Assembly (NCBI GenBank): GCA_030407315.1
Contig: JALQPE010000012.1
Span: forward strand, 62,001-126,000
Length of the DNA: 64,000 bases
Direction: 5' to 3'
DNA from: Asparagopsis taxiformis
Lineage: Eukaryota; Rhodophyta; Florideophyceae; Bonnemaisoniales; Bonnemaisoniaceae
Made by a program: the position numbers and the translations under genes. Below, one piece after another: positions 1-64,000 of the stretch (position 1 is its first letter; every line of letters starts with the position of its first letter). The notes under the pieces are model-generated. The model did not search any database, had not been told where the DNA came from, and saw nothing but the letters and a program-made list of their open reading frames with translations.

Positions 1-1834
1 AAATCAGGCCTTTATCGCCCAAACTCAATGCTGCACGTTCAGGATTGCGGGAGCCGTTCGGCTTGTTGACGGGCGAGGAATCGCGGGAAGGGGCCACGTC
101 CGAGTTGCCGCTCACTTGCGGCCGATCCAATGGTTTCTCAGTATCCGCTGAAGTTCGGGTCTCATCTGTTTGCTGCTGTTTGGAATGGAATGATCCCGAT
201 CTTGTAGGCATGGTAGGCCTGAAATCAGTGCATCTGTGGATTGTCAAATTTTGCATGGCCTCGGGCAGTTGAAAGTCATAGAAATGTCTGCCCGGTTTGT
301 TCGCGTCACTGTTAAGCACGGATGTATCACCGTTACGTAATGCAGTAATCACAATGTTTTCTGCATCAGAAAACAACTGACTACGGGAAGGGTGCGCAAT
401 ATCGAGCCCGCACACAAGCGTGTGTAATACTCGGATGAAATGTTCTTTCATAGCATTTTCTGCACTGGTCTCCGGGCCGTCAGCACTATCTGACCAATCT
501 AGTCCTGCACAAAAGCGGGACAAGGCAGACACAATGCCAGCCTCAAGAAGCGCATCCTGAACATCTTTGCGCCGCTTTCCTGAGAGCAAGGCGTGAAGGA
601 CGATAAGAACGTCTACTTGATGCGTTGCCATAAAGATATCGAGCACGGATGGCGGTTCACGTTCCGGTACAGAGCGCGAGAGCTCGTCGGCGCTAAGGGT
701 ACGCACCAGTGGCGTTTGGAAACCGGTTGCGATGCGATGCTCCAGTTGCGACCATGAATGCGCGGGGGCTGGCGTATCGATTCCCATAGATGCACTCCAC
801 GTTAGAAGGAGCAGGAGTTGGTGGACGCGGTCGTCCGGGGCTACACGGCGGACGGCATGCTGAATGGGAAGCAGAGGTGGATTTACACCGTTTTGTTCGT
901 CGACACGAACGACTGCCGCGTCTTCCAGGTCTTGGCCAAATTCAGTGTCTAGGGAGGCAGCGCCATGACGGAGGGCTTGGTCGACGAGACGGAGATCTGG
1001 TGTCGACGGTGGCGGTATTGAGATGAGTTTGGTCAGATGATTGAAGAAGTTTTGGATTGAAACTAGCATGGCGTGATTGCGATCACGGGTCATGCGTGAG
1101 TCGGGAAGGTAGGAACGACGCGAATGCAGGTATCGCTTTGAAGGCTCTATGTTGCGCCAGTCTGTATGGCACAGGGAGCAGGCTGTCGGACAGGGGATGT
1201 CTCGTTCATCTAAAAGTGGGGGAAGGAGACGAGTGAGCACACCGAGGTTGAAGGGCGTGGTGGATTCTAGCAGTTTTGACAAATGGGGAGTTGTGGAGAG
1301 GTCTAATGGGGGCGCGTGAGGCTCTGCATGGAGAATGTCCTCGATTAGCTCGGTGGTAATCTCGAGATGAGATGGAAGAGTTGCAATGAGAGCGGGGAGC
1401 GGCGCAGTGGCAGCAAGCCGGCGCGTCAGAAAAGACGTGGCAGAGGTGGCATTGAGCACAGTAATCGTCTCAGAAAGTAGCTTGGAAAGGGTGTGGGGAG
1501 TGAACGGGGAATCGGGATAGAGTCTGACAATTCGTTGCAGAAGGTTGGAGGTGAGTTCTGGGAGTTGAAGAGCGGCATAGATGTTGTGGAATTGGGCTCG
1601 CTGGGAATCTGGGATTTGAACTTGTTCGAAATGGGTGAGATGTGAGGTTAATGTGGTTAGAGTGGTACGTAGCGTGGTTGCGGCAGTGGCGCAGGGATTC
1701 GCGGGCGGATGTGGAACGGCAAGCGGTGTGAGGGTGATAAGGTTGGTCTGGTGCGGGGTTAAAATTTGTTCGTTTGGAGATAGGGTCACTTTGGGACGGC
1801 GAGGAAGCGTGCCGTTTGTTTCAAAATGCAGCAT
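1..1834 (-). CDS. TRPC4AP/DUF3689-like protein, 3' end cut by window edge
   Basis: The minus strand is open for 611 codons from ATG 1834 to the window edge, with no stop. The order of conserved blocks fits the animal TRPC4-associated protein family: a 'LIEDIL' helix at about residues 163-168, a CxxCHTDW-like block, then 'VLHALLSGKRRKDVQDAL' about two thirds in, matching the family block that reads roughly 'VLCVLLMGRQRNQV'. In animals the protein is a helical-repeat substrate adaptor for a cullin-4 ubiquitin ligase; that role here is inferred. The last visible ~60 residues are Ser/Pro/Lys-rich and poorly ordered. The reading frame stays coding-like upstream of ATG 1834 until a stop at 1898-1900 (the peptide 'VDYFLILAPV' precedes the Met), and a pyrimidine-rich 3' splice-like site lies near 1888-1892, so a short 5' exon, perhaps starting at ATG 2123, probably exists. 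Confidence 0.65.
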   Translation of the reverse strand, partial: MLHFETNGTLPRRPKVTLSPNEQILTPHQTNLITLTPLAVPHPPANPCATAATTLRTTLTTLTSHLTHFEQVQIPDSQRAQFHNIYAALQLPELTSNLLQRIVRLYPDSPFTPHTLSKLLSETITVLNATSATSFLTRRLAATAPLPALIATLPSHLEITTELIEDILHAEPHAPPLDLSTTPHLSKLLESTTPFNLGVLTRLLPPLLDERDIPCPTACSLCHTDWRNIEPSKRYLHSRRSYLPDSRMTRDRNHAMLVSIQNFFNHLTKLISIPPPSTPDLRLVDQALRHGAASLDTEFGQDLEDAAVVRVDEQNGVNPPLLPIQHAVRRVAPDDRVHQLLLLLTWSASMGIDTPAPAHSWSQLEHRIATGFQTPLVRTLSADELSRSVPEREPPSVLDIFMATHQVDVLIVLHALLSGKRRKDVQDALLEAGIVSALSRFCAGLDWSDSADGPETSAENAMKEHFIRVLHTLVCGLDIAHPSRSQLFSDAENIVITALRNGDTSVLNSDANKPGRHFYDFQLPEAMQNLTIHRCTDFRPTMPTRSGSFHSKQQQTDETRTSADTEKPLDRPQVSGNSDVAPSRDSSPVNKPNGSRNPERAALSLGDKGLI

Positions 1835-2158
1835 GACCGGAGCGAGAATGAGAAAATAGTCAACACAAGGTGGGACGGTTGCGTCGACTCTGCGAATTCA
1901 AGACGAAGGGCGTATGCGAAGTGATAAATGAGACGTGCCAACACCATTGGCAGGCAGTGTACTGGGCATGCATCCAGCTTACGCAGTCGGCAAATACGAA
2001 ATAATTTGTGCTGCTGTAGTTAGTAATTATTTTCACCTCGCATTCACCTCGAGCTCGTACAATCTCGGTGAGCAATCCCTCTGCCACACACCGATCGTTC
2101 TCCTTGTTTGTGACCGCGCCCATCTCACTTCACTCTTCCCTCCAGCATTGCCCGCGCC

Positions 2159-4312
2159 ATGCAGCAAAAGGGCGCTTTTGCGCATCCAACTCCTCTGCTT
2201 CGCACGTCGTTCACCTCTCCCTTTGTAACGCCCCATGCCAAATCCGCCTCGCCTCATCTGCTTCTCTCATGTCGTGTCGCCGCCCCAACTACCGCTCCGC
2301 CCAAGCAATATGCCCCTCCGACCGAAAATCCATATCCACAGCCCGCTGGAACCCCCGCCGTCTTTTCGCAAAAGATTCCCCAGCTCTCCTCCGTTCCCGA
2401 GATGTTGCGTCAGCACGCAAATGATCCACTCGTCGCCCAGACCCCAGCACTCGTGGATACCCACCATGGAGACCCTGTGTCCCTGACGTACGCACAGCTT
2501 TCCGTCGAAGTGGATCGTTTCACAGCTGGTTTATCCCGATTGGGTATGTGTCACGGTGACTTCGTCTCGCTTTTCTCCGAGAATAGCTACCGCTGGTGCA
2601 TAGCAGACCAGGCAATTATGACCCTCGGCGCCGTAGCTGCTGTGCGCGGTGTTGCTGCCCCAGTGTCCGAGTTGTTATATATTCTCAGTCACTCTGAGAG
2701 TAAATATCTCGTTGTGGAGACTGCCTCTTTGTTGGAAAAATTGGTCCAGGCCGGTCTGGATCTCGCATCATTGAAGTTTGTTGTAATCCTCTTCGGTGCA
2801 CCTCCGGCCATCATCACTGATACCCCTATATATACGTACGAATTGGTGCGATCATACGGCAATTCACCGAAACCGGAGGAGACGACGCCAGTTGCGAAGC
2901 GCACGGATAATGCCACGCTACTTTATACGTCCGGTACAACTCAGAATCCAAAAGGCGTCATGCTCACTCATGATAACCTTTTGACTCAACTCGCCGATAT
3001 TTGTCTGGGTAGTTTGGACCCGCTACCGGGACAGGTATTCCTATCTGTGCTACCGTGTTGGCATGTGTTTGAGCGTACAGCAGGTTATTGGACTCTATCT
3101 AAGGGTATGACTCTTGTATACTCGAACAAACGCCGTTTCCGAGACGATCTCGTCCTCCACAAACCGCATTTGCTTATCTCCGTGCCAAGGGTCTTCGAAA
3201 ACTTACATGCTGCCATTGTTGCCAAGCTGGAGAAGGCTTCTGCATTGCGCAAGGCATTGTTTGCATTTTTCATGGCTGTATCCCTTGCGTTCATTAAGGC
3301 CAGACGTAGGCTGCGTCTACAAGGTGTATCCCCCGAGCGCACAGGCCCATTTGCACCTATTCTAGACGCAATACAGATGGCTCTTCTCATGCCGCTCTAC
3401 ATATTGGCGAATGTGCTCGTCTGGAAGAAAATTCGCGCCGGTTTAGGAGGTCGCATCAGGACAGCTCTTTCCGGAGGTGGTTCTATCCCGATGTATCTGG
3501 AGGACTTTTTTGAATGTGCGAATATCCCAATCTGTGTTGGTTATGGACTTACAGAAACTTCTCCTGTTATTGCCAATCGCTTTGGTCAGCACAATGTCCG
3601 TGGGTCGACTGGAATGAACCTTCCGAAATGTTATGTCAAGATTGTCGACCTGGAGACAGGCAAAATACTGCCGAAGGGAGAACAGGGCACTCTATTTGTG
3701 GCAGGTCCATCAGTGTTTTCGGGCTATTGGAAAAACCCTAAGGCAACGGCCGGTGCATTTGATAGTGAAGGCTATTTCAACACTGGTGACTTGGCGTATT
3801 TCGCGCCAAAGGGTGATATTGTGATCACAGGCCGTAGCAAGGATGTCATTGTCCTTTCCAACGGTGAGAACATTGAGCCTGCAGCAATTGAAGATGCCAT
3901 TCGAGCATCTCCCATGGTTGATCAGGTAATGCTTGTCGGGCAAGACAAGCGTTCACTGGGGGCAATCATTGTGCCTCAGTTGGACTACTTGCAGACGGAG
4001 GGAATAGTAGATGCGGCGTTTGTGAGCAAAGTTAATGAGCTACTAAAAGATGAGGTAGCGAACGCATCGGAGCTGCGGAAACTAGAAGTGGAGTTGAGCG
4101 AGAATGGGGAATTTGACAAGTTGCTGAGTGCGGAGATTCGAACGCGAAATGACGAGCGTAAAAATTACGCGAGTTTCGATCGCATCGCACAGTACAGGAT
4201 TCTGCTCGTGCCATTTACTGTCGAGAATGGTATGATGACGCAGACATTGAAGATCAAGAAAAACGTCGTAACTGACGTATACGCAACAGAAGTAGCTAAT
4301 CTGTATAGTTAA
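2159..4312 (+). CDS. Long-chain acyl-CoA synthetase, plastid-type (AMP-binding)
   Basis: 717 residues. An ANL-superfamily adenylate-forming enzyme that activates fatty acids with ATP and then CoA. Motifs in order: adenylation P-loop at residues 257-265 (TSGTTQNPK), 'LPCWHVFERTAGYW', 'GYGLTETSP', 'GYFNTGDLAYF' and the hinge 'ITGRSKDVIVLSNGENIEP'. The 'WHVFER..GYW' block is typical of the plant plastid AAE15/16 and cyanobacterial acyl-ACP synthetase branch, so recycling of free fatty acids in the plastid is likely. The first ~55 residues are Ser/Thr/Pro/Ala-rich with few acids, as in a transit peptide. One oddity: the normally Gly/Ser sixth P-loop position is Gln262. A hydrophobic stretch around residues 355-425 could hold it to a membrane. 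Divergent from the TRPC4AP-like gene; the 324 bp between them must contain both promoters. Confidence 0.88.
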   Translation: MQQKGAFAHPTPLLRTSFTSPFVTPHAKSASPHLLLSCRVAAPTTAPPKQYAPPTENPYPQPAGTPAVFSQKIPQLSSVPEMLRQHANDPLVAQTPALVDTHHGDPVSLTYAQLSVEVDRFTAGLSRLGMCHGDFVSLFSENSYRWCIADQAIMTLGAVAAVRGVAAPVSELLYILSHSESKYLVVETASLLEKLVQAGLDLASLKFVVILFGAPPAIITDTPIYTYELVRSYGNSPKPEETTPVAKRTDNATLLYTSGTTQNPKGVMLTHDNLLTQLADICLGSLDPLPGQVFLSVLPCWHVFERTAGYWTLSKGMTLVYSNKRRFRDDLVLHKPHLLISVPRVFENLHAAIVAKLEKASALRKALFAFFMAVSLAFIKARRRLRLQGVSPERTGPFAPILDAIQMALLMPLYILANVLVWKKIRAGLGGRIRTALSGGGSIPMYLEDFFECANIPICVGYGLTETSPVIANRFGQHNVRGSTGMNLPKCYVKIVDLETGKILPKGEQGTLFVAGPSVFSGYWKNPKATAGAFDSEGYFNTGDLAYFAPKGDIVITGRSKDVIVLSNGENIEPAAIEDAIRASPMVDQVMLVGQDKRSLGAIIVPQLDYLQTEGIVDAAFVSKVNELLKDEVANASELRKLEVELSENGEFDKLLSAEIRTRNDERKNYASFDRIAQYRILLVPFTVENGMMTQTLKIKKNVVTDVYATEVANLYS

Positions 4313-4432
4313 TCATGTGAGACTCGAAGTCTCTTCTCAAGTAAAGCGGGTGCAACCCTGCACATAGAACAGCCGTTTATACTAATTCGTCGATTCAGAT
4401 TAGACTATATAAATATATTATCTCTGAAGACA

Positions 4433-5710
4433 TCACCCGTTCACGAGATGCTCCACGGGCGGCAGTAACCTCGTCTTGACGCGGCGCCGCGGATTGGCAG
4501 CAGCAGGTGAGCTGAACCATAAGTAATCGGCAATAGGCACCGGACGCTGCCCAGCAGCCATCTCCAGCTTCAACGAACCATCTCGATAATCAAACGCGTC
4601 TGCCGGACCAGGATTCAACATAATTGTCCGCACCTTTGGGACGGGCGCGGCCGGAATCGTGACGATATCGGAGCCTGACTGAGCAGCAGCTTGCACAGCC
4701 GCAACATTGGCATTGCGTTCATAGAGCGCCGTCAGCTGCCGCGACAAACGACCTGATACCCCATACTCAAATTTAACATGGTCACTTCCCATGAGACACA
4801 CCATCGTATGGCCTGGATGTGCGCGAAGAAAGCGTGCAACCTGTGTAGCCATTGCTTCGTCACGCAGCACACGCGCTGTATAGAACGAATTGAAATTGGC
4901 TGCCTTTTCTAACACGCCCATCTTATAATGCGAGGCGTAACTCGGCGTGATACATTCATTGACATATTTCTTATACCCATCTTCAGCAGATATTGCGGAG
5001 AACACGGCGGGTGAGCCGACGTGTTTACGCATCTCAGATGGAGACAGTGCAGTTATACCAGATTCGCGCAACCGGTTCAACGTTCCCTGGTCCATCGAAA
5101 GGGCCACGAGCGGCACTTTGTATTGTCTGCATGTGCGCAAGACGGGCAAATATACTTCATACGGCCACACCCACGAGTTTTCCCAATCTGTCTCCAGGAA
5201 CAAATCCAGCTCGGAAATGTCGCGCGCAATAAACTTATCCAGAGCGGGCTGAAATTGCTGCTGAAACATTTCCAGTCCGACGGCGAGCGGCTTTCGGGCC
5301 GCGAGACGCTCTATTATACGCGCTTGAAGCGTGTGATCTACAAGCGAATTGTGATGCTCGCCGAGAAAGACGGCCTCGCATGGCGTGAGATCATCCAGCA
5401 CGTCGTCGACGGACTCGGGGAGCAGATTGACATCGGCTATCGTTGTGGGAATCACCGAGAAAACTGTCCCGGATGACGTGGGGGATATCAACGCCTGCGC
5501 ATTCGCCGGGGACGCGTCTGGGAGATGCGAGAGAAGCGGCACTGCTGAGAGCAGTTTCAGAACGTCGCGACGCGTCGCTGCCGTGCAGACGGGATGCGTG
5601 CGCGTTCGACGAGGGGGCGAGTTGAGAAGCAGCTTGGTGCGGAATGAGGTTGGAGATGTCACAAAGGCTTGCATGGCGATTTGGAATTTGCAGAAAGCTG
5701 GGAGTTGCAT
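4433..5710 (-). CDS. ChaN/DUF399-family protein with Tat-type thylakoid-lumen signal
   Basis: 425 residues. The core matches the ChaN haem-binding family: 'VFLGEHHNSLVDH' near residue 114, 'KPLAVGLEMFQQQFQPALDKF', 'HPGHTMVCLMGSDHVKFEYGV'. In bacteria ChaN is a haem-binding lipoprotein; plants have plastid members. The N-terminus is bipartite. Residues 1-45 resemble a plastid transit peptide, then Arg47-Arg48 is followed by a hydrophobic run (VLKLLSAVPLLSHL) and an 'ANAQA' cleavage-like site near residue 73. This is a textbook twin-arginine lumen signal, so the protein probably folds in the stroma, possibly with cofactor, before export. Internal Met13 is an alternative start. It sits 261 bp upstream of the NDC80 stop on the same strand; no functional link is evident. 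Confidence 0.82.
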   Translation of the reverse strand: MQLPAFCKFQIAMQAFVTSPTSFRTKLLLNSPPRRTRTHPVCTAATRRDVLKLLSAVPLLSHLPDASPANAQALISPTSSGTVFSVIPTTIADVNLLPESVDDVLDDLTPCEAVFLGEHHNSLVDHTLQARIIERLAARKPLAVGLEMFQQQFQPALDKFIARDISELDLFLETDWENSWVWPYEVYLPVLRTCRQYKVPLVALSMDQGTLNRLRESGITALSPSEMRKHVGSPAVFSAISAEDGYKKYVNECITPSYASHYKMGVLEKAANFNSFYTARVLRDEAMATQVARFLRAHPGHTMVCLMGSDHVKFEYGVSGRLSRQLTALYERNANVAAVQAAAQSGSDIVTIPAAPVPKVRTIMLNPGPADAFDYRDGSLKLEMAAGQRPVPIADYLWFSSPAAANPRRRVKTRLLPPVEHLVNG

Positions 5711-5971
5711 CTCAAGGGTTGGGACTTAGCTTGAGATATGGCAGATAGTTTGGGCTACGAATTGAGTAGTGGAGTTTACTGCCTATTATTTCACGCCAGG
5801 TGGAGATTGTAATTTGGATTGACCGATTTGCTGTCGTTGTCAACATATCTCGGTGAGCAAATCAGATGTTGGAGAAGTTGGGTACAATAATAATGTTGCG
5901 GCCCTATGTTTCGAAATAACAACAGAAGTTTAATAAAGTACACTAGCTACAATCTTTGCTCAGACCACAAC

Positions 5972-7825
5972 TTAACATTGCTCTTCCGCCATGTCTTGGC
6001 TAACCTGATCGAAATGATCACTGATACGCATAATACCCTCCCTTACATCTTGCCTATGCTTGAGACAAATTTCAATATCGCGGGCCAAACAAATCGCCAA
6101 CCGCCTTCTCTCTCGTTCGAATCGGTCTTCGAGCGACTTATGCTCTTGCACGAGGTTTTCGTTCCTTCTTTCACATTCCCGCAGCCTCTCCTGCATATTC
6201 TGTCTCATCTCTGCAAGTTCCTGCGCATTGTGCATTGAAGAGTTTTCCTGCTTATCAAGCTGCTCTTTCAATCGCACTTTCCTGTCCTCGTACTCTTCAT
6301 CCATTTTCTTTTCCCTGCTTTCCATGGTAGCCAATTCGTGACGAAGGATGAGCAGATCTTCTTCCTTCTTGTCAATGCTCGACTGCAGGGCGAGGCCAGC
6401 TTCACGAAGCGCAGGAATTTCTTCTGAACGAGAATGCTTAAACTGTTTCACATACTCCAGTGTTTGCTGCATCGCCTTGCATGGTAGCATGTCCTCCACT
6501 TGCGTCAGTGATGCGTCTCTGGACAACGAAATCGCAAAGTCGTGTCCACTCCAAGCCGCAGAGCCCTCAGAAGCGAGCTGCATTTTGGAAATCGCCGCAT
6601 GGTACGCACCGAGAGCATCACTTAGTGCTGCAGATTGTGACGCCAGTTCCCGCTCGGCCTGTTTCTGTTCGATTTCCGCCCGTGTGCGATCATTGCCGAC
6701 CGCATTCAGGCCTTCTCGAAGAGCTTCTCTATCTGCAGCGATTCTCTCCACGTCGATTGCCGCTTCTTCTTGTCGGGCGAGCGTTTCCAGCAGTCTCTGC
6801 CTCTCTAATTTTAGTGCTTCGACGCTTTTTCGGACCTGATGCAATTCGTGTGATTTTTCGCTGTCCTTCTTTTTCAAACTGTCCCGGTGTTCGATGAGCG
6901 ATGGGATGAGCAGTCGGAACTTCTTGATGTTTGCATCAATCGTGGATATTTGATCGGTGACTAGCTGTAGTGGAGATGGCTGCGTTCGAAGTGCTTGCAG
7001 TGTTGTGTTGAATTCGTTGAGGTCATTTTCAAGCTTGGCGATTTCTTCGCGTCTTTTTACATTCTCCTCCTCGAATTGTTGCTCAAGTTCTGCGTCGAGT
7101 TCTGGGTGAGTATCAGCGCCCGCAAGGAATTGGTCGTACGCCTTGGTCATATTATCGTAGAACATTTTATCTCTACGAGCTTCCAGGTCCATGTTGTGCT
7201 GATCGGACTCCTTTCTGGAGGTGCGCTCTTCATCATATTTGAGAATTTCATACAACCAGGTCAGCACCCCTAGCAGGGTCGGCCATGTGTGCGGGCTACC
7301 AACGGCGCTGAGAGCGCTTTTGGAAATGGTGAACGGATAACCAAGCATGCGCAAAATGAGCGGGATTTCATCCTCAAATCTCTTTTGGAAAGAAAAGTTG
7401 GGATCAATTCTCTGCAACAAGAAGAGAAATATGTGCTGAAAGTCCTTCGAAGACGGATTGGTGAGAATCTTGGGCGATATGGGATGGTCGTATCCTCGTT
7501 CAATGACAAATGAAATCAAGCTCTTCACGCAGTGCTGCATGTAGGGCCTGTCGTTCAATGGACGCGGATCGGAACGCCCGCCGGGACGATTATACGCCAT
7601 GGATGCACGCGCTGTGCCGCTGATAGAACTTGTGCGCTGGCCGTGCGTCAGCGCGGAGGAGCGACGATGTCCGGGGGCCGGAACGGCGGATGCACGTCGA
7701 TCATCGCCACGCTTGTACGTCGGCATTAGACTGCCGTTGCGTGCGTTGCGGGAGGCTGGGCCGCCTATCGACATACGCGAGTTCATGGTGCTTTGCGACA
7801 CCGGTCCGAGCGTTGTGCGTCTCAT
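5972..7825 (-). CDS. NDC80: Kinetochore protein NDC80/HEC1
   Basis: 617 residues. Subunit of the NDC80 complex that couples kinetochores to spindle microtubules. The N-terminal ~85 residues are basic and Ser/Arg-rich, like the Aurora-regulated tail. The calponin-homology domain follows at about 88-205 ('RPLNDRPYMQHCVKSLISF', 'NPSSKDFQHIFLFLLQRIDP', 'LRMLGYPFTISKSAL', 'TWPTLLGVLTWLYEI'), all family signatures. Residues ~230-610 are almost continuous coiled coil for pairing with NUF2. Length is close to animal and yeast homologues (~640-690). No intron is needed. The antisense open frames in this stretch are shadows. Confidence 0.95.
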   Translation of the reverse strand: MRRTTLGPVSQSTMNSRMSIGGPASRNARNGSLMPTYKRGDDRRASAVPAPGHRRSSALTHGQRTSSISGTARASMAYNRPGGRSDPRPLNDRPYMQHCVKSLISFVIERGYDHPISPKILTNPSSKDFQHIFLFLLQRIDPNFSFQKRFEDEIPLILRMLGYPFTISKSALSAVGSPHTWPTLLGVLTWLYEILKYDEERTSRKESDQHNMDLEARRDKMFYDNMTKAYDQFLAGADTHPELDAELEQQFEEENVKRREEIAKLENDLNEFNTTLQALRTQPSPLQLVTDQISTIDANIKKFRLLIPSLIEHRDSLKKKDSEKSHELHQVRKSVEALKLERQRLLETLARQEEAAIDVERIAADREALREGLNAVGNDRTRAEIEQKQAERELASQSAALSDALGAYHAAISKMQLASEGSAAWSGHDFAISLSRDASLTQVEDMLPCKAMQQTLEYVKQFKHSRSEEIPALREAGLALQSSIDKKEEDLLILRHELATMESREKKMDEEYEDRKVRLKEQLDKQENSSMHNAQELAEMRQNMQERLRECERRNENLVQEHKSLEDRFERERRRLAICLARDIEICLKHRQDVREGIMRISDHFDQVSQDMAEEQC

Positions 7826-8233
7826 TGGTTTTCAAAGTTGCGCTGGGAAATGGACGCGGTCGTACGGATTGGGCGGGAACGGGACGCCCGGGAGGTTTGA
7901 TGTGTGCGAGTCGGATGAAACGGCAGTGGGTGGACGAATGATCTGGGGACGAGGCTAGAGCACTTTTTGAATAGATGCTCATTTGAATTTTGGCTGTATT
8001 GCTATTGGTTGAATTCAAAACTTTAAATTGATGGATTGGGATACTTGGGACGTTTCAAGTTGTGACTGTTTTGGATTTTCTAAAGTTATGTTGAAATATA
8101 GGGGTAATTTTTTTAATTTTGTTACCTGCTGTACGTATCTACGCGCCCCAAAAGTTGCGAAAGGATTGTTTCAGCACATCATCGCACGTTATGATACGTA
8201 GTGCTCTGGCGCGCGTGCCAGCGAAACTGAATT

Positions 8234-10759
8234 ATGGCGCTGAAAAGGGAACGGCGATGCACGCGCGTGAACTGGACAGTGAGTATCACGTTCCAAGTAG
8301 TCAAAATCAGTTTGAGCACCGCATCGTACCCCAATCGCGCAACGCTCCTTGCCAATCGGTGTCCAAGTTACATCCGAATCATGTTCTATGTCTCCGATCA
8401 CAGGGTCTACTCCTCTGCCGAACACCTCGTGTGTGATGGAAAAGATCCTGAAAAATGTGAACAATTCTCAGACTACTTTGACGCAGAACGCTACGCACAA
8501 TGTGACGAGCGTCCTTTACGACAATCCGCTTCCGTATTTGTAGCAGGCACTGGTGATTCCGCCTGCATATTTCAAACACGTGAGCAAGCCGAGCAATTCT
8601 CAGACCAAGTCGTCCCCTTTGCATCCCAGAATGAAGCCCAGATGTTCCAGTTTGCGCTCGCTCTCGACGAAGAAACTAAATCTGCGCATGGAGCTGTTTT
8701 GGGAACCGACACTGATGAAAAACTTCTTTCGCAAACATCAACTCCCATATCATCGCAACAGTCCACAGAGCCTGCCCTAGCGCGTCGCAGGAGAATTCAC
8801 GCCAATATCGATACCACACTTTCGGAATGGACGCCGTGCGCCAGGATGAAGGAGCCTTTACAATTTGCGGAAACAGCAAAAAAGGAAGATGCTCCATCAT
8901 CTGTAAAGATGGAGGACGTTGCATCTCCCGTGACCGATTCCGAAAAGATTGTAGTGCCACCCGATGTTTTCGAAGACAAACTCAAGCGCGAAAATCTACT
9001 GGATTCCTTTCGATCATCGCGATGCTCTGACAATTCGATGTCTCCGTCTCCGGTCGTGAGCAGCAGATTCCTGTCCCAGAAGAAGGTAAAGCTTGAGCGC
9101 CTGCGCAATCCTTTGAAACCCGAACAGGCGGATATCGTGCCCGACGAATACCAAGACGCAGCCTTTAAAGCGGCAATTGAAGGGAAGAGCTTCTTTCTCA
9201 CCGGAAGTGCCGGTACAGGAAAATCCTTTGTGCTCAAGCGTATTATTAAAGCTCTACGAGAACACGGCAAGAAAGTTGCCGTCACGGCAAGCACAGGTTG
9301 TGCAGCCGTCGGCATTCGTGGTGCCACAATTCACTCCACCTCTGGTGTTGGCACAGGCATGGACCCCATAGAAACGCTCACGAAGAAGGCTAAGGGTAAC
9401 TTTTTACTGCAGAAACGTTTCCGTGACATGGATACTCTTATCATTGATGAGATATCCATGATTGACAGCTTCTTGTTTGACAAGATCGAGGCAACAATCT
9501 CAGTCATTCGAAAGTATGCCAACCGTGTTCGAGGGTCCGGTAAGGATGGAGGGTCGGCGAAGAAACGTCGGCATACCGACTATGGAACCGCGTCTGTGTT
9601 TCCTTTTGGTGGATTGCAAGTGATTGTTTGTGGTGATTTCTTTCAGCTGCCGCCAGTCGGAGCGTCGGATTATCGATATCGTGACAGCCAGGAGAAGTTT
9701 TTTGCGTTTGAAGCAAATGCATGGCGAAAGACAATCAAGAAGACGTTTTTGCTACGAGTTGTCCATCGGCAAGCTGAACGTAAGTTTGCAGGTCTGTTGA
9801 ATGAAATTCGACAGGGAATTGTTACGGACTGTACGTCGAAAGTGCTGAATGCAACGCGGATTAGTTCTGTCAAGGACCATATTGAAGTGGATGAGAATGG
9901 TAGACGGATACATTTTACTAAGTTATATGCGTACAGAGCACAGGTTTCGACGGAGAATCTTATGCAGTTGCGGAAATTAAGGTCCCGTGGAGTGACGTAT
10001 CGAGCACGAGATAGTATTGGTGCTGGGGATAAGGGGTCGATGTCGAAGGGGACCATATTATCGATGCTGAAAAATCTGTCAGTCGCTGATACGGTGGATT
10101 TGAAGCAAGGGTCGCGGGTTTTATGTCTGAAAAATTTAGATGTCTACAAAGGCATCATGAATGGATCTGCTGGTGTTGTGATTGGTTACTCTCTATGTCA
10201 AGAACAGCTTGTGAAGAAACGTGCACAGGAGCGCGGCCCAAAATTGAACGAAGATAATATTCGAGAACTGGATTTTCAGGAGATCGCTCCGGATGACGTA
10301 CGGGAGGATGAAGTGTATAGCATGGAAGACGCAATAACGGCCAAGTGGATTGAAGAACGTGAGAAGACGAGCGGTGGATTTATTTCGACGGATGCGGCAT
10401 CGGCCGATATCGTTCCTGTGGTCAAGTTTGATAACGGGGTAGTGCGGCGAATGGGTGCCGAGAAGTGGGATATTTGGGGAATGGATGGAAGTATCGTTGC
10501 TTGTCGGATGCAGGTACCACTGACATTGGGGTGGGCACTGTCAATTCACAAGGCGCAAGGCATGACTCTAGAAAATGTAGAAACTGATTTAGGGCGGTCA
10601 TTTGATTATGGGCAGGTGTATGTGGCGCTCTCGCGCGCAACTAGCATCCATGGTTTACGGTTGAAGAGTTTCCAACGCGAACGCGTGGAGGCGCATCCCA
10701 AGGTCGTAGAGTTTTATGAAAGTCAACTGGAGCAACAGCAGGCAGCAAAGTGCTCATAA
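8234..10759 (+). CDS. PIF1: PIF1-family 5'-3' DNA helicase
   Basis: 841 residues. Superfamily 1B helicase acting on G-quadruplexes, telomeres, Okazaki fragments and, in many lineages, organelle DNA. Walker A GSAGTGKS at 324-331; Walker B with D405-E406 (LIIDEISMID); the PIF1 signature 'QVIVCGDFFQLPPV'; motif V/VI region 'LTLGWALSIHKAQGMTLENVETDLGRSF' and 'GQVYVALSRATSIHGLRLKSF'. The ~300 residues before the helicase core are variable and acidic. The first ~50 residues from ATG 8234 are basic and hydroxylated and could direct the protein to mitochondria or plastid. A second in-frame Met at 8381 would give a form lacking that leader, so dual targeting from two starts, as in animal and yeast PIF1, is possible but unproven. 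Confidence 0.93.
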   Translation: MALKRERRCTRVNWTVSITFQVVKISLSTASYPNRATLLANRCPSYIRIMFYVSDHRVYSSAEHLVCDGKDPEKCEQFSDYFDAERYAQCDERPLRQSASVFVAGTGDSACIFQTREQAEQFSDQVVPFASQNEAQMFQFALALDEETKSAHGAVLGTDTDEKLLSQTSTPISSQQSTEPALARRRRIHANIDTTLSEWTPCARMKEPLQFAETAKKEDAPSSVKMEDVASPVTDSEKIVVPPDVFEDKLKRENLLDSFRSSRCSDNSMSPSPVVSSRFLSQKKVKLERLRNPLKPEQADIVPDEYQDAAFKAAIEGKSFFLTGSAGTGKSFVLKRIIKALREHGKKVAVTASTGCAAVGIRGATIHSTSGVGTGMDPIETLTKKAKGNFLLQKRFRDMDTLIIDEISMIDSFLFDKIEATISVIRKYANRVRGSGKDGGSAKKRRHTDYGTASVFPFGGLQVIVCGDFFQLPPVGASDYRYRDSQEKFFAFEANAWRKTIKKTFLLRVVHRQAERKFAGLLNEIRQGIVTDCTSKVLNATRISSVKDHIEVDENGRRIHFTKLYAYRAQVSTENLMQLRKLRSRGVTYRARDSIGAGDKGSMSKGTILSMLKNLSVADTVDLKQGSRVLCLKNLDVYKGIMNGSAGVVIGYSLCQEQLVKKRAQERGPKLNEDNIRELDFQEIAPDDVREDEVYSMEDAITAKWIEEREKTSGGFISTDAASADIVPVVKFDNGVVRRMGAEKWDIWGMDGSIVACRMQVPLTLGWALSIHKAQGMTLENVETDLGRSFDYGQVYVALSRATSIHGLRLKSFQRERVEAHPKVVEFYESQLEQQQAAKCS

Positions 10760-10822
10760 TAAACTAATTATATTGATAATACAAAGTCTACCTACATCGA
10801 AGCACATTACAGACGGTACATG

Positions 10823-12622
10823 TCATTGAGAGTCTTTCTCCAGGCTGGACGCTCTCAGTAGGGCAGCTGCCCATTGCTTACAATTGTCTTCACCAATTAC
10901 ATAAAACTCAATCAGATAGCCGCACTGCAGCTTTGATAATATCAACTTGTTCTGTCGCATCTGAATCCTCACACGCGCTCCATCGACAATCACTGTCCAC
11001 AACTTTTTCCTCATATTGGAATCGTAGCAATGCAGTTCATTACGAATGAGCCTCAGAAAGCGGGTCGTACGAAGGCCGGCAAACCACGACATACGACAAT
11101 AACCCTGCTGTATTACATCTCGACCACCGTCGCGGCTTAGATAGCGGTCGGTGTGCTTGCGAGTATCAAAGGTTGATATCAACGAATAACAAGATTGTTC
11201 TTCCTCGCCCATTCCACCGACCCTCTTACCCAGCAATTCACGGTGATCACCAAACTGCATCATACGTTCCATCTCCATCTGCTCGTCGGGGGCTGCGGCT
11301 GCGGCGGCGGCAGCGGCGGCACGGCGTTCCTTGGCGACGAGCGAAGCCCAGTGGCGATCGCTGTCGACCAACTTGTCATCACGCTGGCTCAATGGTCTAT
11401 CGCCTTGACGGCGGCGCGGCACACGGTCAACATCTTCCATTTGGGCACTGTCCGGGGCGGTATGATACGAGGCGACACGTCGCTTGGAATGCTCTGACAG
11501 CGTTGCCATGGAGCGAATGCGGCCAAATTTACGCACCGCTCGATCATTAGCGGCGTTTACAACGGGCGGTGGAAGCGGATCGATAAAGACATCGACGTCA
11601 TAGTCGACCGAGGCGTCCTCCGGCACGGCGCTGTGCACCGACGAATCGTCCTCTGCGGTGCGCGGGGTGATGACGACTGGTTCCTGCGAGAGCGCCGAGT
11701 GGTGCGAATGCGAGCGGGAGGGCGGCGAGTTGGGGTCGGCGGTGCTGGCGGACGGCTGGGCGCGCAACTGACGGTCGTCGGAACGGTCGTGCGGATGGCG
11801 CGGAGGGGCGGGCGATTTGGGCTGATAGGTGTACGTGGCGGGCGAATACTCGATGTAACGTTGGTTGGCGGTCGGGGTGACACGTTCGTATCGAATGTGG
11901 TCCACTGGACGCGGATGCTCGACGGTGCACAGGATGTCGTTGGAGTGGGTGCGGGAGGACAAGTGATCGTCGTAAGAGGTCGCGGTGTGCGATCGGGAGG
12001 TGCGACGGGGGGAACGATCGTCGCGTGGGGAGGGGTCGGACGTGTGGGGACTAGTGGAGGACGGGAGACGATCCTGGAGACGAAAGGCGTCGGCGTGGGG
12101 TGCAGGGACGGTTTGTAGACTGGAGAGGGTTGCATTGAGGGTGGCGAGATCGCGTAGCATCGATTGATGCCCCTGGGATCGGCGACGGCGTCGACGCATC
12201 TCGGCGGCGTGCGGCGGGGGCTCGGGCTGGGGCTGGGGCGGACTCGACGAGCGCGCGGACTGGAGCGGCTGGAAGGACAGCTGGGGGTGGGAGGAACGGT
12301 TGGGCGAGTTGGGACGGAGGTCGAAGGAGTGGCGTGTCGGTGTCGTCGGGGCGGTGTATGGACGCACTAGATCGAGAGAGGTGCGCGAGGCGGCGGCTGA
12401 GGCTGAGGCGGATTGCCACTCGTGTTGGCGGGAGGTTGAAAAGGTCTCAAGATAGCGGAGAGGTGCGGCGAGAAGGCGGTGGCGACGTCGGCGCGTGTGC
12501 AGGGGAGAGGAGGGCGGGCGAAATGGATGACGTGGTTGTTGGAGTGGGAACGGGAGAGCTGTTGGACGGTCTTGTAGAGATGCGGGTTGGGGCCAAGGGC
12601 GCGCGATTTGAGAGGGAAGCAT
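10823..12622 (-). CDS. Proline-rich protein with C-terminal PH-like domain
   Basis: 599 residues. The first ~430 residues are disordered, rich in Pro, Ser, Arg and His, with an Ala10 run near residue 440. The last ~95 residues form a pleckstrin-homology-like fold: 'GYCRMSWFAGLRTTRFLRLIRNELHCYDSN', basic strands, and a closing helix with the conserved tryptophan (DNCKQWAAALLRASS). This suggests binding to membrane phosphoinositides or to a protein partner at the membrane, with the long tail as a scaffold. No catalytic domain is visible and I do not recognise the specific family. The ATG at 12622 lies 42 bp from a 5-bp-periodic GC tract that probably belongs to the promoter or 5' leader. Confidence 0.72.
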   Translation of the reverse strand: MLPSQIARPWPQPASLQDRPTALPFPLQQPRHPFRPPSSPLHTRRRRHRLLAAPLRYLETFSTSRQHEWQSASASAAASRTSLDLVRPYTAPTTPTRHSFDLRPNSPNRSSHPQLSFQPLQSARSSSPPQPQPEPPPHAAEMRRRRRRSQGHQSMLRDLATLNATLSSLQTVPAPHADAFRLQDRLPSSTSPHTSDPSPRDDRSPRRTSRSHTATSYDDHLSSRTHSNDILCTVEHPRPVDHIRYERVTPTANQRYIEYSPATYTYQPKSPAPPRHPHDRSDDRQLRAQPSASTADPNSPPSRSHSHHSALSQEPVVITPRTAEDDSSVHSAVPEDASVDYDVDVFIDPLPPPVVNAANDRAVRKFGRIRSMATLSEHSKRRVASYHTAPDSAQMEDVDRVPRRRQGDRPLSQRDDKLVDSDRHWASLVAKERRAAAAAAAAAAPDEQMEMERMMQFGDHRELLGKRVGGMGEEEQSCYSLISTFDTRKHTDRYLSRDGGRDVIQQGYCRMSWFAGLRTTRFLRLIRNELHCYDSNMRKKLWTVIVDGARVRIQMRQNKLILSKLQCGYLIEFYVIGEDNCKQWAAALLRASSLEKDSQ

Positions 12623-13184
12623 GATTCGGGACAGTGGCAGCGGCGCAACTGAGCGATGGCTTTGCTGCGCCGCGTTGCGCTGTGCTGTGCTGCGCTGCGC
12701 TGCGCTGCGTTGCGGTGCTGTCGTGAGGTGCGATGTATATTAAATTAGTCTGAGGAAACGGTCGATTGATTTGTGCGAGTAGGACACTTGTGTCCGAAAG
12801 GCGTGGCTGCGCACCGCATTGCCTGCCAAGTGGCACGTGTTGCCTTTGTCAATAAATTTTCTTCGCGTGCACACAGACGACACTTACTAGTCTTGCGACC
12901 GTCTTATCATAACTGCTGCCCATTCCAGCGCGACATTTAGCCGCCGAGTAGCCGTAGGAGCCGCAGCCATCATCCGCCAATCAAAACCCGCCATCTGCAC
13001 TGCACTGACTGTGCATATCGCTCCCTCTGTTGTCAACAAATGCGACTCGCTGATGCAGCGCGCTGCTGCTCTGCTCTGCCGTGCCCCCTGTCGCCATCCC
13101 TCCCATCAAATGCATACAAATTTCAACCCGTCCACGCCGCAGTCCCAGCCCGACCCGCGCCCCAATTCCGCCCTCCCGCACACC
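12623..13184. promoter_or_regulatory. Divergent intergenic region between PH-domain and BAR-like genes
   Basis: 562 bp serving as promoter for both flanking genes. It holds a 5-bp-periodic tract at 12664-12721 and a shorter GCACT-type one at 12995-13014. No RNA gene or TATA box stands out. Confidence 0.5.
12664..12721. repeat. Degenerate 5-bp tandem repeat (GCGCT-type)
   Basis: About eleven consecutive pentamers starting with G, mostly GCGCT, GTGCT and GCGTT, in the same phase. It lies just upstream of the PH-domain gene's ATG (minus strand). Similar tracts with the same period recur at 12995-13014, 14091-14120, 36857-36871, 40471-40529, 42190-42213, 44063-44082, 61248-61280 and 61595-61629. 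Confidence 0.8.
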
Positions 13185-13958
13185 ATGTCGTCGTCCTGGA
13201 TGAAAGACATTCAAGACCGCGTCAAAAAGGCCTCCACAGACATGAACGCCACCCTGCAGCCGCGCGTCATGCACGCTCGCCGCACGCTCGAGGACCAGTT
13301 GTCCGCGATGACACTCAAGCCCTCGCCAGAAATCTTCGTCGAAGACGAACGTCTACTATCCGCTACCACAGAGCTCGACCGTCTCCGCTCCCACATCCGC
13401 CACGTCTCCTCTGCCGTCGCTTCCTACCGCTCCAAACTGCTCGATTTGGCGCGCGCCGAACGCGCCCTCGCCACCGCTCTGTCCCCCGCCGAGCCCCCCG
13501 CACATGTCTCCGAGGAACGCTACTCCGTCTCAACCGCCCTCTGCGCCGCTCAGACCACCTCCGCCAACGCAAACTCCCGCTTCGCCCTCGACATGTCGAC
13601 GCCCATGGCCGACCTCGCTCGCAACTTTGAGGAGGCCTACCTCGCTAAGATCACACCCCTCAAGCGCAAGTACCTCGCACAGAAGGGCGACTACCTCCGC
13701 ACCGTCCGACAGATGAGCGTCACCACCGACGAACAGCGCAAGCTTAATTTGCAGCAATTGGCCGCCGCTGCTGCCCCGCTCTGGAAAACAACCTCCGATA
13801 TGCTTATGGCCGAGATTCAGAGCTTGTCTTCGTACGCTTCAACTACTTTGAGTGAGTGGAGTCTCAACGTTGCTCAGGCACAGGCCGAAACTAGCGAGAG
13901 AGCCGCTACCGCGTTCCAACCTGCCGCTAGACTCGCCGAAAAGGTACAGTCTTCGTGA
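13185..13958 (+). CDS. BAR-domain-like coiled protein
   Basis: 257 residues from the ATG at 13185 (CACC-ATG context); the upstream open frame has no better start. The protein is almost wholly helical with heptad-like spacing. It opens with an amphipathic 'SSSWMKDIQDRVKKASTDMNA' segment, as in N-BAR proteins, then long helices including 'FVEDERLLSATTELDRL', 'MADLARNFEEAYLAKITPLKRKYLAQKG' and 'ALWKTTSDMLMAEIQSLSSY'. Length and layout match simple BAR proteins (about 220-260 residues) that sense or bend membranes in endocytosis. No SH3 or other domain follows. Assignment rests on overall pattern rather than a diagnostic motif. Confidence 0.6.
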   Translation: MSSSWMKDIQDRVKKASTDMNATLQPRVMHARRTLEDQLSAMTLKPSPEIFVEDERLLSATTELDRLRSHIRHVSSAVASYRSKLLDLARAERALATALSPAEPPAHVSEERYSVSTALCAAQTTSANANSRFALDMSTPMADLARNFEEAYLAKITPLKRKYLAQKGDYLRTVRQMSVTTDEQRKLNLQQLAAAAAPLWKTTSDMLMAEIQSLSSYASTTLSEWSLNVAQAQAETSERAATAFQPAARLAEKVQSS

Positions 13959-14776
13959 AATGCGATCCAATCCAATCGGCTCGTTGTATAGCTTTGTTCA
14001 TTTTTTTAATCCATCGCCGTCTAGATTAGTAAACTAATTGTTCAGTTGCGTCGTGTGTGTTGTCCAACACGTTGAGAAAGTTTGCGCCAAGCGACGCGAT
14101 GCGACGCGCCGCACCGCGCACTCCAACAAATCGACTGCCGATGGCGTCGCGTCCAGTCGCGCTCCAACAATGTTTGCACCGCCTTGCTGGACACTTGCAT
14201 GTGATACCCATGCACCGTGTCGCGCTTTAATTTTTAAAACGTTTGAATCGTGATGATGTCATCATCAAGGCAACCGAGTTTGGTAGCCTCCGCATCATTC
14301 TATTTCTGGCTTTCCATTGCTCGCCGCCAAACCCTCCGTTCTTTAAACTCGACAAAGTCCACTCCGCCTGTTTCCGAAAGCCGCCACGTGAAAACCTTGA
14401 ATCCAACTTCCAACTGTCGTGGCGCACTTTCTACACTCTACCACCTTATTTGTATCTCAACCCTCGCTTCATTCCGTTAACTGTATCTGGGTACGTAGTC
14501 GTTCACCAATGACTACACTCTCTCACCTGTCCAAACTTTCCTCACCTACTTGTTCCTCAAACACTCAACTCATCTTTCGCCCCGTGTCTATAGACTTCAT
14601 GTCTCAAGACTCCCGCCCCAATACTCTCATGTGGACATACATATACAAATCTGCATCCACACCTCCCGCCAATAACCGCTTCGCTTTTTCTATATTTTCA
14701 ACCTCGCTAGACAAACATTCCTTCATTGCTGTTGCGAAAACACACTTTGACTCCCTACCATTACGTGTTACTTCTA
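13959..14776. other. Intergenic, convergent genes
   Basis: 818 bp between the stops of the BAR-like and formin genes. Contains a six-unit 5-bp tract at 14091-14120 (every unit begins GC). Otherwise I see no coding exon, tRNA or repeat. Confidence 0.5.
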
Positions 14777-16717
14777 TCAACTCTTCACATCATCTTCATT
14801 GCCATCATCCTTGGATCCATTCCTCAACCCACTAATTCCACCCTGTCCAGGCAATTCTGCACTTTTCGTTGATGATAATATCTTGTGACTTCCCGCTCCT
14901 TTCTTTGCTTCCTTCTTTGCCTCCCGTTCTCGTTTCTCCTCTAGACGCTGCATTCCAGCATTCAGCTCTTCATTAAACTCATTCAGCATCCGCAAAATAT
15001 CCTCCTGTCTTCCACGAGCGGCTTTGTTTCTTTCTCCAAAGTGCCCCATCATACCCTGCAATTTATCCATCATCAATGCCCGCAACGAAACAATTTCCTC
15101 TCGAACTTTCACAGCTTCCTCTGCGAACACTTCCATTTCCGATTTAAACTTTGCCAGAGTGCTATCGTCCCCGATTTGTTTGATCTGCTCTGAAACATTG
15201 TTAATGCTCTCAAGTAATGCTTGAACATCTTCTGCGATACCGTCCAGTGCAATGGCCTTACTTCGTTCCAAAGTGGGCATATCATCGATCGGTAGGGTTC
15301 CTGGATGGTCTTCCATCAGCATACGGATCAAATAATCGAGCAGTGTATCTCCTTTCGCATCCTTCACCGTGCTTAGCATTGCTAATGCTTCCAGTTTGAA
15401 GCCGTGCGCTCCTCCCCGACCTGTTCCAGAGTTCAAAAAGTTTCCCAACGCTAGAACAGCTTCCAGCACCTTTCGTAGCTTTGCCGAGTTTTGAACTTCG
15501 ACTGGAATCATGGCAAAAGTATCCATATTTCTGATAACGTCCACAGCTTCATCATTGAATGTCTTCGCTGCCACCGCACATAGAATTTTGCCCCGAAGAT
15601 TCGGTAGAGCCGCAAGATCCATCATGAACGCGTCCGTACCGTCCACTTGGTCCCTGATGTTGGCATTCTGGTTGAGCAACTGCTCCTCTTCCCCGACCGG
15701 ACAAATGAGAAGAATTCCCTGGAGCGTAGCCAAGTCCATATCTTTGTACGTGGGGACTCGAATCACGTCCTTAATTTCTTCAGCATTCATTTTGAGGTTT
15801 GCCAACAGAATGTTAATGTTGTGTTTCCTCTTGTGAGCGAGTACCTCGGGTTTTACCTCTTCAGCTTCGACTGCAAACTGTGGTGCGATATCCATACCGA
15901 ACAGTCCGTCAATTTCGTCTTCGTTGAGGTTAATTACTCCATCTTCGAGAGTAGCCCACATAGTTCCATTCAAAAGGTTCTTGGGTACTTTCGCCCAGTG
16001 AAACGGTTTCTTCTTGCGCCCGCGTGCTTCATTACTCTTCGCTTCAATAGCGCTTGTAGGTGGCTTTGGAACAGCAGGTGCTTGTGGATCTGTTGCAGAA
16101 CCAGGGGCGCCCGGTATTGGAGATTTCGATCCAGGTGAAGCGCTGGAAGCAGCTCTTTTCTCAGCAGCTTCCCTTGCAACTTGGGCTGCACTAGGAGCTG
16201 CTCCAGATTTAGAATCATTCTTCCCATTAGAGTTACCTTTTCCGTTTCCAGAGCCATCTCCATCACCATTTCCATTACCACCACCACCACTGCCCCCTCC
16301 ACCATCACCGTCACCGTCACCACCGCCGCCACCACCACCTCCTTTTCCTTTACCCTTCCCTTTACCCTTTCCCTTTCCTCCAGGACCTCCACTATTGGCA
16401 TACGCATCTGGAATCTGCACTTGCTCTCCATTACTAGTAGAAGTTCCGGTGTTCTTGGCATCAACGCCAATCCATGCGGTGATAACGTTTCCATCCTTGT
16501 CAACGCCAGCTACAACCTTTCGACGACGCCCGCGTCCCAGTGGCCCTACCTGTCTTTGCTTTACAGCATAACGAGCTGGATCAATGTAAAAGCCGAATTG
16601 GCCTTTCTCGAAACGTACAAACTCACCTGCCATAGTTTCAAGCCGTTTGAGAATTTCTGGTCCAAGACGTTCCTCAAGGGTAATTCGCGCCTCATCTTTC
16701 TTGGTGCGACGAGACAT
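14777..16717 (-). CDS. Formin (FH2 domain) with glycine-rich linker instead of FH1
   Basis: 646 residues. Formins nucleate and elongate actin filaments as FH2 dimers. The FH2 domain spans about 231-600: 'KKKPFHWAKVP' (lasso/post start), 'RKHNINILLANLKMNAEEI', 'LEAVLALGNFLNSGTGRGGAHGFKLEALAML' (the GNxxN and GFKLxxL core) and 'TLLDYLIRML'. Before it, where most formins carry a polyproline FH1 segment that recruits profilin-actin, residues 109-167 are Gly/Lys, Gly/Asp and Gly/Asn repeats; only a weak Pro/Ala stretch (198-219) remains. The N-terminus has no recognisable GBD/FH3, PTEN or signal/TM domain. The C-terminal tail (600-646) is basic, then acidic, without an obvious DAD motif. Confidence 0.9.
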   Translation of the reverse strand: MSRRTKKDEARITLEERLGPEILKRLETMAGEFVRFEKGQFGFYIDPARYAVKQRQVGPLGRGRRRKVVAGVDKDGNVITAWIGVDAKNTGTSTSNGEQVQIPDAYANSGGPGGKGKGKGKGKGKGGGGGGGGDGDGDGGGGSGGGGNGNGDGDGSGNGKGNSNGKNDSKSGAAPSAAQVAREAAEKRAASSASPGSKSPIPGAPGSATDPQAPAVPKPPTSAIEAKSNEARGRKKKPFHWAKVPKNLLNGTMWATLEDGVINLNEDEIDGLFGMDIAPQFAVEAEEVKPEVLAHKRKHNINILLANLKMNAEEIKDVIRVPTYKDMDLATLQGILLICPVGEEEQLLNQNANIRDQVDGTDAFMMDLAALPNLRGKILCAVAAKTFNDEAVDVIRNMDTFAMIPVEVQNSAKLRKVLEAVLALGNFLNSGTGRGGAHGFKLEALAMLSTVKDAKGDTLLDYLIRMLMEDHPGTLPIDDMPTLERSKAIALDGIAEDVQALLESINNVSEQIKQIGDDSTLAKFKSEMEVFAEEAVKVREEIVSLRALMMDKLQGMMGHFGERNKAARGRQEDILRMLNEFNEELNAGMQRLEEKREREAKKEAKKGAGSHKILSSTKSAELPGQGGISGLRNGSKDDGNEDDVKS

Positions 16718-17569
16718 GTTGTCTTCTGTTCAGAACTTTGGTTCTTTCTTGAGATATTCTCAATAAAAGTAAGTTGAATGGCAATGGACGATGTGATTAC
16801 AGCTGATTCTTCTTTGCGCAGATAACAGAAGTATGGAAAGCGGTTTCTTTGAAAGCTGTGCGAGACGAGAATGCCAATTCGTTTTAAGCCCTAGTTCAGA
16901 ATTGCGCAAGGGTAGAATGATCATGTGATATTACTTGGGGTGGTGCAACTTCCAAGGAAGTTTAGCAATGTAAAGAAGTGGACTCAGTAGGAATGTATGT
17001 TGGCTTTATCAGGTAGTTGATTAGGTAAACGGAAAGGTTGCGACGGTCTGCTAACACTGGAATGTGAACATCACACAAGAATGAATTGGTTGTACATGAT
17101 TTGTGTAGTATAATTGAGACTTTCTAGGAGGACAAGCAATAGAGGCTTTTTCTTTCCAAAACAGTGATTACAAGAAAGAACCATGGTGGATGCGCCATTC
17201 TGAGAACCGTCCCTCTCGATATTTTCAATGCTGACAGAACTAGGCCGCTTAAAATTTTAGTAAGCTTCAAGTTTTGAAAGTGCGAACGAGAGGTGCCACG
17301 CAGAGCAACGTCAAGTGTTTCTTATTTCGAGGTTGTGTTCTTTCCAATGTGTGTCGAATTTGACCGGAACATTGGTCCTATTGACAATGGTATGGAACAG
17401 CGCACTCGAGAAATGATTCTTCCAACGTGAAATGTGCACATGAGTACGAAAAACTTTTCTAGAAATGAATCAAACCAATGACGGCAGACCTGTCAGTTAC
17501 TCCGTGAAAGTGACGCTTTATATGGACCCAAACCAATCTGTGCAAAGTAGAATGTTAGTGCGAGTATTA
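16718..17569. other. Intergenic, formin promoter side
   Basis: 852 bp between the formin start and the stop of the WD40 gene (both minus strand). AT-richer than its neighbours. I see no coding exon, structural RNA or repeat; the short open frame at 17465-17698 lacks coding character. Confidence 0.5.
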
Positions 17570-19369
17570 TCAATTAGTAGCAATCATAGCATCCAGTCGT
17601 GCTGCAAGGGCGCCAAGTTGATCGGAAACAGCTCCAATCTTATTAACAGGTTCCTCGAAATCCAGGCTGACGTCCACCTTTCGCGGTTCTCTGTCTAGAG
17701 CAGCCTTCACATTTGCAGCCTTTGTAAGCTTCTCAGCTGTCTCAAGTTTCGCTTTCAGTACGGTAATTTCCTCGTCACGATTCGCAAGTGCTTCAGTTAG
17801 AGATGTGATTTGCTGTGCACGAGATTTGTCATTCTCTTTAGCATCTGACAGCGATTGTTCCAAATCTCGTATTCGTTGAAGAGCCGTCACAAGCTCTGCG
17901 GCGGATTTATCGTACGAAGGGAGTTGGTCTGTCGTCACGGAGAGAGCCGCCTGTAGTTCGGCTGTGATGGATTTTGGCGTGAGTGCGGATGGCAGTGTAT
18001 TGTTCTGGGAGATTGAAAGTGGATCCTCCACAGTAGCTGAAGTCATTTCCATTGCCCCACTATCAAGAATTGATTGCTCTTCTTGCTTGTCCGAATCCAC
18101 TTCCGTTACAGCTTTTGACTCCAATGCATCAGGTTGTTCTGGGGTAGATTCAACATCGAATTTGTCGTCGGAGGGCATTTGTTCTGTAGCCTCTGGTAAC
18201 GCAAGCTGCTGTTCCACCGGAGGAGATCGCGGCTTAGGCATGGACAAAGGTAGCTCTGGTTCCAAACTTGGAAGCGGTTCTTCTGTATGCATGGACACAG
18301 GTTCCATCGGGATTTTCTCAACAACTAGCGGCTCTGTATCCAGCGTCTTCGGAACAGATGGTTTCGGTTTCGCAGTCGGCATGTTGTCATCCAGCTCAAT
18401 AAGACTATGTTCTACAGGAGTACGCCCAAATAAAGTGGCACAATCCCACATGAAAACCGTACCATCCTCACAGCCCGTTACTGCAAAGTCGGAGTTTCGA
18501 CTGACAGCAACGGCAACAACGGAATCGTTATGTCCCTCATAAACATGACAAGTTCCGGCATCATCATCCGTAAGCTTCCAAGCGCGGAGCGTTGTATCTG
18601 TAGAACCGGACAGTGCAAAAGAGCCATCGGATGCGGCTGCGACGCCCCAAACACGATATTCGTGGCCACGGAAAACGTGACGTTCAGATAGTGTTGCAAG
18701 GTCCCATACACGCACGGTTTTGTCACCTGCACATGATAGCAAAAGTGGAGATGGAGATGAAAGCAACGCGACGTCATGGACCCATCCCGAATGACCCGTG
18801 AAGGTATGAATAGGAGTGGTGGCTGATGCACGGACGTCCCATAATCGCACAGTCTTATCGCGACCGGCAGAGGCGACTATAGTAACCGGCACATCAGCTT
18901 CGGAGGAGGAGGCTAGGGCAACAGCGCGTGTTTCATAGCGGTGGCCTGTTAGTTTGGCAACACATACGCGCGTCTCAGGATCCCAGCAGCGAACGGTTCC
19001 GTCGCGACCGGATGTAGCTATGAGAGAGGATTCGGAGAGGGCGGCAATTCCGGTTACGTCATCTCCACCGTGCGCGGCCGGTACGGAATAGACGAGGGAG
19101 AGTTTTGGTGAAGTATTGTAGCGAGAGAAGGCGCCCTTGGCGTCTGCTGTGTAGATAGTGGTTTCGGAGGGGAATGCGAGGGAAGTTAGGGATAATGCTT
19201 TATGAAGTGTTGTTGCGCGCGGGAGAGATTGATGGGACAGGGGCGTTGGCGGGTCGTGCGGTGGAAGAGTGTGGAGGGCGAGGTAGCTTTGATCGGCGGC
19301 GGCGACGAGTTGACGGGAGGATGGAGAGAGGGCTATGGCGGACACGGGGTGCGTCGAGAAGTCTGGCAT
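17570..19369 (-). CDS. WD40-repeat protein with C-terminal coiled coil
   Basis: 599 residues from ATG 19369 (MPDFSTHPV). The frame extends upstream but without another ATG. Residues ~1-330 form a seven-bladed-type propeller with clear WD units: 'SGRDGTVRCWDPET', 'SAGRDKTVRLWDV', 'SCAGDKTVRVWDLATL', 'SGSTDTTLRAWKL', 'TGCEDGTVFMWDCATLFG'. An acidic, Pro/Glu/Ser-rich linker (~340-455) follows, then a coiled coil of about 100 residues (~460-560, 'AELVTALQRIRDLEQSLSDAKE' onward) and a short conserved-looking tail. The arrangement suggests a scaffold that oligomerises through its tail. The specific family is not recognised. Start is 297 bp from the divergent BED-fusion gene. Confidence 0.85.
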   Translation of the reverse strand: MPDFSTHPVSAIALSPSSRQLVAAADQSYLALHTLPPHDPPTPLSHQSLPRATTLHKALSLTSLAFPSETTIYTADAKGAFSRYNTSPKLSLVYSVPAAHGGDDVTGIAALSESSLIATSGRDGTVRCWDPETRVCVAKLTGHRYETRAVALASSSEADVPVTIVASAGRDKTVRLWDVRASATTPIHTFTGHSGWVHDVALLSSPSPLLLSCAGDKTVRVWDLATLSERHVFRGHEYRVWGVAAASDGSFALSGSTDTTLRAWKLTDDDAGTCHVYEGHNDSVVAVAVSRNSDFAVTGCEDGTVFMWDCATLFGRTPVEHSLIELDDNMPTAKPKPSVPKTLDTEPLVVEKIPMEPVSMHTEEPLPSLEPELPLSMPKPRSPPVEQQLALPEATEQMPSDDKFDVESTPEQPDALESKAVTEVDSDKQEEQSILDSGAMEMTSATVEDPLSISQNNTLPSALTPKSITAELQAALSVTTDQLPSYDKSAAELVTALQRIRDLEQSLSDAKENDKSRAQQITSLTEALANRDEEITVLKAKLETAEKLTKAANVKAALDREPRKVDVSLDFEEPVNKIGAVSDQLGALAARLDAMIATN

Positions 19370-19666
19370 AATGAAGAAGGGACGATGGTTTGGCTTATCG
19401 GCGGCGACTCGCGATGTGGAAAGCAGTCGAGTTGAGAGCAATCAACATCTGAAGATGACGGTGGATCGACCGTTGGACAAAATCAGATGCTGGAGAATTG
19501 GCAAATGGAGGAATGACAAGTGTATGTTTGTGTGTTCGGCAGTTTTAATTGCAAGTTGATCGACGCCAGCAGCCGCGTCCGAAATCAAATCGTTGGCAGT
19601 GAATTACAAAGCGCTCGTACAATTTACTCGACCTTTGGCGCGCTATTCAACAACTCGCAACACACA

Positions 19667-22336
19667 ATGGATGACGAGAAGCATATCTTACCCGCCGTTA
19701 AACCACCGCGCATTATTGTCGAACACTTCGACATTGCCTCCTATAAGATCGACCAGGCGCATGGCTACGTGGAAGCTGATTGTCAGCATTGCGGGGCAAC
19801 CATAAAGGGCCAAAAGAATGTCACGTCAAACTTTATCCAGCATATGCGCCGTCGTCACTCCGAAGCCTACGATCGATTCGCCGCATCATCTCAACCTCGC
19901 GTCAAACGTCCCCGTCTTTCCAACACGCCATCCAAGCCGGTTCCCGCCCAAACTCCGACCACACCCGTCCTGCAACCCTTCACACCACCAGTTCGCAATC
20001 CATCCAGTCCCGTCCTCGCGCGCCCAGAGCTCACTCTGGAGACAGCCCTCGTGTCCGCGACCTACCGCGCCGCCGTCCGTACTCCATGCGATCCAGCCGC
20101 TCGCCTTTCAGCCATTACCAATTGTCAGCTATACATCAAGCGCGAGGATCTGCAGGTAGGCTCTTCACCGATATTTCGTGCAGCGTATAACTACCTCGCA
20201 GCAACACCGACATCGCGCGCTGGTGTCGTCGCATCCGGCCCGACTGCATTACCGCTCGCCGCCGCCGCTCACAAACATTCCAAACCGTGCTTTATCTATA
20301 TTCCGCTCACGGCACCCACCGCATTGCGACGAGCCCTCGATACCTTTGGTGCCAAGTTCGAATCCACTGGCGACACACTCGCGGAGACTGTCGCTACCGC
20401 TCAGAATCGCGCCAAGGAGACTAACAGAACGTACGTTGACCTATCCGGTTCCCTGCGTCCTGGTTTCACTGATGCTGTTGCTGGGTACGCGACGCTTGCT
20501 CTGGAGATTCTCCAACAGCGTCCTCATGCAGATCGCGTTTTTCTCGCAGGCGGTAATAGCCCGCTTTTCGCCGGATTGTCTGCAGTCTTACAGCGCTTGG
20601 GCCGCGGCGTGAAACTCGTAGGTGTTACACTTCGCGGCGAATCCCGGGAGGAATGGAGCGCATATGCTGCCGCTGTAGTTGAAATATCACACGATGAAAT
20701 GTGCGCTGGTGTCAAGCTACTCTTTGAAGATTGCGATAATTGTCTACTTGAGCCGTATGGTGCCGTATCCGTCGCAGGTGCTATACGATTTGCTCGTGAA
20801 AATAAGCTCAACCATGAGAGACTTGTGTGTATAGTGTCGGATTCACTGCGAGGATTTGACGCGCTGGAAATGGTTACTCGCCGGGCTTCAAAAGCAGATG
20901 GTAGCCGCTGCCTATTGTGTGTGAGAAAAGCGGGTGAAGCGGCCACATTAGCACCGCTCATGCGAGAGCTTCGCGGTACAGCTGGTGGTCGTGCGCGGCT
21001 TACTGGCGTGCGATTCGGGGGAACATGGCCTGTTCTTCTGGGTCTAGCCTGTGATGATACTACTACTGCTGCCGCCCATGTAGCTAACCTTTTGTCGCTA
21101 GGTTATCGTGCATCGGACGTTACGGGGAGCTTACACGAATGCGATGCAGAGCTTTGGCAGAGGGACGAAGGCGAATGGGCGTTGTTCCGCGTCGAGTTGA
21201 CAAAGAACACTGCATCTGTGGTGGAATTTCTAGCCGCAGAAAGAGAATTGCCTTTCCGTCGGGTTTCTTTCGAAGACGATGGCTCTGCTACTGCGAAACT
21301 TGTAGTCGGGACGAAAGGCGCTGACTGGCAGATCGAGGCGCTAGAGACCGAACTTATGGGAAAAGCACTCTCTGTGGAAAGGATCTCTCCAAGTATTGGT
21401 GGTCTCTCGATTATGGGATGCGGGGTTCCTGTGCTAGAGGAGGGAATACCAGACCTTGCCCCTGCGGAGGGCGCAGAAGGCCAAGGTTTAGTGGCTGCAG
21501 AAGGCACGGAATTACCTGTAGCCTATGTAGAAACAGATGGAGTAGAGGTTGGAGTTGCAATAGTAGGTACAAATGAGGATCCGAATGGACAAGTCGGACA
21601 GGAAGTTGTCGAGAGACAAGAAGCGACTGAGGGACATGAAGCGCAAACCATGCAAGAGGGGCAGGAAACAGCAGTGGTTGAAAGCGGGCATACAAACCTG
21701 GAAGGACAAGAACATGAAGAGCAGCAAACGCAAGAGATACAAGAGGATGGTAACGGTATTCACGACAATGGCAATGCAAATCTACAACACAACGAAACAC
21801 AAATTGGAGTTGTCACACATGGCAACGAAACTACTAGTGGGGTTGAAGTACGAGAGAACCAGACTATCCAAGCCACACATGGGGACGGCATACAGCATAA
21901 GGTTGAAGTACAAGAAGGAAATACAACCCAGGGAGTTGGAGTGGCCGGTAATATTGCCGACGCCGGTGGAACCGAAGGCGTTGAAACTAATGTAGTTATG
22001 GCTGAGGATGGTGGAGATCGAGGGGTGCACGCGGCGAATGGTATCGTTGCAAATGAGGGAGAAGGTACAATTGGTAATGTAGGGCTGGATACCGAGGGTG
22101 TTGTAATCACTGAAGTGGATGGATCTGTAGTTGGTGGACAAGTCGTGATGGAGAGTGTTGATGAAGGTGATGGTGGAGCGGATGGATCTTTGGAGGCAGG
22201 GGCTGCAGCGAGACTAGACGCGGATCTTGAGCGTGTGGCACAAGCAGATGCTATGGTAGGATCTGGTGAAGGAGAAGAGGCGGCAGTGGCAGCCGTTGCT
22301 GCTGTTGAAGCGATTCACGTACCAGCAAGGACATGA
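19667..22336 (+). CDS. BED zinc finger fused to a catalytically dead threonine-deaminase fold
   Basis: 889 residues from the ATG at 19667 (ACAATGG context; the earlier frame has no ATG). Residues 20-66 are a BED finger: C39, C42, H59, H64 (CX2C-X16-HX4H). Residues ~125-430 align through their length with biosynthetic threonine deaminase (fold-type II PLP): 'LYIKREDLQ' then 'RAAYNY', 'ALEILQQRPHADRVFLAGG', 'LVGVTLRGES', 'EPYGAVSVAGAIRFARE'. But the PLP lysine of SFKxRGA is Ile169, the SxGNHxxG loop reads SGPTALPL, and the phosphate-binding GGGG is GNSP, so PLP chemistry is not expected. Two ACT-like regions follow (~440-520 and ~540-610), as in the allosteric IlvA enzyme. Residues ~640-889 are Glu/Gln/Gly/Asn-rich and acidic. 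Inference: an amino-acid-responsive DNA-binding protein. I know of no such described fusion. Confidence 0.8.
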   Translation: MDDEKHILPAVKPPRIIVEHFDIASYKIDQAHGYVEADCQHCGATIKGQKNVTSNFIQHMRRRHSEAYDRFAASSQPRVKRPRLSNTPSKPVPAQTPTTPVLQPFTPPVRNPSSPVLARPELTLETALVSATYRAAVRTPCDPAARLSAITNCQLYIKREDLQVGSSPIFRAAYNYLAATPTSRAGVVASGPTALPLAAAAHKHSKPCFIYIPLTAPTALRRALDTFGAKFESTGDTLAETVATAQNRAKETNRTYVDLSGSLRPGFTDAVAGYATLALEILQQRPHADRVFLAGGNSPLFAGLSAVLQRLGRGVKLVGVTLRGESREEWSAYAAAVVEISHDEMCAGVKLLFEDCDNCLLEPYGAVSVAGAIRFARENKLNHERLVCIVSDSLRGFDALEMVTRRASKADGSRCLLCVRKAGEAATLAPLMRELRGTAGGRARLTGVRFGGTWPVLLGLACDDTTTAAAHVANLLSLGYRASDVTGSLHECDAELWQRDEGEWALFRVELTKNTASVVEFLAAERELPFRRVSFEDDGSATAKLVVGTKGADWQIEALETELMGKALSVERISPSIGGLSIMGCGVPVLEEGIPDLAPAEGAEGQGLVAAEGTELPVAYVETDGVEVGVAIVGTNEDPNGQVGQEVVERQEATEGHEAQTMQEGQETAVVESGHTNLEGQEHEEQQTQEIQEDGNGIHDNGNANLQHNETQIGVVTHGNETTSGVEVRENQTIQATHGDGIQHKVEVQEGNTTQGVGVAGNIADAGGTEGVETNVVMAEDGGDRGVHAANGIVANEGEGTIGNVGLDTEGVVITEVDGSVVGGQVVMESVDEGDGGADGSLEAGAAARLDADLERVAQADAMVGSGEGEEAAVAAVAAVEAIHVPART

Positions 22337-22567
22337 CTAGCTCGAAAATTATACCGCAATCAATCAACTGTAATTTACATATTTTTTGTGCACCCGACCA
22401 ACAACGCGCCAGAATTGGCTGATCAAGATACTGCATTCTGCATTCCACCAATCATAATTCGCTCTATAGATATGGCCCAAACCACCCACAACACTCCCTG
22501 CATCCTCTGATCTTCGCTCTCCATCTCCCATCCATCCCACCACATCTGCCTTCCCACCCAAACTCCC

Positions 22568-24115
22568 ATGAAACTCCTTGTCCACCGCGTCGTTGAGTTT
22601 GGCGAGCGCGTCGTCCTCGTTGGCTCGACTGACCGTCTAGGAAGGTGGAAAGTTCCAGCTGGACAATATTGCACCTGGCATGAAGGTCACATCTGGAAGG
22701 CAGAAATCCCAGCAGCCCCCTACCCAACTCGCTTCGAGTTCAAGTATTGTGTTGTCTCTAATACAGGAGAACAAAGCTGGGAAGACGGTCCAAACCACGC
22801 CATAAACCTCCCAGAAGCAGCCCCATCCACCCTGACACTCACATGGGACAACGGCTACGAACACGTCCTGCACCCCTCTATTCTATCTGACGCAACGCCG
22901 AGCCCGCCACCCACACCCTCATTATCTCGCCCGCCCGTATTATCACTCGCTCAAGCGGCGGTGAGCCTAGCGAATGGCGCTTCCAGTGAACAGGTTACTT
23001 TCAGAATCAAGTACGCTCTACAATCTGGCGAACGCATGTACATCGTCGGCTCAATTCCAGAGCTTGGCGCATGGAATAAAATGAACTCCCCACTCATGCG
23101 TGCCAGCAATAAACGGGACTTCTACGAATTTTCCTTCCGTCTTCCCAGAGATGAGGCACATGAACAGTTTGAATACAAATATTTCACCCGACGACAGGAT
23201 GGCTCTCGGAGATGGGAGGGGGGTGAGAATCGCATTGCAAGACCATTTGAAAAGGATGCGCCAAGAGACGCGCCGGAATATGGCAATCTCTTGTGGGATG
23301 ACAGATGGGAGAAGATACGATTCGATTTTAGCATCTACTATCCGACCAAGGAATCACAGGTGATGAATGTTACAGGGGATCTGCCTGAGATTGGTGCATG
23401 GTATCAACCGGGTCCGACGCCTATGCATCTCGGGCCCATGCAAATGTTGGAGACCGATGTGGAGGGACGAAAGTGGTTTTTGTCTGTGTGGACCAATCCA
23501 GATCAGAAGCCGTTTTCCTACAGATATATTGTGGTGGATTCGGTGACCAAGCAAGAATTGTGGGAACGTGAGCCGAATAGACAGGCACAGTTTGACGAAA
23601 AGACCGTTGTAAATAGTGTACATACACTTCGAGATCTCAACTTTGTCTCCGAGATGCACTTTGATCGTGTGCCACCAAACATGTTCATCGGGCCGTATCC
23701 ACAGACGGCGGCAGATGTGGACGCTATGGCAAAGGGCGGCGTCACGGCTGTATTCAACGTCCAGACGGATGAGGACTTTAAACATCGTGCTATTCAATGG
23801 AAATTGCTCATGGATCGGTATAAAAAACACGACATCAAGGTTGTGCGATACCCGATTCGCGACTTTGATAGAGACTCATTGCGGGCGCGACTGCATGGTG
23901 CTACACATGCGCTGGACGATTTACTGCAGACGGGTAGACAGGTGTATATCCACTGCACGGCTGGTATGGGACGTGCACCAGCATGTGCCGTGTCTTACTT
24001 GTGCTGGGTAGAGAAGATGGCTCTTGTAGATGCTGTTGCATACGTCAAAAAGTATCGCAAAGTCGCAGTACCGAATGTGCCTGTGCTCGAACAGGCGCTG
24101 CAGGAGCCATATTAA
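22568..24115 (+). CDS. Laforin-like phosphatase with three CBM20 domains
   Basis: 515 residues. Three starch-binding CBM20 modules: residues ~1-98 ('ERVVLVGSTDRLGRWKV'), ~137-240 ('ERMYIVGSIPELGAWNKMNS') and ~250-352 ('SQVMNVTGDLPEIGAWYQPG'), each with the conserved GxxxxLGxW core and a later W/E-rich strand. A dual-specificity phosphatase domain follows (~358-515) with active site H462-C463-TAGMG-R469-A-P. The 'CTAGMGRAP' loop is the laforin/SEX4 glucan-phosphatase signature. Red-algal laforin removes phosphate from starch granules so they can be degraded; red algae keep starch in the cytosol, and no transit peptide is visible here, in agreement. Vertebrate laforin has a single CBM20, so three is unusual. 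It starts 231 bp after the BED-fusion stop. Confidence 0.9.
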   Translation: MKLLVHRVVEFGERVVLVGSTDRLGRWKVPAGQYCTWHEGHIWKAEIPAAPYPTRFEFKYCVVSNTGEQSWEDGPNHAINLPEAAPSTLTLTWDNGYEHVLHPSILSDATPSPPPTPSLSRPPVLSLAQAAVSLANGASSEQVTFRIKYALQSGERMYIVGSIPELGAWNKMNSPLMRASNKRDFYEFSFRLPRDEAHEQFEYKYFTRRQDGSRRWEGGENRIARPFEKDAPRDAPEYGNLLWDDRWEKIRFDFSIYYPTKESQVMNVTGDLPEIGAWYQPGPTPMHLGPMQMLETDVEGRKWFLSVWTNPDQKPFSYRYIVVDSVTKQELWEREPNRQAQFDEKTVVNSVHTLRDLNFVSEMHFDRVPPNMFIGPYPQTAADVDAMAKGGVTAVFNVQTDEDFKHRAIQWKLLMDRYKKHDIKVVRYPIRDFDRDSLRARLHGATHALDDLLQTGRQVYIHCTAGMGRAPACAVSYLCWVEKMALVDAVAYVKKYRKVAVPNVPVLEQALQEPY

Positions 24116-24236
24116 TTTAGTAGTTTGTGTCGTTGGTAGGTGTGTACTTATACCGCAATGCAGGCGAGTATACAAACAATTAAATACGAATCGTGCTCAA
24201 TCTATCTATGGTCGACATGTTTGTGATGCAGAATAG

Positions 24237-24824
24237 TCATTTGGGTAGAACTGATTTTTTAAGCCCGGTCTTTCCACTGCCTGCACATCTTCTGCATCGT
24301 TCACGTTTCAGACCGTTGCAAAGTGGACAAACGCGCGTGAGAGTCGTACCTGTCACCGCGATAAACCCCCGCGATTGACACAGTTCGCACCGTATAGTTC
24401 CAAACCCTGAGCAATAGTTACATAGCTCGTCATTGGACAGAGGCCGCTTTGTATGCCGAAAGAGTACACAACGTCAGAGTTTGACGGGTTGCGGCAAGCA
24501 GACAGGAAAAAACGGGCGAGGATTTGTCATGTAATACGTACCGCTGTTCTTCGTCTATAGAGCACGTTGAGCATGTTTTCGAAGGTCGCACCAAGAATGC
24601 CCAGAGAAACTACATGGAACATGCGGGTGAGCAATGTTAGACACCCAGTTTCTGAGACACAGACTGCGAATATGATTTCAAAACTCACCGCCAGTCGCAA
24701 TGATCATTCCAACTGGAAGGCTTTCAAGCATTGGTACGAAGAGAAGCTGTGAAGGCGTACGACGTGCTGGACGACGTTTCGGAATACAAGAGAAACGCGC
24801 CGGACTCGACCTGGAGTGCAGCAT
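24237..24824 (-). CDS. DnaJ-type cysteine-rich plastid protein (three exons)
   Basis: Spliced model on the minus strand: exon 1 24824-24689, exon 2 24609-24542, exon 3 24446-24237, with introns of 79 and 95 nt (donors GTGAGT and GTACGT; acceptors TAG and AAG). It gives 137 residues with frame kept across both junctions. Residues 1-28 are basic and Ser/Arg-rich, like a transit peptide. A hydrophobic segment (~29-58, 'LLFVPMLESLPVGMIIATG' then 'VSLGILGATF') probably spans or lies on a membrane. The C-terminus has four CxxC pairs: CNYCSGFG, CELCQSRG, CPLCNG and CRRCAGSG, the zinc-binding layout of DnaJ and of plastid proteins such as BSD2 or LQY1, which assist Rubisco or photosystem assembly. 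No J-domain is present. It is convergent with the laforin-like gene (121 bp between stops). Confidence 0.78.
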
Positions 24825-25176
24825 TTTCACATTAGCCTATACACGTACCTTGATTACAATTAATGTCTGGCGTTGTTGAGGAAAACGTGAAACGATATGC
24901 AACGGTTGGACAAAGTCGCAACGAGAGTCAAAATGACCTGTGCTGGTTTTAGGCTATTGCAAGATGCCGCATGTGTAGCATACAAAATTTTTGGAAATGA
25001 ATTTATTGGCCAGTAATATGACGACCTCACATGGCTCACCTTGTCAGAGATCAAAATAATCTCTTCGCCACTTTTCCCGTTCTGCAAGTCTGCTCCTACT
25101 CCCTCTCGTCGACGTAACGTGACGTGCCGTTCTTTGCGACACGCTCTCATCACCGAAGACGGCAACTCTCACTGCA
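24825..25176. other. Intergenic
   Basis: 352 bp upstream of the DnaJ-type gene and downstream of the first FkbM gene. No exon, RNA gene or repeat is evident. Confidence 0.5.
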
Positions 25177-26277
25177 TCACTTGTAGAACCACACATCAAT
25201 AGTAACAAATGCATCTCTTTCAGCACTAAACAGCTTATTCCACTCTTCAAATTTCATTTCATCCTGTTCATTCCACGCGCCCTTATGTGAACTCTTTGCC
25301 CGATACCCCAATTCCATCAACCTCCGCACAAGTTCCAAGCTCCTCCTCTTCATCTCAACAATGCCTTCCGGCTGCCGACTCAACATCGGCAGATTGAACT
25401 CCATCACGATATTACGAACAGCACCCGACGAGATCAGCCGCAAACCACTCGCAAGCGCGTGGCTTTCATGACCCTCAACGTCAATCTTCAGCAGCAACAC
25501 ATCCACATCCTGCGCATCAAAAATATCATCCAACCGCACGCTCCGCACCAATTCGGTCTCATTCGCGCCGGGCATGGCGTCTAGCGGTCTCCGAAAGGAG
25601 TCTGCATATCCGGCATGATTATTGTTCGGAAATCCGCCCATACAACCGGTACGTTTACGAACGTGCATTTGTGTATTCTCATCGCTCACAAACGCATGTG
25701 TATAGTACACACGCTGCTGAAATTCATTCATCATAACGGCCGATCGCAGCAGCAGACTACAATGCGGCTGCGGATCGAACGAGTACACAGTATGTCCATA
25801 GGCAGCAGCCATGAGCGTGTACCAGCCGCGATTAGACCCGATGTCCAGCACAACGCGCTTCTTGCTACGTGCGTGTGTTGTCCGCTCCGCGCAGCCGTTT
25901 CCCCAGCGTTCACGCGCCTCCTTGGCCTTGCACCCCGGCGCGTAGAGCAGATGGTGGAAGAGGGAGCGGATGTTGCCCTCGGCGCGCAGCAGAAAGGCGC
26001 GGATGGGGTCGATTCCACGCGTCGGCGCGTCTTCGACGAAGAAAAAGGTGGCGTTGAAATCGTGCTGTAGCACAAAGGTGATGTTTTCCCCGGGCAACCA
26101 GGAAGACCTTGCGCCGGGTGCAAGCGCGTTGTGCTGGTGCGCGGCGTCAGCGTTCTGGGCGTGGCTCAGAGATGCTGTTCTGTGGATGAGAAGCAGTAAT
26201 ATGGAAAAGAGGAGGACCATTGGGATACGGATTTGATGCGCTTCGCACGAAGATGGAGCGCAGTTGGGGATCGCCAT
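25177..26277 (-). CDS. FkbM-family methyltransferase, signal-anchored (copy 1)
   Basis: 366 residues. A short cytosolic end and one hydrophobic segment (~19-32, MVLLFSILLLLIH) fit a type II signal anchor, so the catalytic domain probably faces the secretory-pathway lumen. The SAM-binding motif I is 'VVLDIGSNRGWYTLMAAAYG' (~142-161), then 'VYSFDPQPHC', 'VRSVRLDDIFD' and 'LLLKIDVEGHESHALASG', diagnostic of the FkbM/Methyltransf_21 family of O-methyltransferases. Red algae make methylated, sulfated cell-wall galactans, so a role in methylating wall polysaccharide is plausible but not shown. About 70 residues before the domain carry 'WLPGENITFVLQHDFNATFFFVED', shared almost unchanged with the second copy 5.4 kb away on the same strand. 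Confidence 0.87.
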   Translation of the reverse strand: MAIPNCAPSSCEAHQIRIPMVLLFSILLLLIHRTASLSHAQNADAAHQHNALAPGARSSWLPGENITFVLQHDFNATFFFVEDAPTRGIDPIRAFLLRAEGNIRSLFHHLLYAPGCKAKEARERWGNGCAERTTHARSKKRVVLDIGSNRGWYTLMAAAYGHTVYSFDPQPHCSLLLRSAVMMNEFQQRVYYTHAFVSDENTQMHVRKRTGCMGGFPNNNHAGYADSFRRPLDAMPGANETELVRSVRLDDIFDAQDVDVLLLKIDVEGHESHALASGLRLISSGAVRNIVMEFNLPMLSRQPEGIVEMKRRSLELVRRLMELGYRAKSSHKGAWNEQDEMKFEEWNKLFSAERDAFVTIDVWFYK

Positions 26278-26384
26278 TATGGGACGTGATTAGATGAGGA
26301 GCGGTGTCGGTGTCGCGCCATGCTTGACGATTAATTCGACTGAACACGAGTCGCTGGAATTGTCGCCAAGGTCGGTTGTGGTTA

Positions 26385-26428
26385 GGCGCTTTCCATTGCG
26401 TACATGGACGAACATGTATGGACGTGGA
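26385..26428 (+). repeat. Left terminal inverted repeat of the Harbinger element
   Basis: Pairs with 30425-30468 (33 of 44 positions). TGGACG recurs at close spacing near both ends, which could be transposase-binding sites. Confidence 0.85.
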
Positions 26429-27030
26429 TGGACGTATGCCGACGTAATTGAGGAATCTGGTTGGCCAAGAGGTCGTAACCACAGACGGAGCGTCAGGTGA
26501 AGTTAGCGAAATATTAAAGTCATGAAAGTACAGCCTGGCGACACTTGGCCGATGCTTCGCGGAGGTTTCACAACGCTGACGTCTGCAGCAGAGTGCCCTC
26601 CAAGTTAACCTTGTCGGTATCCTAGAAATTTTGACAGAATGTCTACTCACACCCACAATATCAAACATCACGCCACGCCGTCGGAGAGTACTTTCAGGAT
26701 GCTTGCGCAATTCACGGGGTGGCTGTGAAATTCACAAGTGTTTGAAACAGAGCTAGTGCAAGAGAATCACATCAAAACATGCGATTGCAAATTACGGTGT
26801 GCACAGGAAATGCAGAATACCGCATTTAGTAGACGTATTGAACCGATCGTGGCTCCGATGACTGATAATTCGTGCATCCAAAGCGCAAAATGGCCGTCCG
26901 TCTCAGTATTGTGCCCAAACTAAAGTGGATTATGTTGCATGAATATCGAAACATCGAGAAACAACTGCAAGACACCTATCTCTGCCGCTGACTGGCACCA
27001 AAGGAATCTACCCAGTACAAGAACATTGCC

Positions 27031-28541
27031 ATGAATATCCGCGATGTTATTAGTTCAGATGACTATGAAGATGCCGAACCAGGATTTACTGGGAGTGCAT
27101 CGAATGATCAGAGGCATGCCACAGTGGAAGATCCATATGGAGATCCCGAAAAGAGCACAGACATGATCTACTCTTATCTGAGTGAATGTACAATTCGAGA
27201 TCTGCGGAAAATAAACAAAGAGTGGAGAATGAAAGTGTCTGGGAGTAAACAGAATCTTATCGGGCGGTCTATGATCAAAATATTGCTTCTCGCTCAGTCT
27301 GGGAAGACGTACTCGGACATACTTGCAGCAAATAATGCTTGCAAAAGTACTGAGAAGATATATAAGAGGGCTGGGAAGTATCCAGAGCTCATTTGCCGAA
27401 CAACACCTATGGAAGAACTTTTCAGTTATCTACCACCTGAAGAGGCAGCTAAATTACGTCAGAAATGGGATGCAAAAAGACATGGACGTGATGGAGGGAA
27501 TGGATTATTTTCTCAGGATGATTGTAGTAGTACTCTGAACATCATGAATGAAACAATGGATAGTGGTGAAATACAAACATCTCAAAACAACTCATTTACG
27601 TTGAGTGAGTGCGCGAGGTTGATAATAATTCTTCGAGATGATGAAGAAGCCAGGGCAGCAGCAGTAAAAGCTACTGAAAATACACTGAGTAGAAGCCAGT
27701 TGGATCAAGGTATAACAAGGGATTCGTTTTGGACAATTGTCGCACAAAGATTTAATAACGCTTGTATAACTGAAAAGGATTGTTTTAGTGGATTCGTTGA
27801 TCATGTTGATCTATCTGCTAAACCACTAGTTCACAGAACTGGTGAGAAGCTTAAAGAGGTTTTCACAGCAGTTCGTTCTGCATTTACGGAACCTAAACTT
27901 CGGTGGCAGCAATCCGGACAGAACAATCCAGAAAACTTCCAGAATTTTCTACCACTGCTGCGCAGCGGTGAGCTCACCGCACGTGGAAAACGTGTTTACA
28001 TTATGTTCTGTGCGGCTAGGTTCGGAACACCAGCACAAGATGACTCATTTATTCGTCTTGCATCTAAGACTATAGATAACAGTGGTGCTGATACTGTCGG
28101 ATTTGATGAAGGGTTCACCGAGGACGATGGAGTGGAGCATGTATCATCAGCTGGAAAACGCCGAAGTACGAACACACTGAGTGATACTGGGATTATGTTT
28201 CAAAAACGTGGGCTACAGGTTGACACTGAAGCGGAGGAGCAGTTCTCCGCAACCTGTGCTCAGATTAGTAAATTGGCACAAGTGAAGATGGATGCTATCA
28301 AAAGTTTTTAGGTTCTTCTGGGGTCAATGGAAGAAACGCTAACGCATGTGGTACCGTCCAGTCCGCTCATGAACATGACATCGATAATTGTGTAGCTAAT
28401 TGTACTGCACAGCAGGAGAAAATAGACAAGGCAATGGATTTACTTTCAAAGGCTTCGAATACTCTAGAAAGCGCAAAAGCTATCAATAATGCCCGAATAG
28501 TTTCTGCCGCTAAGAAACACTTTGAAAAAGTTGAGGAATAG
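27031..28541 (+). pseudogene. Harbinger accessory protein (SAP domain), frameshifted near the 3' end
   Basis: The open frame 27031-28311 encodes 426 residues. Residues 49-85 look like a SAP DNA-binding motif ('TIRDLRKINKEW', 'VSGSKQNLIGRSMIKIL'). A second conserved region at ~190-245 ('SECARLIIILRDDEEARAA', 'QLDQGITRDSFWTIVAQRFN') and ~280-345 is typical of algal and oomycete Harbinger ORF1 proteins, which help the transposase enter the nucleus and bind the ends. The frame stops at 28309-28311 in an A/T-rich run, but a coding-like frame of about 70 codons continues in another phase to TAG 28539-28541, ending in a helical segment (EKIDKAMDLLSKASNTLESA). A one-base indel best explains this. Confidence 0.7.
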
Positions 28542-28662
28542 TGTATCAGGATCTTCTCTGAAAGTAACAAAAATGAAGAATGATAGAACTCATCTTGGGC
28601 ACCTTCTTGAACTCAATAAATTAGTCTCATATTCCAAGAGCTCTAAAAGTCTAGTTGTCCGA

Positions 28663-29940
28663 CTAGGTGGAAGGTCTTCGGCATCCCGACTCCCACGCAA
28701 TATCCTTCAACATGTCTCGCTTCCGAGAAATTATTCTCTGAGCACGTGTTGGAATGGGATTACTTCCATCATTAACCCCATTTGGAACTGCGCTCACTAG
28801 TTCATGCCATTTCTGCAGTTGACTGGTCATTTCAGAAAGTTCTGAAGAGCTTCTTGGATATGATGTTTCATCGCAATCATGATTATCGATGCAGAAGTTC
28901 TGCAATTTCATACACAAGCAGACTATTCTGCTGTTGCGGTGTAGAGAATACTCTAAACCGCCTCTTAGAATCCTCCATCTCGTAGTGAGATGGCCGAATG
29001 CTTGCTCTACGTGGATGCGATATGAAGACAAAAAAAAGTTGAAAGTGTCCTCTTTTTCACCGCTTTGAGACCTGGGGTATGGAGTGAGCAACCACTCATC
29101 ACAGAGGTAAGCTTCATCTCCACATATCCAATACTCTCTTGGAAGCTTTCCACTATGTAGAAAATGTGCTAAACTAGACACAGAATGCGCAATTGCATCG
29201 TGTGTAGATCCCACGCAGCGAGCAGAATAGGAAAGAAAACGGTACTGCGAGTCTACCAATGCCTGAACTGGCAATGAATAATACCCTTTGCGGCAGTAAT
29301 ATGCCGCTGGTCTTTCCGCCTTGTGCGGTCTGGCAATTTGAATGGAAATACCATTCAGTGCACCAACACACCCGGGTAGTGGGTTTGTTTGCTTTCGAGA
29401 AGTTTTGAATAGTATCGACATTCGTCGAAGCTCTTCTTCATCTACTGTTATTCCAGGGAGCGGAATGAGATGCAGGAGTCCCTCACATGTGTGATGGAAA
29501 ATTTTGTATATCGTACTCTTTCGCACTCGGTAGCATATCTCAAGATCTAAATAGCTCCCACCAGCCAACGTTCGTAGTTTGATAGCTAAGCAAACCTCAG
29601 CCGGTACTCCATGACTTTGCGGTACACCACTTGATTCTACGTCCGGGTTTGAATTTTCTATAAGTCTCAATAGCTTGATGAAGGTTTTCCGAGATATTCG
29701 GAATGTTGTGCAGAATTCACGATCACTTAGAAAGCTTGTGAGGCTTCCAAAACTTGAAAAGGTCCTTCGTGGTATGGTATTTGTCTTGAACAGATCTCGC
29801 AAATGTGTTCTGCGCATTTTCGATTTCCTTCGCAATCCATACCACAAAAACCTCATTATGAGTGCATCATCTGATTCTTCATCCCCAAGTAACTCTTCTA
29901 CCAACCATTTTTGTCCTGAATCGCTTCGTATGTCCGCCAT
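28663..29940 (-). CDS. Harbinger DDE transposase (HARBI1-like), likely inactive
   Basis: 425 residues with no internal stop. The DDE_Tnp_4 fold is clear: 'GCVGALNGISIQIARP' (first acidic site), 'GYYSLPVQALVDSQYRF', 'GSTHDAIAHS' (second Asp), 'ICGDEAYLCDEWLLTPY' and 'SSYRIHVEQAFGHLTTRWRIL' (Glu). The first site is normally 'xxxDGxxI'; here the codon is AAT (Asn) where GAT (Asp) is expected, so cleavage should be lost. The N-terminal ~130 residues contain the usual helix-turn-helix-like region ('SRKTFIKLLRLIE', 'PAEVCLAIKLRTLAGGSYLDL'). Convergent with the accessory gene, 121 bp apart. Confidence 0.9.
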   Translation of the reverse strand: MADIRSDSGQKWLVEELLGDEESDDALIMRFLWYGLRRKSKMRRTHLRDLFKTNTIPRRTFSSFGSLTSFLSDREFCTTFRISRKTFIKLLRLIENSNPDVESSGVPQSHGVPAEVCLAIKLRTLAGGSYLDLEICYRVRKSTIYKIFHHTCEGLLHLIPLPGITVDEEELRRMSILFKTSRKQTNPLPGCVGALNGISIQIARPHKAERPAAYYCRKGYYSLPVQALVDSQYRFLSYSARCVGSTHDAIAHSVSSLAHFLHSGKLPREYWICGDEAYLCDEWLLTPYPRSQSGEKEDTFNFFLSSYRIHVEQAFGHLTTRWRILRGGLEYSLHRNSRIVCLCMKLQNFCIDNHDCDETSYPRSSSELSEMTSQLQKWHELVSAVPNGVNDGSNPIPTRAQRIISRKRDMLKDIAWESGCRRPST

Positions 29941-30424
29941 TCCAGAGTATTTTGTCGTCGTTTGAAGACGTTACGGTCTTGGCCTCGACAGGGAACGTAG
30001 CCTGTGCGATTTAGAGTCTGCAAAGATGTGAACCGAGACGCTTACCATGCAAACCAACGAGTGCTGAATGAAGTTAACATGTCTTTACATGCATCCTGTT
30101 TCAGAAATATATCACTACATCACGGCCCGAGTTGTCCGCTGGTATCTTGAAGCCATTTTTTCTCTGTGGATGGAGTGTATCAGCGTTGCAACACACTGCA
30201 CCGCTCATGCATATTCATTTCAGTTGCCAGTTTAGCCGCCGAGCTCTCGAACATACCAGAGACTAGAACTGACGAAACCTGACACAATGTGCTCGCGGTA
30301 TCCCAAGTAATGAGTGCCAAGTGGATGTTTTCATACGTCCAGGCTTTCCTTACACAGTAAAAGACGAAAGAGTCTTAAAATTAATAAGTCCACAAAATAG
30401 CCCATCATATGAACTCTAGCTTCG

Positions 30425-30468
30425 TCCACGTCCATACACGTCCATCCATAATCCCTGTGGAAAGGCCC
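30425..30468 (-). repeat. Right terminal inverted repeat of the Harbinger element
   Basis: Reverse complement partner of 26385-26428; followed directly by the TTA target duplication. Confidence 0.85.
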
Positions 30469-30822
30469 TTAGTCGAATGTTTTCCAACCAGGTTGGTAGT
30501 TGCACCTGATTGGTAAAGATGCAGTTGTGTGAGTGTTTAGTCCTGCGCTAAATTAGAGCGAAATAATTGCCCGATTCTGGCGGCCACCAGTCGGCGTTTT
30601 ACGGCCCGAAATCGGGGTATCATAATTTGATGCTATTTAGTAATCGACCCGCGTCCGACTGCGAGCTGAAACGGGGGGACACAAATTCGTGCTGAACAAC
30701 ATCGCCAAGCTCCTCAACGTAACGATCGATTATACTGTAGATAGCACTCTTCAATAGCAGTTCTCTGTAGAGCACATATACTGTAAATTAATCAATTACG
30801 ACTATCGTTCTATTCCATTCAT

Positions 30823-31653
30823 TAGACGATTTCTGGTGTTGCCATATGGGAATATATGGAAATTGCATGGAAATGTTTGTGGCGCATTTTGCTCAGCAGG
30901 CGGTGCCAGTACGGAGCCGAGTTTTGGCATACGTACGCCTGGGGGGAACTGGGTTACGATCTTACAGCGTAAATGTTAGCGCTAGAGAAGTAGAAGTTTT
31001 GCTCGAAAGTTTAATTGTGTGACGTAACCGCCTCGCTCCTAGTAACGCGCTGTGGTAAAAGACAGTTGTCCCCGAATCGAGATCCTAAAATGTTATGTAA
31101 TGGTGTATTGAACTTGGTGCTGTGAAACTCGTCGCAACACCGAAACATTACCTTGATCTCATTTCGATTGTTACTGCACTGCTGTAGAAGCACTAGCCAG
31201 AATATACAGAGCAACGGTACGATTTGCAAAGGATTCCAAATTAATCGCAGATGCGTAATTGATTAATTGCTTGCAGCTAAGCTGAGGCCGCAGCTTTTCA
31301 TCTGTCTTTGGCGTTCGCATGTTACTTCATCGAACGACAGCCATATGAGATTTGAGCGCAAAATCTCGCGCAGTGCAGCAGCATATCTCAGGATCTCGAT
31401 TCGGGGACAACTGTCTTTTACCACAGCGCGTTACTAGGAGCGAGGCGGTTACGTCACACAATTAAACTTTCGAGCAAAACTTCTACTTCTCTAGCGCTAA
31501 CATTTACGCTGTAAGATCGTAACCCAGTTCCCCCCAGGCGTACGTATGCCAAAACTCGGCTCCGTACTGGCACCGCCTGCTGAGCAAAACGCGCCACAAA
31601 AATTCCCATGCGATTTCCATATATTCCCATATGGCAACACCAGAAATCGTCTA
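30823..31653. repeat. Large inverted repeat, 264-bp arms with 303-bp spacer
   Basis: Left arm 30823-31086 and right arm 31390-31653 are reverse complements along their full 264 bp with no gap and only about five mismatches, all near the outer end. The outer termini read TAGACGATTTCTGG inward on each side. The 303-bp spacer has no coding character. I find no clear target-site duplication, so this may be a fold-back element, a small non-autonomous transposon or a local inverted duplication. The outer edge of the right arm falls exactly on the stop codon of the second FkbM gene. Confidence 0.92.
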
Positions 31654-32733
31654 TTTATAGAACCACCCATCTCCAGATAGAAACTGCTGATCATCAACGA
31701 TGACATTCTTCCATTCCTCGAGCGTCATAACCGCCTGTTTGTTCCAATCGCCTCGAAAACCCGCTTTGCTCCGATACCCCAATCCTAGAAGTTTCTCAAC
31801 CATATTGAACGCCTTTTGCCTCATAAGTTTCACATCTTTTCCCTGCTCAGCCAGCATTCTCATGTTAAATTCCATAACAATATTCTTCACAGCACCCGAT
31901 TCAATCAGCCGCTTCCCACTCTCCATCACGTAACACTCATGTCCCTCGACGTCCATCTTCATCAACAAAATCTCCACCAGCTCTCCATCAAACATGTCAT
32001 CCAACCGTACGCTATCCACCAAAACGGTCTCATTGGCACCTTGCATGTAATCCAGCGGCCTACGAAACTCCTCCCCCCATTTCCCGCCGTTCGGAAACGT
32101 CCCCACACACCCCGTTCGTTTCTGTACCTCCATCTGCACCGTTTCGTTGCTCACAAATGCGCGTCGGTGATGCACCAGATGCTGCAGCTCATTCATCACA
32201 GCCTCTGCGAGTATCATCACGTTACAATGCGGCTGCGGATCGAATGAATATACGGTATGTCCGTATGAAGCGGCCATGAGTGAATAATATCCTCTATTCG
32301 CGCCAATGTCGACAACGATCCTCTTCTTGGTCGTGTGGCTCGTTTCACAGCTATTGCCAAATCTGTCGCTCTCCTCCTTCTCCTTGCATCCGGGGATATG
32401 GAGCAGATGATGGAACAGTGATCGAACTCCGCCCTCTGCCTGAAGAAGGTATCCGCGAATGGGGTCTATGCCTTGATTTGGATCGTCCTCTATGAAGAAG
32501 AAGCTTGTGTTGAATTCGTGCTGGAGGACAAAGTGCACATGCTCGCCGGGCAGCCATTGGGACTTGATGTCGGGGAGGAGTGTGGGAGGTGGTAGTGGAT
32601 GGTTGTTGGATGTATATGCTGCGCGGAAGAAGAAGATGAATATTATTGGGATTGAGAGTATTAGAAAATAGCGCGCTTGTCGCGTCGAAAGAAATTTCTT
32701 CTCTCTCTGCGATTCGTGGTTGTATTTGCTCAT
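31651..32733 (-). CDS. FkbM-family methyltransferase, signal-anchored (copy 2)
   Basis: 360 residues from ATG 32733 (MSKYNHESQR); the frame extends upstream without another ATG. A hydrophobic segment at ~21-37 (YFLILSIPIIFIFFFRA) follows a basic cytosolic end, giving type II topology. Motif I is 'IVVDIGANRGYYSLMAASYG', then 'VYSFDPQPHC', 'VDSVRLDDMFDGELVEILLMKMDVEGHE' split over the post-I motifs, and 'KNIVMEFNMRML', all matching copy 1. Both copies end in WFYK. In copy 2 the stop TAG is the outermost triplet of the 264-bp inverted repeat, so its 3' untranslated region is made of that repeat. Confidence 0.87.
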   Translation of the reverse strand: MSKYNHESQREKKFLSTRQARYFLILSIPIIFIFFFRAAYTSNNHPLPPPTLLPDIKSQWLPGEHVHFVLQHEFNTSFFFIEDDPNQGIDPIRGYLLQAEGGVRSLFHHLLHIPGCKEKEESDRFGNSCETSHTTKKRIVVDIGANRGYYSLMAASYGHTVYSFDPQPHCNVMILAEAVMNELQHLVHHRRAFVSNETVQMEVQKRTGCVGTFPNGGKWGEEFRRPLDYMQGANETVLVDSVRLDDMFDGELVEILLMKMDVEGHECYVMESGKRLIESGAVKNIVMEFNMRMLAEQGKDVKLMRQKAFNMVEKLLGLGYRSKAGFRGDWNKQAVMTLEEWKNVIVDDQQFLSGDGWFYK

Positions 32734-34261
32734 TTTGGGTCGTTGATGGGCCGGTTGGTGTCGCAGGTAGAGATACAACGTAGAATGGAAATATGTGTAT
32801 ATACGGCGTCAGTCTTGGACACTTTGTGCTGTATTCTAGCGGGTGTGCGGACAAAAGACGTGCTAAATAGATTGAAGCAAAGCATGTGGAGCAATGGTCC
32901 GATATAAAATGAGAATGGGTGGGGATGTATGAGGGAAGAGCGTGCCTATCATATCATAGCTCTGTAATGGAGCAGAGCGCAAGGTTGGAGACGGGGAATC
33001 ACGGGTGTGTGGTGTGCTCAATGCGAGAGAGATTGGGATTAGGCAGCTGTATCTGTAACGTCAGCATGCTGTCGCTCAAATTGTCGTCACAACGGGGCAC
33101 AGCTAATGCTGATGTAGGGACAGCTAGTGTAACGTCAGCAGCAGGATAGCGCAAGTGACGGCCAGAGCGGCTTGCATGTGTTACAGGTAGACGGAAGCAG
33201 CAGCACATGCTTCTGAACGAGGGCGTATAATCGAGCAGTAGCGCTGCTGGCGGGCTTCATCATTGGGCATCGGCAGCAATCTGCTGGGGATGTCGTCTGA
33301 CAAAGTCGCGAGGCACATTGAGTAGTTATCAAATGTGCGCTTTGTGACGTTGGCAAATTGGTACCGCCTCGCTTCCATAGATGGGTGTGAAATTAATATA
33401 ATTCTAGATTTCACCCGGTTATTTTTGGACAGGCCTCGCGGTGCCCTTGCAGCCGATGACGTGCGGAACACTTTTTGCTTTCGAGTCGCTTGGGCGCGCA
33501 CAGCGACATTTGACGCAGTGTATTGCGAACATCTCGCGCTGTCAGAGATGGTTGGTTGTGACCAAGCAATCGGCTGTTTCGCGCTGTAGTGTATCCGTAC
33601 AGCAGCATCCAATCGTATCGTACATATTCGGTTGCACACATCGTATGTTTCTGGGCAAGATAATGCGTTTAGGTTGTGAACGGAGAATATGACCAGCTAC
33701 TCTACTAGAATTTTTAAGCATGGATGCCAACGACATGAGCTACTGTTCTCATCATCGTATATCCAGATTTCGGTTAAAGCCGCAATATGCGGTGCGTTAT
33801 AGTGCACAGTAGCGCGATGCATTGCGGTTGGAGACATGGAATCGACACGCAAAAACGCCACAAACGGAAACAGATGCCAGAAATACACCGCAAACACAGA
33901 TGAATGTCTCGCAATTTCTAGACCCATAACAGCACAGTCAACCTGGTCGAACAAATCAGCACAACACAAAGCGCAGCAACAAAAAACGACCTTCCCACCG
34001 ACAAAGATCACATCGATCTCGAGTACAAACGGAACCCCACCACCAAACGCGCAACGACAAGTACCCAACCAATCATCAAGCGCACGCGCACCGCCACCGG
34101 TGGCCATCTCCGCGACGCGCACCAACATGCCACCTCATAATCTCAAACCCATCAAAAATTACAAAAATCCACCCAACAATACAGTACACGCCCACAAATA
34201 TCAACCAACCCAGCACCTCGCCCCGCGCCATCACCCGCATCGAGCTCACCGCCATCGCACA
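32734..34261. other. Intergenic, about 1.5 kb
   Basis: Contains the promoter side of FkbM copy 2 and of the small membrane protein. Several short open frames occur on both strands (for example 33181-33639 minus), but none shows a recognisable domain or a consistent start. No RNA gene seen. Confidence 0.4.
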
Positions 34262-34480
34262 ATGGACCTCGCACTCCGCCGCGTGCAGGGCGTCCAGCCA
34301 GCAGACATGATCCTCGTCGGAGCCGCGGGCGCCATTCTCGTCGGCGCGGGGCTACTCCAGCGCAGTCTGGGCGATTTGAACGAGGCGGAGAGTCGTCTAC
34401 CGCCGGCAGCGGGCGCCAAATCGCGTCGTCAGAGCCAGAGAAGCAAGCGGTTTCTCAAGAAGAATCCGCGCGCCAAGTAG
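34262..34480 (+). CDS. Small single-pass membrane protein, unknown
   Basis: 72 residues from ATG 34262 (CACAATGG context). One hydrophobic segment (~18-33, ADMILVGAAGAILVGAGLL) is followed by an acidic turn and a strongly basic tail (KSRRQSQRSKRFLKKNPRAK). The frame is open for another 142 codons upstream, but that part is low-complexity Asn/Pro/Thr/His and does not look coding. The layout resembles small organelle-membrane or ER proteins. I do not recognise the family. Confidence 0.5.
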   Translation: MDLALRRVQGVQPADMILVGAAGAILVGAGLLQRSLGDLNEAESRLPPAAGAKSRRQSQRSKRFLKKNPRAK

Positions 34481-35246
34481 ATACGCATCGCAATTAGATT
34501 CCACGTAAACCACAATGAGTTGCGACGCCCATTTCGCGTCTAATTACCCCCATCGTCATATCCATCCAGCTCTTCGTTGTACTTCCACCACCCGTCGCGC
34601 CCTCCGCGCGCAACACCCCGCGCGCATTGCGCCCGCCCCCGATGCTGACACGCAGCGTACATGTCGTTGCATGCCAATGTCCAAGTCGGGTACTTGCGGA
34701 CGCGTATGACGGCGCCGCACGCAATGGGCACGTCTGCACTAATTGGCGCTCAATCTGCGCTATGATCACACGTTGCTGTATATCGATGGCCGCCGCAGTA
34801 GCGGTATGGTCTGACGAGAGCTTCAAGGCGGCATGGGGCGCAGCCATCGATGACAGACGGGTAAATTGGCATACAACATACACGCAACGCGGATGATATT
34901 TGGCTGCATTGCGGAGATGGATTGTACTTGCGTGCGAGGCGGTTCGGTCACATTGTTCATTGCGTTGCACATGTCCGACACAAGGAGGAAAACGCTGCCC
35001 ACTCGTTTGTATCTATGGCTGTAACACTGCACGGTAGCTCGGGTGCTAGCTTTGCTCTCTGTACCAGAGATGAGTGCAAATTGACATGTCGTCGATTCGC
35101 AGTATATCCGCCTCGTCGGTACTGTGGTCATTCTTTTCTACAACTGAATGTTCTCGCGACAGCCTGCCACGATCATACGTCACATCGAGTCACGCTGCGC
35201 AATTATTCCACTATCGATACCAAATGCAATATTTACAAAGCAAAAC
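34481..35246. other. Intergenic with a possible minus-strand terminal exon
   Basis: 766 bp. The minus frame ending at TAG 34540 reads a cysteine-containing stretch (LACNDMYAACQHRGRAQC) and a tail WWKYNEELDGYDDGGN that looks coding, but no start or convincing upstream exon could be joined to it. Nothing else is evident. Confidence 0.3.
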
Positions 35247-36440
35247 TTAATCGCTCTTGACGCGTTTCGCCGGTCGTTCCGACTCGTCATCACCAGACTC
35301 CTCTTCATCATTCGAAAACCCCCACTCTTCAAACGGGTCATTAAAACTCTTCCAAACCTCCTCACCCAAATCCATCTCCTTCTCATCCAACAAACACTTA
35401 TCCAAAATCCGCTCAATCTGCTCCCTGTCAATACCTAGTCCAATAAAAACCACCTCCTGTCTCCTGTCCCCAATCCGCTCGTCATCGCACATATCCTTGG
35501 CCGCGTTACGAATAAATTGCTTATCCTGGCTCGGCCATTGCTCAACCGGCAGACACGCCAGCCAGTACCCGCCCGGTAGCAACGACCAAGCCGATCCAGC
35601 CAGCGACCATTCCGCGTAGACGTCATTACGCGATGCAATCCACAACATCCCCTTACTTCGCAATAAACGTCCATCGACATTTGCCAGCTCGACCAACGCC
35701 GCCGCCAGTCTTCCCGCATGCATCGGTCGTCTCCGCCCGTACACAAACGACACGTACGCACGCGCTCCAGACAGCACCACCTTGGGCTTGGAGGTGGTGC
35801 GCAAGTCGCATAGCCACCCTTTACGATCACGCATCGCGTCCAAATCGAGCGCGTCCGACTGTAACACCTCGTCGAGTCGCCCGTCGTCGCTAATGCTGTG
35901 TAGATTACAGTCGCGATTCAGCGCCGTCACCGCCGCGCGAACATCGGCGCGTTCGGCGGCCGTGGCGCTGTTTTCGTTGCAGAGAATGATCACATTGGCG
36001 CTTTCGACCTGTTCGACAAACATATGGCTCGTATACGTGTTCAAGTCGTCCTCGTAGGCGGCGACGTCGGGGACAAAGGTCGCGTCGAGACAACCGAGTG
36101 TTGTGAAAAATTGCGCCGCGTCCAGTACGACAATGTGGTTGACAAAGTGTAGCACGTCGCTGACGAGACGGGTGTCGTCTGTGAGGCGCGCATTCGCCGC
36201 GTCGTTTACAGTGTGTGTTAGGAAGTGGGCGGCGCGAGAGGCGTCGAATCCGCGTCGAGAGTGGACGAGGATGTGGTCCACCTGGTCGTCCAACGCATGC
36301 GTGATGAGCTCGCCAACGGGTGACGTAGAAGCGGCGGTGATGGTGGCAAATTTGGTCGAGGTTGGTGGTTGTTGCAATTGGTTGAGCACGGTGGGGAGAT
36401 GTTGATGATGCAATCCGAATAGGATGGTTACGTTGGTCAT
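35247..36440 (-). CDS. CobW/COG0523-like protein lacking GTPase motifs, nuclear-type tail
   Basis: 397 residues. The C-terminal half is clearly CobW_C: 'RSKGMLWIASRND', 'YWLACLP', 'GDRRQEVVFIGLGIDREQIERILDKCLLDEKEM', 'FNDPFEEW'. The N-terminal half also aligns with the G-domain ('VVLDAAQFFTTLGCLDA', 'MFVEQVESANVIILC'), but every nucleotide or metal motif is gone. Where GxLGAGKTT is expected, residues 9-17 read GLHHQHLPT; the CxCC metal site is deleted; NKxD reads CNEN. COG0523 proteins are normally GTP-driven zinc, cobalt or iron metallochaperones, so this one cannot work that way. The tail is acidic, then ends PAKRVKSD, close to the Myc nuclear signal. Inference: a nuclear or regulatory pseudoGTPase. 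Confidence 0.82.
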   Translation of the reverse strand: MTNVTILFGLHHQHLPTVLNQLQQPPTSTKFATITAASTSPVGELITHALDDQVDHILVHSRRGFDASRAAHFLTHTVNDAANARLTDDTRLVSDVLHFVNHIVVLDAAQFFTTLGCLDATFVPDVAAYEDDLNTYTSHMFVEQVESANVIILCNENSATAAERADVRAAVTALNRDCNLHSISDDGRLDEVLQSDALDLDAMRDRKGWLCDLRTTSKPKVVLSGARAYVSFVYGRRRPMHAGRLAAALVELANVDGRLLRSKGMLWIASRNDVYAEWSLAGSAWSLLPGGYWLACLPVEQWPSQDKQFIRNAAKDMCDDERIGDRRQEVVFIGLGIDREQIERILDKCLLDEKEMDLGEEVWKSFNDPFEEWGFSNDEEESGDDESERPAKRVKSD

Positions 36441-36994
36441 GTTACGTAAGTGGGTGCTAACTTGCCGGTGCTAGGACGTCATGATTTGGTGACTTGGCGG
36501 TCGGTCGTCGCGGAGCGGCGTGCAACGGGGTACGCCGACGGCGTGAGAGGCTCTACGCGGCACGCAGGAGGGGGATTGCGGCGCGGCCGTTTGTTGGACA
36601 AGTATGATGAGAGTGTACGTGCGGGTATGCGGCAGGCGTGCAGCGGAGGACGTGACGTGGCTGTACGATGGATTAATGCAAGTTGGAGAAATGAATGCTG
36701 TAATTTCCATCAGACTGCATCGCAATCCACAGCATCCGGGAATCGCTCAATTCACGACCACGTGGCGTTCAAATCACTCATTTGCGTCACTGTATGTCAC
36801 TATTCATCACGCTCCAAATTCTTTCATTTCCACACTCCCCCACCATATCTACTAGTGCGCTGCGCTGCGCCCAGTCGCGTCCGCACCAGTCCGCACGCCT
36901 GCATGCTCATCCTTCATCGCTACCTCCGTCCATCCCCTCCTCTCATGTGCACAGCGCACTGCCCGCCTCAACATTGCCTCCGACCACCCCCACC
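36441..36994. promoter_or_regulatory. Divergent promoter region, CobW-like and NADPH oxidase genes
   Basis: 554 bp. A short 5-bp-periodic GCGCT tract lies at 36857-36871, about 125 bp before the oxidase ATG. No exon seen. Confidence 0.45.
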
Positions 36995-39900
36995 ATGACC
37001 GCCGTTCGTTCCTGCTTCAAACGCGCGCTCTCGCGCATCGAGCCCGCCTTGCAGCATGACGGCGTCGCCTACACCTTCATCTTTGTGCACGTCCTCATCA
37101 ACGTCATCGTCTTCTTCGTGGGTGCCGCCCCCGCTTGGCAAAAGAAAAGCCAACTCTCTTTCACCCTCCGCGCCTCTGGCACCCTCGCCCGCGCCGGAGG
37201 TGCCCTCCTCAATCTCAACTCGGCCCTCGTCATTCTGGTCGCCGCCCGCTCGACAATGACCTATCTACGTCGCACAATCCTCAATATGATTGTCCCATTC
37301 GACAAGGCCATGCCAGCATTCCACATTCTATGCGGCAATGCTCTCGTTCTCGCCCTCGTTCTCCATGCCGGTGGACACACCGTCACATATTGCACCACAC
37401 ACCTTTCGGGGCCCGGCTTTCTCGGTCCGACCTCCCTTGCAATCTCTGGTGCTATTCTCACCACAGTCCTGGTCGCAATGCGCGTCACTGCACTAAAGAG
37501 AGTCCGCAAACGCTCCTTCGAGTCATTTTATTGGGTACATAGCATCGGCTCGGTCGCATATTTCATCCTGCTCTTCATGCACGGCTCGCATGAAGGTGTC
37601 CCCAAGACATGGATGTATATCACCGGCCCCGTCGTACTCTACATCCTCGATCGCCTCATTCGCCTCCTGCGCGAAAAGGGATCTCGACTCGCACTCGCAC
37701 CCGATTGTGCAGTGCTAAAGGGCCCCGATATGGTCCGTTTGAGCATTCCGCGCACGTTCTCCTACCTCGCAGGACAATATTGTGATATCAAAGTGCCACT
37801 CGTGTCCGACCTCGAGTGGCACCCCTTCACAATTGCAAGTTCCCCGCATGAATCTCGCATGCTCTTCTACATCAAGGTCAATGGAGATTGGACTCGGAAA
37901 TTGTACGCCCTGTTCAAGGACCGCAATCTCGACCACGATGAAGTCATGATTCATGTGCGAGGTCCGTACGGAGCTCCGGCTCAACACGTCGGACAATATG
38001 AGCACGTTGTGCTCATCTCCGGAGGCGTCGGTGCAACACCCTTCGCATCCATCACAAAGTACGCGCACCACTGGATTCTCAACTACACACAGCGTGGCGC
38101 TGAGGCTTCTAAAACCGTTTCAGCCGCCTTTACACGCAACCAGTCGGTGCGCGGTACTCCAAGTGTCCCGGGTACCCCCACAGTGCCATCGGGGTATTCG
38201 TCGACTGCTCAGCGTTCTCGTGACGCTTCGCGACGCATGTCTCGCAATCAGTCGTACAACTTTCCGCACAACATGTCGCGCACACGTTCGCGGAATGGTT
38301 CACGACCGATTTCACGTTCTGGCTCTGGTAACCTTGAGCGCATCAACTCGGGTACCATGCTCAAGAGTCATAGTTCATCGCGAACAAATGACAGCGTCGG
38401 CATCATCATCCAGGAGCAGCGTGCCAATCAACCGACGCCACCAATGCATCGCGATCATTCGGACAGGATGAGCGATGGCCCCATCGCGCTCATTCAGGAT
38501 GGAGCAAATGCATCCGGCAGTGTCATGCGCGCCCATGGCATGGCACTTGAAGTGCCCGGCGTCGGGCAACTCTCCACCGACTCTGTGATGCAGAGGTTCC
38601 TCGATGAGGAGGACATCCCGGTGCCCGACGATTATGAAGCCGACCTGGGTAATCCCGAGGCGCCCATACCGGACCGAAGGGCGCCGACAATGGAAACGTC
38701 CACGAGCAAGCCGCACATGTTTGAAATTATCCGAGAGTACGATTCTTCCAAAGAATTGCTCGACGACAGTGATAATGAAAACGAATCCGGAGATATCCTG
38801 CCGTCCAAGCGCGATATCAGCAGCGGTGACTTTGTCGGCAACGGTGAGCTGGATGAGGGCTTTGAATTAGACGGCATCGATTTGGAATCGGGCGGTCTAG
38901 AATTGGAAGACCAAATTCTTCGCGAGCAGCAGACGGCGTCGAATGCATACAATATGCTCGGAATGAGCTTTGGGGCTCATGCACTAATGAGGCACATGCA
39001 TGCACAAGACGCGAAGAAGCTGCGTTCGAGCATGGTGCGGGCGTCTATGAATTTGATGGACGACGCGATGGACGCGACGAATTGGCAGGAGCGATTGCTT
39101 TTCTATCTGCACACGGTGACAGTGAATTGGGTACTGCTGTGGATCATGCTGGTGAGATTTTCACTAGTGGCGATTGGAAACGTGACGTCGAGATTTGACA
39201 TTGATGAAATGGGACTAGGCATCTATAGTATGAATGCATTGAACATTGTCGACTTGGTTCTGGGCACGCTGATTACGGGGCCTGTGATTGGAGCGATTGT
39301 GATGGAAGTGTACATGAACGGGTTGAGTATATTCCTCGGTGACAATCTGGGCAATTCATTTGACCTGTTTGTGCTGGCTCCACTACTGATCGCTTGTGTG
39401 GTGCTGCATGTGCTCAACCTGGCGGACGTCGGGGAGCAGATTCCACACATATCCAAACTGACAGTGTTTGTGATCTGGCCAGTTCTGAGTCTGTTTCTGC
39501 TGTGGCGGATTGGACGCACGATTGGGTCACGGGTGGCGCTCGCGCAATATCTGAAGGCGACGCATGCCAAGACGAAATCATTGGACTACATTTGGGTGAG
39601 CAAGACGTATGAAGATGACTCATGGCTAATCGAGGAGCTACTGCCGTTGGCGGAATCGAACATTGTGAGGCTGCATCGGTTCATTACGCGGCATGGACCG
39701 AAAACGGAGCCGTGGATGTTGGACTATGAGAAGATTCCACTGAAAACGACCTATTCGCGACCCGACTGGGACGACGTGTTTGGTGGCATTGTGGAGCGCT
39801 CCAAGAGCGGCACTGTAATTGGTGTATTCTTCTGTGGACCAGACAAGATGGCGCGTATGATTCAGCAAGCGGCTATGAAGGCCATGGCTAAGAGCGTTGA

Positions 39901-40078
39901 GAACGCCTACCAGCGCGGCTACTTGCAGAAGCGCGGCTTGGGTGGAAGCGAGGAGCCGGCACACGGCGGCAGTATGACGACGGCTCGCGGCACTGCTACA
40001 GGGGATGCCAATTCGCGCGACCCTGCAGCATACGGGTGCAGCGTGCGCATTTCGGTGCGAATTGAAAACTTTACCTGA
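36995..40078 (+). CDS. NADPH oxidase (Rboh/NOX) with membrane-spanning insertion
   Basis: 1,027 residues from ATG 36995 (CACC-ATG). The ferric-reductase-type core comes first: helices with haem-ligand histidines ('AFHILCGNALVLALVLHAGGH', 'YWVHSIGSVAYFILLFMHGSH'), FAD motif 'WHPFTIASSP', and the NADPH motif 'ISGGVGATPF' (~339). The nucleotide-binding domain is then interrupted by about 490 residues (~370-860): a Ser/Arg-rich and then acidic stretch, and four hydrophobic helices at ~708-840. It resumes at 'LDYIWVSKTYEDDSWLIEELL' and closes with 'GVFFCGPDKMARMIQ'. Red-algal NADPH oxidases are known for four extra helices in this place. The enzyme would make superoxide outside the cell or in a compartment. 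No N-terminal EF hands, so calcium control of the plant kind is absent. Confidence 0.9.
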   Translation: MTAVRSCFKRALSRIEPALQHDGVAYTFIFVHVLINVIVFFVGAAPAWQKKSQLSFTLRASGTLARAGGALLNLNSALVILVAARSTMTYLRRTILNMIVPFDKAMPAFHILCGNALVLALVLHAGGHTVTYCTTHLSGPGFLGPTSLAISGAILTTVLVAMRVTALKRVRKRSFESFYWVHSIGSVAYFILLFMHGSHEGVPKTWMYITGPVVLYILDRLIRLLREKGSRLALAPDCAVLKGPDMVRLSIPRTFSYLAGQYCDIKVPLVSDLEWHPFTIASSPHESRMLFYIKVNGDWTRKLYALFKDRNLDHDEVMIHVRGPYGAPAQHVGQYEHVVLISGGVGATPFASITKYAHHWILNYTQRGAEASKTVSAAFTRNQSVRGTPSVPGTPTVPSGYSSTAQRSRDASRRMSRNQSYNFPHNMSRTRSRNGSRPISRSGSGNLERINSGTMLKSHSSSRTNDSVGIIIQEQRANQPTPPMHRDHSDRMSDGPIALIQDGANASGSVMRAHGMALEVPGVGQLSTDSVMQRFLDEEDIPVPDDYEADLGNPEAPIPDRRAPTMETSTSKPHMFEIIREYDSSKELLDDSDNENESGDILPSKRDISSGDFVGNGELDEGFELDGIDLESGGLELEDQILREQQTASNAYNMLGMSFGAHALMRHMHAQDAKKLRSSMVRASMNLMDDAMDATNWQERLLFYLHTVTVNWVLLWIMLVRFSLVAIGNVTSRFDIDEMGLGIYSMNALNIVDLVLGTLITGPVIGAIVMEVYMNGLSIFLGDNLGNSFDLFVLAPLLIACVVLHVLNLADVGEQIPHISKLTVFVIWPVLSLFLLWRIGRTIGSRVALAQYLKATHAKTKSLDYIWVSKTYEDDSWLIEELLPLAESNIVRLHRFITRHGPKTEPWMLDYEKIPLKTTYSRPDWDDVFGGIVERSKSGTVIGVFFCGPDKMARMIQQAAMKAMAKSVENAYQRGYLQKRGLGGSEEPAHGGSMTTARGTATGDANSRDPAAYGCSVRISVRIENFT

Positions 40079-40470
40079 GTCGAGCCATGATACCCATCGG
40101 CGGCGCGCCGCTTGCGTGCGTGTCGCTGATTGCTTATACATTTGTGTACATAAGTCGAGTTGTAGAGAAAATGATTTTCGTATAAAGTAATCTACGCCAA
40201 ACATGATTGGTTGACGCACTTGCTTCCAAACGGCTCTGTGGCGAGATGTTGAATCAAAAACTGATCGACCTGATTGGCCCTGTTCGTTGCACCAATCGCT
40301 GGCGCTCTCGATTGTAGGCACGAGACTCGACCAACAAAACAGCGCGACCGCCCAAGGGAAGCAAGTCGACGCCCACATGATTGCACTGCGTCACTAGTGC
40401 CGTGCACTGTAGCGCAACTGGCTCTTGTAACCAGTTACGCCAATTTGGCATCTCTCGAGACTCCCCACCA

Positions 40471-40529
40471 TTGCATTGCATTGCATTGCATTGCATCGCA
40501 TTGCACTGCACTGCACTGCACTGCACTGT
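40471..40529. repeat. 5-bp tandem repeat (GCATT)n then (GCACT)n
   Basis: Eleven in-phase pentamers: five GCATT, one GCATC-type variant phase, then five GCACT. Clean switch from one unit to the other along the tract. Confidence 0.92.
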
Positions 40530-40613
40530 CCGTCCGCCAGCTCATACACATCTATCTATCGTCTACCGTCGCCATATCCTGTACAAATTATTCATTTTAC
40601 AAAAGTCAGCAAA

Positions 40614-40673
40614 ATGGCTTTCAAGATTGCAGCACCGCAACGAACGACACAGACTGCTATGTTAATGCTATAA
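40614..40673 (+). CDS. Possible 19-residue small open reading frame
   Basis: ATG 40614 to TAA 40671-40673, peptide MAFKIAAPQRTTQTAMLML, preceded by A-rich leader AAAAGTCAGCAAAATGG. It follows a promoter-like 5-bp repeat tract. It ends two bases before the stop codon of the convergent gene. May be a first exon, an upstream frame or noise. Confidence 0.25.
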   Translation: MAFKIAAPQRTTQTAMLML

Positions 40674-40674
40674 G

Positions 40675-41319
40675 TTACGAGCAAGGATTGAGCAATGATC
40701 GAATCGACATAACGCCGTCCCCATGCGGCGATGTATACAAATGTGAATTGACCTCAACGGGCACCTGTGCCTCCAGTGTGCCAAACTTGCCCACACGTCC
40801 CTTCTTAGTCTTGAGCGGATTCTCTCCCGCATGGCGTGCCTTTGCGCCGCGTTCCAACATGCGCTTCTTGCGATGTGCCAGACCGCCGACGGTGCGTGCA
40901 CAGCGCGACGAGCAGAAGCGGCCGGCGCCAAACGAGCCGTCATGACTGCGCGAGCAAGTTTCGCAGCGCTTCTTGTACATACCGGCGGCGGCACTGGTGC
41001 GCGGCAGAATGCGGATATATCCGGGACGCTCGGATAACAGCGGACCGAGCGCGTCGGTCGGCGCGCTGTACGGCAGGTCCGACAGCGCGCACACGGGCGC
41101 GTCGGCAGCATAGACAGAAGCGTAGGGCGGTGGCGGAGGTGGCGGCGCCGGTTGTTGTGGTGCGGCCGACAGATCGGATATGCCGCTCGAGCATTCGGAG
41201 ATCGTCGGCGCGGTCAGCGAGAATGGGGGTAGTGGTGGCAGAGCGGTCGGTTGTTGTTGCTGCGGCTGTAGCATGGTTGGTGTAGTGACGACTGTGGTGG
41301 TGCTGGTTGATGAGTACAT
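40675..41319 (-). CDS. Protein with short 'CxxC-SFGxGRFCSxxCAR' zinc motif
   Basis: 214 residues. The first ~70 residues are Thr/Gln/Pro-rich with a polyproline run. At ~118-145 there is 'CETCSRSHDGSFGAGRFCSSRCARTVGG', quoted here in parts as CETC, HDGSFGAGRFC and SSRCAR: four cysteines in a short loop that recurs in many protist and algal proteins next to the sequence SFGSGRFC. A basic segment follows (HRKKRMLERGAKARH), consistent with nucleic-acid binding or nuclear location. I know no assigned function for this motif. Its promoter side faces the 2.7-kb empty region. Confidence 0.6.
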   Translation of the reverse strand: MYSSTSTTTVVTTPTMLQPQQQQPTALPPLPPFSLTAPTISECSSGISDLSAAPQQPAPPPPPPPYASVYAADAPVCALSDLPYSAPTDALGPLLSERPGYIRILPRTSAAAGMYKKRCETCSRSHDGSFGAGRFCSSRCARTVGGLAHRKKRMLERGAKARHAGENPLKTKKGRVGKFGTLEAQVPVEVNSHLYTSPHGDGVMSIRSLLNPCS

Positions 41320-44058
41320 GGATGGTGGGTGATGATGCGGTGATGGTGGTGAGGATGGGCGGATGGATGGTGGTATAAAAGGAGGACGGTGTTGGGTGGT
41401 TTGGGCGAGTGTCGGTATTTATTTTAAAAACATGGGTGCGGTAGGGTAGTGGAGGAGTGACATTAAACTGACGTAGTGGAGTGATTTGTTATCGGCAGGC
41501 ATTATATCATATATACTTGTAATGAGAACACGAGGGTAAGCGGTGCGCTATACTTAGATGGGGGGCTGATTTGCTGCGATCTGTGGTGGCTTACGGGCGG
41601 TGAAAGCGTGAGTAGGCGCAGGCGCGCCTGGACTGACGGATGGTTAGGCCACCATTGGTCGTTATGTGTTACGTCATAAATAATATTTTTTGGGCACAGC
41701 CAACGGGCATCATTTTAATTTAACGCTCGAAGCGGCAAGTGTCCCATAAATTACAGTGGAATGTAATTTGGGATTTAAGCAATGTAATGGGCGGGCGCAT
41801 TTAAAGTTGATCATGGATGCTATGCATGTTTGTGTGTATGTGTGTGGCACACATACGTTACTAGCGCCGAGTGGCGCAACAGCACGGTACAATTGGTCAG
41901 GTCAGTCTCTCGTTTGCATTTGGTCGGGATTGATTTGGTTTGACAGCTGAGCGTGGCGCTTCTCCCGCGCAAACCGGAGGCAAGTGCAGCATGGCGGCAT
42001 AAACAAACATAACGAGTCGCAGCGCCGGTCACAAGCGGATGTGGGCTGTGCTTATTTACACTGGTATATGCCAAATTACGGCGTGTATGATAGCGAGTGT
42101 TTTCCGCATTGCGCACATACCGTACATGGACTGGAAAACATATCAAAGGAATGGAGAAACATGGATGGATGCCAAAATTGGCCTTGGTAGCGCCGCGCCG
42201 CGCCGCGCCGCGTGTGACACTTGTTGTGTTTCCGCAGATCATCAGCGAAATGCATTACGTTTTTGCCTGCAGGCGTGTCCGGCTACGTGTCCTGACGGCT
42301 GCACATTACATGGTTAGAATGTTGACAGCTGACCGGTGTATAGCCATTGGCGAGAAACCTAGAAATTTATTTTGGTTGACACAGCAGCGCATTACATCGA
42401 GGACGGTGCGAGCTGCCTGACGACTGCATTGACATGTTGACAAGAGTTGCTCCTGTCAAGACGGATTGTACGCATGTAACTCGAGACTCTTCAGTCTGGA
42501 GCAATTTTGTACTTGTCATGGGTGCTGCTTACACTTGTTGCGTCAATGACGTATATACAACACTGCATTGGCGCAAGCAAAGCATAAATGTTTTCCACAA
42601 CACTTGCATGCATGCATGCTTCAATTGAATTGTCGCGGTTGGAAAACGCGAATGATGTAATGCTTGCCGCTTTATTTTTAAGAAAAATGCACGCCGGTGA
42701 CGGCGGCGCGCCACGCTGGGAGAAGAATGAATTGCGGTGGAAACGGTGCGACAATGCTACACGTCATGTTTACAGCAAACATTAACGCCGCAACGCACCG
42801 TGGAAGGCACACGCATTTTCTCTTGCCTTTTGCCTTCCAACAAATCTACTTGTGTGGTTGCGGCACGCGCGGTTACCTCAATTCAAACGCCAGGTGGTGT
42901 GCATTGCCAATTCAAAGCTCTCATGCCAACGCCATTCAATGTTGCCTAACTTTGATCTCCTCAACAACAATACTACCTACGTAGCACGCCGCCCTGCGCC
43001 ACAAGCAATGGCTACTTGATGCCTACGCGTACATTTGTGAGCAGAGCATTCCATGTATATGAACGCCTCGTCACTGCACATCCGCTGTGGAGCTGCGGCG
43101 CGCCAAAATTCATCAACATGATGCCATGCGCATATTTGCGAGCGTGTGTGCGTGCATGCATACATGCATATCATATGTATATACAGTACCACCACAGGGC
43201 GCTACCGCTCGTTCCACAAGCGCGCGCGCACGCCCACCCGCCTGCCTGCTTCCATTCACACGCGGTCAAACGGCCGATCTGCAGCAGCGCCGCACCGCAC
43301 CATGTCAGACAATCTTGTCCTGACCAACGCGCGCCGCACTTACCGTTAGAAAATCAACCACACGAGACCCGACGTGTAACGCGCTAGTTTCTAGGCGCGC
43401 ATTATGGCCGCCACCCTTCACCGCCACATGCATGGTGTTGCTGCATGCAACGCGCTTGCTCATCATTTGAATTGCATGCTAATCTTTGATCATTGCTCAT
43501 TGGTAAGCAATGAGCACTTGCAAGAGGTGGTGAGCCAAAATTAGACGGCAGAGTAATTGTGCGGCACCAGTACAAACATAAACCGGCAGCGCAGTGCAAT
43601 TGCTTCAAAGCGATGCCATACCGTTTGGTTGTTATGTTTGTATGCTTAGCTGTGCTGCTTTTGCAAACCCTGTTGCCAATCGTTTACGTGGCTACTGTAC
43701 ACGGATTTCAACCTTACATAATATGGATGTTACGTTGGCGAAAGACTCTAATGAATCAATACAACGTGTATATCGTGAGCTGGCACTCACTGCCAACGGA
43801 ACCGAATAAACACGTCTGGCCTCATGCAAGGAGAGGAAGCACAGTTGAGCGCAAACCAATGTCCTCATCATCGCTCGCGCGTAGCAACTGTGTAAATTGC
43901 TTGCAGTGCTATCACGGTCGGGTCGAAACGCCAACGCTCCCCCGCGCAAGCAACCTCTTTTTTCAAACATTTTACTATTTCTCACACGTCATTGGCCCAG
44001 CTCATGAGACGGCGCACCCTCAAACACTGCGCAATCTCGCTTCCATTCACCGCCTTGT
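41320..44058. other. Large intergenic region, 2.7 kb
   Basis: The longest stretch here without a supportable gene. It contains a (CGCCG)4 tract at 42190-42213, purine/pyrimidine-alternating GCATGC runs near 42606-42620 and 43155-43190, and a 9-bp perfect inverted repeat with 5-nt loop at 43494-43516 (TGCTCATTG/CAATGAGCA). Open frames on both strands are short and lack conserved character. No tRNA or rRNA found by eye. Confidence 0.45.
42190..42213. repeat. 5-bp tandem repeat (CGCCG)4
   Basis: Four perfect CGCCG units plus a partial one, in the large intergenic region. Same period as the tracts beside several genes. Confidence 0.85.
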
Positions 44059-45726
44059 ATGAGCGTCGCGTCGCGTCGCGCCGTCCAGTTGAATAGGCGC
44101 AACATTATTCATCCGTTCAAACGCCGTTGTGTCGCCATGAGCAATGCAAGCAAGCGTCGCAAGACCGCCGCTGGACAAACGGCAGCGTCAAACAGTGCGC
44201 CCTATCTAACATGCTTCGATACTTCGCATCCGATCGTCATCCTAGTGAGCGCGCGTCGAAATTCACAGGCCGCAATCTGGGCCAGAAATCTCGCCCAGCA
44301 AGGCGCCTGCATTGTATCAGATATGCACCCAGCCGCATTGCATAATACTGATCTATTGGTCATAACCGACAATAGACCACAAGCTGCCACCCGTATCGAA
44401 GCGCAACCATTGCACCTCCGCTCCGTACGCTTCGTTTCGACGCGCTGGGCATGTGCTGTCCTGTCAGCACGCAGATGGCTGCCGTTTCAATCCTATTTGA
44501 TACCTGACGAGGACGAGCGTGTGTCTGCGCCCGCCGTCGCGCACGTCGACGTAGAAAACAATCAACTCGCGCCTGTTTGGTCGACGCGCTCGCTCCAGAC
44601 CGGTCGTGATCTGCGCCGTTTCTTCGCTTGCATGCCACAATTCATATGCGAGAGGTGTACCATAACGCAAGCGATTTTTCCATCGCCCAATCGCGACCTC
44701 TGTGACGTCCTCCAAACTCTGGCTCTCAACCGTCAGTTGGAAGGTGCTGATATAAACGCCCGTGCGTACCGTATTGCTAGTGCCACTCTCAAATGCATTC
44801 CCGTCAAACTCTCTACTCTCAACGATGCACGCGCTTTACACTCCTTCGGGCCCAGACTCGTTGCTCTACTCAATGAATTCCTCTCCACCGGTGCCGTCCA
44901 GGAAGCAACGTTGATGCATTCCGACCCCCGCCTCATCACCCTCCGCCGATTTCATGCCATGTATGCAGTTGGTCCCGCCCTAGCCAAAGACTTTTACGAT
45001 AATCGCGCGATTAAAACTGTTGCCGACCTCGAACGACACGTAGAGCAACGCCCTACTGCATTTCCTCCCCTTCTCGTCCGCTATTTGAAACATTACAATC
45101 AACTACACTCACCTACATTACAACAAGCACGTCGAATACGTCAGCTTGTAGACGATATAGCCAATGACGACCAACAAAATTTACATCTTCGCTTTGTGCT
45201 TTGTGGAGGCTTTCGCCGAGGGGAGCCCTCCGGCCACGACGTGGACCTACTCTACTGCAGAACAAATCCCTTTCAAACCGATCATAGTTCAGTCATGCAC
45301 CACCTGTTGCAAAAACTACACCAGCGCCGTGTAATTGTTCAAGTGCTTCGCAATCATAGTAACCGCGACGGATCCAAGGAGCCCCACTATCACCAACAAC
45401 CTATTCAAACACATTTCCCATATGCGCATGACGTCCTCCATGCGATAGCACACTACGATGACATCAAGTTTCGTCTCGACATTGTGGGTGTACGAGATGC
45501 GACCGAATTCAGCTTTGCAACCTTGGCCTGGTCAGGATCTACTGCATTTCAAAGAGACCTCCGTCTACTATGCGAAAAACGACACAACTGGATTTTCAAC
45601 CACCACGGCCTCTTCCATCGTCAAAGCGGTAAACGAGTCCAGCTAAACCCACAACCACAGTCCGAACACGACATATTCGCAGCACTACAACTGACCTATC
45701 GAGCGCCCTTCGAGCGAAGCGCATGA
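44059..45726 (+). CDS. Family X DNA polymerase (BRCT, lambda/mu-like)
   Basis: 555 residues if ATG 44059 is used. An N-terminal BRCT-like region (~48-152, ending 'VRFVSTRWACAVLSARRWLPF') precedes helix-hairpin-helix elements ('HSFGPRLVALLNEFLSTG', 'MYAVGPALAKDFYDN') and the palm: 'FVLCGGFRRGEPSGHDVDLL' with catalytic D394 and D396, third Asp D474 in 'KFRLDIVGV', then 'GSTAFQRDLRLLCEKRHNW' and a GL motif. It matches the BRCT-bearing Pol lambda/mu/TdT group used in end joining and base-excision repair. Codons 3-8 of this frame lie in a 5-bp-periodic GCGTC tract of the kind otherwise found outside genes, so translation may really begin at ATG 44137 (529 residues, MSNASKRRK, basic). Confidence 0.9.
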   Translation: MSVASRRAVQLNRRNIIHPFKRRCVAMSNASKRRKTAAGQTAASNSAPYLTCFDTSHPIVILVSARRNSQAAIWARNLAQQGACIVSDMHPAALHNTDLLVITDNRPQAATRIEAQPLHLRSVRFVSTRWACAVLSARRWLPFQSYLIPDEDERVSAPAVAHVDVENNQLAPVWSTRSLQTGRDLRRFFACMPQFICERCTITQAIFPSPNRDLCDVLQTLALNRQLEGADINARAYRIASATLKCIPVKLSTLNDARALHSFGPRLVALLNEFLSTGAVQEATLMHSDPRLITLRRFHAMYAVGPALAKDFYDNRAIKTVADLERHVEQRPTAFPPLLVRYLKHYNQLHSPTLQQARRIRQLVDDIANDDQQNLHLRFVLCGGFRRGEPSGHDVDLLYCRTNPFQTDHSSVMHHLLQKLHQRRVIVQVLRNHSNRDGSKEPHYHQQPIQTHFPYAHDVLHAIAHYDDIKFRLDIVGVRDATEFSFATLAWSGSTAFQRDLRLLCEKRHNWIFNHHGLFHRQSGKRVQLNPQPQSEHDIFAALQLTYRAPFERSA

Positions 45727-45767
45727 TCATTCCCAACTAGATATGCGACAATAAAACCCATAAAATG

Positions 45768-46403
45768 TCATCGATGATCAGCAGAAGCTTCCTTCCATTC
45801 CTCCCACCGCTGTCTCATCTGCCCCGCATCTCTCTTGTGCGAAAAAACCATCAGATGCTCACCGCCCTTCACAATAGCGCGCACGGCATCACGATCCACA
45901 ACACCGCTATTCATGTCCACGACGTAGTAAAGCGTCGAAGTGCCCTCGCTTCGATTCGCAAACGTCCAATAGCGCTCGTTGTCGTCGTCTTTCTGCGCGC
46001 CGGCTTTCACATCGGCTGCGCGCATAGTCACCGGGCGTGCCGCAACGCCGCCAAATGCATGCGTGGTGACGCGAATGGCCGGTCCGTTTAGTAGCGCGAT
46101 TTCAGAGACGCTTCGCTTCAGATAGGTATTGATCAACAGGCCAAATGCAGCGCTGAGACCAAAGCCGCCCACGCTCCAGGCAGGCCCCAGGATAGGCTCT
46201 GGTACCTGCTGCGCGAGGATCGTTGCAGACGTCCAGAAACCTGCCTGTGCTATTGCCAGAACGCTCATGGCGGCCGCACGCCCGCGACGGGGGTTGCTGT
46301 AGATTATGTGCGCTTGTTGGGTGTTTGTGGATTTTGTTGAGAGTGCTCTGTGCAAGGTTCGTAGGGCTGTTGGGGTGCTTCTTGTTAATGTGGAGAGTGC
46401 CAT
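45768..46403 (-). CDS. TMEM223-like mitochondrial inner-membrane protein
   Basis: 211 residues. Residues 1-30 are Thr/Ser/Arg/Leu-rich without acids, a typical mitochondrial presequence. The body follows TMEM223: 'IIYSNPRRGRAAAMSVLAIAQAGFW' (family: Y-x-ND-RGRFF...QGxFW), a second hydrophobic helix 'GGFGLSAAFGLLINTYL', then 'KRSVSEIALLNGPAIRVTTHAFGG', matching the human 'RSVRSVVLRAGG..VTLTTHAPFG' region. Human TMEM223 assists translation and early assembly of cytochrome oxidase subunit 1; the same role here is inferred. It is convergent with the polymerase gene, 41 bp between stops. Confidence 0.75.
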   Translation of the reverse strand: MALSTLTRSTPTALRTLHRALSTKSTNTQQAHIIYSNPRRGRAAAMSVLAIAQAGFWTSATILAQQVPEPILGPAWSVGGFGLSAAFGLLINTYLKRSVSEIALLNGPAIRVTTHAFGGVAARPVTMRAADVKAGAQKDDDNERYWTFANRSEGTSTLYYVVDMNSGVVDRDAVRAIVKGGEHLMVFSHKRDAGQMRQRWEEWKEASADHR

Positions 46404-47173
46404 TGTGACGGTTGGGGATTGCGATGTCAGTCTGGCGTAATTGGTTTGATATGCGGGTTACCGACTTGATGCGGAATGACATCGGTGCAGGGGGAAGGAA
46501 CGGGTCAGAAATATTTTCAAAATGTTTTGAAAATTGATGGAAGAAATACAACTTGTCCTGTCCAATGATCGAGGAATCCTGGATCACTTTTGAGACACGG
46601 TGACAGGGTCACCGTGTCGTTATTCCGACAAACGTCTTGACCTGGCGGACATTGATTGGTGGACAGAATGTGGTTATAGCCAGTATCGGAATTGTCCCAT
46701 CAAGCAATCACCAATAGTCAGCCGCACGAAATCATGAACATGGCCTCTACGTGAACATGAAATGAATCTCTCCGTATCTCAGTAAACTCGACGGACATCC
46801 TACCAAGCCGCCAACTTTATTCTATACGCAAATCTATAGCGTTCATCCAATTCAGACTGGTCTTCTTCCGCAAGTTTTGCCGTTTCGTACTTCAGTTTTA
46901 GCCTCACAATCGATAATTGTGGAACAACTCCGAAGGGGGCCAACTCCATTATACGTTAATTCCTTACGACCCCGTCTGGGCGTACGGTAGTAAGAATGTG
47001 AGCCATCCATATCCATTTTACCTGTATCCCTTGCATCATAAGCCGGACAATTCTAGGAACACGAGTGGTATCGCGCCTGAACAGATACCGCTTCTCCATG
47101 TAGGCAAAGCTACTATTTCAACTCAGGGCAAACCGGATTCCGCTCTTGCCAATCAATTCGATGTTCATTCACA
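46404..47173. promoter_or_regulatory. Divergent intergenic region, TMEM223-like and FAD4 genes
   Basis: 770 bp. Contains the 11-bp perfect inverted repeat at 46594-46618. No exon could be supported. Confidence 0.4.
46594..46618. promoter_or_regulatory. Perfect 11-bp inverted repeat, 3-nt loop
   Basis: Arms GACACGGTGAC and GTCACCGTGTC separated by AGG, about 190 bp upstream of the TMEM223-like ATG. Could be a dimeric factor site or a hairpin in a 5' leader. Confidence 0.7.
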
Positions 47174-48176
47174 ATGAATGCTGCTTTCATCCCTCTCACA
47201 GGTCTCTCTCTCCGGAAACATGTTGCACCACTTGTTCAGCGACGCGCTGTTGATTCTTCGTCATGTTCTACGCCAACAAATCGATCCGTACTGATGGTCC
47301 AGAAGGTTTCTGTGAAAGGGTTCAAGAAGTCAACTGCGAGGCCCATGGTCACTGTCGAAGGAGATTCAATACAGAGCACGCCGTTTCATCGTGCGATGCT
47401 CGCATCATTCATGGCATCAACCCTGGCCGTCACGGCTAAAAATGTGTCTGAAATATCCACTCTGGAAGAATTCATATCCTGCTCAGCCGCCGTTGTTGCA
47501 GCTTATGTTTTCACCGATTTTGCTGTGGGATGTTACCATCATGCGGTGGACAATTATGGTTCGGTCGAGACACCGATTTTCGGATGTAAGTACCCTGTTT
47601 TACATCTGTGCTTCATCTTTGCAGTTTACTTGACGCCTTTATTGTATCTAACTGGTGTATTTTTCATGACGCCACTTTTCGCGTCTAGATCAAATTGCTG
47701 CCTTCCAGGGCCATCACAGCTTTCCATGGACAATCACCTCGCGAGACGTAGCAAATAACCTCTACCGTCTAACATTTCCGCTAACACCACAGATGTTGCT
47801 ACTTCTAGTGGCTCCGCTTCCGCAACCTGCTATCGCATTCTATTCAGCTTTTCTCGCATTTATTTTACTTTCTCAAGAGACCCACCGGCAAGCTCACATG
47901 ACTCGTTCTGCCCCGTGGGTTCGCTCCCTGCAATCGAAAGGACTGATTATTGGAAGCGTTGCACACGGAAAGCATCACCGTGACCCTTTCGAAAGCAACT
48001 ATTGTATTCTGTCGGGAATTTGGAACAAGCCGCTAGATGACTGCAAGTTTTTCCGACGGCTAGAAGCTGTAATCTATTGGCTCACAGGCGTAGAGCCGAT
48101 CTGCTGGAGCCTAAATAACAGTTTGAAGGATTTGTCTCTATCGCTCATACCTGACTGGATGCGGCGTACTTGCTAG
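47174..48176 (+). CDS. FAD4: FAD4/Kua-type plastid lipid desaturase (two exons)
   Basis: Exon 1 47174-47585, intron 47586-47688 (103 nt, GTAAGT..TCTAG), exon 2 47689-48176; 299 residues. Residues 1-59 resemble a transit peptide. The core carries the family's histidine boxes: 'VGCYHHAVDNYG', 'AAFQGHHSFPWTIT' after the splice, 'SQETHRQAHM' and 'VAHGKHHRDPFESNYCILSG'. These match plant FAD4, which puts the trans-3 double bond into the 16:0 chain of plastid phosphatidylglycerol, and the related TMEM189 plasmanylethanolamine desaturase. Four hydrophobic helices fit a thylakoid or envelope membrane protein. A [2Fe-2S] protein gene follows 240 bp downstream on the same strand. Confidence 0.9.
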
Positions 48177-48416
48177 TCGCAGAGCAAAGTGCAACGCTAG
48201 ATTCATTCAAGCTGCGCCATCATCATGACGAGACCAACGATGAGGCAATTTAATTGGCAGAATATTTTTTTGAATTTTACCGCTCGCCCTCAGTGCTGCA
48301 TCTCGCCGAGCGGAATCCTCGCAGTCGACATCTCGCGGGAGAAGTGCTTGCAAGATTCGTCCTTCTGATGCACACTTTCCTGACATTTTACGTCGACTAC
48401 TTTCACAGCTGCGCAG

Positions 48417-49175
48417 ATGATGCTCGCCTTTCAGACCTACTTACCTGGTGTAACGTGGCAAAATCGCACAGTCCATTGCTGTGCAACAGCAGTGGGTGAC
48501 ACATCACAGCTTTCAACTGCGAGAATAAACCTATCTGTGTGTGCCGGACCCACATGTTCCAAAGAAAAGAATGGAAAACAGATCTTCGCTACTTTACACG
48601 AGATATTGAGAAACGATGTAAGTATATCTGTGGAAAAAGTGGGGTGTCTTGGTGAGTGCGGAAATGGTCCAAACGTTGGTATTTGCCAAAAGGGAATGCC
48701 GCCTACAATCGAGAGTGGTTTGCGCGAATCAGTGTTGGTTGTCGAGTTCGCTGAACGAATCGCAGGCCGAAAGTTGGACGAAAAGCTTCGCTCTGGTTTA
48801 TTGCACAAGGATGAGGGAAACGTACAATTTTCGTCCGGAGATTTATCAGGCGCTTTGAGTAGCTACACAACAGCCGTTGTTCTCCTGCGAGAATTTTCGG
48901 CGCATCTCACGTCTCTCGTGCTATGCAACCGAAGTGCTGTTTTGCTGGAACTGGGTGACGTGGAGAAGAGTCTTGCTGATGCAAACGCTGCTATTGATTT
49001 AGAGGGTGGACTGGCTGTGGCGTGGAAGCGAAAGGGATTGGCGCATGAGGCTCTTGTACAACGAGAAAGTGCCATCGCTGCGCTACAAATGTGGGTTAGA
49101 CTGGAGGGGACTAAGAGTAGTAAACAAGAAGCTGATAAAAGGATAAAAGCACTTGGGCGGAGACGCTGGTTCTGA
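48417..49175 (+). CDS. Thioredoxin-fold [2Fe-2S] ferredoxin with TPR domain
   Basis: 252 residues. The ferredoxin part (~37-120) has the four cysteines of the thioredoxin-like [2Fe-2S] family (CAGPTC, C-x4-C, then CLGEC, C-x3-C, followed by GNGPNVGI), as in NuoE-type and Aquifex-type ferredoxins. The rest (~125-245) is a three-repeat TPR helical array ('LHKDEGNVQFSSGDLSGALSSY', 'LCNRSAVLLELGDVEKSLADANAAIDL', 'AWKRKGLAHEALVQRESAIAAL') for binding a partner. The N-terminal ~36 residues could be a plastid or mitochondrial leader. Position next to FAD4 raises the possibility that it passes electrons to a plastid oxidase or desaturase, which is only inference. Confidence 0.85.
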   Translation: MMLAFQTYLPGVTWQNRTVHCCATAVGDTSQLSTARINLSVCAGPTCSKEKNGKQIFATLHEILRNDVSISVEKVGCLGECGNGPNVGICQKGMPPTIESGLRESVLVVEFAERIAGRKLDEKLRSGLLHKDEGNVQFSSGDLSGALSSYTTAVVLLREFSAHLTSLVLCNRSAVLLELGDVEKSLADANAAIDLEGGLAVAWKRKGLAHEALVQRESAIAALQMWVRLEGTKSSKQEADKRIKALGRRRWF

Positions 49176-49517
49176 GCGACAAACATCAGTGGTGTTCTCT
49201 TCCAGAGCAGACCTGTGAAACGTGTACAGGTGTATGCAGCATGCAGTCCAATGTTAATTTAATTTAGTATCAACTCGGTCGTCAGCATGGACGTGTAAGA
49301 CATGTTCGATTGCACACTTGCATCATCTCGCTGCTAAGCATATCTGTTTGTTCCCATTCGGCTCACGTTGCGCTAGTCTCACAAGTTCGGTGGCTGCAAG
49401 CAATTGAGCGATCCAAATCGTATCAGGAGCAATCTTTAAAGTACGTGTTGAAAGCAACTTTGCCTATTCTATTTGCAGTTTGGGATCAAGTCTAGTTTGC
49501 AGAGCGCGTGGAGCACG
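49176..49517. other. Intergenic/5' leader
   Basis: 342 bp. A pyrimidine-rich 3' splice-like site (ATTTGCAG) ends at 49478, so the following gene may have an upstream leader exon. Confidence 0.35.
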
Positions 49518-50168
49518 ATGAGGGCTTTCACACGGTATGAAACAGCCGTTGTGGCATCGCTCGGCGTTGCTGGACTGGGAGTTGCACTGACAGCAGCGTT
49601 GGCCGATAATCTCAACATACCGGCACGTAAGTTTGAAAGATTTGTAAACGCGTCGTAGCGGTTGCAGGCATTGGTTGACTGATTTTGTGACGTTGTCACT
49701 GTGTGTGCGTGTTATAGCAGCGGAGAAGGAAGAGGCAGCAACGGGCGAATTGGATGTCGAAATCAAGCTTCCGAGTTTGCCGAATAGCAAGGAACAATTT
49801 TTGCAATCGTGGGCGGAAGGTTATGTTCACAACAAAAATATTCTCTCGAGTACGTATCGCCTGTTGTGTTACGAAATCGTTGATGAATTTGCTTATATAT
49901 GAGGCTAACTGCATCCCAAATGCTGTTCGTCTGCATAGAGGGCTTCCGCTTTGCTGGTCAGATGATGGCAGCGCCTATTGGTAAGTTGTGATTCTGGACT
50001 GTGTACATGTTGGTGTTCTTTGCAATGTAGTACTAATTCTGACAAGACATGTTACTTGCTGTACGCGTGTTTGCTTTATTCACAGCGGTGCTTGTGATAG
50101 ATTCTCTGTACGGGGCGTATTGCGAGAAATTCGGCAAAGGCTCCTACTTGAAAGCGACAAATGCGTGA
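49518..50168 (+). CDS. Small membrane-associated protein, four exons, unknown
   Basis: Exons 49518-49626, 49718-49849, 49939-49980 and 50086-50168 join in frame to 121 residues; introns are 91, 89 and 105 nt (donors GTAAGT, GTACGT, GTAAGT). A hydrophobic segment (~10-28, AVVASLGVAGLGVALTAAL) follows a short basic start, then an acidic middle with 'LPSLPNSKEQFLQSWAEGYVHNK', split as LPSLPNSKEQFL and QSWAEGYVHN, and 'GFRFAGQMMAAPIG', 'LVIDSLYGAYCEKFGKGSYLKATNA'. The last part looks conserved, but I do not recognise the family; a small organelle inner-membrane subunit is a reasonable guess. The second intron-exon border has a TAGCAG double acceptor. Confidence 0.65.
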
Positions 50169-50455
50169 AACGAACAGGAGGACGCGATACGTGCAGAGAG
50201 ATGAGCGCGCGGCTAATCGTTTATGCTTTTTGATAGTTGAATGTCGTGTTCTTTGCAACGATGATATTAAATTGATGGCTGCTGGCGTTGAAAAAAACGT
50301 CCCGACAGGATGGGCGCCATGCGAGATTTGCGAGCAAAGATTCGAGTATTGAATTATTCCAAATTTCAACATTCCAGATGCGGATCGTTACCACTGTTGC
50401 TTCACCCTGTCAAGCAAGTCTTCTACGTTGCCACTCACGATATGCAAACACAGAC

Positions 50456-51409
50456 ATGAGTACAACAAATGGCGCAGAGGTCCGCATTCAAAGAGCAGGC
50501 CAACTCGACGCCGAGCGATTGGATGACGAGCTATCCACTCTCTTCCAGTCATCCGCAATAGCCTGTCTGCGTTTCTTTCCAACTGCTGTTGTGGAAAACT
50601 ACTCGCCTGAAATTAAGGCACTCTTCCGTCTTTTCTTCTTCTCCAACACGATCGCCATCCACTCTCCATCACCGGGAAATGACTTCCAAAATCTGCGCTA
50701 CAGCACAGACCTGCCCTCTCTACAGGTGCGCCAAAAACTGGGCGTCGAAGGACTGCCTCTGACGCGTGCACAACGCGCGCTTTATATGGTGCTTCAAATC
50801 GTTCTCCCGTACAGCTGGGAGCGATTGAGACTGTTCGCAAGGTCAGACGAGTGGCTATACGACTCGGTTGGAAGCTGGCGATATCGCGCATGGACATTTC
50901 TCAACCATACAGAAACCATCCTACGAATACTTTCACTGGCCAATCTACTGGCATTTTTGAGGGACGGACGATATCGCAGTCTCGTCGACCGCATTCTGCG
51001 CATGCGACTGGTGTATGCTGATATCAATGCGACGCGAAGACCGAGCTTTGAATTTCTTAATCGACAACTGGTATGGCAGGGCGTGGCCGAACTGTTGCTC
51101 TATCTATCGCCAATTGTGACCACGGGGCAGCTTTCGCGTCTGCTGTCGCGTACGAGAATCGGCAGGAGACTGCTCGGCGGTTTTGGAAGACCGGGCGCAT
51201 TGCGAGCTGGTGGCGTGGAGGTTGGCGCACAGGGCGAAGCTTGTGTGTTGTGTGCTGATGGAAAAGCTAATATGCCGCATCGCGCACTACCTTGTCGCTG
51301 TCGCTTTTGCTACGTTTGCATTGCTACGGCCTTGGAGAGCGACCCCACGCTACGCTGCGCCGCTTGCGATACCGCTGTGCATTCGTATGAGAGAATCAAG
51401 TTTGGATGA
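50456..51409 (+). CDS. PEX2: Peroxin-2 (PEX2), RING-type ubiquitin ligase of peroxisomes
   Basis: 317 residues from ATG 50456; an in-frame ATG at 50378 would add 26. The start 'VRIQRAGQLDAERLDDEL' matches the PEX2 N-terminal signature, and hydrophobic helices follow ('LYLSPIVTTGQL' region). The C-terminal RING spans ~271-305: CVLC, then LPCRCRFCYVC, then CAAC. The usual zinc-binding His after 'PC' is Cys here (PCRC against PCxH). With PEX10 and PEX12, PEX2 ubiquitinates the import receptor PEX5 for recycling. Neighbouring genes are unrelated. Confidence 0.9.
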   Translation: MSTTNGAEVRIQRAGQLDAERLDDELSTLFQSSAIACLRFFPTAVVENYSPEIKALFRLFFFSNTIAIHSPSPGNDFQNLRYSTDLPSLQVRQKLGVEGLPLTRAQRALYMVLQIVLPYSWERLRLFARSDEWLYDSVGSWRYRAWTFLNHTETILRILSLANLLAFLRDGRYRSLVDRILRMRLVYADINATRRPSFEFLNRQLVWQGVAELLLYLSPIVTTGQLSRLLSRTRIGRRLLGGFGRPGALRAGGVEVGAQGEACVLCADGKANMPHRALPCRCRFCYVCIATALESDPTLRCAACDTAVHSYERIKFG

Positions 51410-51638
51410 CAAGGTTCAAGGTCGGTAGTTGCTTCGTTTTCGAATTTCTGAATTCGATTTTCTCTCTCAACCGACAGCGATGGCACAACCGCTCAATGCA
51501 GCCAATTGCGTTGCTCCTTCACATGGACAAACTTCCACTTGGCGTTAATAATCACTGCATGTTTCTGCCCTCACTATTCTAAAGTATCCGACTTCTCCAC
51601 AAGTTCCACCCCCCATCGCCCCCAACACATATCCCATC

Positions 51639-52641
51639 ATGGAATGGAGATGGTTACTGCCTTTTATGGCCGCGGCCGCCTCCATACTCTTCGTCGCCAT
51701 CGCCCGGATGCGCATCTCGATCCAGAAACAGGCAGAAGATCTTCGCCTTTTACTTAAACAATTGGACCAGCGAACGACTCGCTTGAACAAAGCAAGAGAG
51801 GTATGCAATATCTTAAATGTGCCAGCCCTTCCAATTCCTAAATTAAATTCCTCAACTAACGCGCACAACTCCTTCATTAGCGTTCACAAGAGTCGAAACA
51901 ACAACTTGATGCGCGAACTAAAGAGCTCACCCAACTGCGTTCCAAAGTCGTAGAACTACAAACGGAGAGGGACCAATTACGCACAGACCAAACCAGTCTC
52001 ATGCAGAAACTGAAGGCAGCCGAGGGTAAAATCTGCGACCTAACTGCTGCACTAGCCCGTTCCGAAGTATCGCGAGTAGAACTGGAGAAAAATCTCTCCG
52101 CCGCTAGTCTGGTTCGCTGGGAATTACAAAGTAGACTACAAACAGACGAGGCTCAGCGAATTTCTGCACTTAATGGTCTTCGCCAGTACCGTCAAACCGT
52201 CCCGACATTCCTTCATGTACCGATTCCAGAACCAGACGAATTCGACAAATCACCTCATACGGAGCAGCCGCATTCTCCAGATACACACCCCCGTTGGCAC
52301 TTACAAAATCACCAATGGAACCGCTACTTCTCGAGCTGCGACCTGATCTTACCCTATCAGATGACGAAGACGATGTAAACGAGCAACCACAAGAATTCTC
52401 TCTAGAGCTTGGCACCAACATGCGCAGCCTGCTCCCTGGTGAACTACCGCCTTTACATCTGGCGAACCAAGCTGCAGAGACAAGTCCACAAACTTTGGAG
52501 GTACACCGTTCGCCATGGAGTGATGCCAACTCGGCGCTGACCACTTCTTTTGCATCCATTGCGACCGCTTTAGGACCAGAATGTCTGCAGGCTGGTGTGG
52601 TGTGCCATGGAAGGGTTGCCGATGGAGCACAGTTGAAATGA
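51639..52641 (+). CDS. Membrane-anchored coiled-coil protein (at least three exons)
   Basis: Exon 1 51639-51800 and exon 2 from 51881 join in frame across an 80-nt intron. Residues 1-23 hold one membrane helix (WLLPFMAAAASILFVAIA); a long coiled coil follows for about 120 residues. The exon-2 frame would stop at 52378, but another phase, open to TGA 52639-52641, encodes an acidic tail (LRPDLTLSDDEDDVNE) that looks like the true C-terminus. A short intron between about 52128 and 52235 would join them; its exact borders are unresolved (44- and 56-nt options both keep frame). Topology suggests a tail-forward tether on an organelle. Family not recognised. Confidence 0.6.
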
Positions 52642-52685
52642 CACGCTGAAATGCCCATTTACTCAACTTGTCATAGTCTATTACA

Positions 52686-53488
52686 CTAACTATCACTCGG
52701 AAGCTTCTTGCACAGAATCTCGTAACCCACGTCGTGACCGAACATACTTGGGGAATCACTGTCAATCGTAAACCTATGCGGTAGCTCGGAGGAAAAGTCA
52801 GCAAGCGCTGGTAAGCAATGCGTCTTGTTTCCGGTGAACAAACATACCGCAATTTTTCACGATACAACGACATCGCCGCAGCATTCTTCGTGAATACGGT
52901 CAGCATTACCAAATGAACTGACAGTTTTGTCGCTAAAAGTTCCGCATATTTCATCAGGGCTACAGCAATACCCTTTCCACGCATTCGCTCTTCTACAAAT
53001 AATTCGTATACATATAATGTTGGCTGCCGATGCTCAACAACCCATCGGTAGCAAAGAAAAGCAATCCGCCCTCCGTATTGTGCATGGGAAGCCATCAGAA
53101 TGTGATGTTTTGCATGCTGCATCTCCTTTCTCTTCTCTTCAGCGTTCCATGTCATTATGGAGTCCTCATACCAATCGCGGAGGTTGTGTTCAACGGCGTG
53201 AAACATCCAGTCAATGTCCCCAGATGACGTTGTTGCACCAGTTGTAAATGTGAGACAGATGTCAGTTAACTTGGCGCATGGCAAGATATTTGATATACTG
53301 AGCTGCTTGAAAGGGTCTGATATCGCGCATGCAGTTTTGATTATAGTGTTTGGAGATGTGGTTGACCGTTTAAAGATTCTTGCTCGTTTCGCTATTCGAT
53401 GCGTGAACGATTCCTCTGCAGAAACTGTAGAGGTTTCGCGCTTTGGACTTTGATCCCGTCTGTCTGAATCGCCTCTCTTCAATGGCAT
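52686..53488 (-). CDS. NAA40: N-alpha-acetyltransferase 40 (NatD) for histone tails, two exons
   Basis: Exon 1 53488-52848 and exon 2 52773-52686 flank a 74-nt intron (GTATGT..ATAG); 242 residues. If the intron is left in, the frame runs on but loses the family's ending; once spliced, the C-terminus reads 'FTIDSDSPSMFGHDVGYEIL', matching NAA40's DDSSPS...YEIL block. The GNAT core has 'WNAEEKRKEM', 'YVYELFVEERMRGKGIAVALM' (acetyl-CoA loop RMRGKG) and 'VMLTVFTKNAAAMSLYREKLR'. NAA40 acetylates the N-terminal serine of histones H4 and H2A. The first ~45 residues are basic (KRARIFKR), likely nuclear. Convergent with the coiled-coil gene: 44 bp between stops. Confidence 0.88.
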
Positions 53489-53956
53489 GGTTTCGTGGAT
53501 GTGACCAGCAAGTCTGTAGACCACAGCGTGACGAATCGGGGACAGAATGGTTACGGGAATAGCGTGCAAATTGGAGGGATGGCGGGAAGGTCATGCAGGC
53601 GGTAATAAAATCCAAAGTATTTTTCCATCCTGTCAAGAATAGAAGCAAAATTTTGCAAGGTGTTCTATACCAAACCATCACGTAGAAATAGCGAATGCGC
53701 GGAATGAGACTCATCAACGTAATCGAAGTGTTGACTCTTACGCGGCAGCATGACCAGCCAAAATAGTGCCGTTGTGTGGAACGGAAACCTGGATGCTACT
53801 TGCGTCTCCAGTTGGAATCTAGAGAAGAGCGCTTTCACCGTTACATGGAGATCATCACAGAGACAGAGCCCGAAAACGATAGACACATTTTCACCTCGCT
53901 TCTTATCTGCCGTAACCTGAACCATGTCCCGTCCAAATAAACGGCCTTGCTAACAA

Positions 53957-54711
53957 ATGTCAAAGCACTGGCTAGTTGAAATGCATAGTTTTTCCCGTGT
54001 AAACTTCTTTTTCCCTAAAACAACTCTTTTTAAAACAGAACTTGTGTCCATCGAACAAGCTAATTCAGAAGAGATAGCAGCTCCGGCAGAACTGAATCTA
54101 TTACAATTGTTGAATGGACAGACTTTACAAAATATCTATCACAAGCTTTCCTCTGGAAAGTTTTTTCTGTAGCGCAAAATGCCGACCAAATTGCAGTAGA
54201 CCAAGCTCAATAGTCCGTCCCACGAGTATCCGTGCAGGAAACCACGGCCGATGGTGAACTTGAAAAACGGTTTATTACATTAGCATATTCTAGAAAGAGG
54301 TAGCGGTTGAGGTTTTCAATAGTGAAAAAGGCTCGGCTCCTAGATTGCTTGTCACAGGTCTTGAGCATATACAGGATCAACTTCAATAGTGCACATCATT
54401 TGGAAATAATACTCGCTAACGGAGAGGCCATCGTTCTACTCATAGTAGTCATTTCTGTTCAGTCAACTTACATGTGTCAGAAAATATGAAAGACTAGAGA
54501 AGAGTTGTTGGTCTCTTTGGTACTCGGTAAACAATTTTTGGTAAGGAAAGCACTCCCACCAGAAAAGTATCTTAACAGAACAGTTAACAACGCAAACACA
54601 AACAATGAACTCACTGCCACATTGGATATCCTAGCAGAGGAACCAGACGTCGCACAAAGTCCAGACGGTAATATCCATCGACCAAAACCTTGGAAACGAT
54701 ACACAGAGTGA
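53957..54711 (+). pseudogene. Possible decayed or highly spliced gene
   Basis: Coding-like blocks in different phases follow each other on the plus strand: 53957-54172 (71 codons from ATG, ending near a T6 run), then 'VAQNADQIAVDQAQ' to a TAG, 'ETTADGELEKRFITLAYSRK', 'VAVEVFNSEKGSAPRLLVTG' near 54301-54390, and a convincing last block ending at TGA 54709-54711 (PPEKYLNRTVNNANTNNEL, ENIHRPKPWKRYTE-like). The junctions coincide with short indel-like phase changes and stops rather than good splice sites. I do not recognise a family. Confidence 0.3.
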
Positions 54712-54820
54712 GGTGACACTGTTGGTTAACAAATCTAAACACATTGACGGGTATATATGTCGCAATCAATATGGCAGACCAACAAATATATATACTTTAC
54801 GAGACCAGTTCCACTTCTCG

Positions 54821-55908
54821 TCACAATGCAGAATAACCAAACGCCTCGTCTAACTTCATGTCAATATATTCTGAACCTGTGATAGGTTCATATTTGGGTT
54901 TTCCTCCAGGCGCAACAAATTTTGGATCCACTTGAACAAGCGCGTCTCTGTCCGGGTCCCAGAAACAAGCAATTGCGTATCTATCCATTGATGCAATATC
55001 CTCATTGGGCACGATGACTCTATGCGGAGTGGCCTGCCAAACATCATTTGTCCATCTCGCCAGTAGTCCACCGGTATTAACAATTGCACTGGCACCAGAA
55101 GGGACCGGGACGTCCATCCATTCGTCTGGCGCTCCATCAATTTCACCTCGGTTTTTTTTCTTTACTTGTAGTCCAGGCTCGTCGTTGAAGAGCAAGGTGA
55201 ACATTCCAAAGTCTGTATGTTCTCCAACTCGAATAGAGGAATGCGGATCTTCCCCAGAACTAGAGCGGGTGTTGAATTCGCACGGCGGGTAGTGGATAAA
55301 TCGGATGACTGCAGATTCAAATTTTTCCATTCTTGAGAGGAAGAAGTCGCACGGAAAATCAAGTGCGATAGCAAAAGCTACCGCTAGACGTTGCGCTATG
55401 CCTTCGAGATGGTCCCACATTTCACGAGCCTCTGCTTCAAATCCCGAAGGACATCCACGAAAGTTGGCTGGATGTTCTCCCCTGTTGCATATGTTAAAAG
55501 CCTGGTAGCGGTTTAATTGTTAGGGACAATGCAAGTTTTCACAAAGAAAGATGTGCGAGAATGGAATCGGGTAGAACCTACCTCCTTCAAATCTGGTGAT
55601 CTTTTGCGATTAAGAGCCTCTCTATTGAAGGTAATGTACCCCTGGTTGGTCTTTTGGTCAATAGCTTTGAGGCTGGATGTCTTGTACTCGTCGGGCAGGT
55701 CAAAAATAGAACTTCCGAGTGCATAGTATTTGTCAAGTTGTTGGCGTGTCAAACCTAAATTAGATAAGAGCATGAAGCCATTGCTACGGAGAGATTCATC
55801 TATCTGGCGCGCTGTCTTCAACTGTTCTGGAGTCAGAGTAGTTTCGGAGAGGGTGCCATCAAAGTCTGTGAAGCAAGTGAAATCAATCGATTGAATCGGC
55901 GAATCCAT
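54821..55908 (-). CDS. 2-oxoglutarate/Fe(II) dioxygenase, IPNS-like (two exons, copy 1)
   Basis: Exon 1 55908-55582 and exon 2 55501-54821 (intron 80 nt, GTAGGT..CCAG); 335 residues. The N-terminal DIOX_N region ('FMLLSNLGLTRQQLDKYYAL') leads to the double-stranded beta-helix: iron ligands in 'GEHTDFGMFTLLF' (HxD) and 'ATPHRVIVP' (His), and the 2-oxoglutarate Arg in 'DRYAIACFWDPD'. The layout is that of the plant/fungal isopenicillin-N-synthase-like family, which oxidises small molecules; the substrate is unknown. No targeting signal. It stands head-to-head with copy 2, 247 bp between ATGs, which could allow shared control. Confidence 0.9.
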
Positions 55909-56155
55909 GTTGAACGTCGGGAATAGAAGTCATCGTAAGCACGGTTCCACGAAAGCACTGTGTGTCATCTCAAATTGCAAATTTTTCACCGCGCTGAGGG
56001 AATACAGTGTTTTGGGTAGGGTAATGCTTCTAAACGATTCACGTGTAGTGCGTGTCTAGTCTGCTGCTGCTCTCAGCAACGTTTTGAGAACACGAGACTT
56101 GTGTGTGGCCAAATTTCTATTCTTCCCAACTTGCCTCAACAGCTTTGGTCGTTTG

Positions 56156-57274
56156 ATGATGGGGACTGAACGCACATCTACTCAAATACCCACAATTGAC
56201 TTCAGCCCCTACACCTGTGCAGATGGTGCAGTGATTGGAAAAGCTCCAACTGTGGAACAACTTGCTGTTTCTGCGCAGATCGATAGCGCATGTCGCCACA
56301 CTGGTTTTATGTTTCTGCAAAATATCGGATTGAACGAAAACGATCTCAAGTCAGCTTTTGACGCTTCGTCACAACTGTTTGCTCTTTCAGACAGTTACAA
56401 ACGGCAACGGTTGAAACAAAACAACCCTAGCACAAATACAGGGTACACCGGCTTTGGCAGAGAAAGCCTGAACATTAAGAGGGGACCAGATCTCAAGGAG
56501 GTATGTAGCGCTCTCGAAAGACGTGGCGCTGCTGCGGCGCAGATACACTAACACGGACCACGCGAGTAGGTTTTCAGTATGTGCAACAGAAAGATATATG
56601 GGGATCATCATTTGCAGGAATGTCCCAAAGGATTTGCAGAGATTTACAATTCATTTTGGGACAAGATTGAAACAGCATGCGCGAACATGTTGATAGCGTG
56701 TGCGATTGCTCTGGACATTCCGAGTGACTTCTTCCGATGCAGAGTGAAGACATTTGACGCATTGACAATCGCGCCTCTGCACTATCCGCCATGTGACTTT
56801 GAAGCGGGCAAGAGCAGCGGCGAGGACCTATCAGCAGCGGTGCGCAACGGCGAGCATACCGACTTTGGAATATTTACATTTCTGTTCAACGATGGACCGG
56901 GTCTGCAGGTGAAGGCTGTGGAAGGCGGCGAGATTGGCGGAATTGCCGGTGGAGAATCTGGCGGTTGGACTGACGTGCCGGTTGCGGGCGGTACTACTGC
57001 CATTGTGAATACTGGCGCTTTGATGGCACGCTGGACTAATGATATCTGGCGGGCTACTGCGCATAGAGTTATCGTGTCCAGCATTGAGGACGCGCGGAGA
57101 CATCGGTACGCCATTGCTTGTTTCTGTCACCCGGATAAGGACGAAGTTGTCGAGGTGCATTGCAAGTTTGTGGAGGCCGGTTCGAAACCCAAGTATGATG
57201 CCATTACATCACGCGAGTATGTGGAAGCAAAGATGAGGGAGGCGCAGGGGAGATTTTCAGACTCGGCTGTATGA
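56156..57274 (+). CDS. 2-oxoglutarate/Fe(II) dioxygenase, IPNS-like (two exons, copy 2)
   Basis: Exon 1 56156-56500 and exon 2 56570-57274 (intron 69 nt, GTATGT..GTAG); 349 residues. Motifs as in copy 1: 'FMFLQNIGLNENDLKSAF', 'HYPPCDFEAGKSSGED', 'GEHTDFGIFTFLFNDGPGLQVK', 'ATAHRVIV' and 'HRYAIACFCHPDKDE'. The intron falls after the same DLKE residues as in copy 1 and in the same phase, so the two arose by duplication with inversion. The loop after the HxD block is longer and Gly-rich here. GC content is higher in exon 2 than in copy 1, which suggests the copies have been apart for some time. Confidence 0.9.
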
Positions 57275-57812
57275 TTGTGTAGATAGTTTGTTGCTCATAC
57301 GTTTTAATTGAGACGGGGAAGGTAGCACACGTAGGGTCTGGAGTGAAATTACGTCGTGACGAATACGATTTGGAATACAGACGTGAAGGTCTGTTACAGG
57401 TTACAACACGGATCCTAGCTGGTGAGGCCAAGGTTGGATGAAATCGTTACGGCGGAGCTCACAAGAGACGGGAGTAACATGAAAGCTGAGTTGCGGTGCA
57501 ATCAAGTGATTCGAGAAGATGTAATGCAACTGGCACTAGCTCGAGGTGTTGGACGTAAAGGTGCAAAAGACCAGAACTAATCCAATAGCCGAGGCTCGCG
57601 ATCATGTTGCCGATACAGATGGTGTTGTGACAACATTCGCTCTAAACACTCGTGTGTATGCTAAAAATACAAAACAACAAGGGACCGATAGGTCTTCACG
57701 GACAAGCAAATTACAGCCATCAATCGCGTTCGCTCGCTGCGCCCATAGTCCATCATTCCAACGCGCCGTGTAGACTGCATCCATTGCATGTTTCCCGGTT
57801 TCCAAACCTTGC
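57275..57812. other. Intergenic, convergent genes
   Basis: 538 bp between the dioxygenase and DUF4139-like stops. No feature seen. Confidence 0.45.
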
Positions 57813-60332
57813 TCACCAAAGCCGTTCGATTACAGACCTTCGCTGACTTTCAAGCGCATCGCCCACCACCCGACCAACACTCTCCATCAATTCGCTGCCC
57901 ACATTGTCCTTCAATTCCCCCCATTGCGCCTCGCTTCTACCAATCGCTCGCATCTCATCCGCGAGCTCACTGTCAATCACATTCAATCCTTCCAGTTCGC
58001 AGATCCCTTCCTCCCGCAATACCTCCTCCGTCGTCCGCCAAATTCGCTCCACATGCCGATGATACACCGTCAGTTCAGCACTGCGACAACTTTCCAATCT
58101 CACCTGGTACGATATTTCCCTCTCATCACCCCTCGTGTCCTCCCTCCCGCAGATACCGTCTCCACACCTATCGTGACTCACCAGCTCCGCTTCGCTCTCG
58201 TCTGAATAACGCAGCTCCGACCGCACAACTCTGCATCCTTTCGCGACACGATGCAATACGCATAGTTCCGTGCTGCTCCCTTCATCCAGATCGATACATA
58301 TTGTATACGTCGTCTTGCGTATTTGCGATATCTCTGCGTATAGTTGACCGTTCATGCACCTTCGCCTGTCCAGATTGTACTTCCCATCGTCCTTTGTGAC
58401 GCTTACTTTGCAGATTCTATTCTCCCCACCCGGAATATACAGTTTTCCGCCAGCTGCACATGATTTCGTGCCAACCTCCGCCGCGAGCTCGCATTGCAGA
58501 TACACTGCCATGTGACCTGATAACAACGCCACTTCAGAGCTGTTCTTCATCCAGATTGAAGTACATGCATAGTCCGCATTCAGATCCGGCGAATATAACA
58601 GCATCACCCCTCCTTCGCACTTTTCATTCAGGAATGGTACAACTGTTGACATGTTTTCCAGCACACTAACCTTTCCACTAATCGTGTGGCACAAAGGTTC
58701 TGAAATATCCTCCTGTCTACAGGGTGTTTCCGAGCAATTCTCAGTAGCTTTCACCTCTCTGGAATTACTCGTCCATTCACTTTTGCTGATTGACATACCA
58801 TCCCGCCCATCAGTGTCATCTGTCCCTTTAGCGAATAGCTGAACTACGCTATCTTTCCGCTTATTCTCGTCAACACCTTTGCTGTCATTGGCTTCTGTTT
58901 TGAACTGGAAATTCGAAGACGCCGACTGATTTGGTGAGTTCTGCACCTTTAGCTGACGCTGCAGCGCATCGCCACCTCGCTCTAAAATATTTACAGACTT
59001 GGTAGGTTCAAAGCGGAACACAGAGCGCATCTTGCGCGTTTTGCTTCTTTGACTGGAGGGGGACATATCACTCTGCGCCACATTCGCTTCAGACATTGCA
59101 TGCGTTGAATCTTCCTCCACTATGTTACGTTTCCCGACCTTACTGCCTGACGCGACACTGTTGAGTTGGGGCCCATTCTCTCTCACAGTGCACTCATCGG
59201 TTGACCTATCAACCTGTGCGTCAAGCTTCACGCTTTCAACATCTGTGGACTGCGTAACGACCACATGCGTCTGCTTACCTTGTTCATCTGTATCGGAAGC
59301 GCATGAGGCACCCGACGCAGAACTCGATGTCGGGTTTTTCTGATTGGCCGAGTCGGCGATCTGGACGCGGGTACTTGCACGTGCACTGCAATCGCGTGAG
59401 GAGGCTGTGACACGTCTGCTCGTCCTGGAACTGGACAGGGCACCTCTGACGCGCATGCTAGCTGATTGGGTGTCGGTGCTTCTGGTACCGACATGGAAGC
59501 CCTGCGCAGTTGTAACAGAGCAATTGAGCTTGGACATCTGCTCCGACAGGTCGAGATTATCAGCGACTGCCTGCAGTGGCCGGGAACGATGCGAAGTTTC
59601 AGAATGGTTGGGCTCCTCATCTGAGGGCTTATCCTCATTGGCGTCTACGAAATCAGAGTCAATGTTGGAGTGAGTGTCGCGCCTGGCAGGGTTTTTGGAG
59701 AAAATGGGGCGCTGACTGGAGCGGGCGCTCGCTCCAAATACGAATGGGGTGCACGGCACGTTGTTGGATTTGGAGGCATGGGTTAGCTCGGCGTAAGAAA
59801 GTGGGAGCTGAGGGTGCACGTATTTTTCGACTGGGTGTTGGGCGAATGGAAGGCGGGGTGGATATAAATCGGAGGCGATAGGATGGTAGGACACATCGGA
59901 GAGGGAGAGGGACACGTCTGAGAAGTCGAATCGAGAAGCGTTGTCCAGTACAAGTCTAGCGCGGAGACGGACCTGTTCTGGATGGATGTGGAGTGTGTAG
60001 AGAATTTTTCGAGGGAGGAAAGGAGCGACATAGGAGGCTGTTATGCGATGGAAGGCAGTTGCACGAGCATGCACAAAGACGGATCGGTGTGGGGGGTTGG
60101 ATTGGAAGGGGGTGTCGTATGTGATCGCGGGAGTGTAGGTGGGATCGGACTGATCGGCAACTGTTATTGTAGCGAGGACATGAGACATTTCGGATTGATG
60201 GAGGGGGATTTGCAGAATTTCATCGTTGCTTGCCAGAGCGGTTAGATGGAAGCGAGCAAAGGAATTGGAGAAGAGAGTTATGGACTGGAGGGTGAAGGGA
60301 CGACGGGGCTGGTGAGCGGCGGAGGGAAGCAT
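57813..60332 (-). CDS. DUF4139-like (mucoidy-inhibitor-type) protein with long disordered insert
   Basis: 839 residues. Two folded ends flank a disordered middle. Near 110-140, 'VRLRARLVLDNASRFDFSDVSLSLSD' resembles the DUF4139 beta-strand region ('...NxTxEDWxxVxLxLS'). Between ~200 and 545 the chain is Ser/Thr/Asp-rich and low complexity. From ~548 the fold resumes: 'GKVSVLENMSTVVPFL', 'VMLLYSPD', 'IWMKNSSEVALLSGHMAVYL', 'GKLYIPGGENRICKVSVTKDDG', matching the pattern of the same family (pore strand, then 'L-N-T...L-x-G-P-V-x-V'). A helical tail closes it. Bacterial and fungal members act at the cell surface or are uncharacterised. No signal peptide is visible here. Assignment is by pattern only. 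Confidence 0.45.
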   Translation of the reverse strand: MLPSAAHQPRRPFTLQSITLFSNSFARFHLTALASNDEILQIPLHQSEMSHVLATITVADQSDPTYTPAITYDTPFQSNPPHRSVFVHARATAFHRITASYVAPFLPRKILYTLHIHPEQVRLRARLVLDNASRFDFSDVSLSLSDVSYHPIASDLYPPRLPFAQHPVEKYVHPQLPLSYAELTHASKSNNVPCTPFVFGASARSSQRPIFSKNPARRDTHSNIDSDFVDANEDKPSDEEPNHSETSHRSRPLQAVADNLDLSEQMSKLNCSVTTAQGFHVGTRSTDTQSASMRVRGALSSSRTSRRVTASSRDCSARASTRVQIADSANQKNPTSSSASGASCASDTDEQGKQTHVVVTQSTDVESVKLDAQVDRSTDECTVRENGPQLNSVASGSKVGKRNIVEEDSTHAMSEANVAQSDMSPSSQRSKTRKMRSVFRFEPTKSVNILERGGDALQRQLKVQNSPNQSASSNFQFKTEANDSKGVDENKRKDSVVQLFAKGTDDTDGRDGMSISKSEWTSNSREVKATENCSETPCRQEDISEPLCHTISGKVSVLENMSTVVPFLNEKCEGGVMLLYSPDLNADYACTSIWMKNSSEVALLSGHMAVYLQCELAAEVGTKSCAAGGKLYIPGGENRICKVSVTKDDGKYNLDRRRCMNGQLYAEISQIRKTTYTICIDLDEGSSTELCVLHRVAKGCRVVRSELRYSDESEAELVSHDRCGDGICGREDTRGDEREISYQVRLESCRSAELTVYHRHVERIWRTTEEVLREEGICELEGLNVIDSELADEMRAIGRSEAQWGELKDNVGSELMESVGRVVGDALESQRRSVIERLW

Positions 60333-61704
60333 TTCGATACGTAGTTGTTGTCAACGGCTGACGGGGACGGGAGGGGGTTGGGGAAATGGCGAGTTGGTTG
60401 GCGTGGCGCTGCTTGCGATCAGACAACGCGTGATGATGGCTGCGGATCTATTGTAGAATAGTTGTACGATGTGATTGGTCCGTACGATGGCTGTGTTGTA
60501 AAGTTTTCAAAGTTTGAAAGGGAAATGGTGAAAAGGTTTTGAGGGGTGATGGAACAAGTGTCATGAATTGAATGGACGGGGCTACGTGGCTAGACGGAGA
60601 AATGGCGGCAAAGGCGCAACGGCGGAGTGGGACGACGCGCGAAATGGAAGTGAATGGAAGGAAGCGTGACGTGCCTTACAATCATCGAAAATGGGTATAG
60701 GCGTGAAACATGAGCATGAGAGGCGGCACATGAAACGTTAATTTTAATTGAAATTTGGGAATTGATAATGGTATCGCAGGACGCAACAGGTATGGACCGA
60801 ATCGGACCGGACGGAGATGGGTATCGAATGGGTCATACCTACGACGCTGACAATCAGAAGCGGCAACCAATGGTAGGTTGAATTTGCAACCCTAAATGGA
60901 CACATATGCATGGACCATTGCGTAAGGTGAAGCGATGACGTGCGTAGATGGCAGCGCTATGCAGGGTGACCATTCAAAGCGTAGCAATGCATGATGATTG
61001 GATGGAAAGAGAAAGGGAGATGTAATTGATGTATAATTCCGATTATGTGATCGCGATCCTTCACCGTGGCCCATGCTTTCCATACTGTAGTGATACAACC
61101 CAACGGGATCGTAACTATTGTATGGACGGCAGCGATTGGGGCGCCCCTGCGCAACCGAGCTGTAAACCGATATGGCCAATCTGCTGCCGGATGCGTGGCA
61201 CACGCTGCACGATGCAGGAGGCACACGGCACGGTAGAGTAGGTTAGGGCAGTGCAGTGCAGAGCAGTACAGTGCAGGCGTGCTTTGCTGCCATAGAAAGA
61301 GTGCAGCAACACTGTAAGTGTATTGCATCCACGTCGACGTGACACGTTGCTTTTCATTGGTCGATGGGCATGATTTGTTGCTGCTATGATAGGCACTGTA
61401 ATGAAACGTCTGCACGTTTCTCACAAGCACAAAATGACAAGTAACTAGCGTAATATATCTCATACAGTCCATCCATTGGGTCGTCTCATACGAATCGTTG
61501 GTTTCCCGCCCCCGACCGGTCCGCACACGCGCGCGTCAACTCGGCCCACTCTTTCCGACGAACTGTTCACCTATCCAACCAAAGCAAACAAAGTGCTGCC
61601 CCGCACTGCACCGCACCGCACTGCACTGTCCGGCTACATACCTCACACTGTCCGACCTAACCGCGTCGCGCCCCAACCCGCCACCTTCTCCATCCATCCA
61701 TGCC
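60333..61704. promoter_or_regulatory. Divergent intergenic region, 1.4 kb, with two 5-bp repeat tracts
   Basis: Contains 5-bp-periodic tracts at 61248-61280 (GCAGT units, reverse sense) and 61595-61629 (CGCAC/TGCAC units), the latter about 75 bp before the next ATG. Short open frames on both strands have no recognisable domain. Confidence 0.5.
61595..61629. repeat. 5-bp tandem repeat (ACTGC/ACCGC)n
   Basis: Seven in-phase pentamers immediately upstream of the 61705 gene. Confidence 0.8.
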
Positions 61705-64000
61705 ATGGACGACTGGAACGACTTTGGTGCCATGACGCAGCACAATGCATCCAGGCCCTCACATGCGCCCTCCACTTCCTCCTCCTCCTCCTTCGCCACC
61801 ACCTCCGATGCCGAAGAAGCCTCGCGCCAACACCTTGCGCCCACCTCGTCCAACGACGACTCCTTTGCAACCCCGCCCTCCCGCGCCACTTCCCGTTCCG
61901 CCTCCCAACTCCGCATGCGTCCCGTAGATGATTCCGCTTTCCTCTCCTCCGCTCCTCTCCTCCCCCAGCGCCGTCACGATGATAGAATCGTTGATACCGA
62001 CTCCGTTTCGCTCGTCGGATCTGAAAACAACGCCGCCGAGCCCGCCAGCTTTATGCTCAGGCCCAACCACGACAGAGACCCAGACACAGCTGATTATCCT
62101 CCCAGTCGTGAAGAGTCCAGAGAGCTCCCATTGCGTAAGGGTGATCTCGACGATGTTGCCGATGACCACGAGCTCAACATCGAAGGCTTCCGCTTCAATT
62201 CAATCAAGGCGCCGCACAGTCTCAATTCCACCAACGGCGATGATCAGCAGGACTCTGTTATTGCTTCCTCCCTACTACGCAGAGTGGATAGAAGCTATAC
62301 AAAGCTCGAAGTCATCTCCGCCAGACAAATCAAATATCTTCTAGCTTTCTTCAATATCTTTGTCGTTCTCAGTATTGTATACACTCTTGTCACTATCATT
62401 CTTTCCAACACCATTTTCCATTTCACAAATCTCGTTCCGATCCCACAAGATCTCCTTACCGACGAACAGATGGCAAACAATCTCGGCGCTATATTAGTTC
62501 CCGATAATATTTCGCTCCTTCGTTCCGCAGAAGTCGGTACACAACGCAGCCTTCGACATGATTTCCCTATCGGAATGGAGCAGTATTACAGGGATGTGCT
62601 CCATTGGCAAGGCCTCATTTATACTGACGATGGCATGCTCCCAGTCCCGGTACCAGATACTGCACAGCGCCAAACGTCACCTGGAGCTCCAGGAGCTCCA
62701 CCCTTCCCTCCTGGACCTGTACCACCCGAGCAGTTGGCAGAACCAGTACCAGAAGGTGTTACACGCGCAGTGCTGATCAGCCTCGATTTTGCTGTTGCAA
62801 GGACAGATTACAGAAAGGCTTCCCACGGTATGATTTTAATCTTCTCCATCTTTGTCTTCTTCATCGGTCTCCTCTTCGGAATACGTCTGGCGAGAAAAGG
62901 TAGAAGAAATATCACACACGAGCAAATTTGGGTATTGTTTTTGCTCATTGTGACCACCCTTTATCTCAACACCTTGGAGTCCATTATTCGAATCGTTGAG
63001 GAAACAACGATGACAGCAAACGAATTCTTCCCGTCATGGATCTACAAGATTGAAGAGGTTCTCACTGTTACGCGCGACATTTGTTTTTCGGGATTCTGCT
63101 TTTTCTACCTCTGGGCTAGTCTCCATTCCTACAGGATCCTTGACCCCACCAAACGCCTTGGTTTCCGGAGCTTCTATCTTCCCAAGCTCATCGTCTTGTT
63201 GCCCTATGCCCTTTTCAAGGCGCTTGCTGTACCAATCCTGCGATTGAGACTGTCTGAGGTTCCTCTGCTATCTGCGCCTGCTGCCGGATTCCTATTTTCT
63301 TCTTTCCGCGTATGGAACTATTTGAAAGCTGAGCTGTTGTACGCCATTGCCACTACTATAATTGAACTTGCATTGTTCGGGATCATCATTTATGAAGCGA
63401 TTCAAACGATGCATGTACTGGAGCGTGCACCGTATATGAAGTATCGAACCAAGCGTGTTGGGTTCCGATTCTTTTTGTACATCAACTTTACGTTCTACAT
63501 CGTCTTCTTCATCCTGCAATTCCTGCTGCTCTTCGGACGGCAGAAGGGAGAAAACATCTCACAGGTGGTTGTGGGTGTATCCAACATCAAGTTTGATATC
63601 ATCTGGTACTACACCGCAGGTCCAGCGCTATTGGTTGTTGGGTATGTGCTTGTGACTGCATATGTACATCTGCCGCATACTTCTGTTGGTGTGTTCTCTG
63701 GGTGGTTCAGGAGTGCCACCTTGGCTCCTTCAGGGTCACGATGGTCATTCAGCTCTGAGGGCGATTATTCGGAACACACTTCGTTATCTGGTCTTGGAAG
63801 CGACAAGTTGAACAAGAAGAGTGCGTGGGCAAACGACGAGGAGACACCGCGTTCTGTAGTGGACAATGATGAGGAACTACAGCAGCAAATTGTAGAGCCA
63901 ATCACCTACAGGAAGCGGGAGTCGAAGGATAGTCTGGAACTGAAAGCGAATTGTTTCACGATGCAGACGCATGTTATCATGTTCAACTTTGCTTGGTATG
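61705..64000 (+). CDS. Polytopic membrane protein (Wntless/TMEM181-like), 3' end cut by window edge
   Basis: Open from ATG 61705 to the window end (765 codons and one base). The first ~210 residues are hydrophilic, Ser/Pro/Asp-rich and cytosolic-looking. A helix (KYLLAFFNIFVVLSIVYTLV) leads to a ~150-residue luminal loop containing a Pro/Gly stretch (SPGAPGAPPFPPGPVPPEQL), then six or more closely spaced helices ('MILIFSIFVFFIGLLFGI', 'IWVLFLLIVTTLYLNTLESI', 'CFSGFCFFYLWASLHSY', 'LPKLIVLLPYALFKAL'). This N-in helix, luminal domain and seven-helix bundle layout is like Wntless and TMEM181, which sort secreted cargo. The acidic segment after the helices and 'HVIMFNFAWY' at the very edge fit too. 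Family assignment is tentative. Confidence 0.55.
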   Translation, partial: MDDWNDFGAMTQHNASRPSHAPSTSSSSSFATTSDAEEASRQHLAPTSSNDDSFATPPSRATSRSASQLRMRPVDDSAFLSSAPLLPQRRHDDRIVDTDSVSLVGSENNAAEPASFMLRPNHDRDPDTADYPPSREESRELPLRKGDLDDVADDHELNIEGFRFNSIKAPHSLNSTNGDDQQDSVIASSLLRRVDRSYTKLEVISARQIKYLLAFFNIFVVLSIVYTLVTIILSNTIFHFTNLVPIPQDLLTDEQMANNLGAILVPDNISLLRSAEVGTQRSLRHDFPIGMEQYYRDVLHWQGLIYTDDGMLPVPVPDTAQRQTSPGAPGAPPFPPGPVPPEQLAEPVPEGVTRAVLISLDFAVARTDYRKASHGMILIFSIFVFFIGLLFGIRLARKGRRNITHEQIWVLFLLIVTTLYLNTLESIIRIVEETTMTANEFFPSWIYKIEEVLTVTRDICFSGFCFFYLWASLHSYRILDPTKRLGFRSFYLPKLIVLLPYALFKALAVPILRLRLSEVPLLSAPAAGFLFSSFRVWNYLKAELLYAIATTIIELALFGIIIYEAIQTMHVLERAPYMKYRTKRVGFRFFLYINFTFYIVFFILQFLLLFGRQKGENISQVVVGVSNIKFDIIWYYTAGPALLVVGYVLVTAYVHLPHTSVGVFSGWFRSATLAPSGSRWSFSSEGDYSEHTSLSGLGSDKLNKKSAWANDEETPRSVVDNDEELQQQIVEPITYRKRESKDSLELKANCFTMQTHVIMFNFAWY

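Follow-up and report, generated by a model that had tools for sequence, protein, structure and literature searches.

What might be the role of a protein in which a BED zinc finger is joined to a threonine-deaminase fold stripped of its catalytic residues? The question is raised by a single uninterrupted ORF of 889 aa (P0001) on the forward strand of the window, i.e. the whole 64,000-nucleotide stretch of Asparagopsis taxiformis DNA that was analysed. Its parts are as follows:

19667..22336 (+): whole ORF P0001, with BED finger, dead threonine-deaminase fold and acidic tail; relatives share the architecture
19706..19861 (+): conserved N-terminal block containing the BED finger, residues 14–65; mean pairwise identity 0.82
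19775-19861 (+): zf-BED match with zinc ligands C39, C42, H59 and H64; Pfam E 1.8e-7
19904..19921 (+): KRPRLS, a basic stretch resembling a nuclear localization signal (NLS), residues 80–85; from the sequence pattern
19925..20023 (+): poorly conserved linker, residues 87–119; identity 0.23, low model confidence
20024..20866 (+): dead PALP core (fold type II PLP enzyme), residues 120–400; from Pfam and fold
20159..20191 (+): former Schiff-base loop, GSSPIFRAAYN, with Ile169 (codon 20171-20173) at the lysine position; from the family alignment
20234..20257 (+): former SxGNHxxG loop, now SGPTALPL; from the family alignment
20552..20563 (+): former GGGG phosphate loop, now GNSP; from the family alignment
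20837..20848 (+): former SGAN site, now SDSL; from the family alignment
20894..21136 (+): ACT-like region 1, residues 410–490, without P-G loop; from fold and alignment
21020-21031 (+): G-x-W-P, residues 452–455, inside ACT-like region 1; invariant in the dead family
21164..21391 (+): ACT-like region 2, residues 500–575, without P-G loop; from fold and alignment
21434..22333 (+): acidic tail, residues 590–889, with 61 D/E, 7 K/R and 1 aromatic residue; from composition, in 10 of 14 rows

Pfam assigned the BED finger to residues 37–65 (E 1.8e-7) and PALP to residues 137–392 (E 1.6e-30) of P0001, with no further family at E <= 10. The top NCBIfam matches were threonine ammonia-lyase IlvA models, the best at 131.4 bits against a cut-off of 577; scores so far below the cut-offs are expected of a diverged IlvA relative. 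P0001 has the fold type II PLP core of threonine deaminase, and in a structure comparison its predicted fold was colinear with IlvA across the catalytic core and both ACT-like regions. An earlier, sequence-only reading of this DNA had described a BED finger joined to a dead threonine-deaminase fold in a frame without frameshift, with zinc ligands C39, C42, H59 and H64 and with Ile169 in place of the Schiff-base lysine. The open frame and these residue positions agree with ours, the fusion was confirmed by Pfam, the fold match and 14 relatives, and the comparison with IlvA that had been proposed as a check gave the colinear predicted fold.

The same reading named three lost PLP sites (the lysine, SxGNHxxG and GGGG); all three losses turned out to be family-wide, and SGAN and ADG have gone with them. 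The Schiff-base position holds I (7) or V (5) in all 12 dead rows covering it, versus K in 50 of 50 covering rows (3 gaps) among the 53 canonical red IlvA rows. The N of SxGNH is gone from 12/12 covering dead rows and present in 53/53 canonical red rows. GGGG has become GN[AS]x, and SGAN and the ADG loop have disappeared, in every one of the 14 dead rows, each of these three motifs being intact in all 53 canonical red rows. KRED is retained in the 12 dead rows that cover it, and N297 is invariant in the dead family. Judged from these residues, PLP chemistry is gone from this threonine-deaminase fold.

Two protein searches, each of which scored roughly 8000 candidates sharing most words, delimited the family. 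The single-sequence search gave 14 relatives at E <= 4.9e-83 and the profile search the same 14 at E <= 3.9e-194, the next match of the latter being a PALP protein at 6.2e-15, after which the list runs to several proteins named threonine dehydratase. P0002, from another record, is 99% identical to P0001 and was excluded from alignment A1 and from all counts taken from it; P0007, from Agarophyton chilense, is the sole dead-family member with a species name. By precomputed Pfam assignments, 9 of the 14 relatives carry both zf-BED and PALP, so that the search for this domain order in other genomes, also proposed earlier, showed the fusion to recur; the other five begin inside or after the finger. 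One relative, P0009 (a EukProt record, whose accession we take to be transcriptome-style), carries the core and, in the same frame, the C-terminal edge of the finger. That the protein might be a chimera of two genes, produced by assembly or annotation, is next to negligible: no point in its favour was found, and against it stand the recurrence of the fusion in 9/14 relatives, P0002 in its separate record included, and the starts of the other five, inside or after the finger. Chimeric assembly was rejected because the fusion recurs.

Since the rewritten sites are common to the 14 relatives, they are not a one-off decay. In the family alignment, mean pairwise identity is 0.84 in the finger, 0.82 in the block of residues 14–65, 0.58 in residues 66–86 including the basic stretch, and 0.54 in the core; it falls to 0.38 and 0.35 in the ACT-like regions, the lowest values among the folded parts, and to 0.23 and 0.24 in the linker and tail. 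P0001 and P0002 differ at 9 residues, 7 of them among the 305 of the tail, one in the 281 of the core and one in the 184 of the ACT-like part, with none in the finger and basic stretch (0/86) or in the linker (0/33). As the sequence-only reading had supposed, the loss appears to have been kept by selection, since the same sites are rewritten throughout a divergent family whose most conserved part is the finger.

The BED assignment rests on the Pfam profile and the ligand pattern, the searches with structure and against the PDB having given no significant match. The zf-BED profile (PF02892) scored 31.5 bits against a curated cut-off of 20.6, covering profile positions 17–44 of 44; the BED piece alone scored 34.4 bits, and 10 of the 14 family members matched the profile at E <= 1. 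BED fingers bind zinc through C-x2-C and H-x(3-5)-H; P0001 has C-x2-C-x16-H-x4-H, and the ligands are found in 9/14 rows, the remaining five beginning inside or after the finger. The AF2 model of residues 10–84 has a mean pLDDT of 86.0, and in the full model pLDDT is below 50 across residues 78–122, the linker zone. Foldseek with the BED model gave no match at E <= 0.001 (best E 0.16), phmmer with the finger against PDB sequences gave nothing below E 0.39, and the structure matches listed by VIA-align were taken up by the enzyme core, which makes them uninformative for the finger. A script found KRPRLS-like patterns in 11 of the 14 rows; P0008 has KRPKLS by eye, and P0014 and P0015 do not reach this position. 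From this pattern and the conserved finger we infer that the protein is probably a nuclear regulator of the BED type. P0012 and P0013 both start at or just before QVTSNFIQH, in the middle of the finger, where the frame of the window gene is open; these starts are consistent with an intron within the finger in their lineage.

When the finger was used as query against its own genome it matched only itself; BED matches at E <= 10 numbered 81 in the genome. Among them are many (e.g. L006-L016) that repeat one another in score and in the length of the open frame (562, 613, 618, 641 or 646 aa), perhaps transposon copies. The genome's top BED match (L005) had a longest ORF of 263 aa among those of at least 250 aa, from which nothing clear emerged.

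The genome (141 Mb) contains one copy of the BED-dead-IlvA gene, one motif-intact IlvA (contig C83, 665 aa, PALP 9.9e-82, with two Thr_dehydrat_C stretches) and a further PALP protein, serine-racemase-like, on C2283. Agarophyton chilense likewise has a dead copy (P0007) and a motif-intact IlvA (P0056). Canonical IlvA sequences were drawn from 8000 scored candidates as the best 120 of 7996 matches. The red IlvA grouping is our own and comprises the own-genome copy and P0042-P0092 (52 rows, used for identity comparison); with P0126 it has 53 rows (used for the 80-row tree and the motif counts), of which 21 are in the 42-row tree and 9 carry an organism name or one inferred from the label. The bacterial rows are P0093-P0107 (15 rows, 10 of them in the 42-row tree, 2 with an organism in the name). 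The position of the own-genome IlvA in the tree points to a red alga as the source of the window. Neither tree included the partial P0014 and P0015, land-plant enzymes or other eukaryotic ones, and the long-branched P0009 was omitted from the 42-row tree.

In the 80-row tree all 12 dead rows fall into a single clade (SH-aLRT 100) among red IlvA rows, with a stem 8.45 changes per site long. The 11 dead rows of the 42-row tree also form one clade (100/100), on a stem of 6.65 changes per site, within a supported group (97/94) that contains the non-Cyanidiales red rows. For both trees the tool warns of long branches meeting and of an odd letter make-up in several dead rows. A single origin of the dead family is thus supported by both trees; its branching point, and with it a duplication strictly within red IlvA, is not, since a single clade of canonical red IlvA was not rejected by the AU test (p 0.358), the dead stem is long and the trees carry these warnings. 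For P0010, a dead member, and for P0066, an IlvA, the longest contig is given as 11003 bases; if the two sit side by side on the same contig, as they might, this would point towards tandem duplication. A two-pattern scan for a prokaryotic relative gave 30 stretches, none of which tblastn confirmed.

The acidic tail had been read as a possible activating region. It is present in 10 of the 14 rows of A1 and missing from P0010-P0013; in P0007 it is mildly acidic (18 D/E versus 12 K/R), and each of the ten tails has one or two aromatics. An acidic activating tail as a feature of the family thus did not hold up: since P0010-P0013 lack it and that of P0007 is weak, the tail cannot be the common output device, and an activation role shared by the family is unlikely.

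The effectors of IlvA bind in its ACT-like half, where the P-G glycine, in the loop between the first strand and the first helix of the ACT domain, serves ligand binding. In the dead family this regulatory half is recognised only by the family profile and the fold; Thr_dehydrat_C (PF00585) was not matched at its cut-off in P0001 and appeared in 2 of the 14 members (best E 0.0054). The P-G loop of region 1 is found in 0/14 dead rows versus 50/53 canonical red rows, and that of region 2 in one dead row (P0011) versus 52 of the 53 canonical red rows. None of the 14 dead rows retains EFNYRY; FHYRNHG keeps its final G in 11 and its YR in 4 of them, and a G-x-W-P motif, which the four canonical IlvA rows compared do not have, is invariant in region 1. 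Low identity of the ACT-like regions is by itself weak evidence, since a drop is also seen in canonical IlvA (0.58 and 0.60 versus 0.74 for the core in red rows; less marked, at 0.69 and 0.73 versus 0.75, in bacterial rows); the argument lies in the motif loss. A conserved beta1-alpha1 glycine is described for ACT domains in the available part of one source (PMC3173338), and inhibition of E. coli IlvA by Ile and its activation by Val in that of another (PMC3901761). The proposal of an IlvA-derived ACT-like sensor therefore stands as to the fold and is weakened as to Ile and Val. Sensing of the old kind, in which the ACT-like regions would still bind Ile and Val (or threonine) and control the finger, could draw on the colinear fold of both ACT-like halves, the response of E. 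coli IlvA, the P-G retained in region 2 of P0011 and the partly kept FHYRNHG; with the P-G loops and EFNYRY lost, however, and with the ACT-like part the least conserved folded region, control of this kind via the ACT-like sites is unlikely.

The explanation that we slightly favour, at a little better than even, is a nuclear DNA-binding regulator in which a BED finger is combined with a dead IlvA core that would act as a scaffold for oligomerisation and may have a refashioned pocket. A copy of IlvA would have been duplicated, the duplicate would have acquired the finger and a nuclear signal, and catalysis would have been lost with the oligomeric fold retained. IlvA is a dimer or tetramer, and it is from this state that we infer a dead fold holding the fingers together; the oligomer would let several fingers jointly bind repeated DNA sites, and the rewritten, conserved former active site may stabilise the fold or bind a new ligand or partner that tunes DNA binding. 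Some domesticated transposon fingers serve protein contact, chromatin or genome-defence work, and the finger might do so here instead of controlling promoters. The 81 genomic BED matches, many of them identical in score and frame length, fit transposon copies as a possible source of fingers; this finger, however, matches nothing else in its own genome and is the best-conserved part among the relatives, and we regard such a role as rather improbable. An enzyme with altered, lysine-independent chemistry could explain why two former catalytic loops are conserved, but it would have to work with the lysine, the N of SxGNH, GGGG, SGAN and ADG all lost and the phosphate cup gone, and is very improbable.

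A sensor for a new metabolite, bound at the rewritten former active site and tuning DNA binding, deserves more weight, though we still consider it doubtful. Within the core (mean identity 0.54), the former Schiff-base loop (0.72) and GGGG loop (0.71) exceed the mean, N297 is invariant, and the fungal regulators QutR, GaaX and TanX offer a precedent in the portion of the source available (PMC10512348). Against this, the conservation of the former Schiff-base loop is equalled by 24 of 271 core windows and that of the former GGGG loop by 38 of 273; it may reflect folding. None of the rewritten sites falls in the best-kept core stretches, GYATLALE (0.84) and KRED (0.82), and identity at two of them, the former SxGNH (0.44) and SGAN (0.53), does not exceed the core mean. 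A bolder version, about which we are equally doubtful, is that duplicated threonine deaminase has given rise to metabolite-controlled transcription factors in red algae, the pocket acting as receptor for a new ligand and a tetramer presenting several BED fingers; if this were true, metabolism would be read directly at promoters. The protein offers an opportunity to distinguish cleanly between reuse of an enzyme pocket as a receptor and its reuse as a scaffold only.

IlvA of E. coli (1tdj/9d2q) and P. aeruginosa (8y1j) has the same colinear core and two ACT-like regions, but the dead protein is without the Schiff-base lysine, the GGGG loop and the P-G loops and in addition carries a BED finger, often together with an acidic tail. 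The canonical red IlvA proteins (on C83; P0056), which the dead clade adjoins or nests among in the trees, share the domain order of the enzyme part but have intact catalytic motifs, with an N-terminal extension in place of the finger. BED-finger transcription and chromatin proteins and hAT transposases share the PF02892 zinc finger, and we know of none with an enzyme-derived partner domain of the threonine-deaminase kind. Nor do we know of an enzyme core in the plant bHLH factors that carry an ACT-like domain; these, as far as the portions of the literature available go, reuse the ACT-like fold for dimer contact in a transcription factor with a different DNA-binding domain. Few cases of a biosynthetic enzyme turned DNA-binding regulator are known to us.

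Among the open-licence papers listed, none was recognisable as describing a protein that combines BED with threonine deaminase, in keeping with the earlier remark that no described protein of this architecture was known, and the word BED is absent from the available portions of two papers on red-algal transcription factors (PMC12567131, PMC8304369). The fungal QutR, GaaX and TanX likewise went from biosynthetic enzyme fold to transcription regulator: according to the part of the source available, they share domains with the AROM enzyme, the working hypothesis being that the protein, though inactive, continues to recognise the inducer (PMC10512348). They differ in deriving from another enzyme and pathway and in acting, as far as that text goes, on an activator of the Zn(II)2Cys6 type that is a separate protein; in the present case the finger belongs to the same chain. 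Pseudoenzyme regulators are thus already known as a kind, and it is the combination of BED with dead IlvA that is, to our knowledge, new: an entire enzyme fold, its regulatory half included, kept without its chemistry and fused to a finger beside an intact parent copy. The family would give red algae a lineage-specific set of regulators.

Two neighbouring genes may be mentioned. A divergent gene for a WD40 protein (17570-19441, reverse strand, 623 aa with a mechanically assigned ORF start) lies 225 bases from the ATG of the BED-dead-IlvA gene, and the two may share a promoter; a promoter scan of 19442-19666 found nothing, its patterns being bacterial and hence uninformative for a eukaryote. 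On the other side, 22568-24115 (forward strand) encodes a protein with three CBM20 starch-binding stretches and, after them, a dual-specificity phosphatase domain; it presumably resembles a laforin-type glucan phosphatase.
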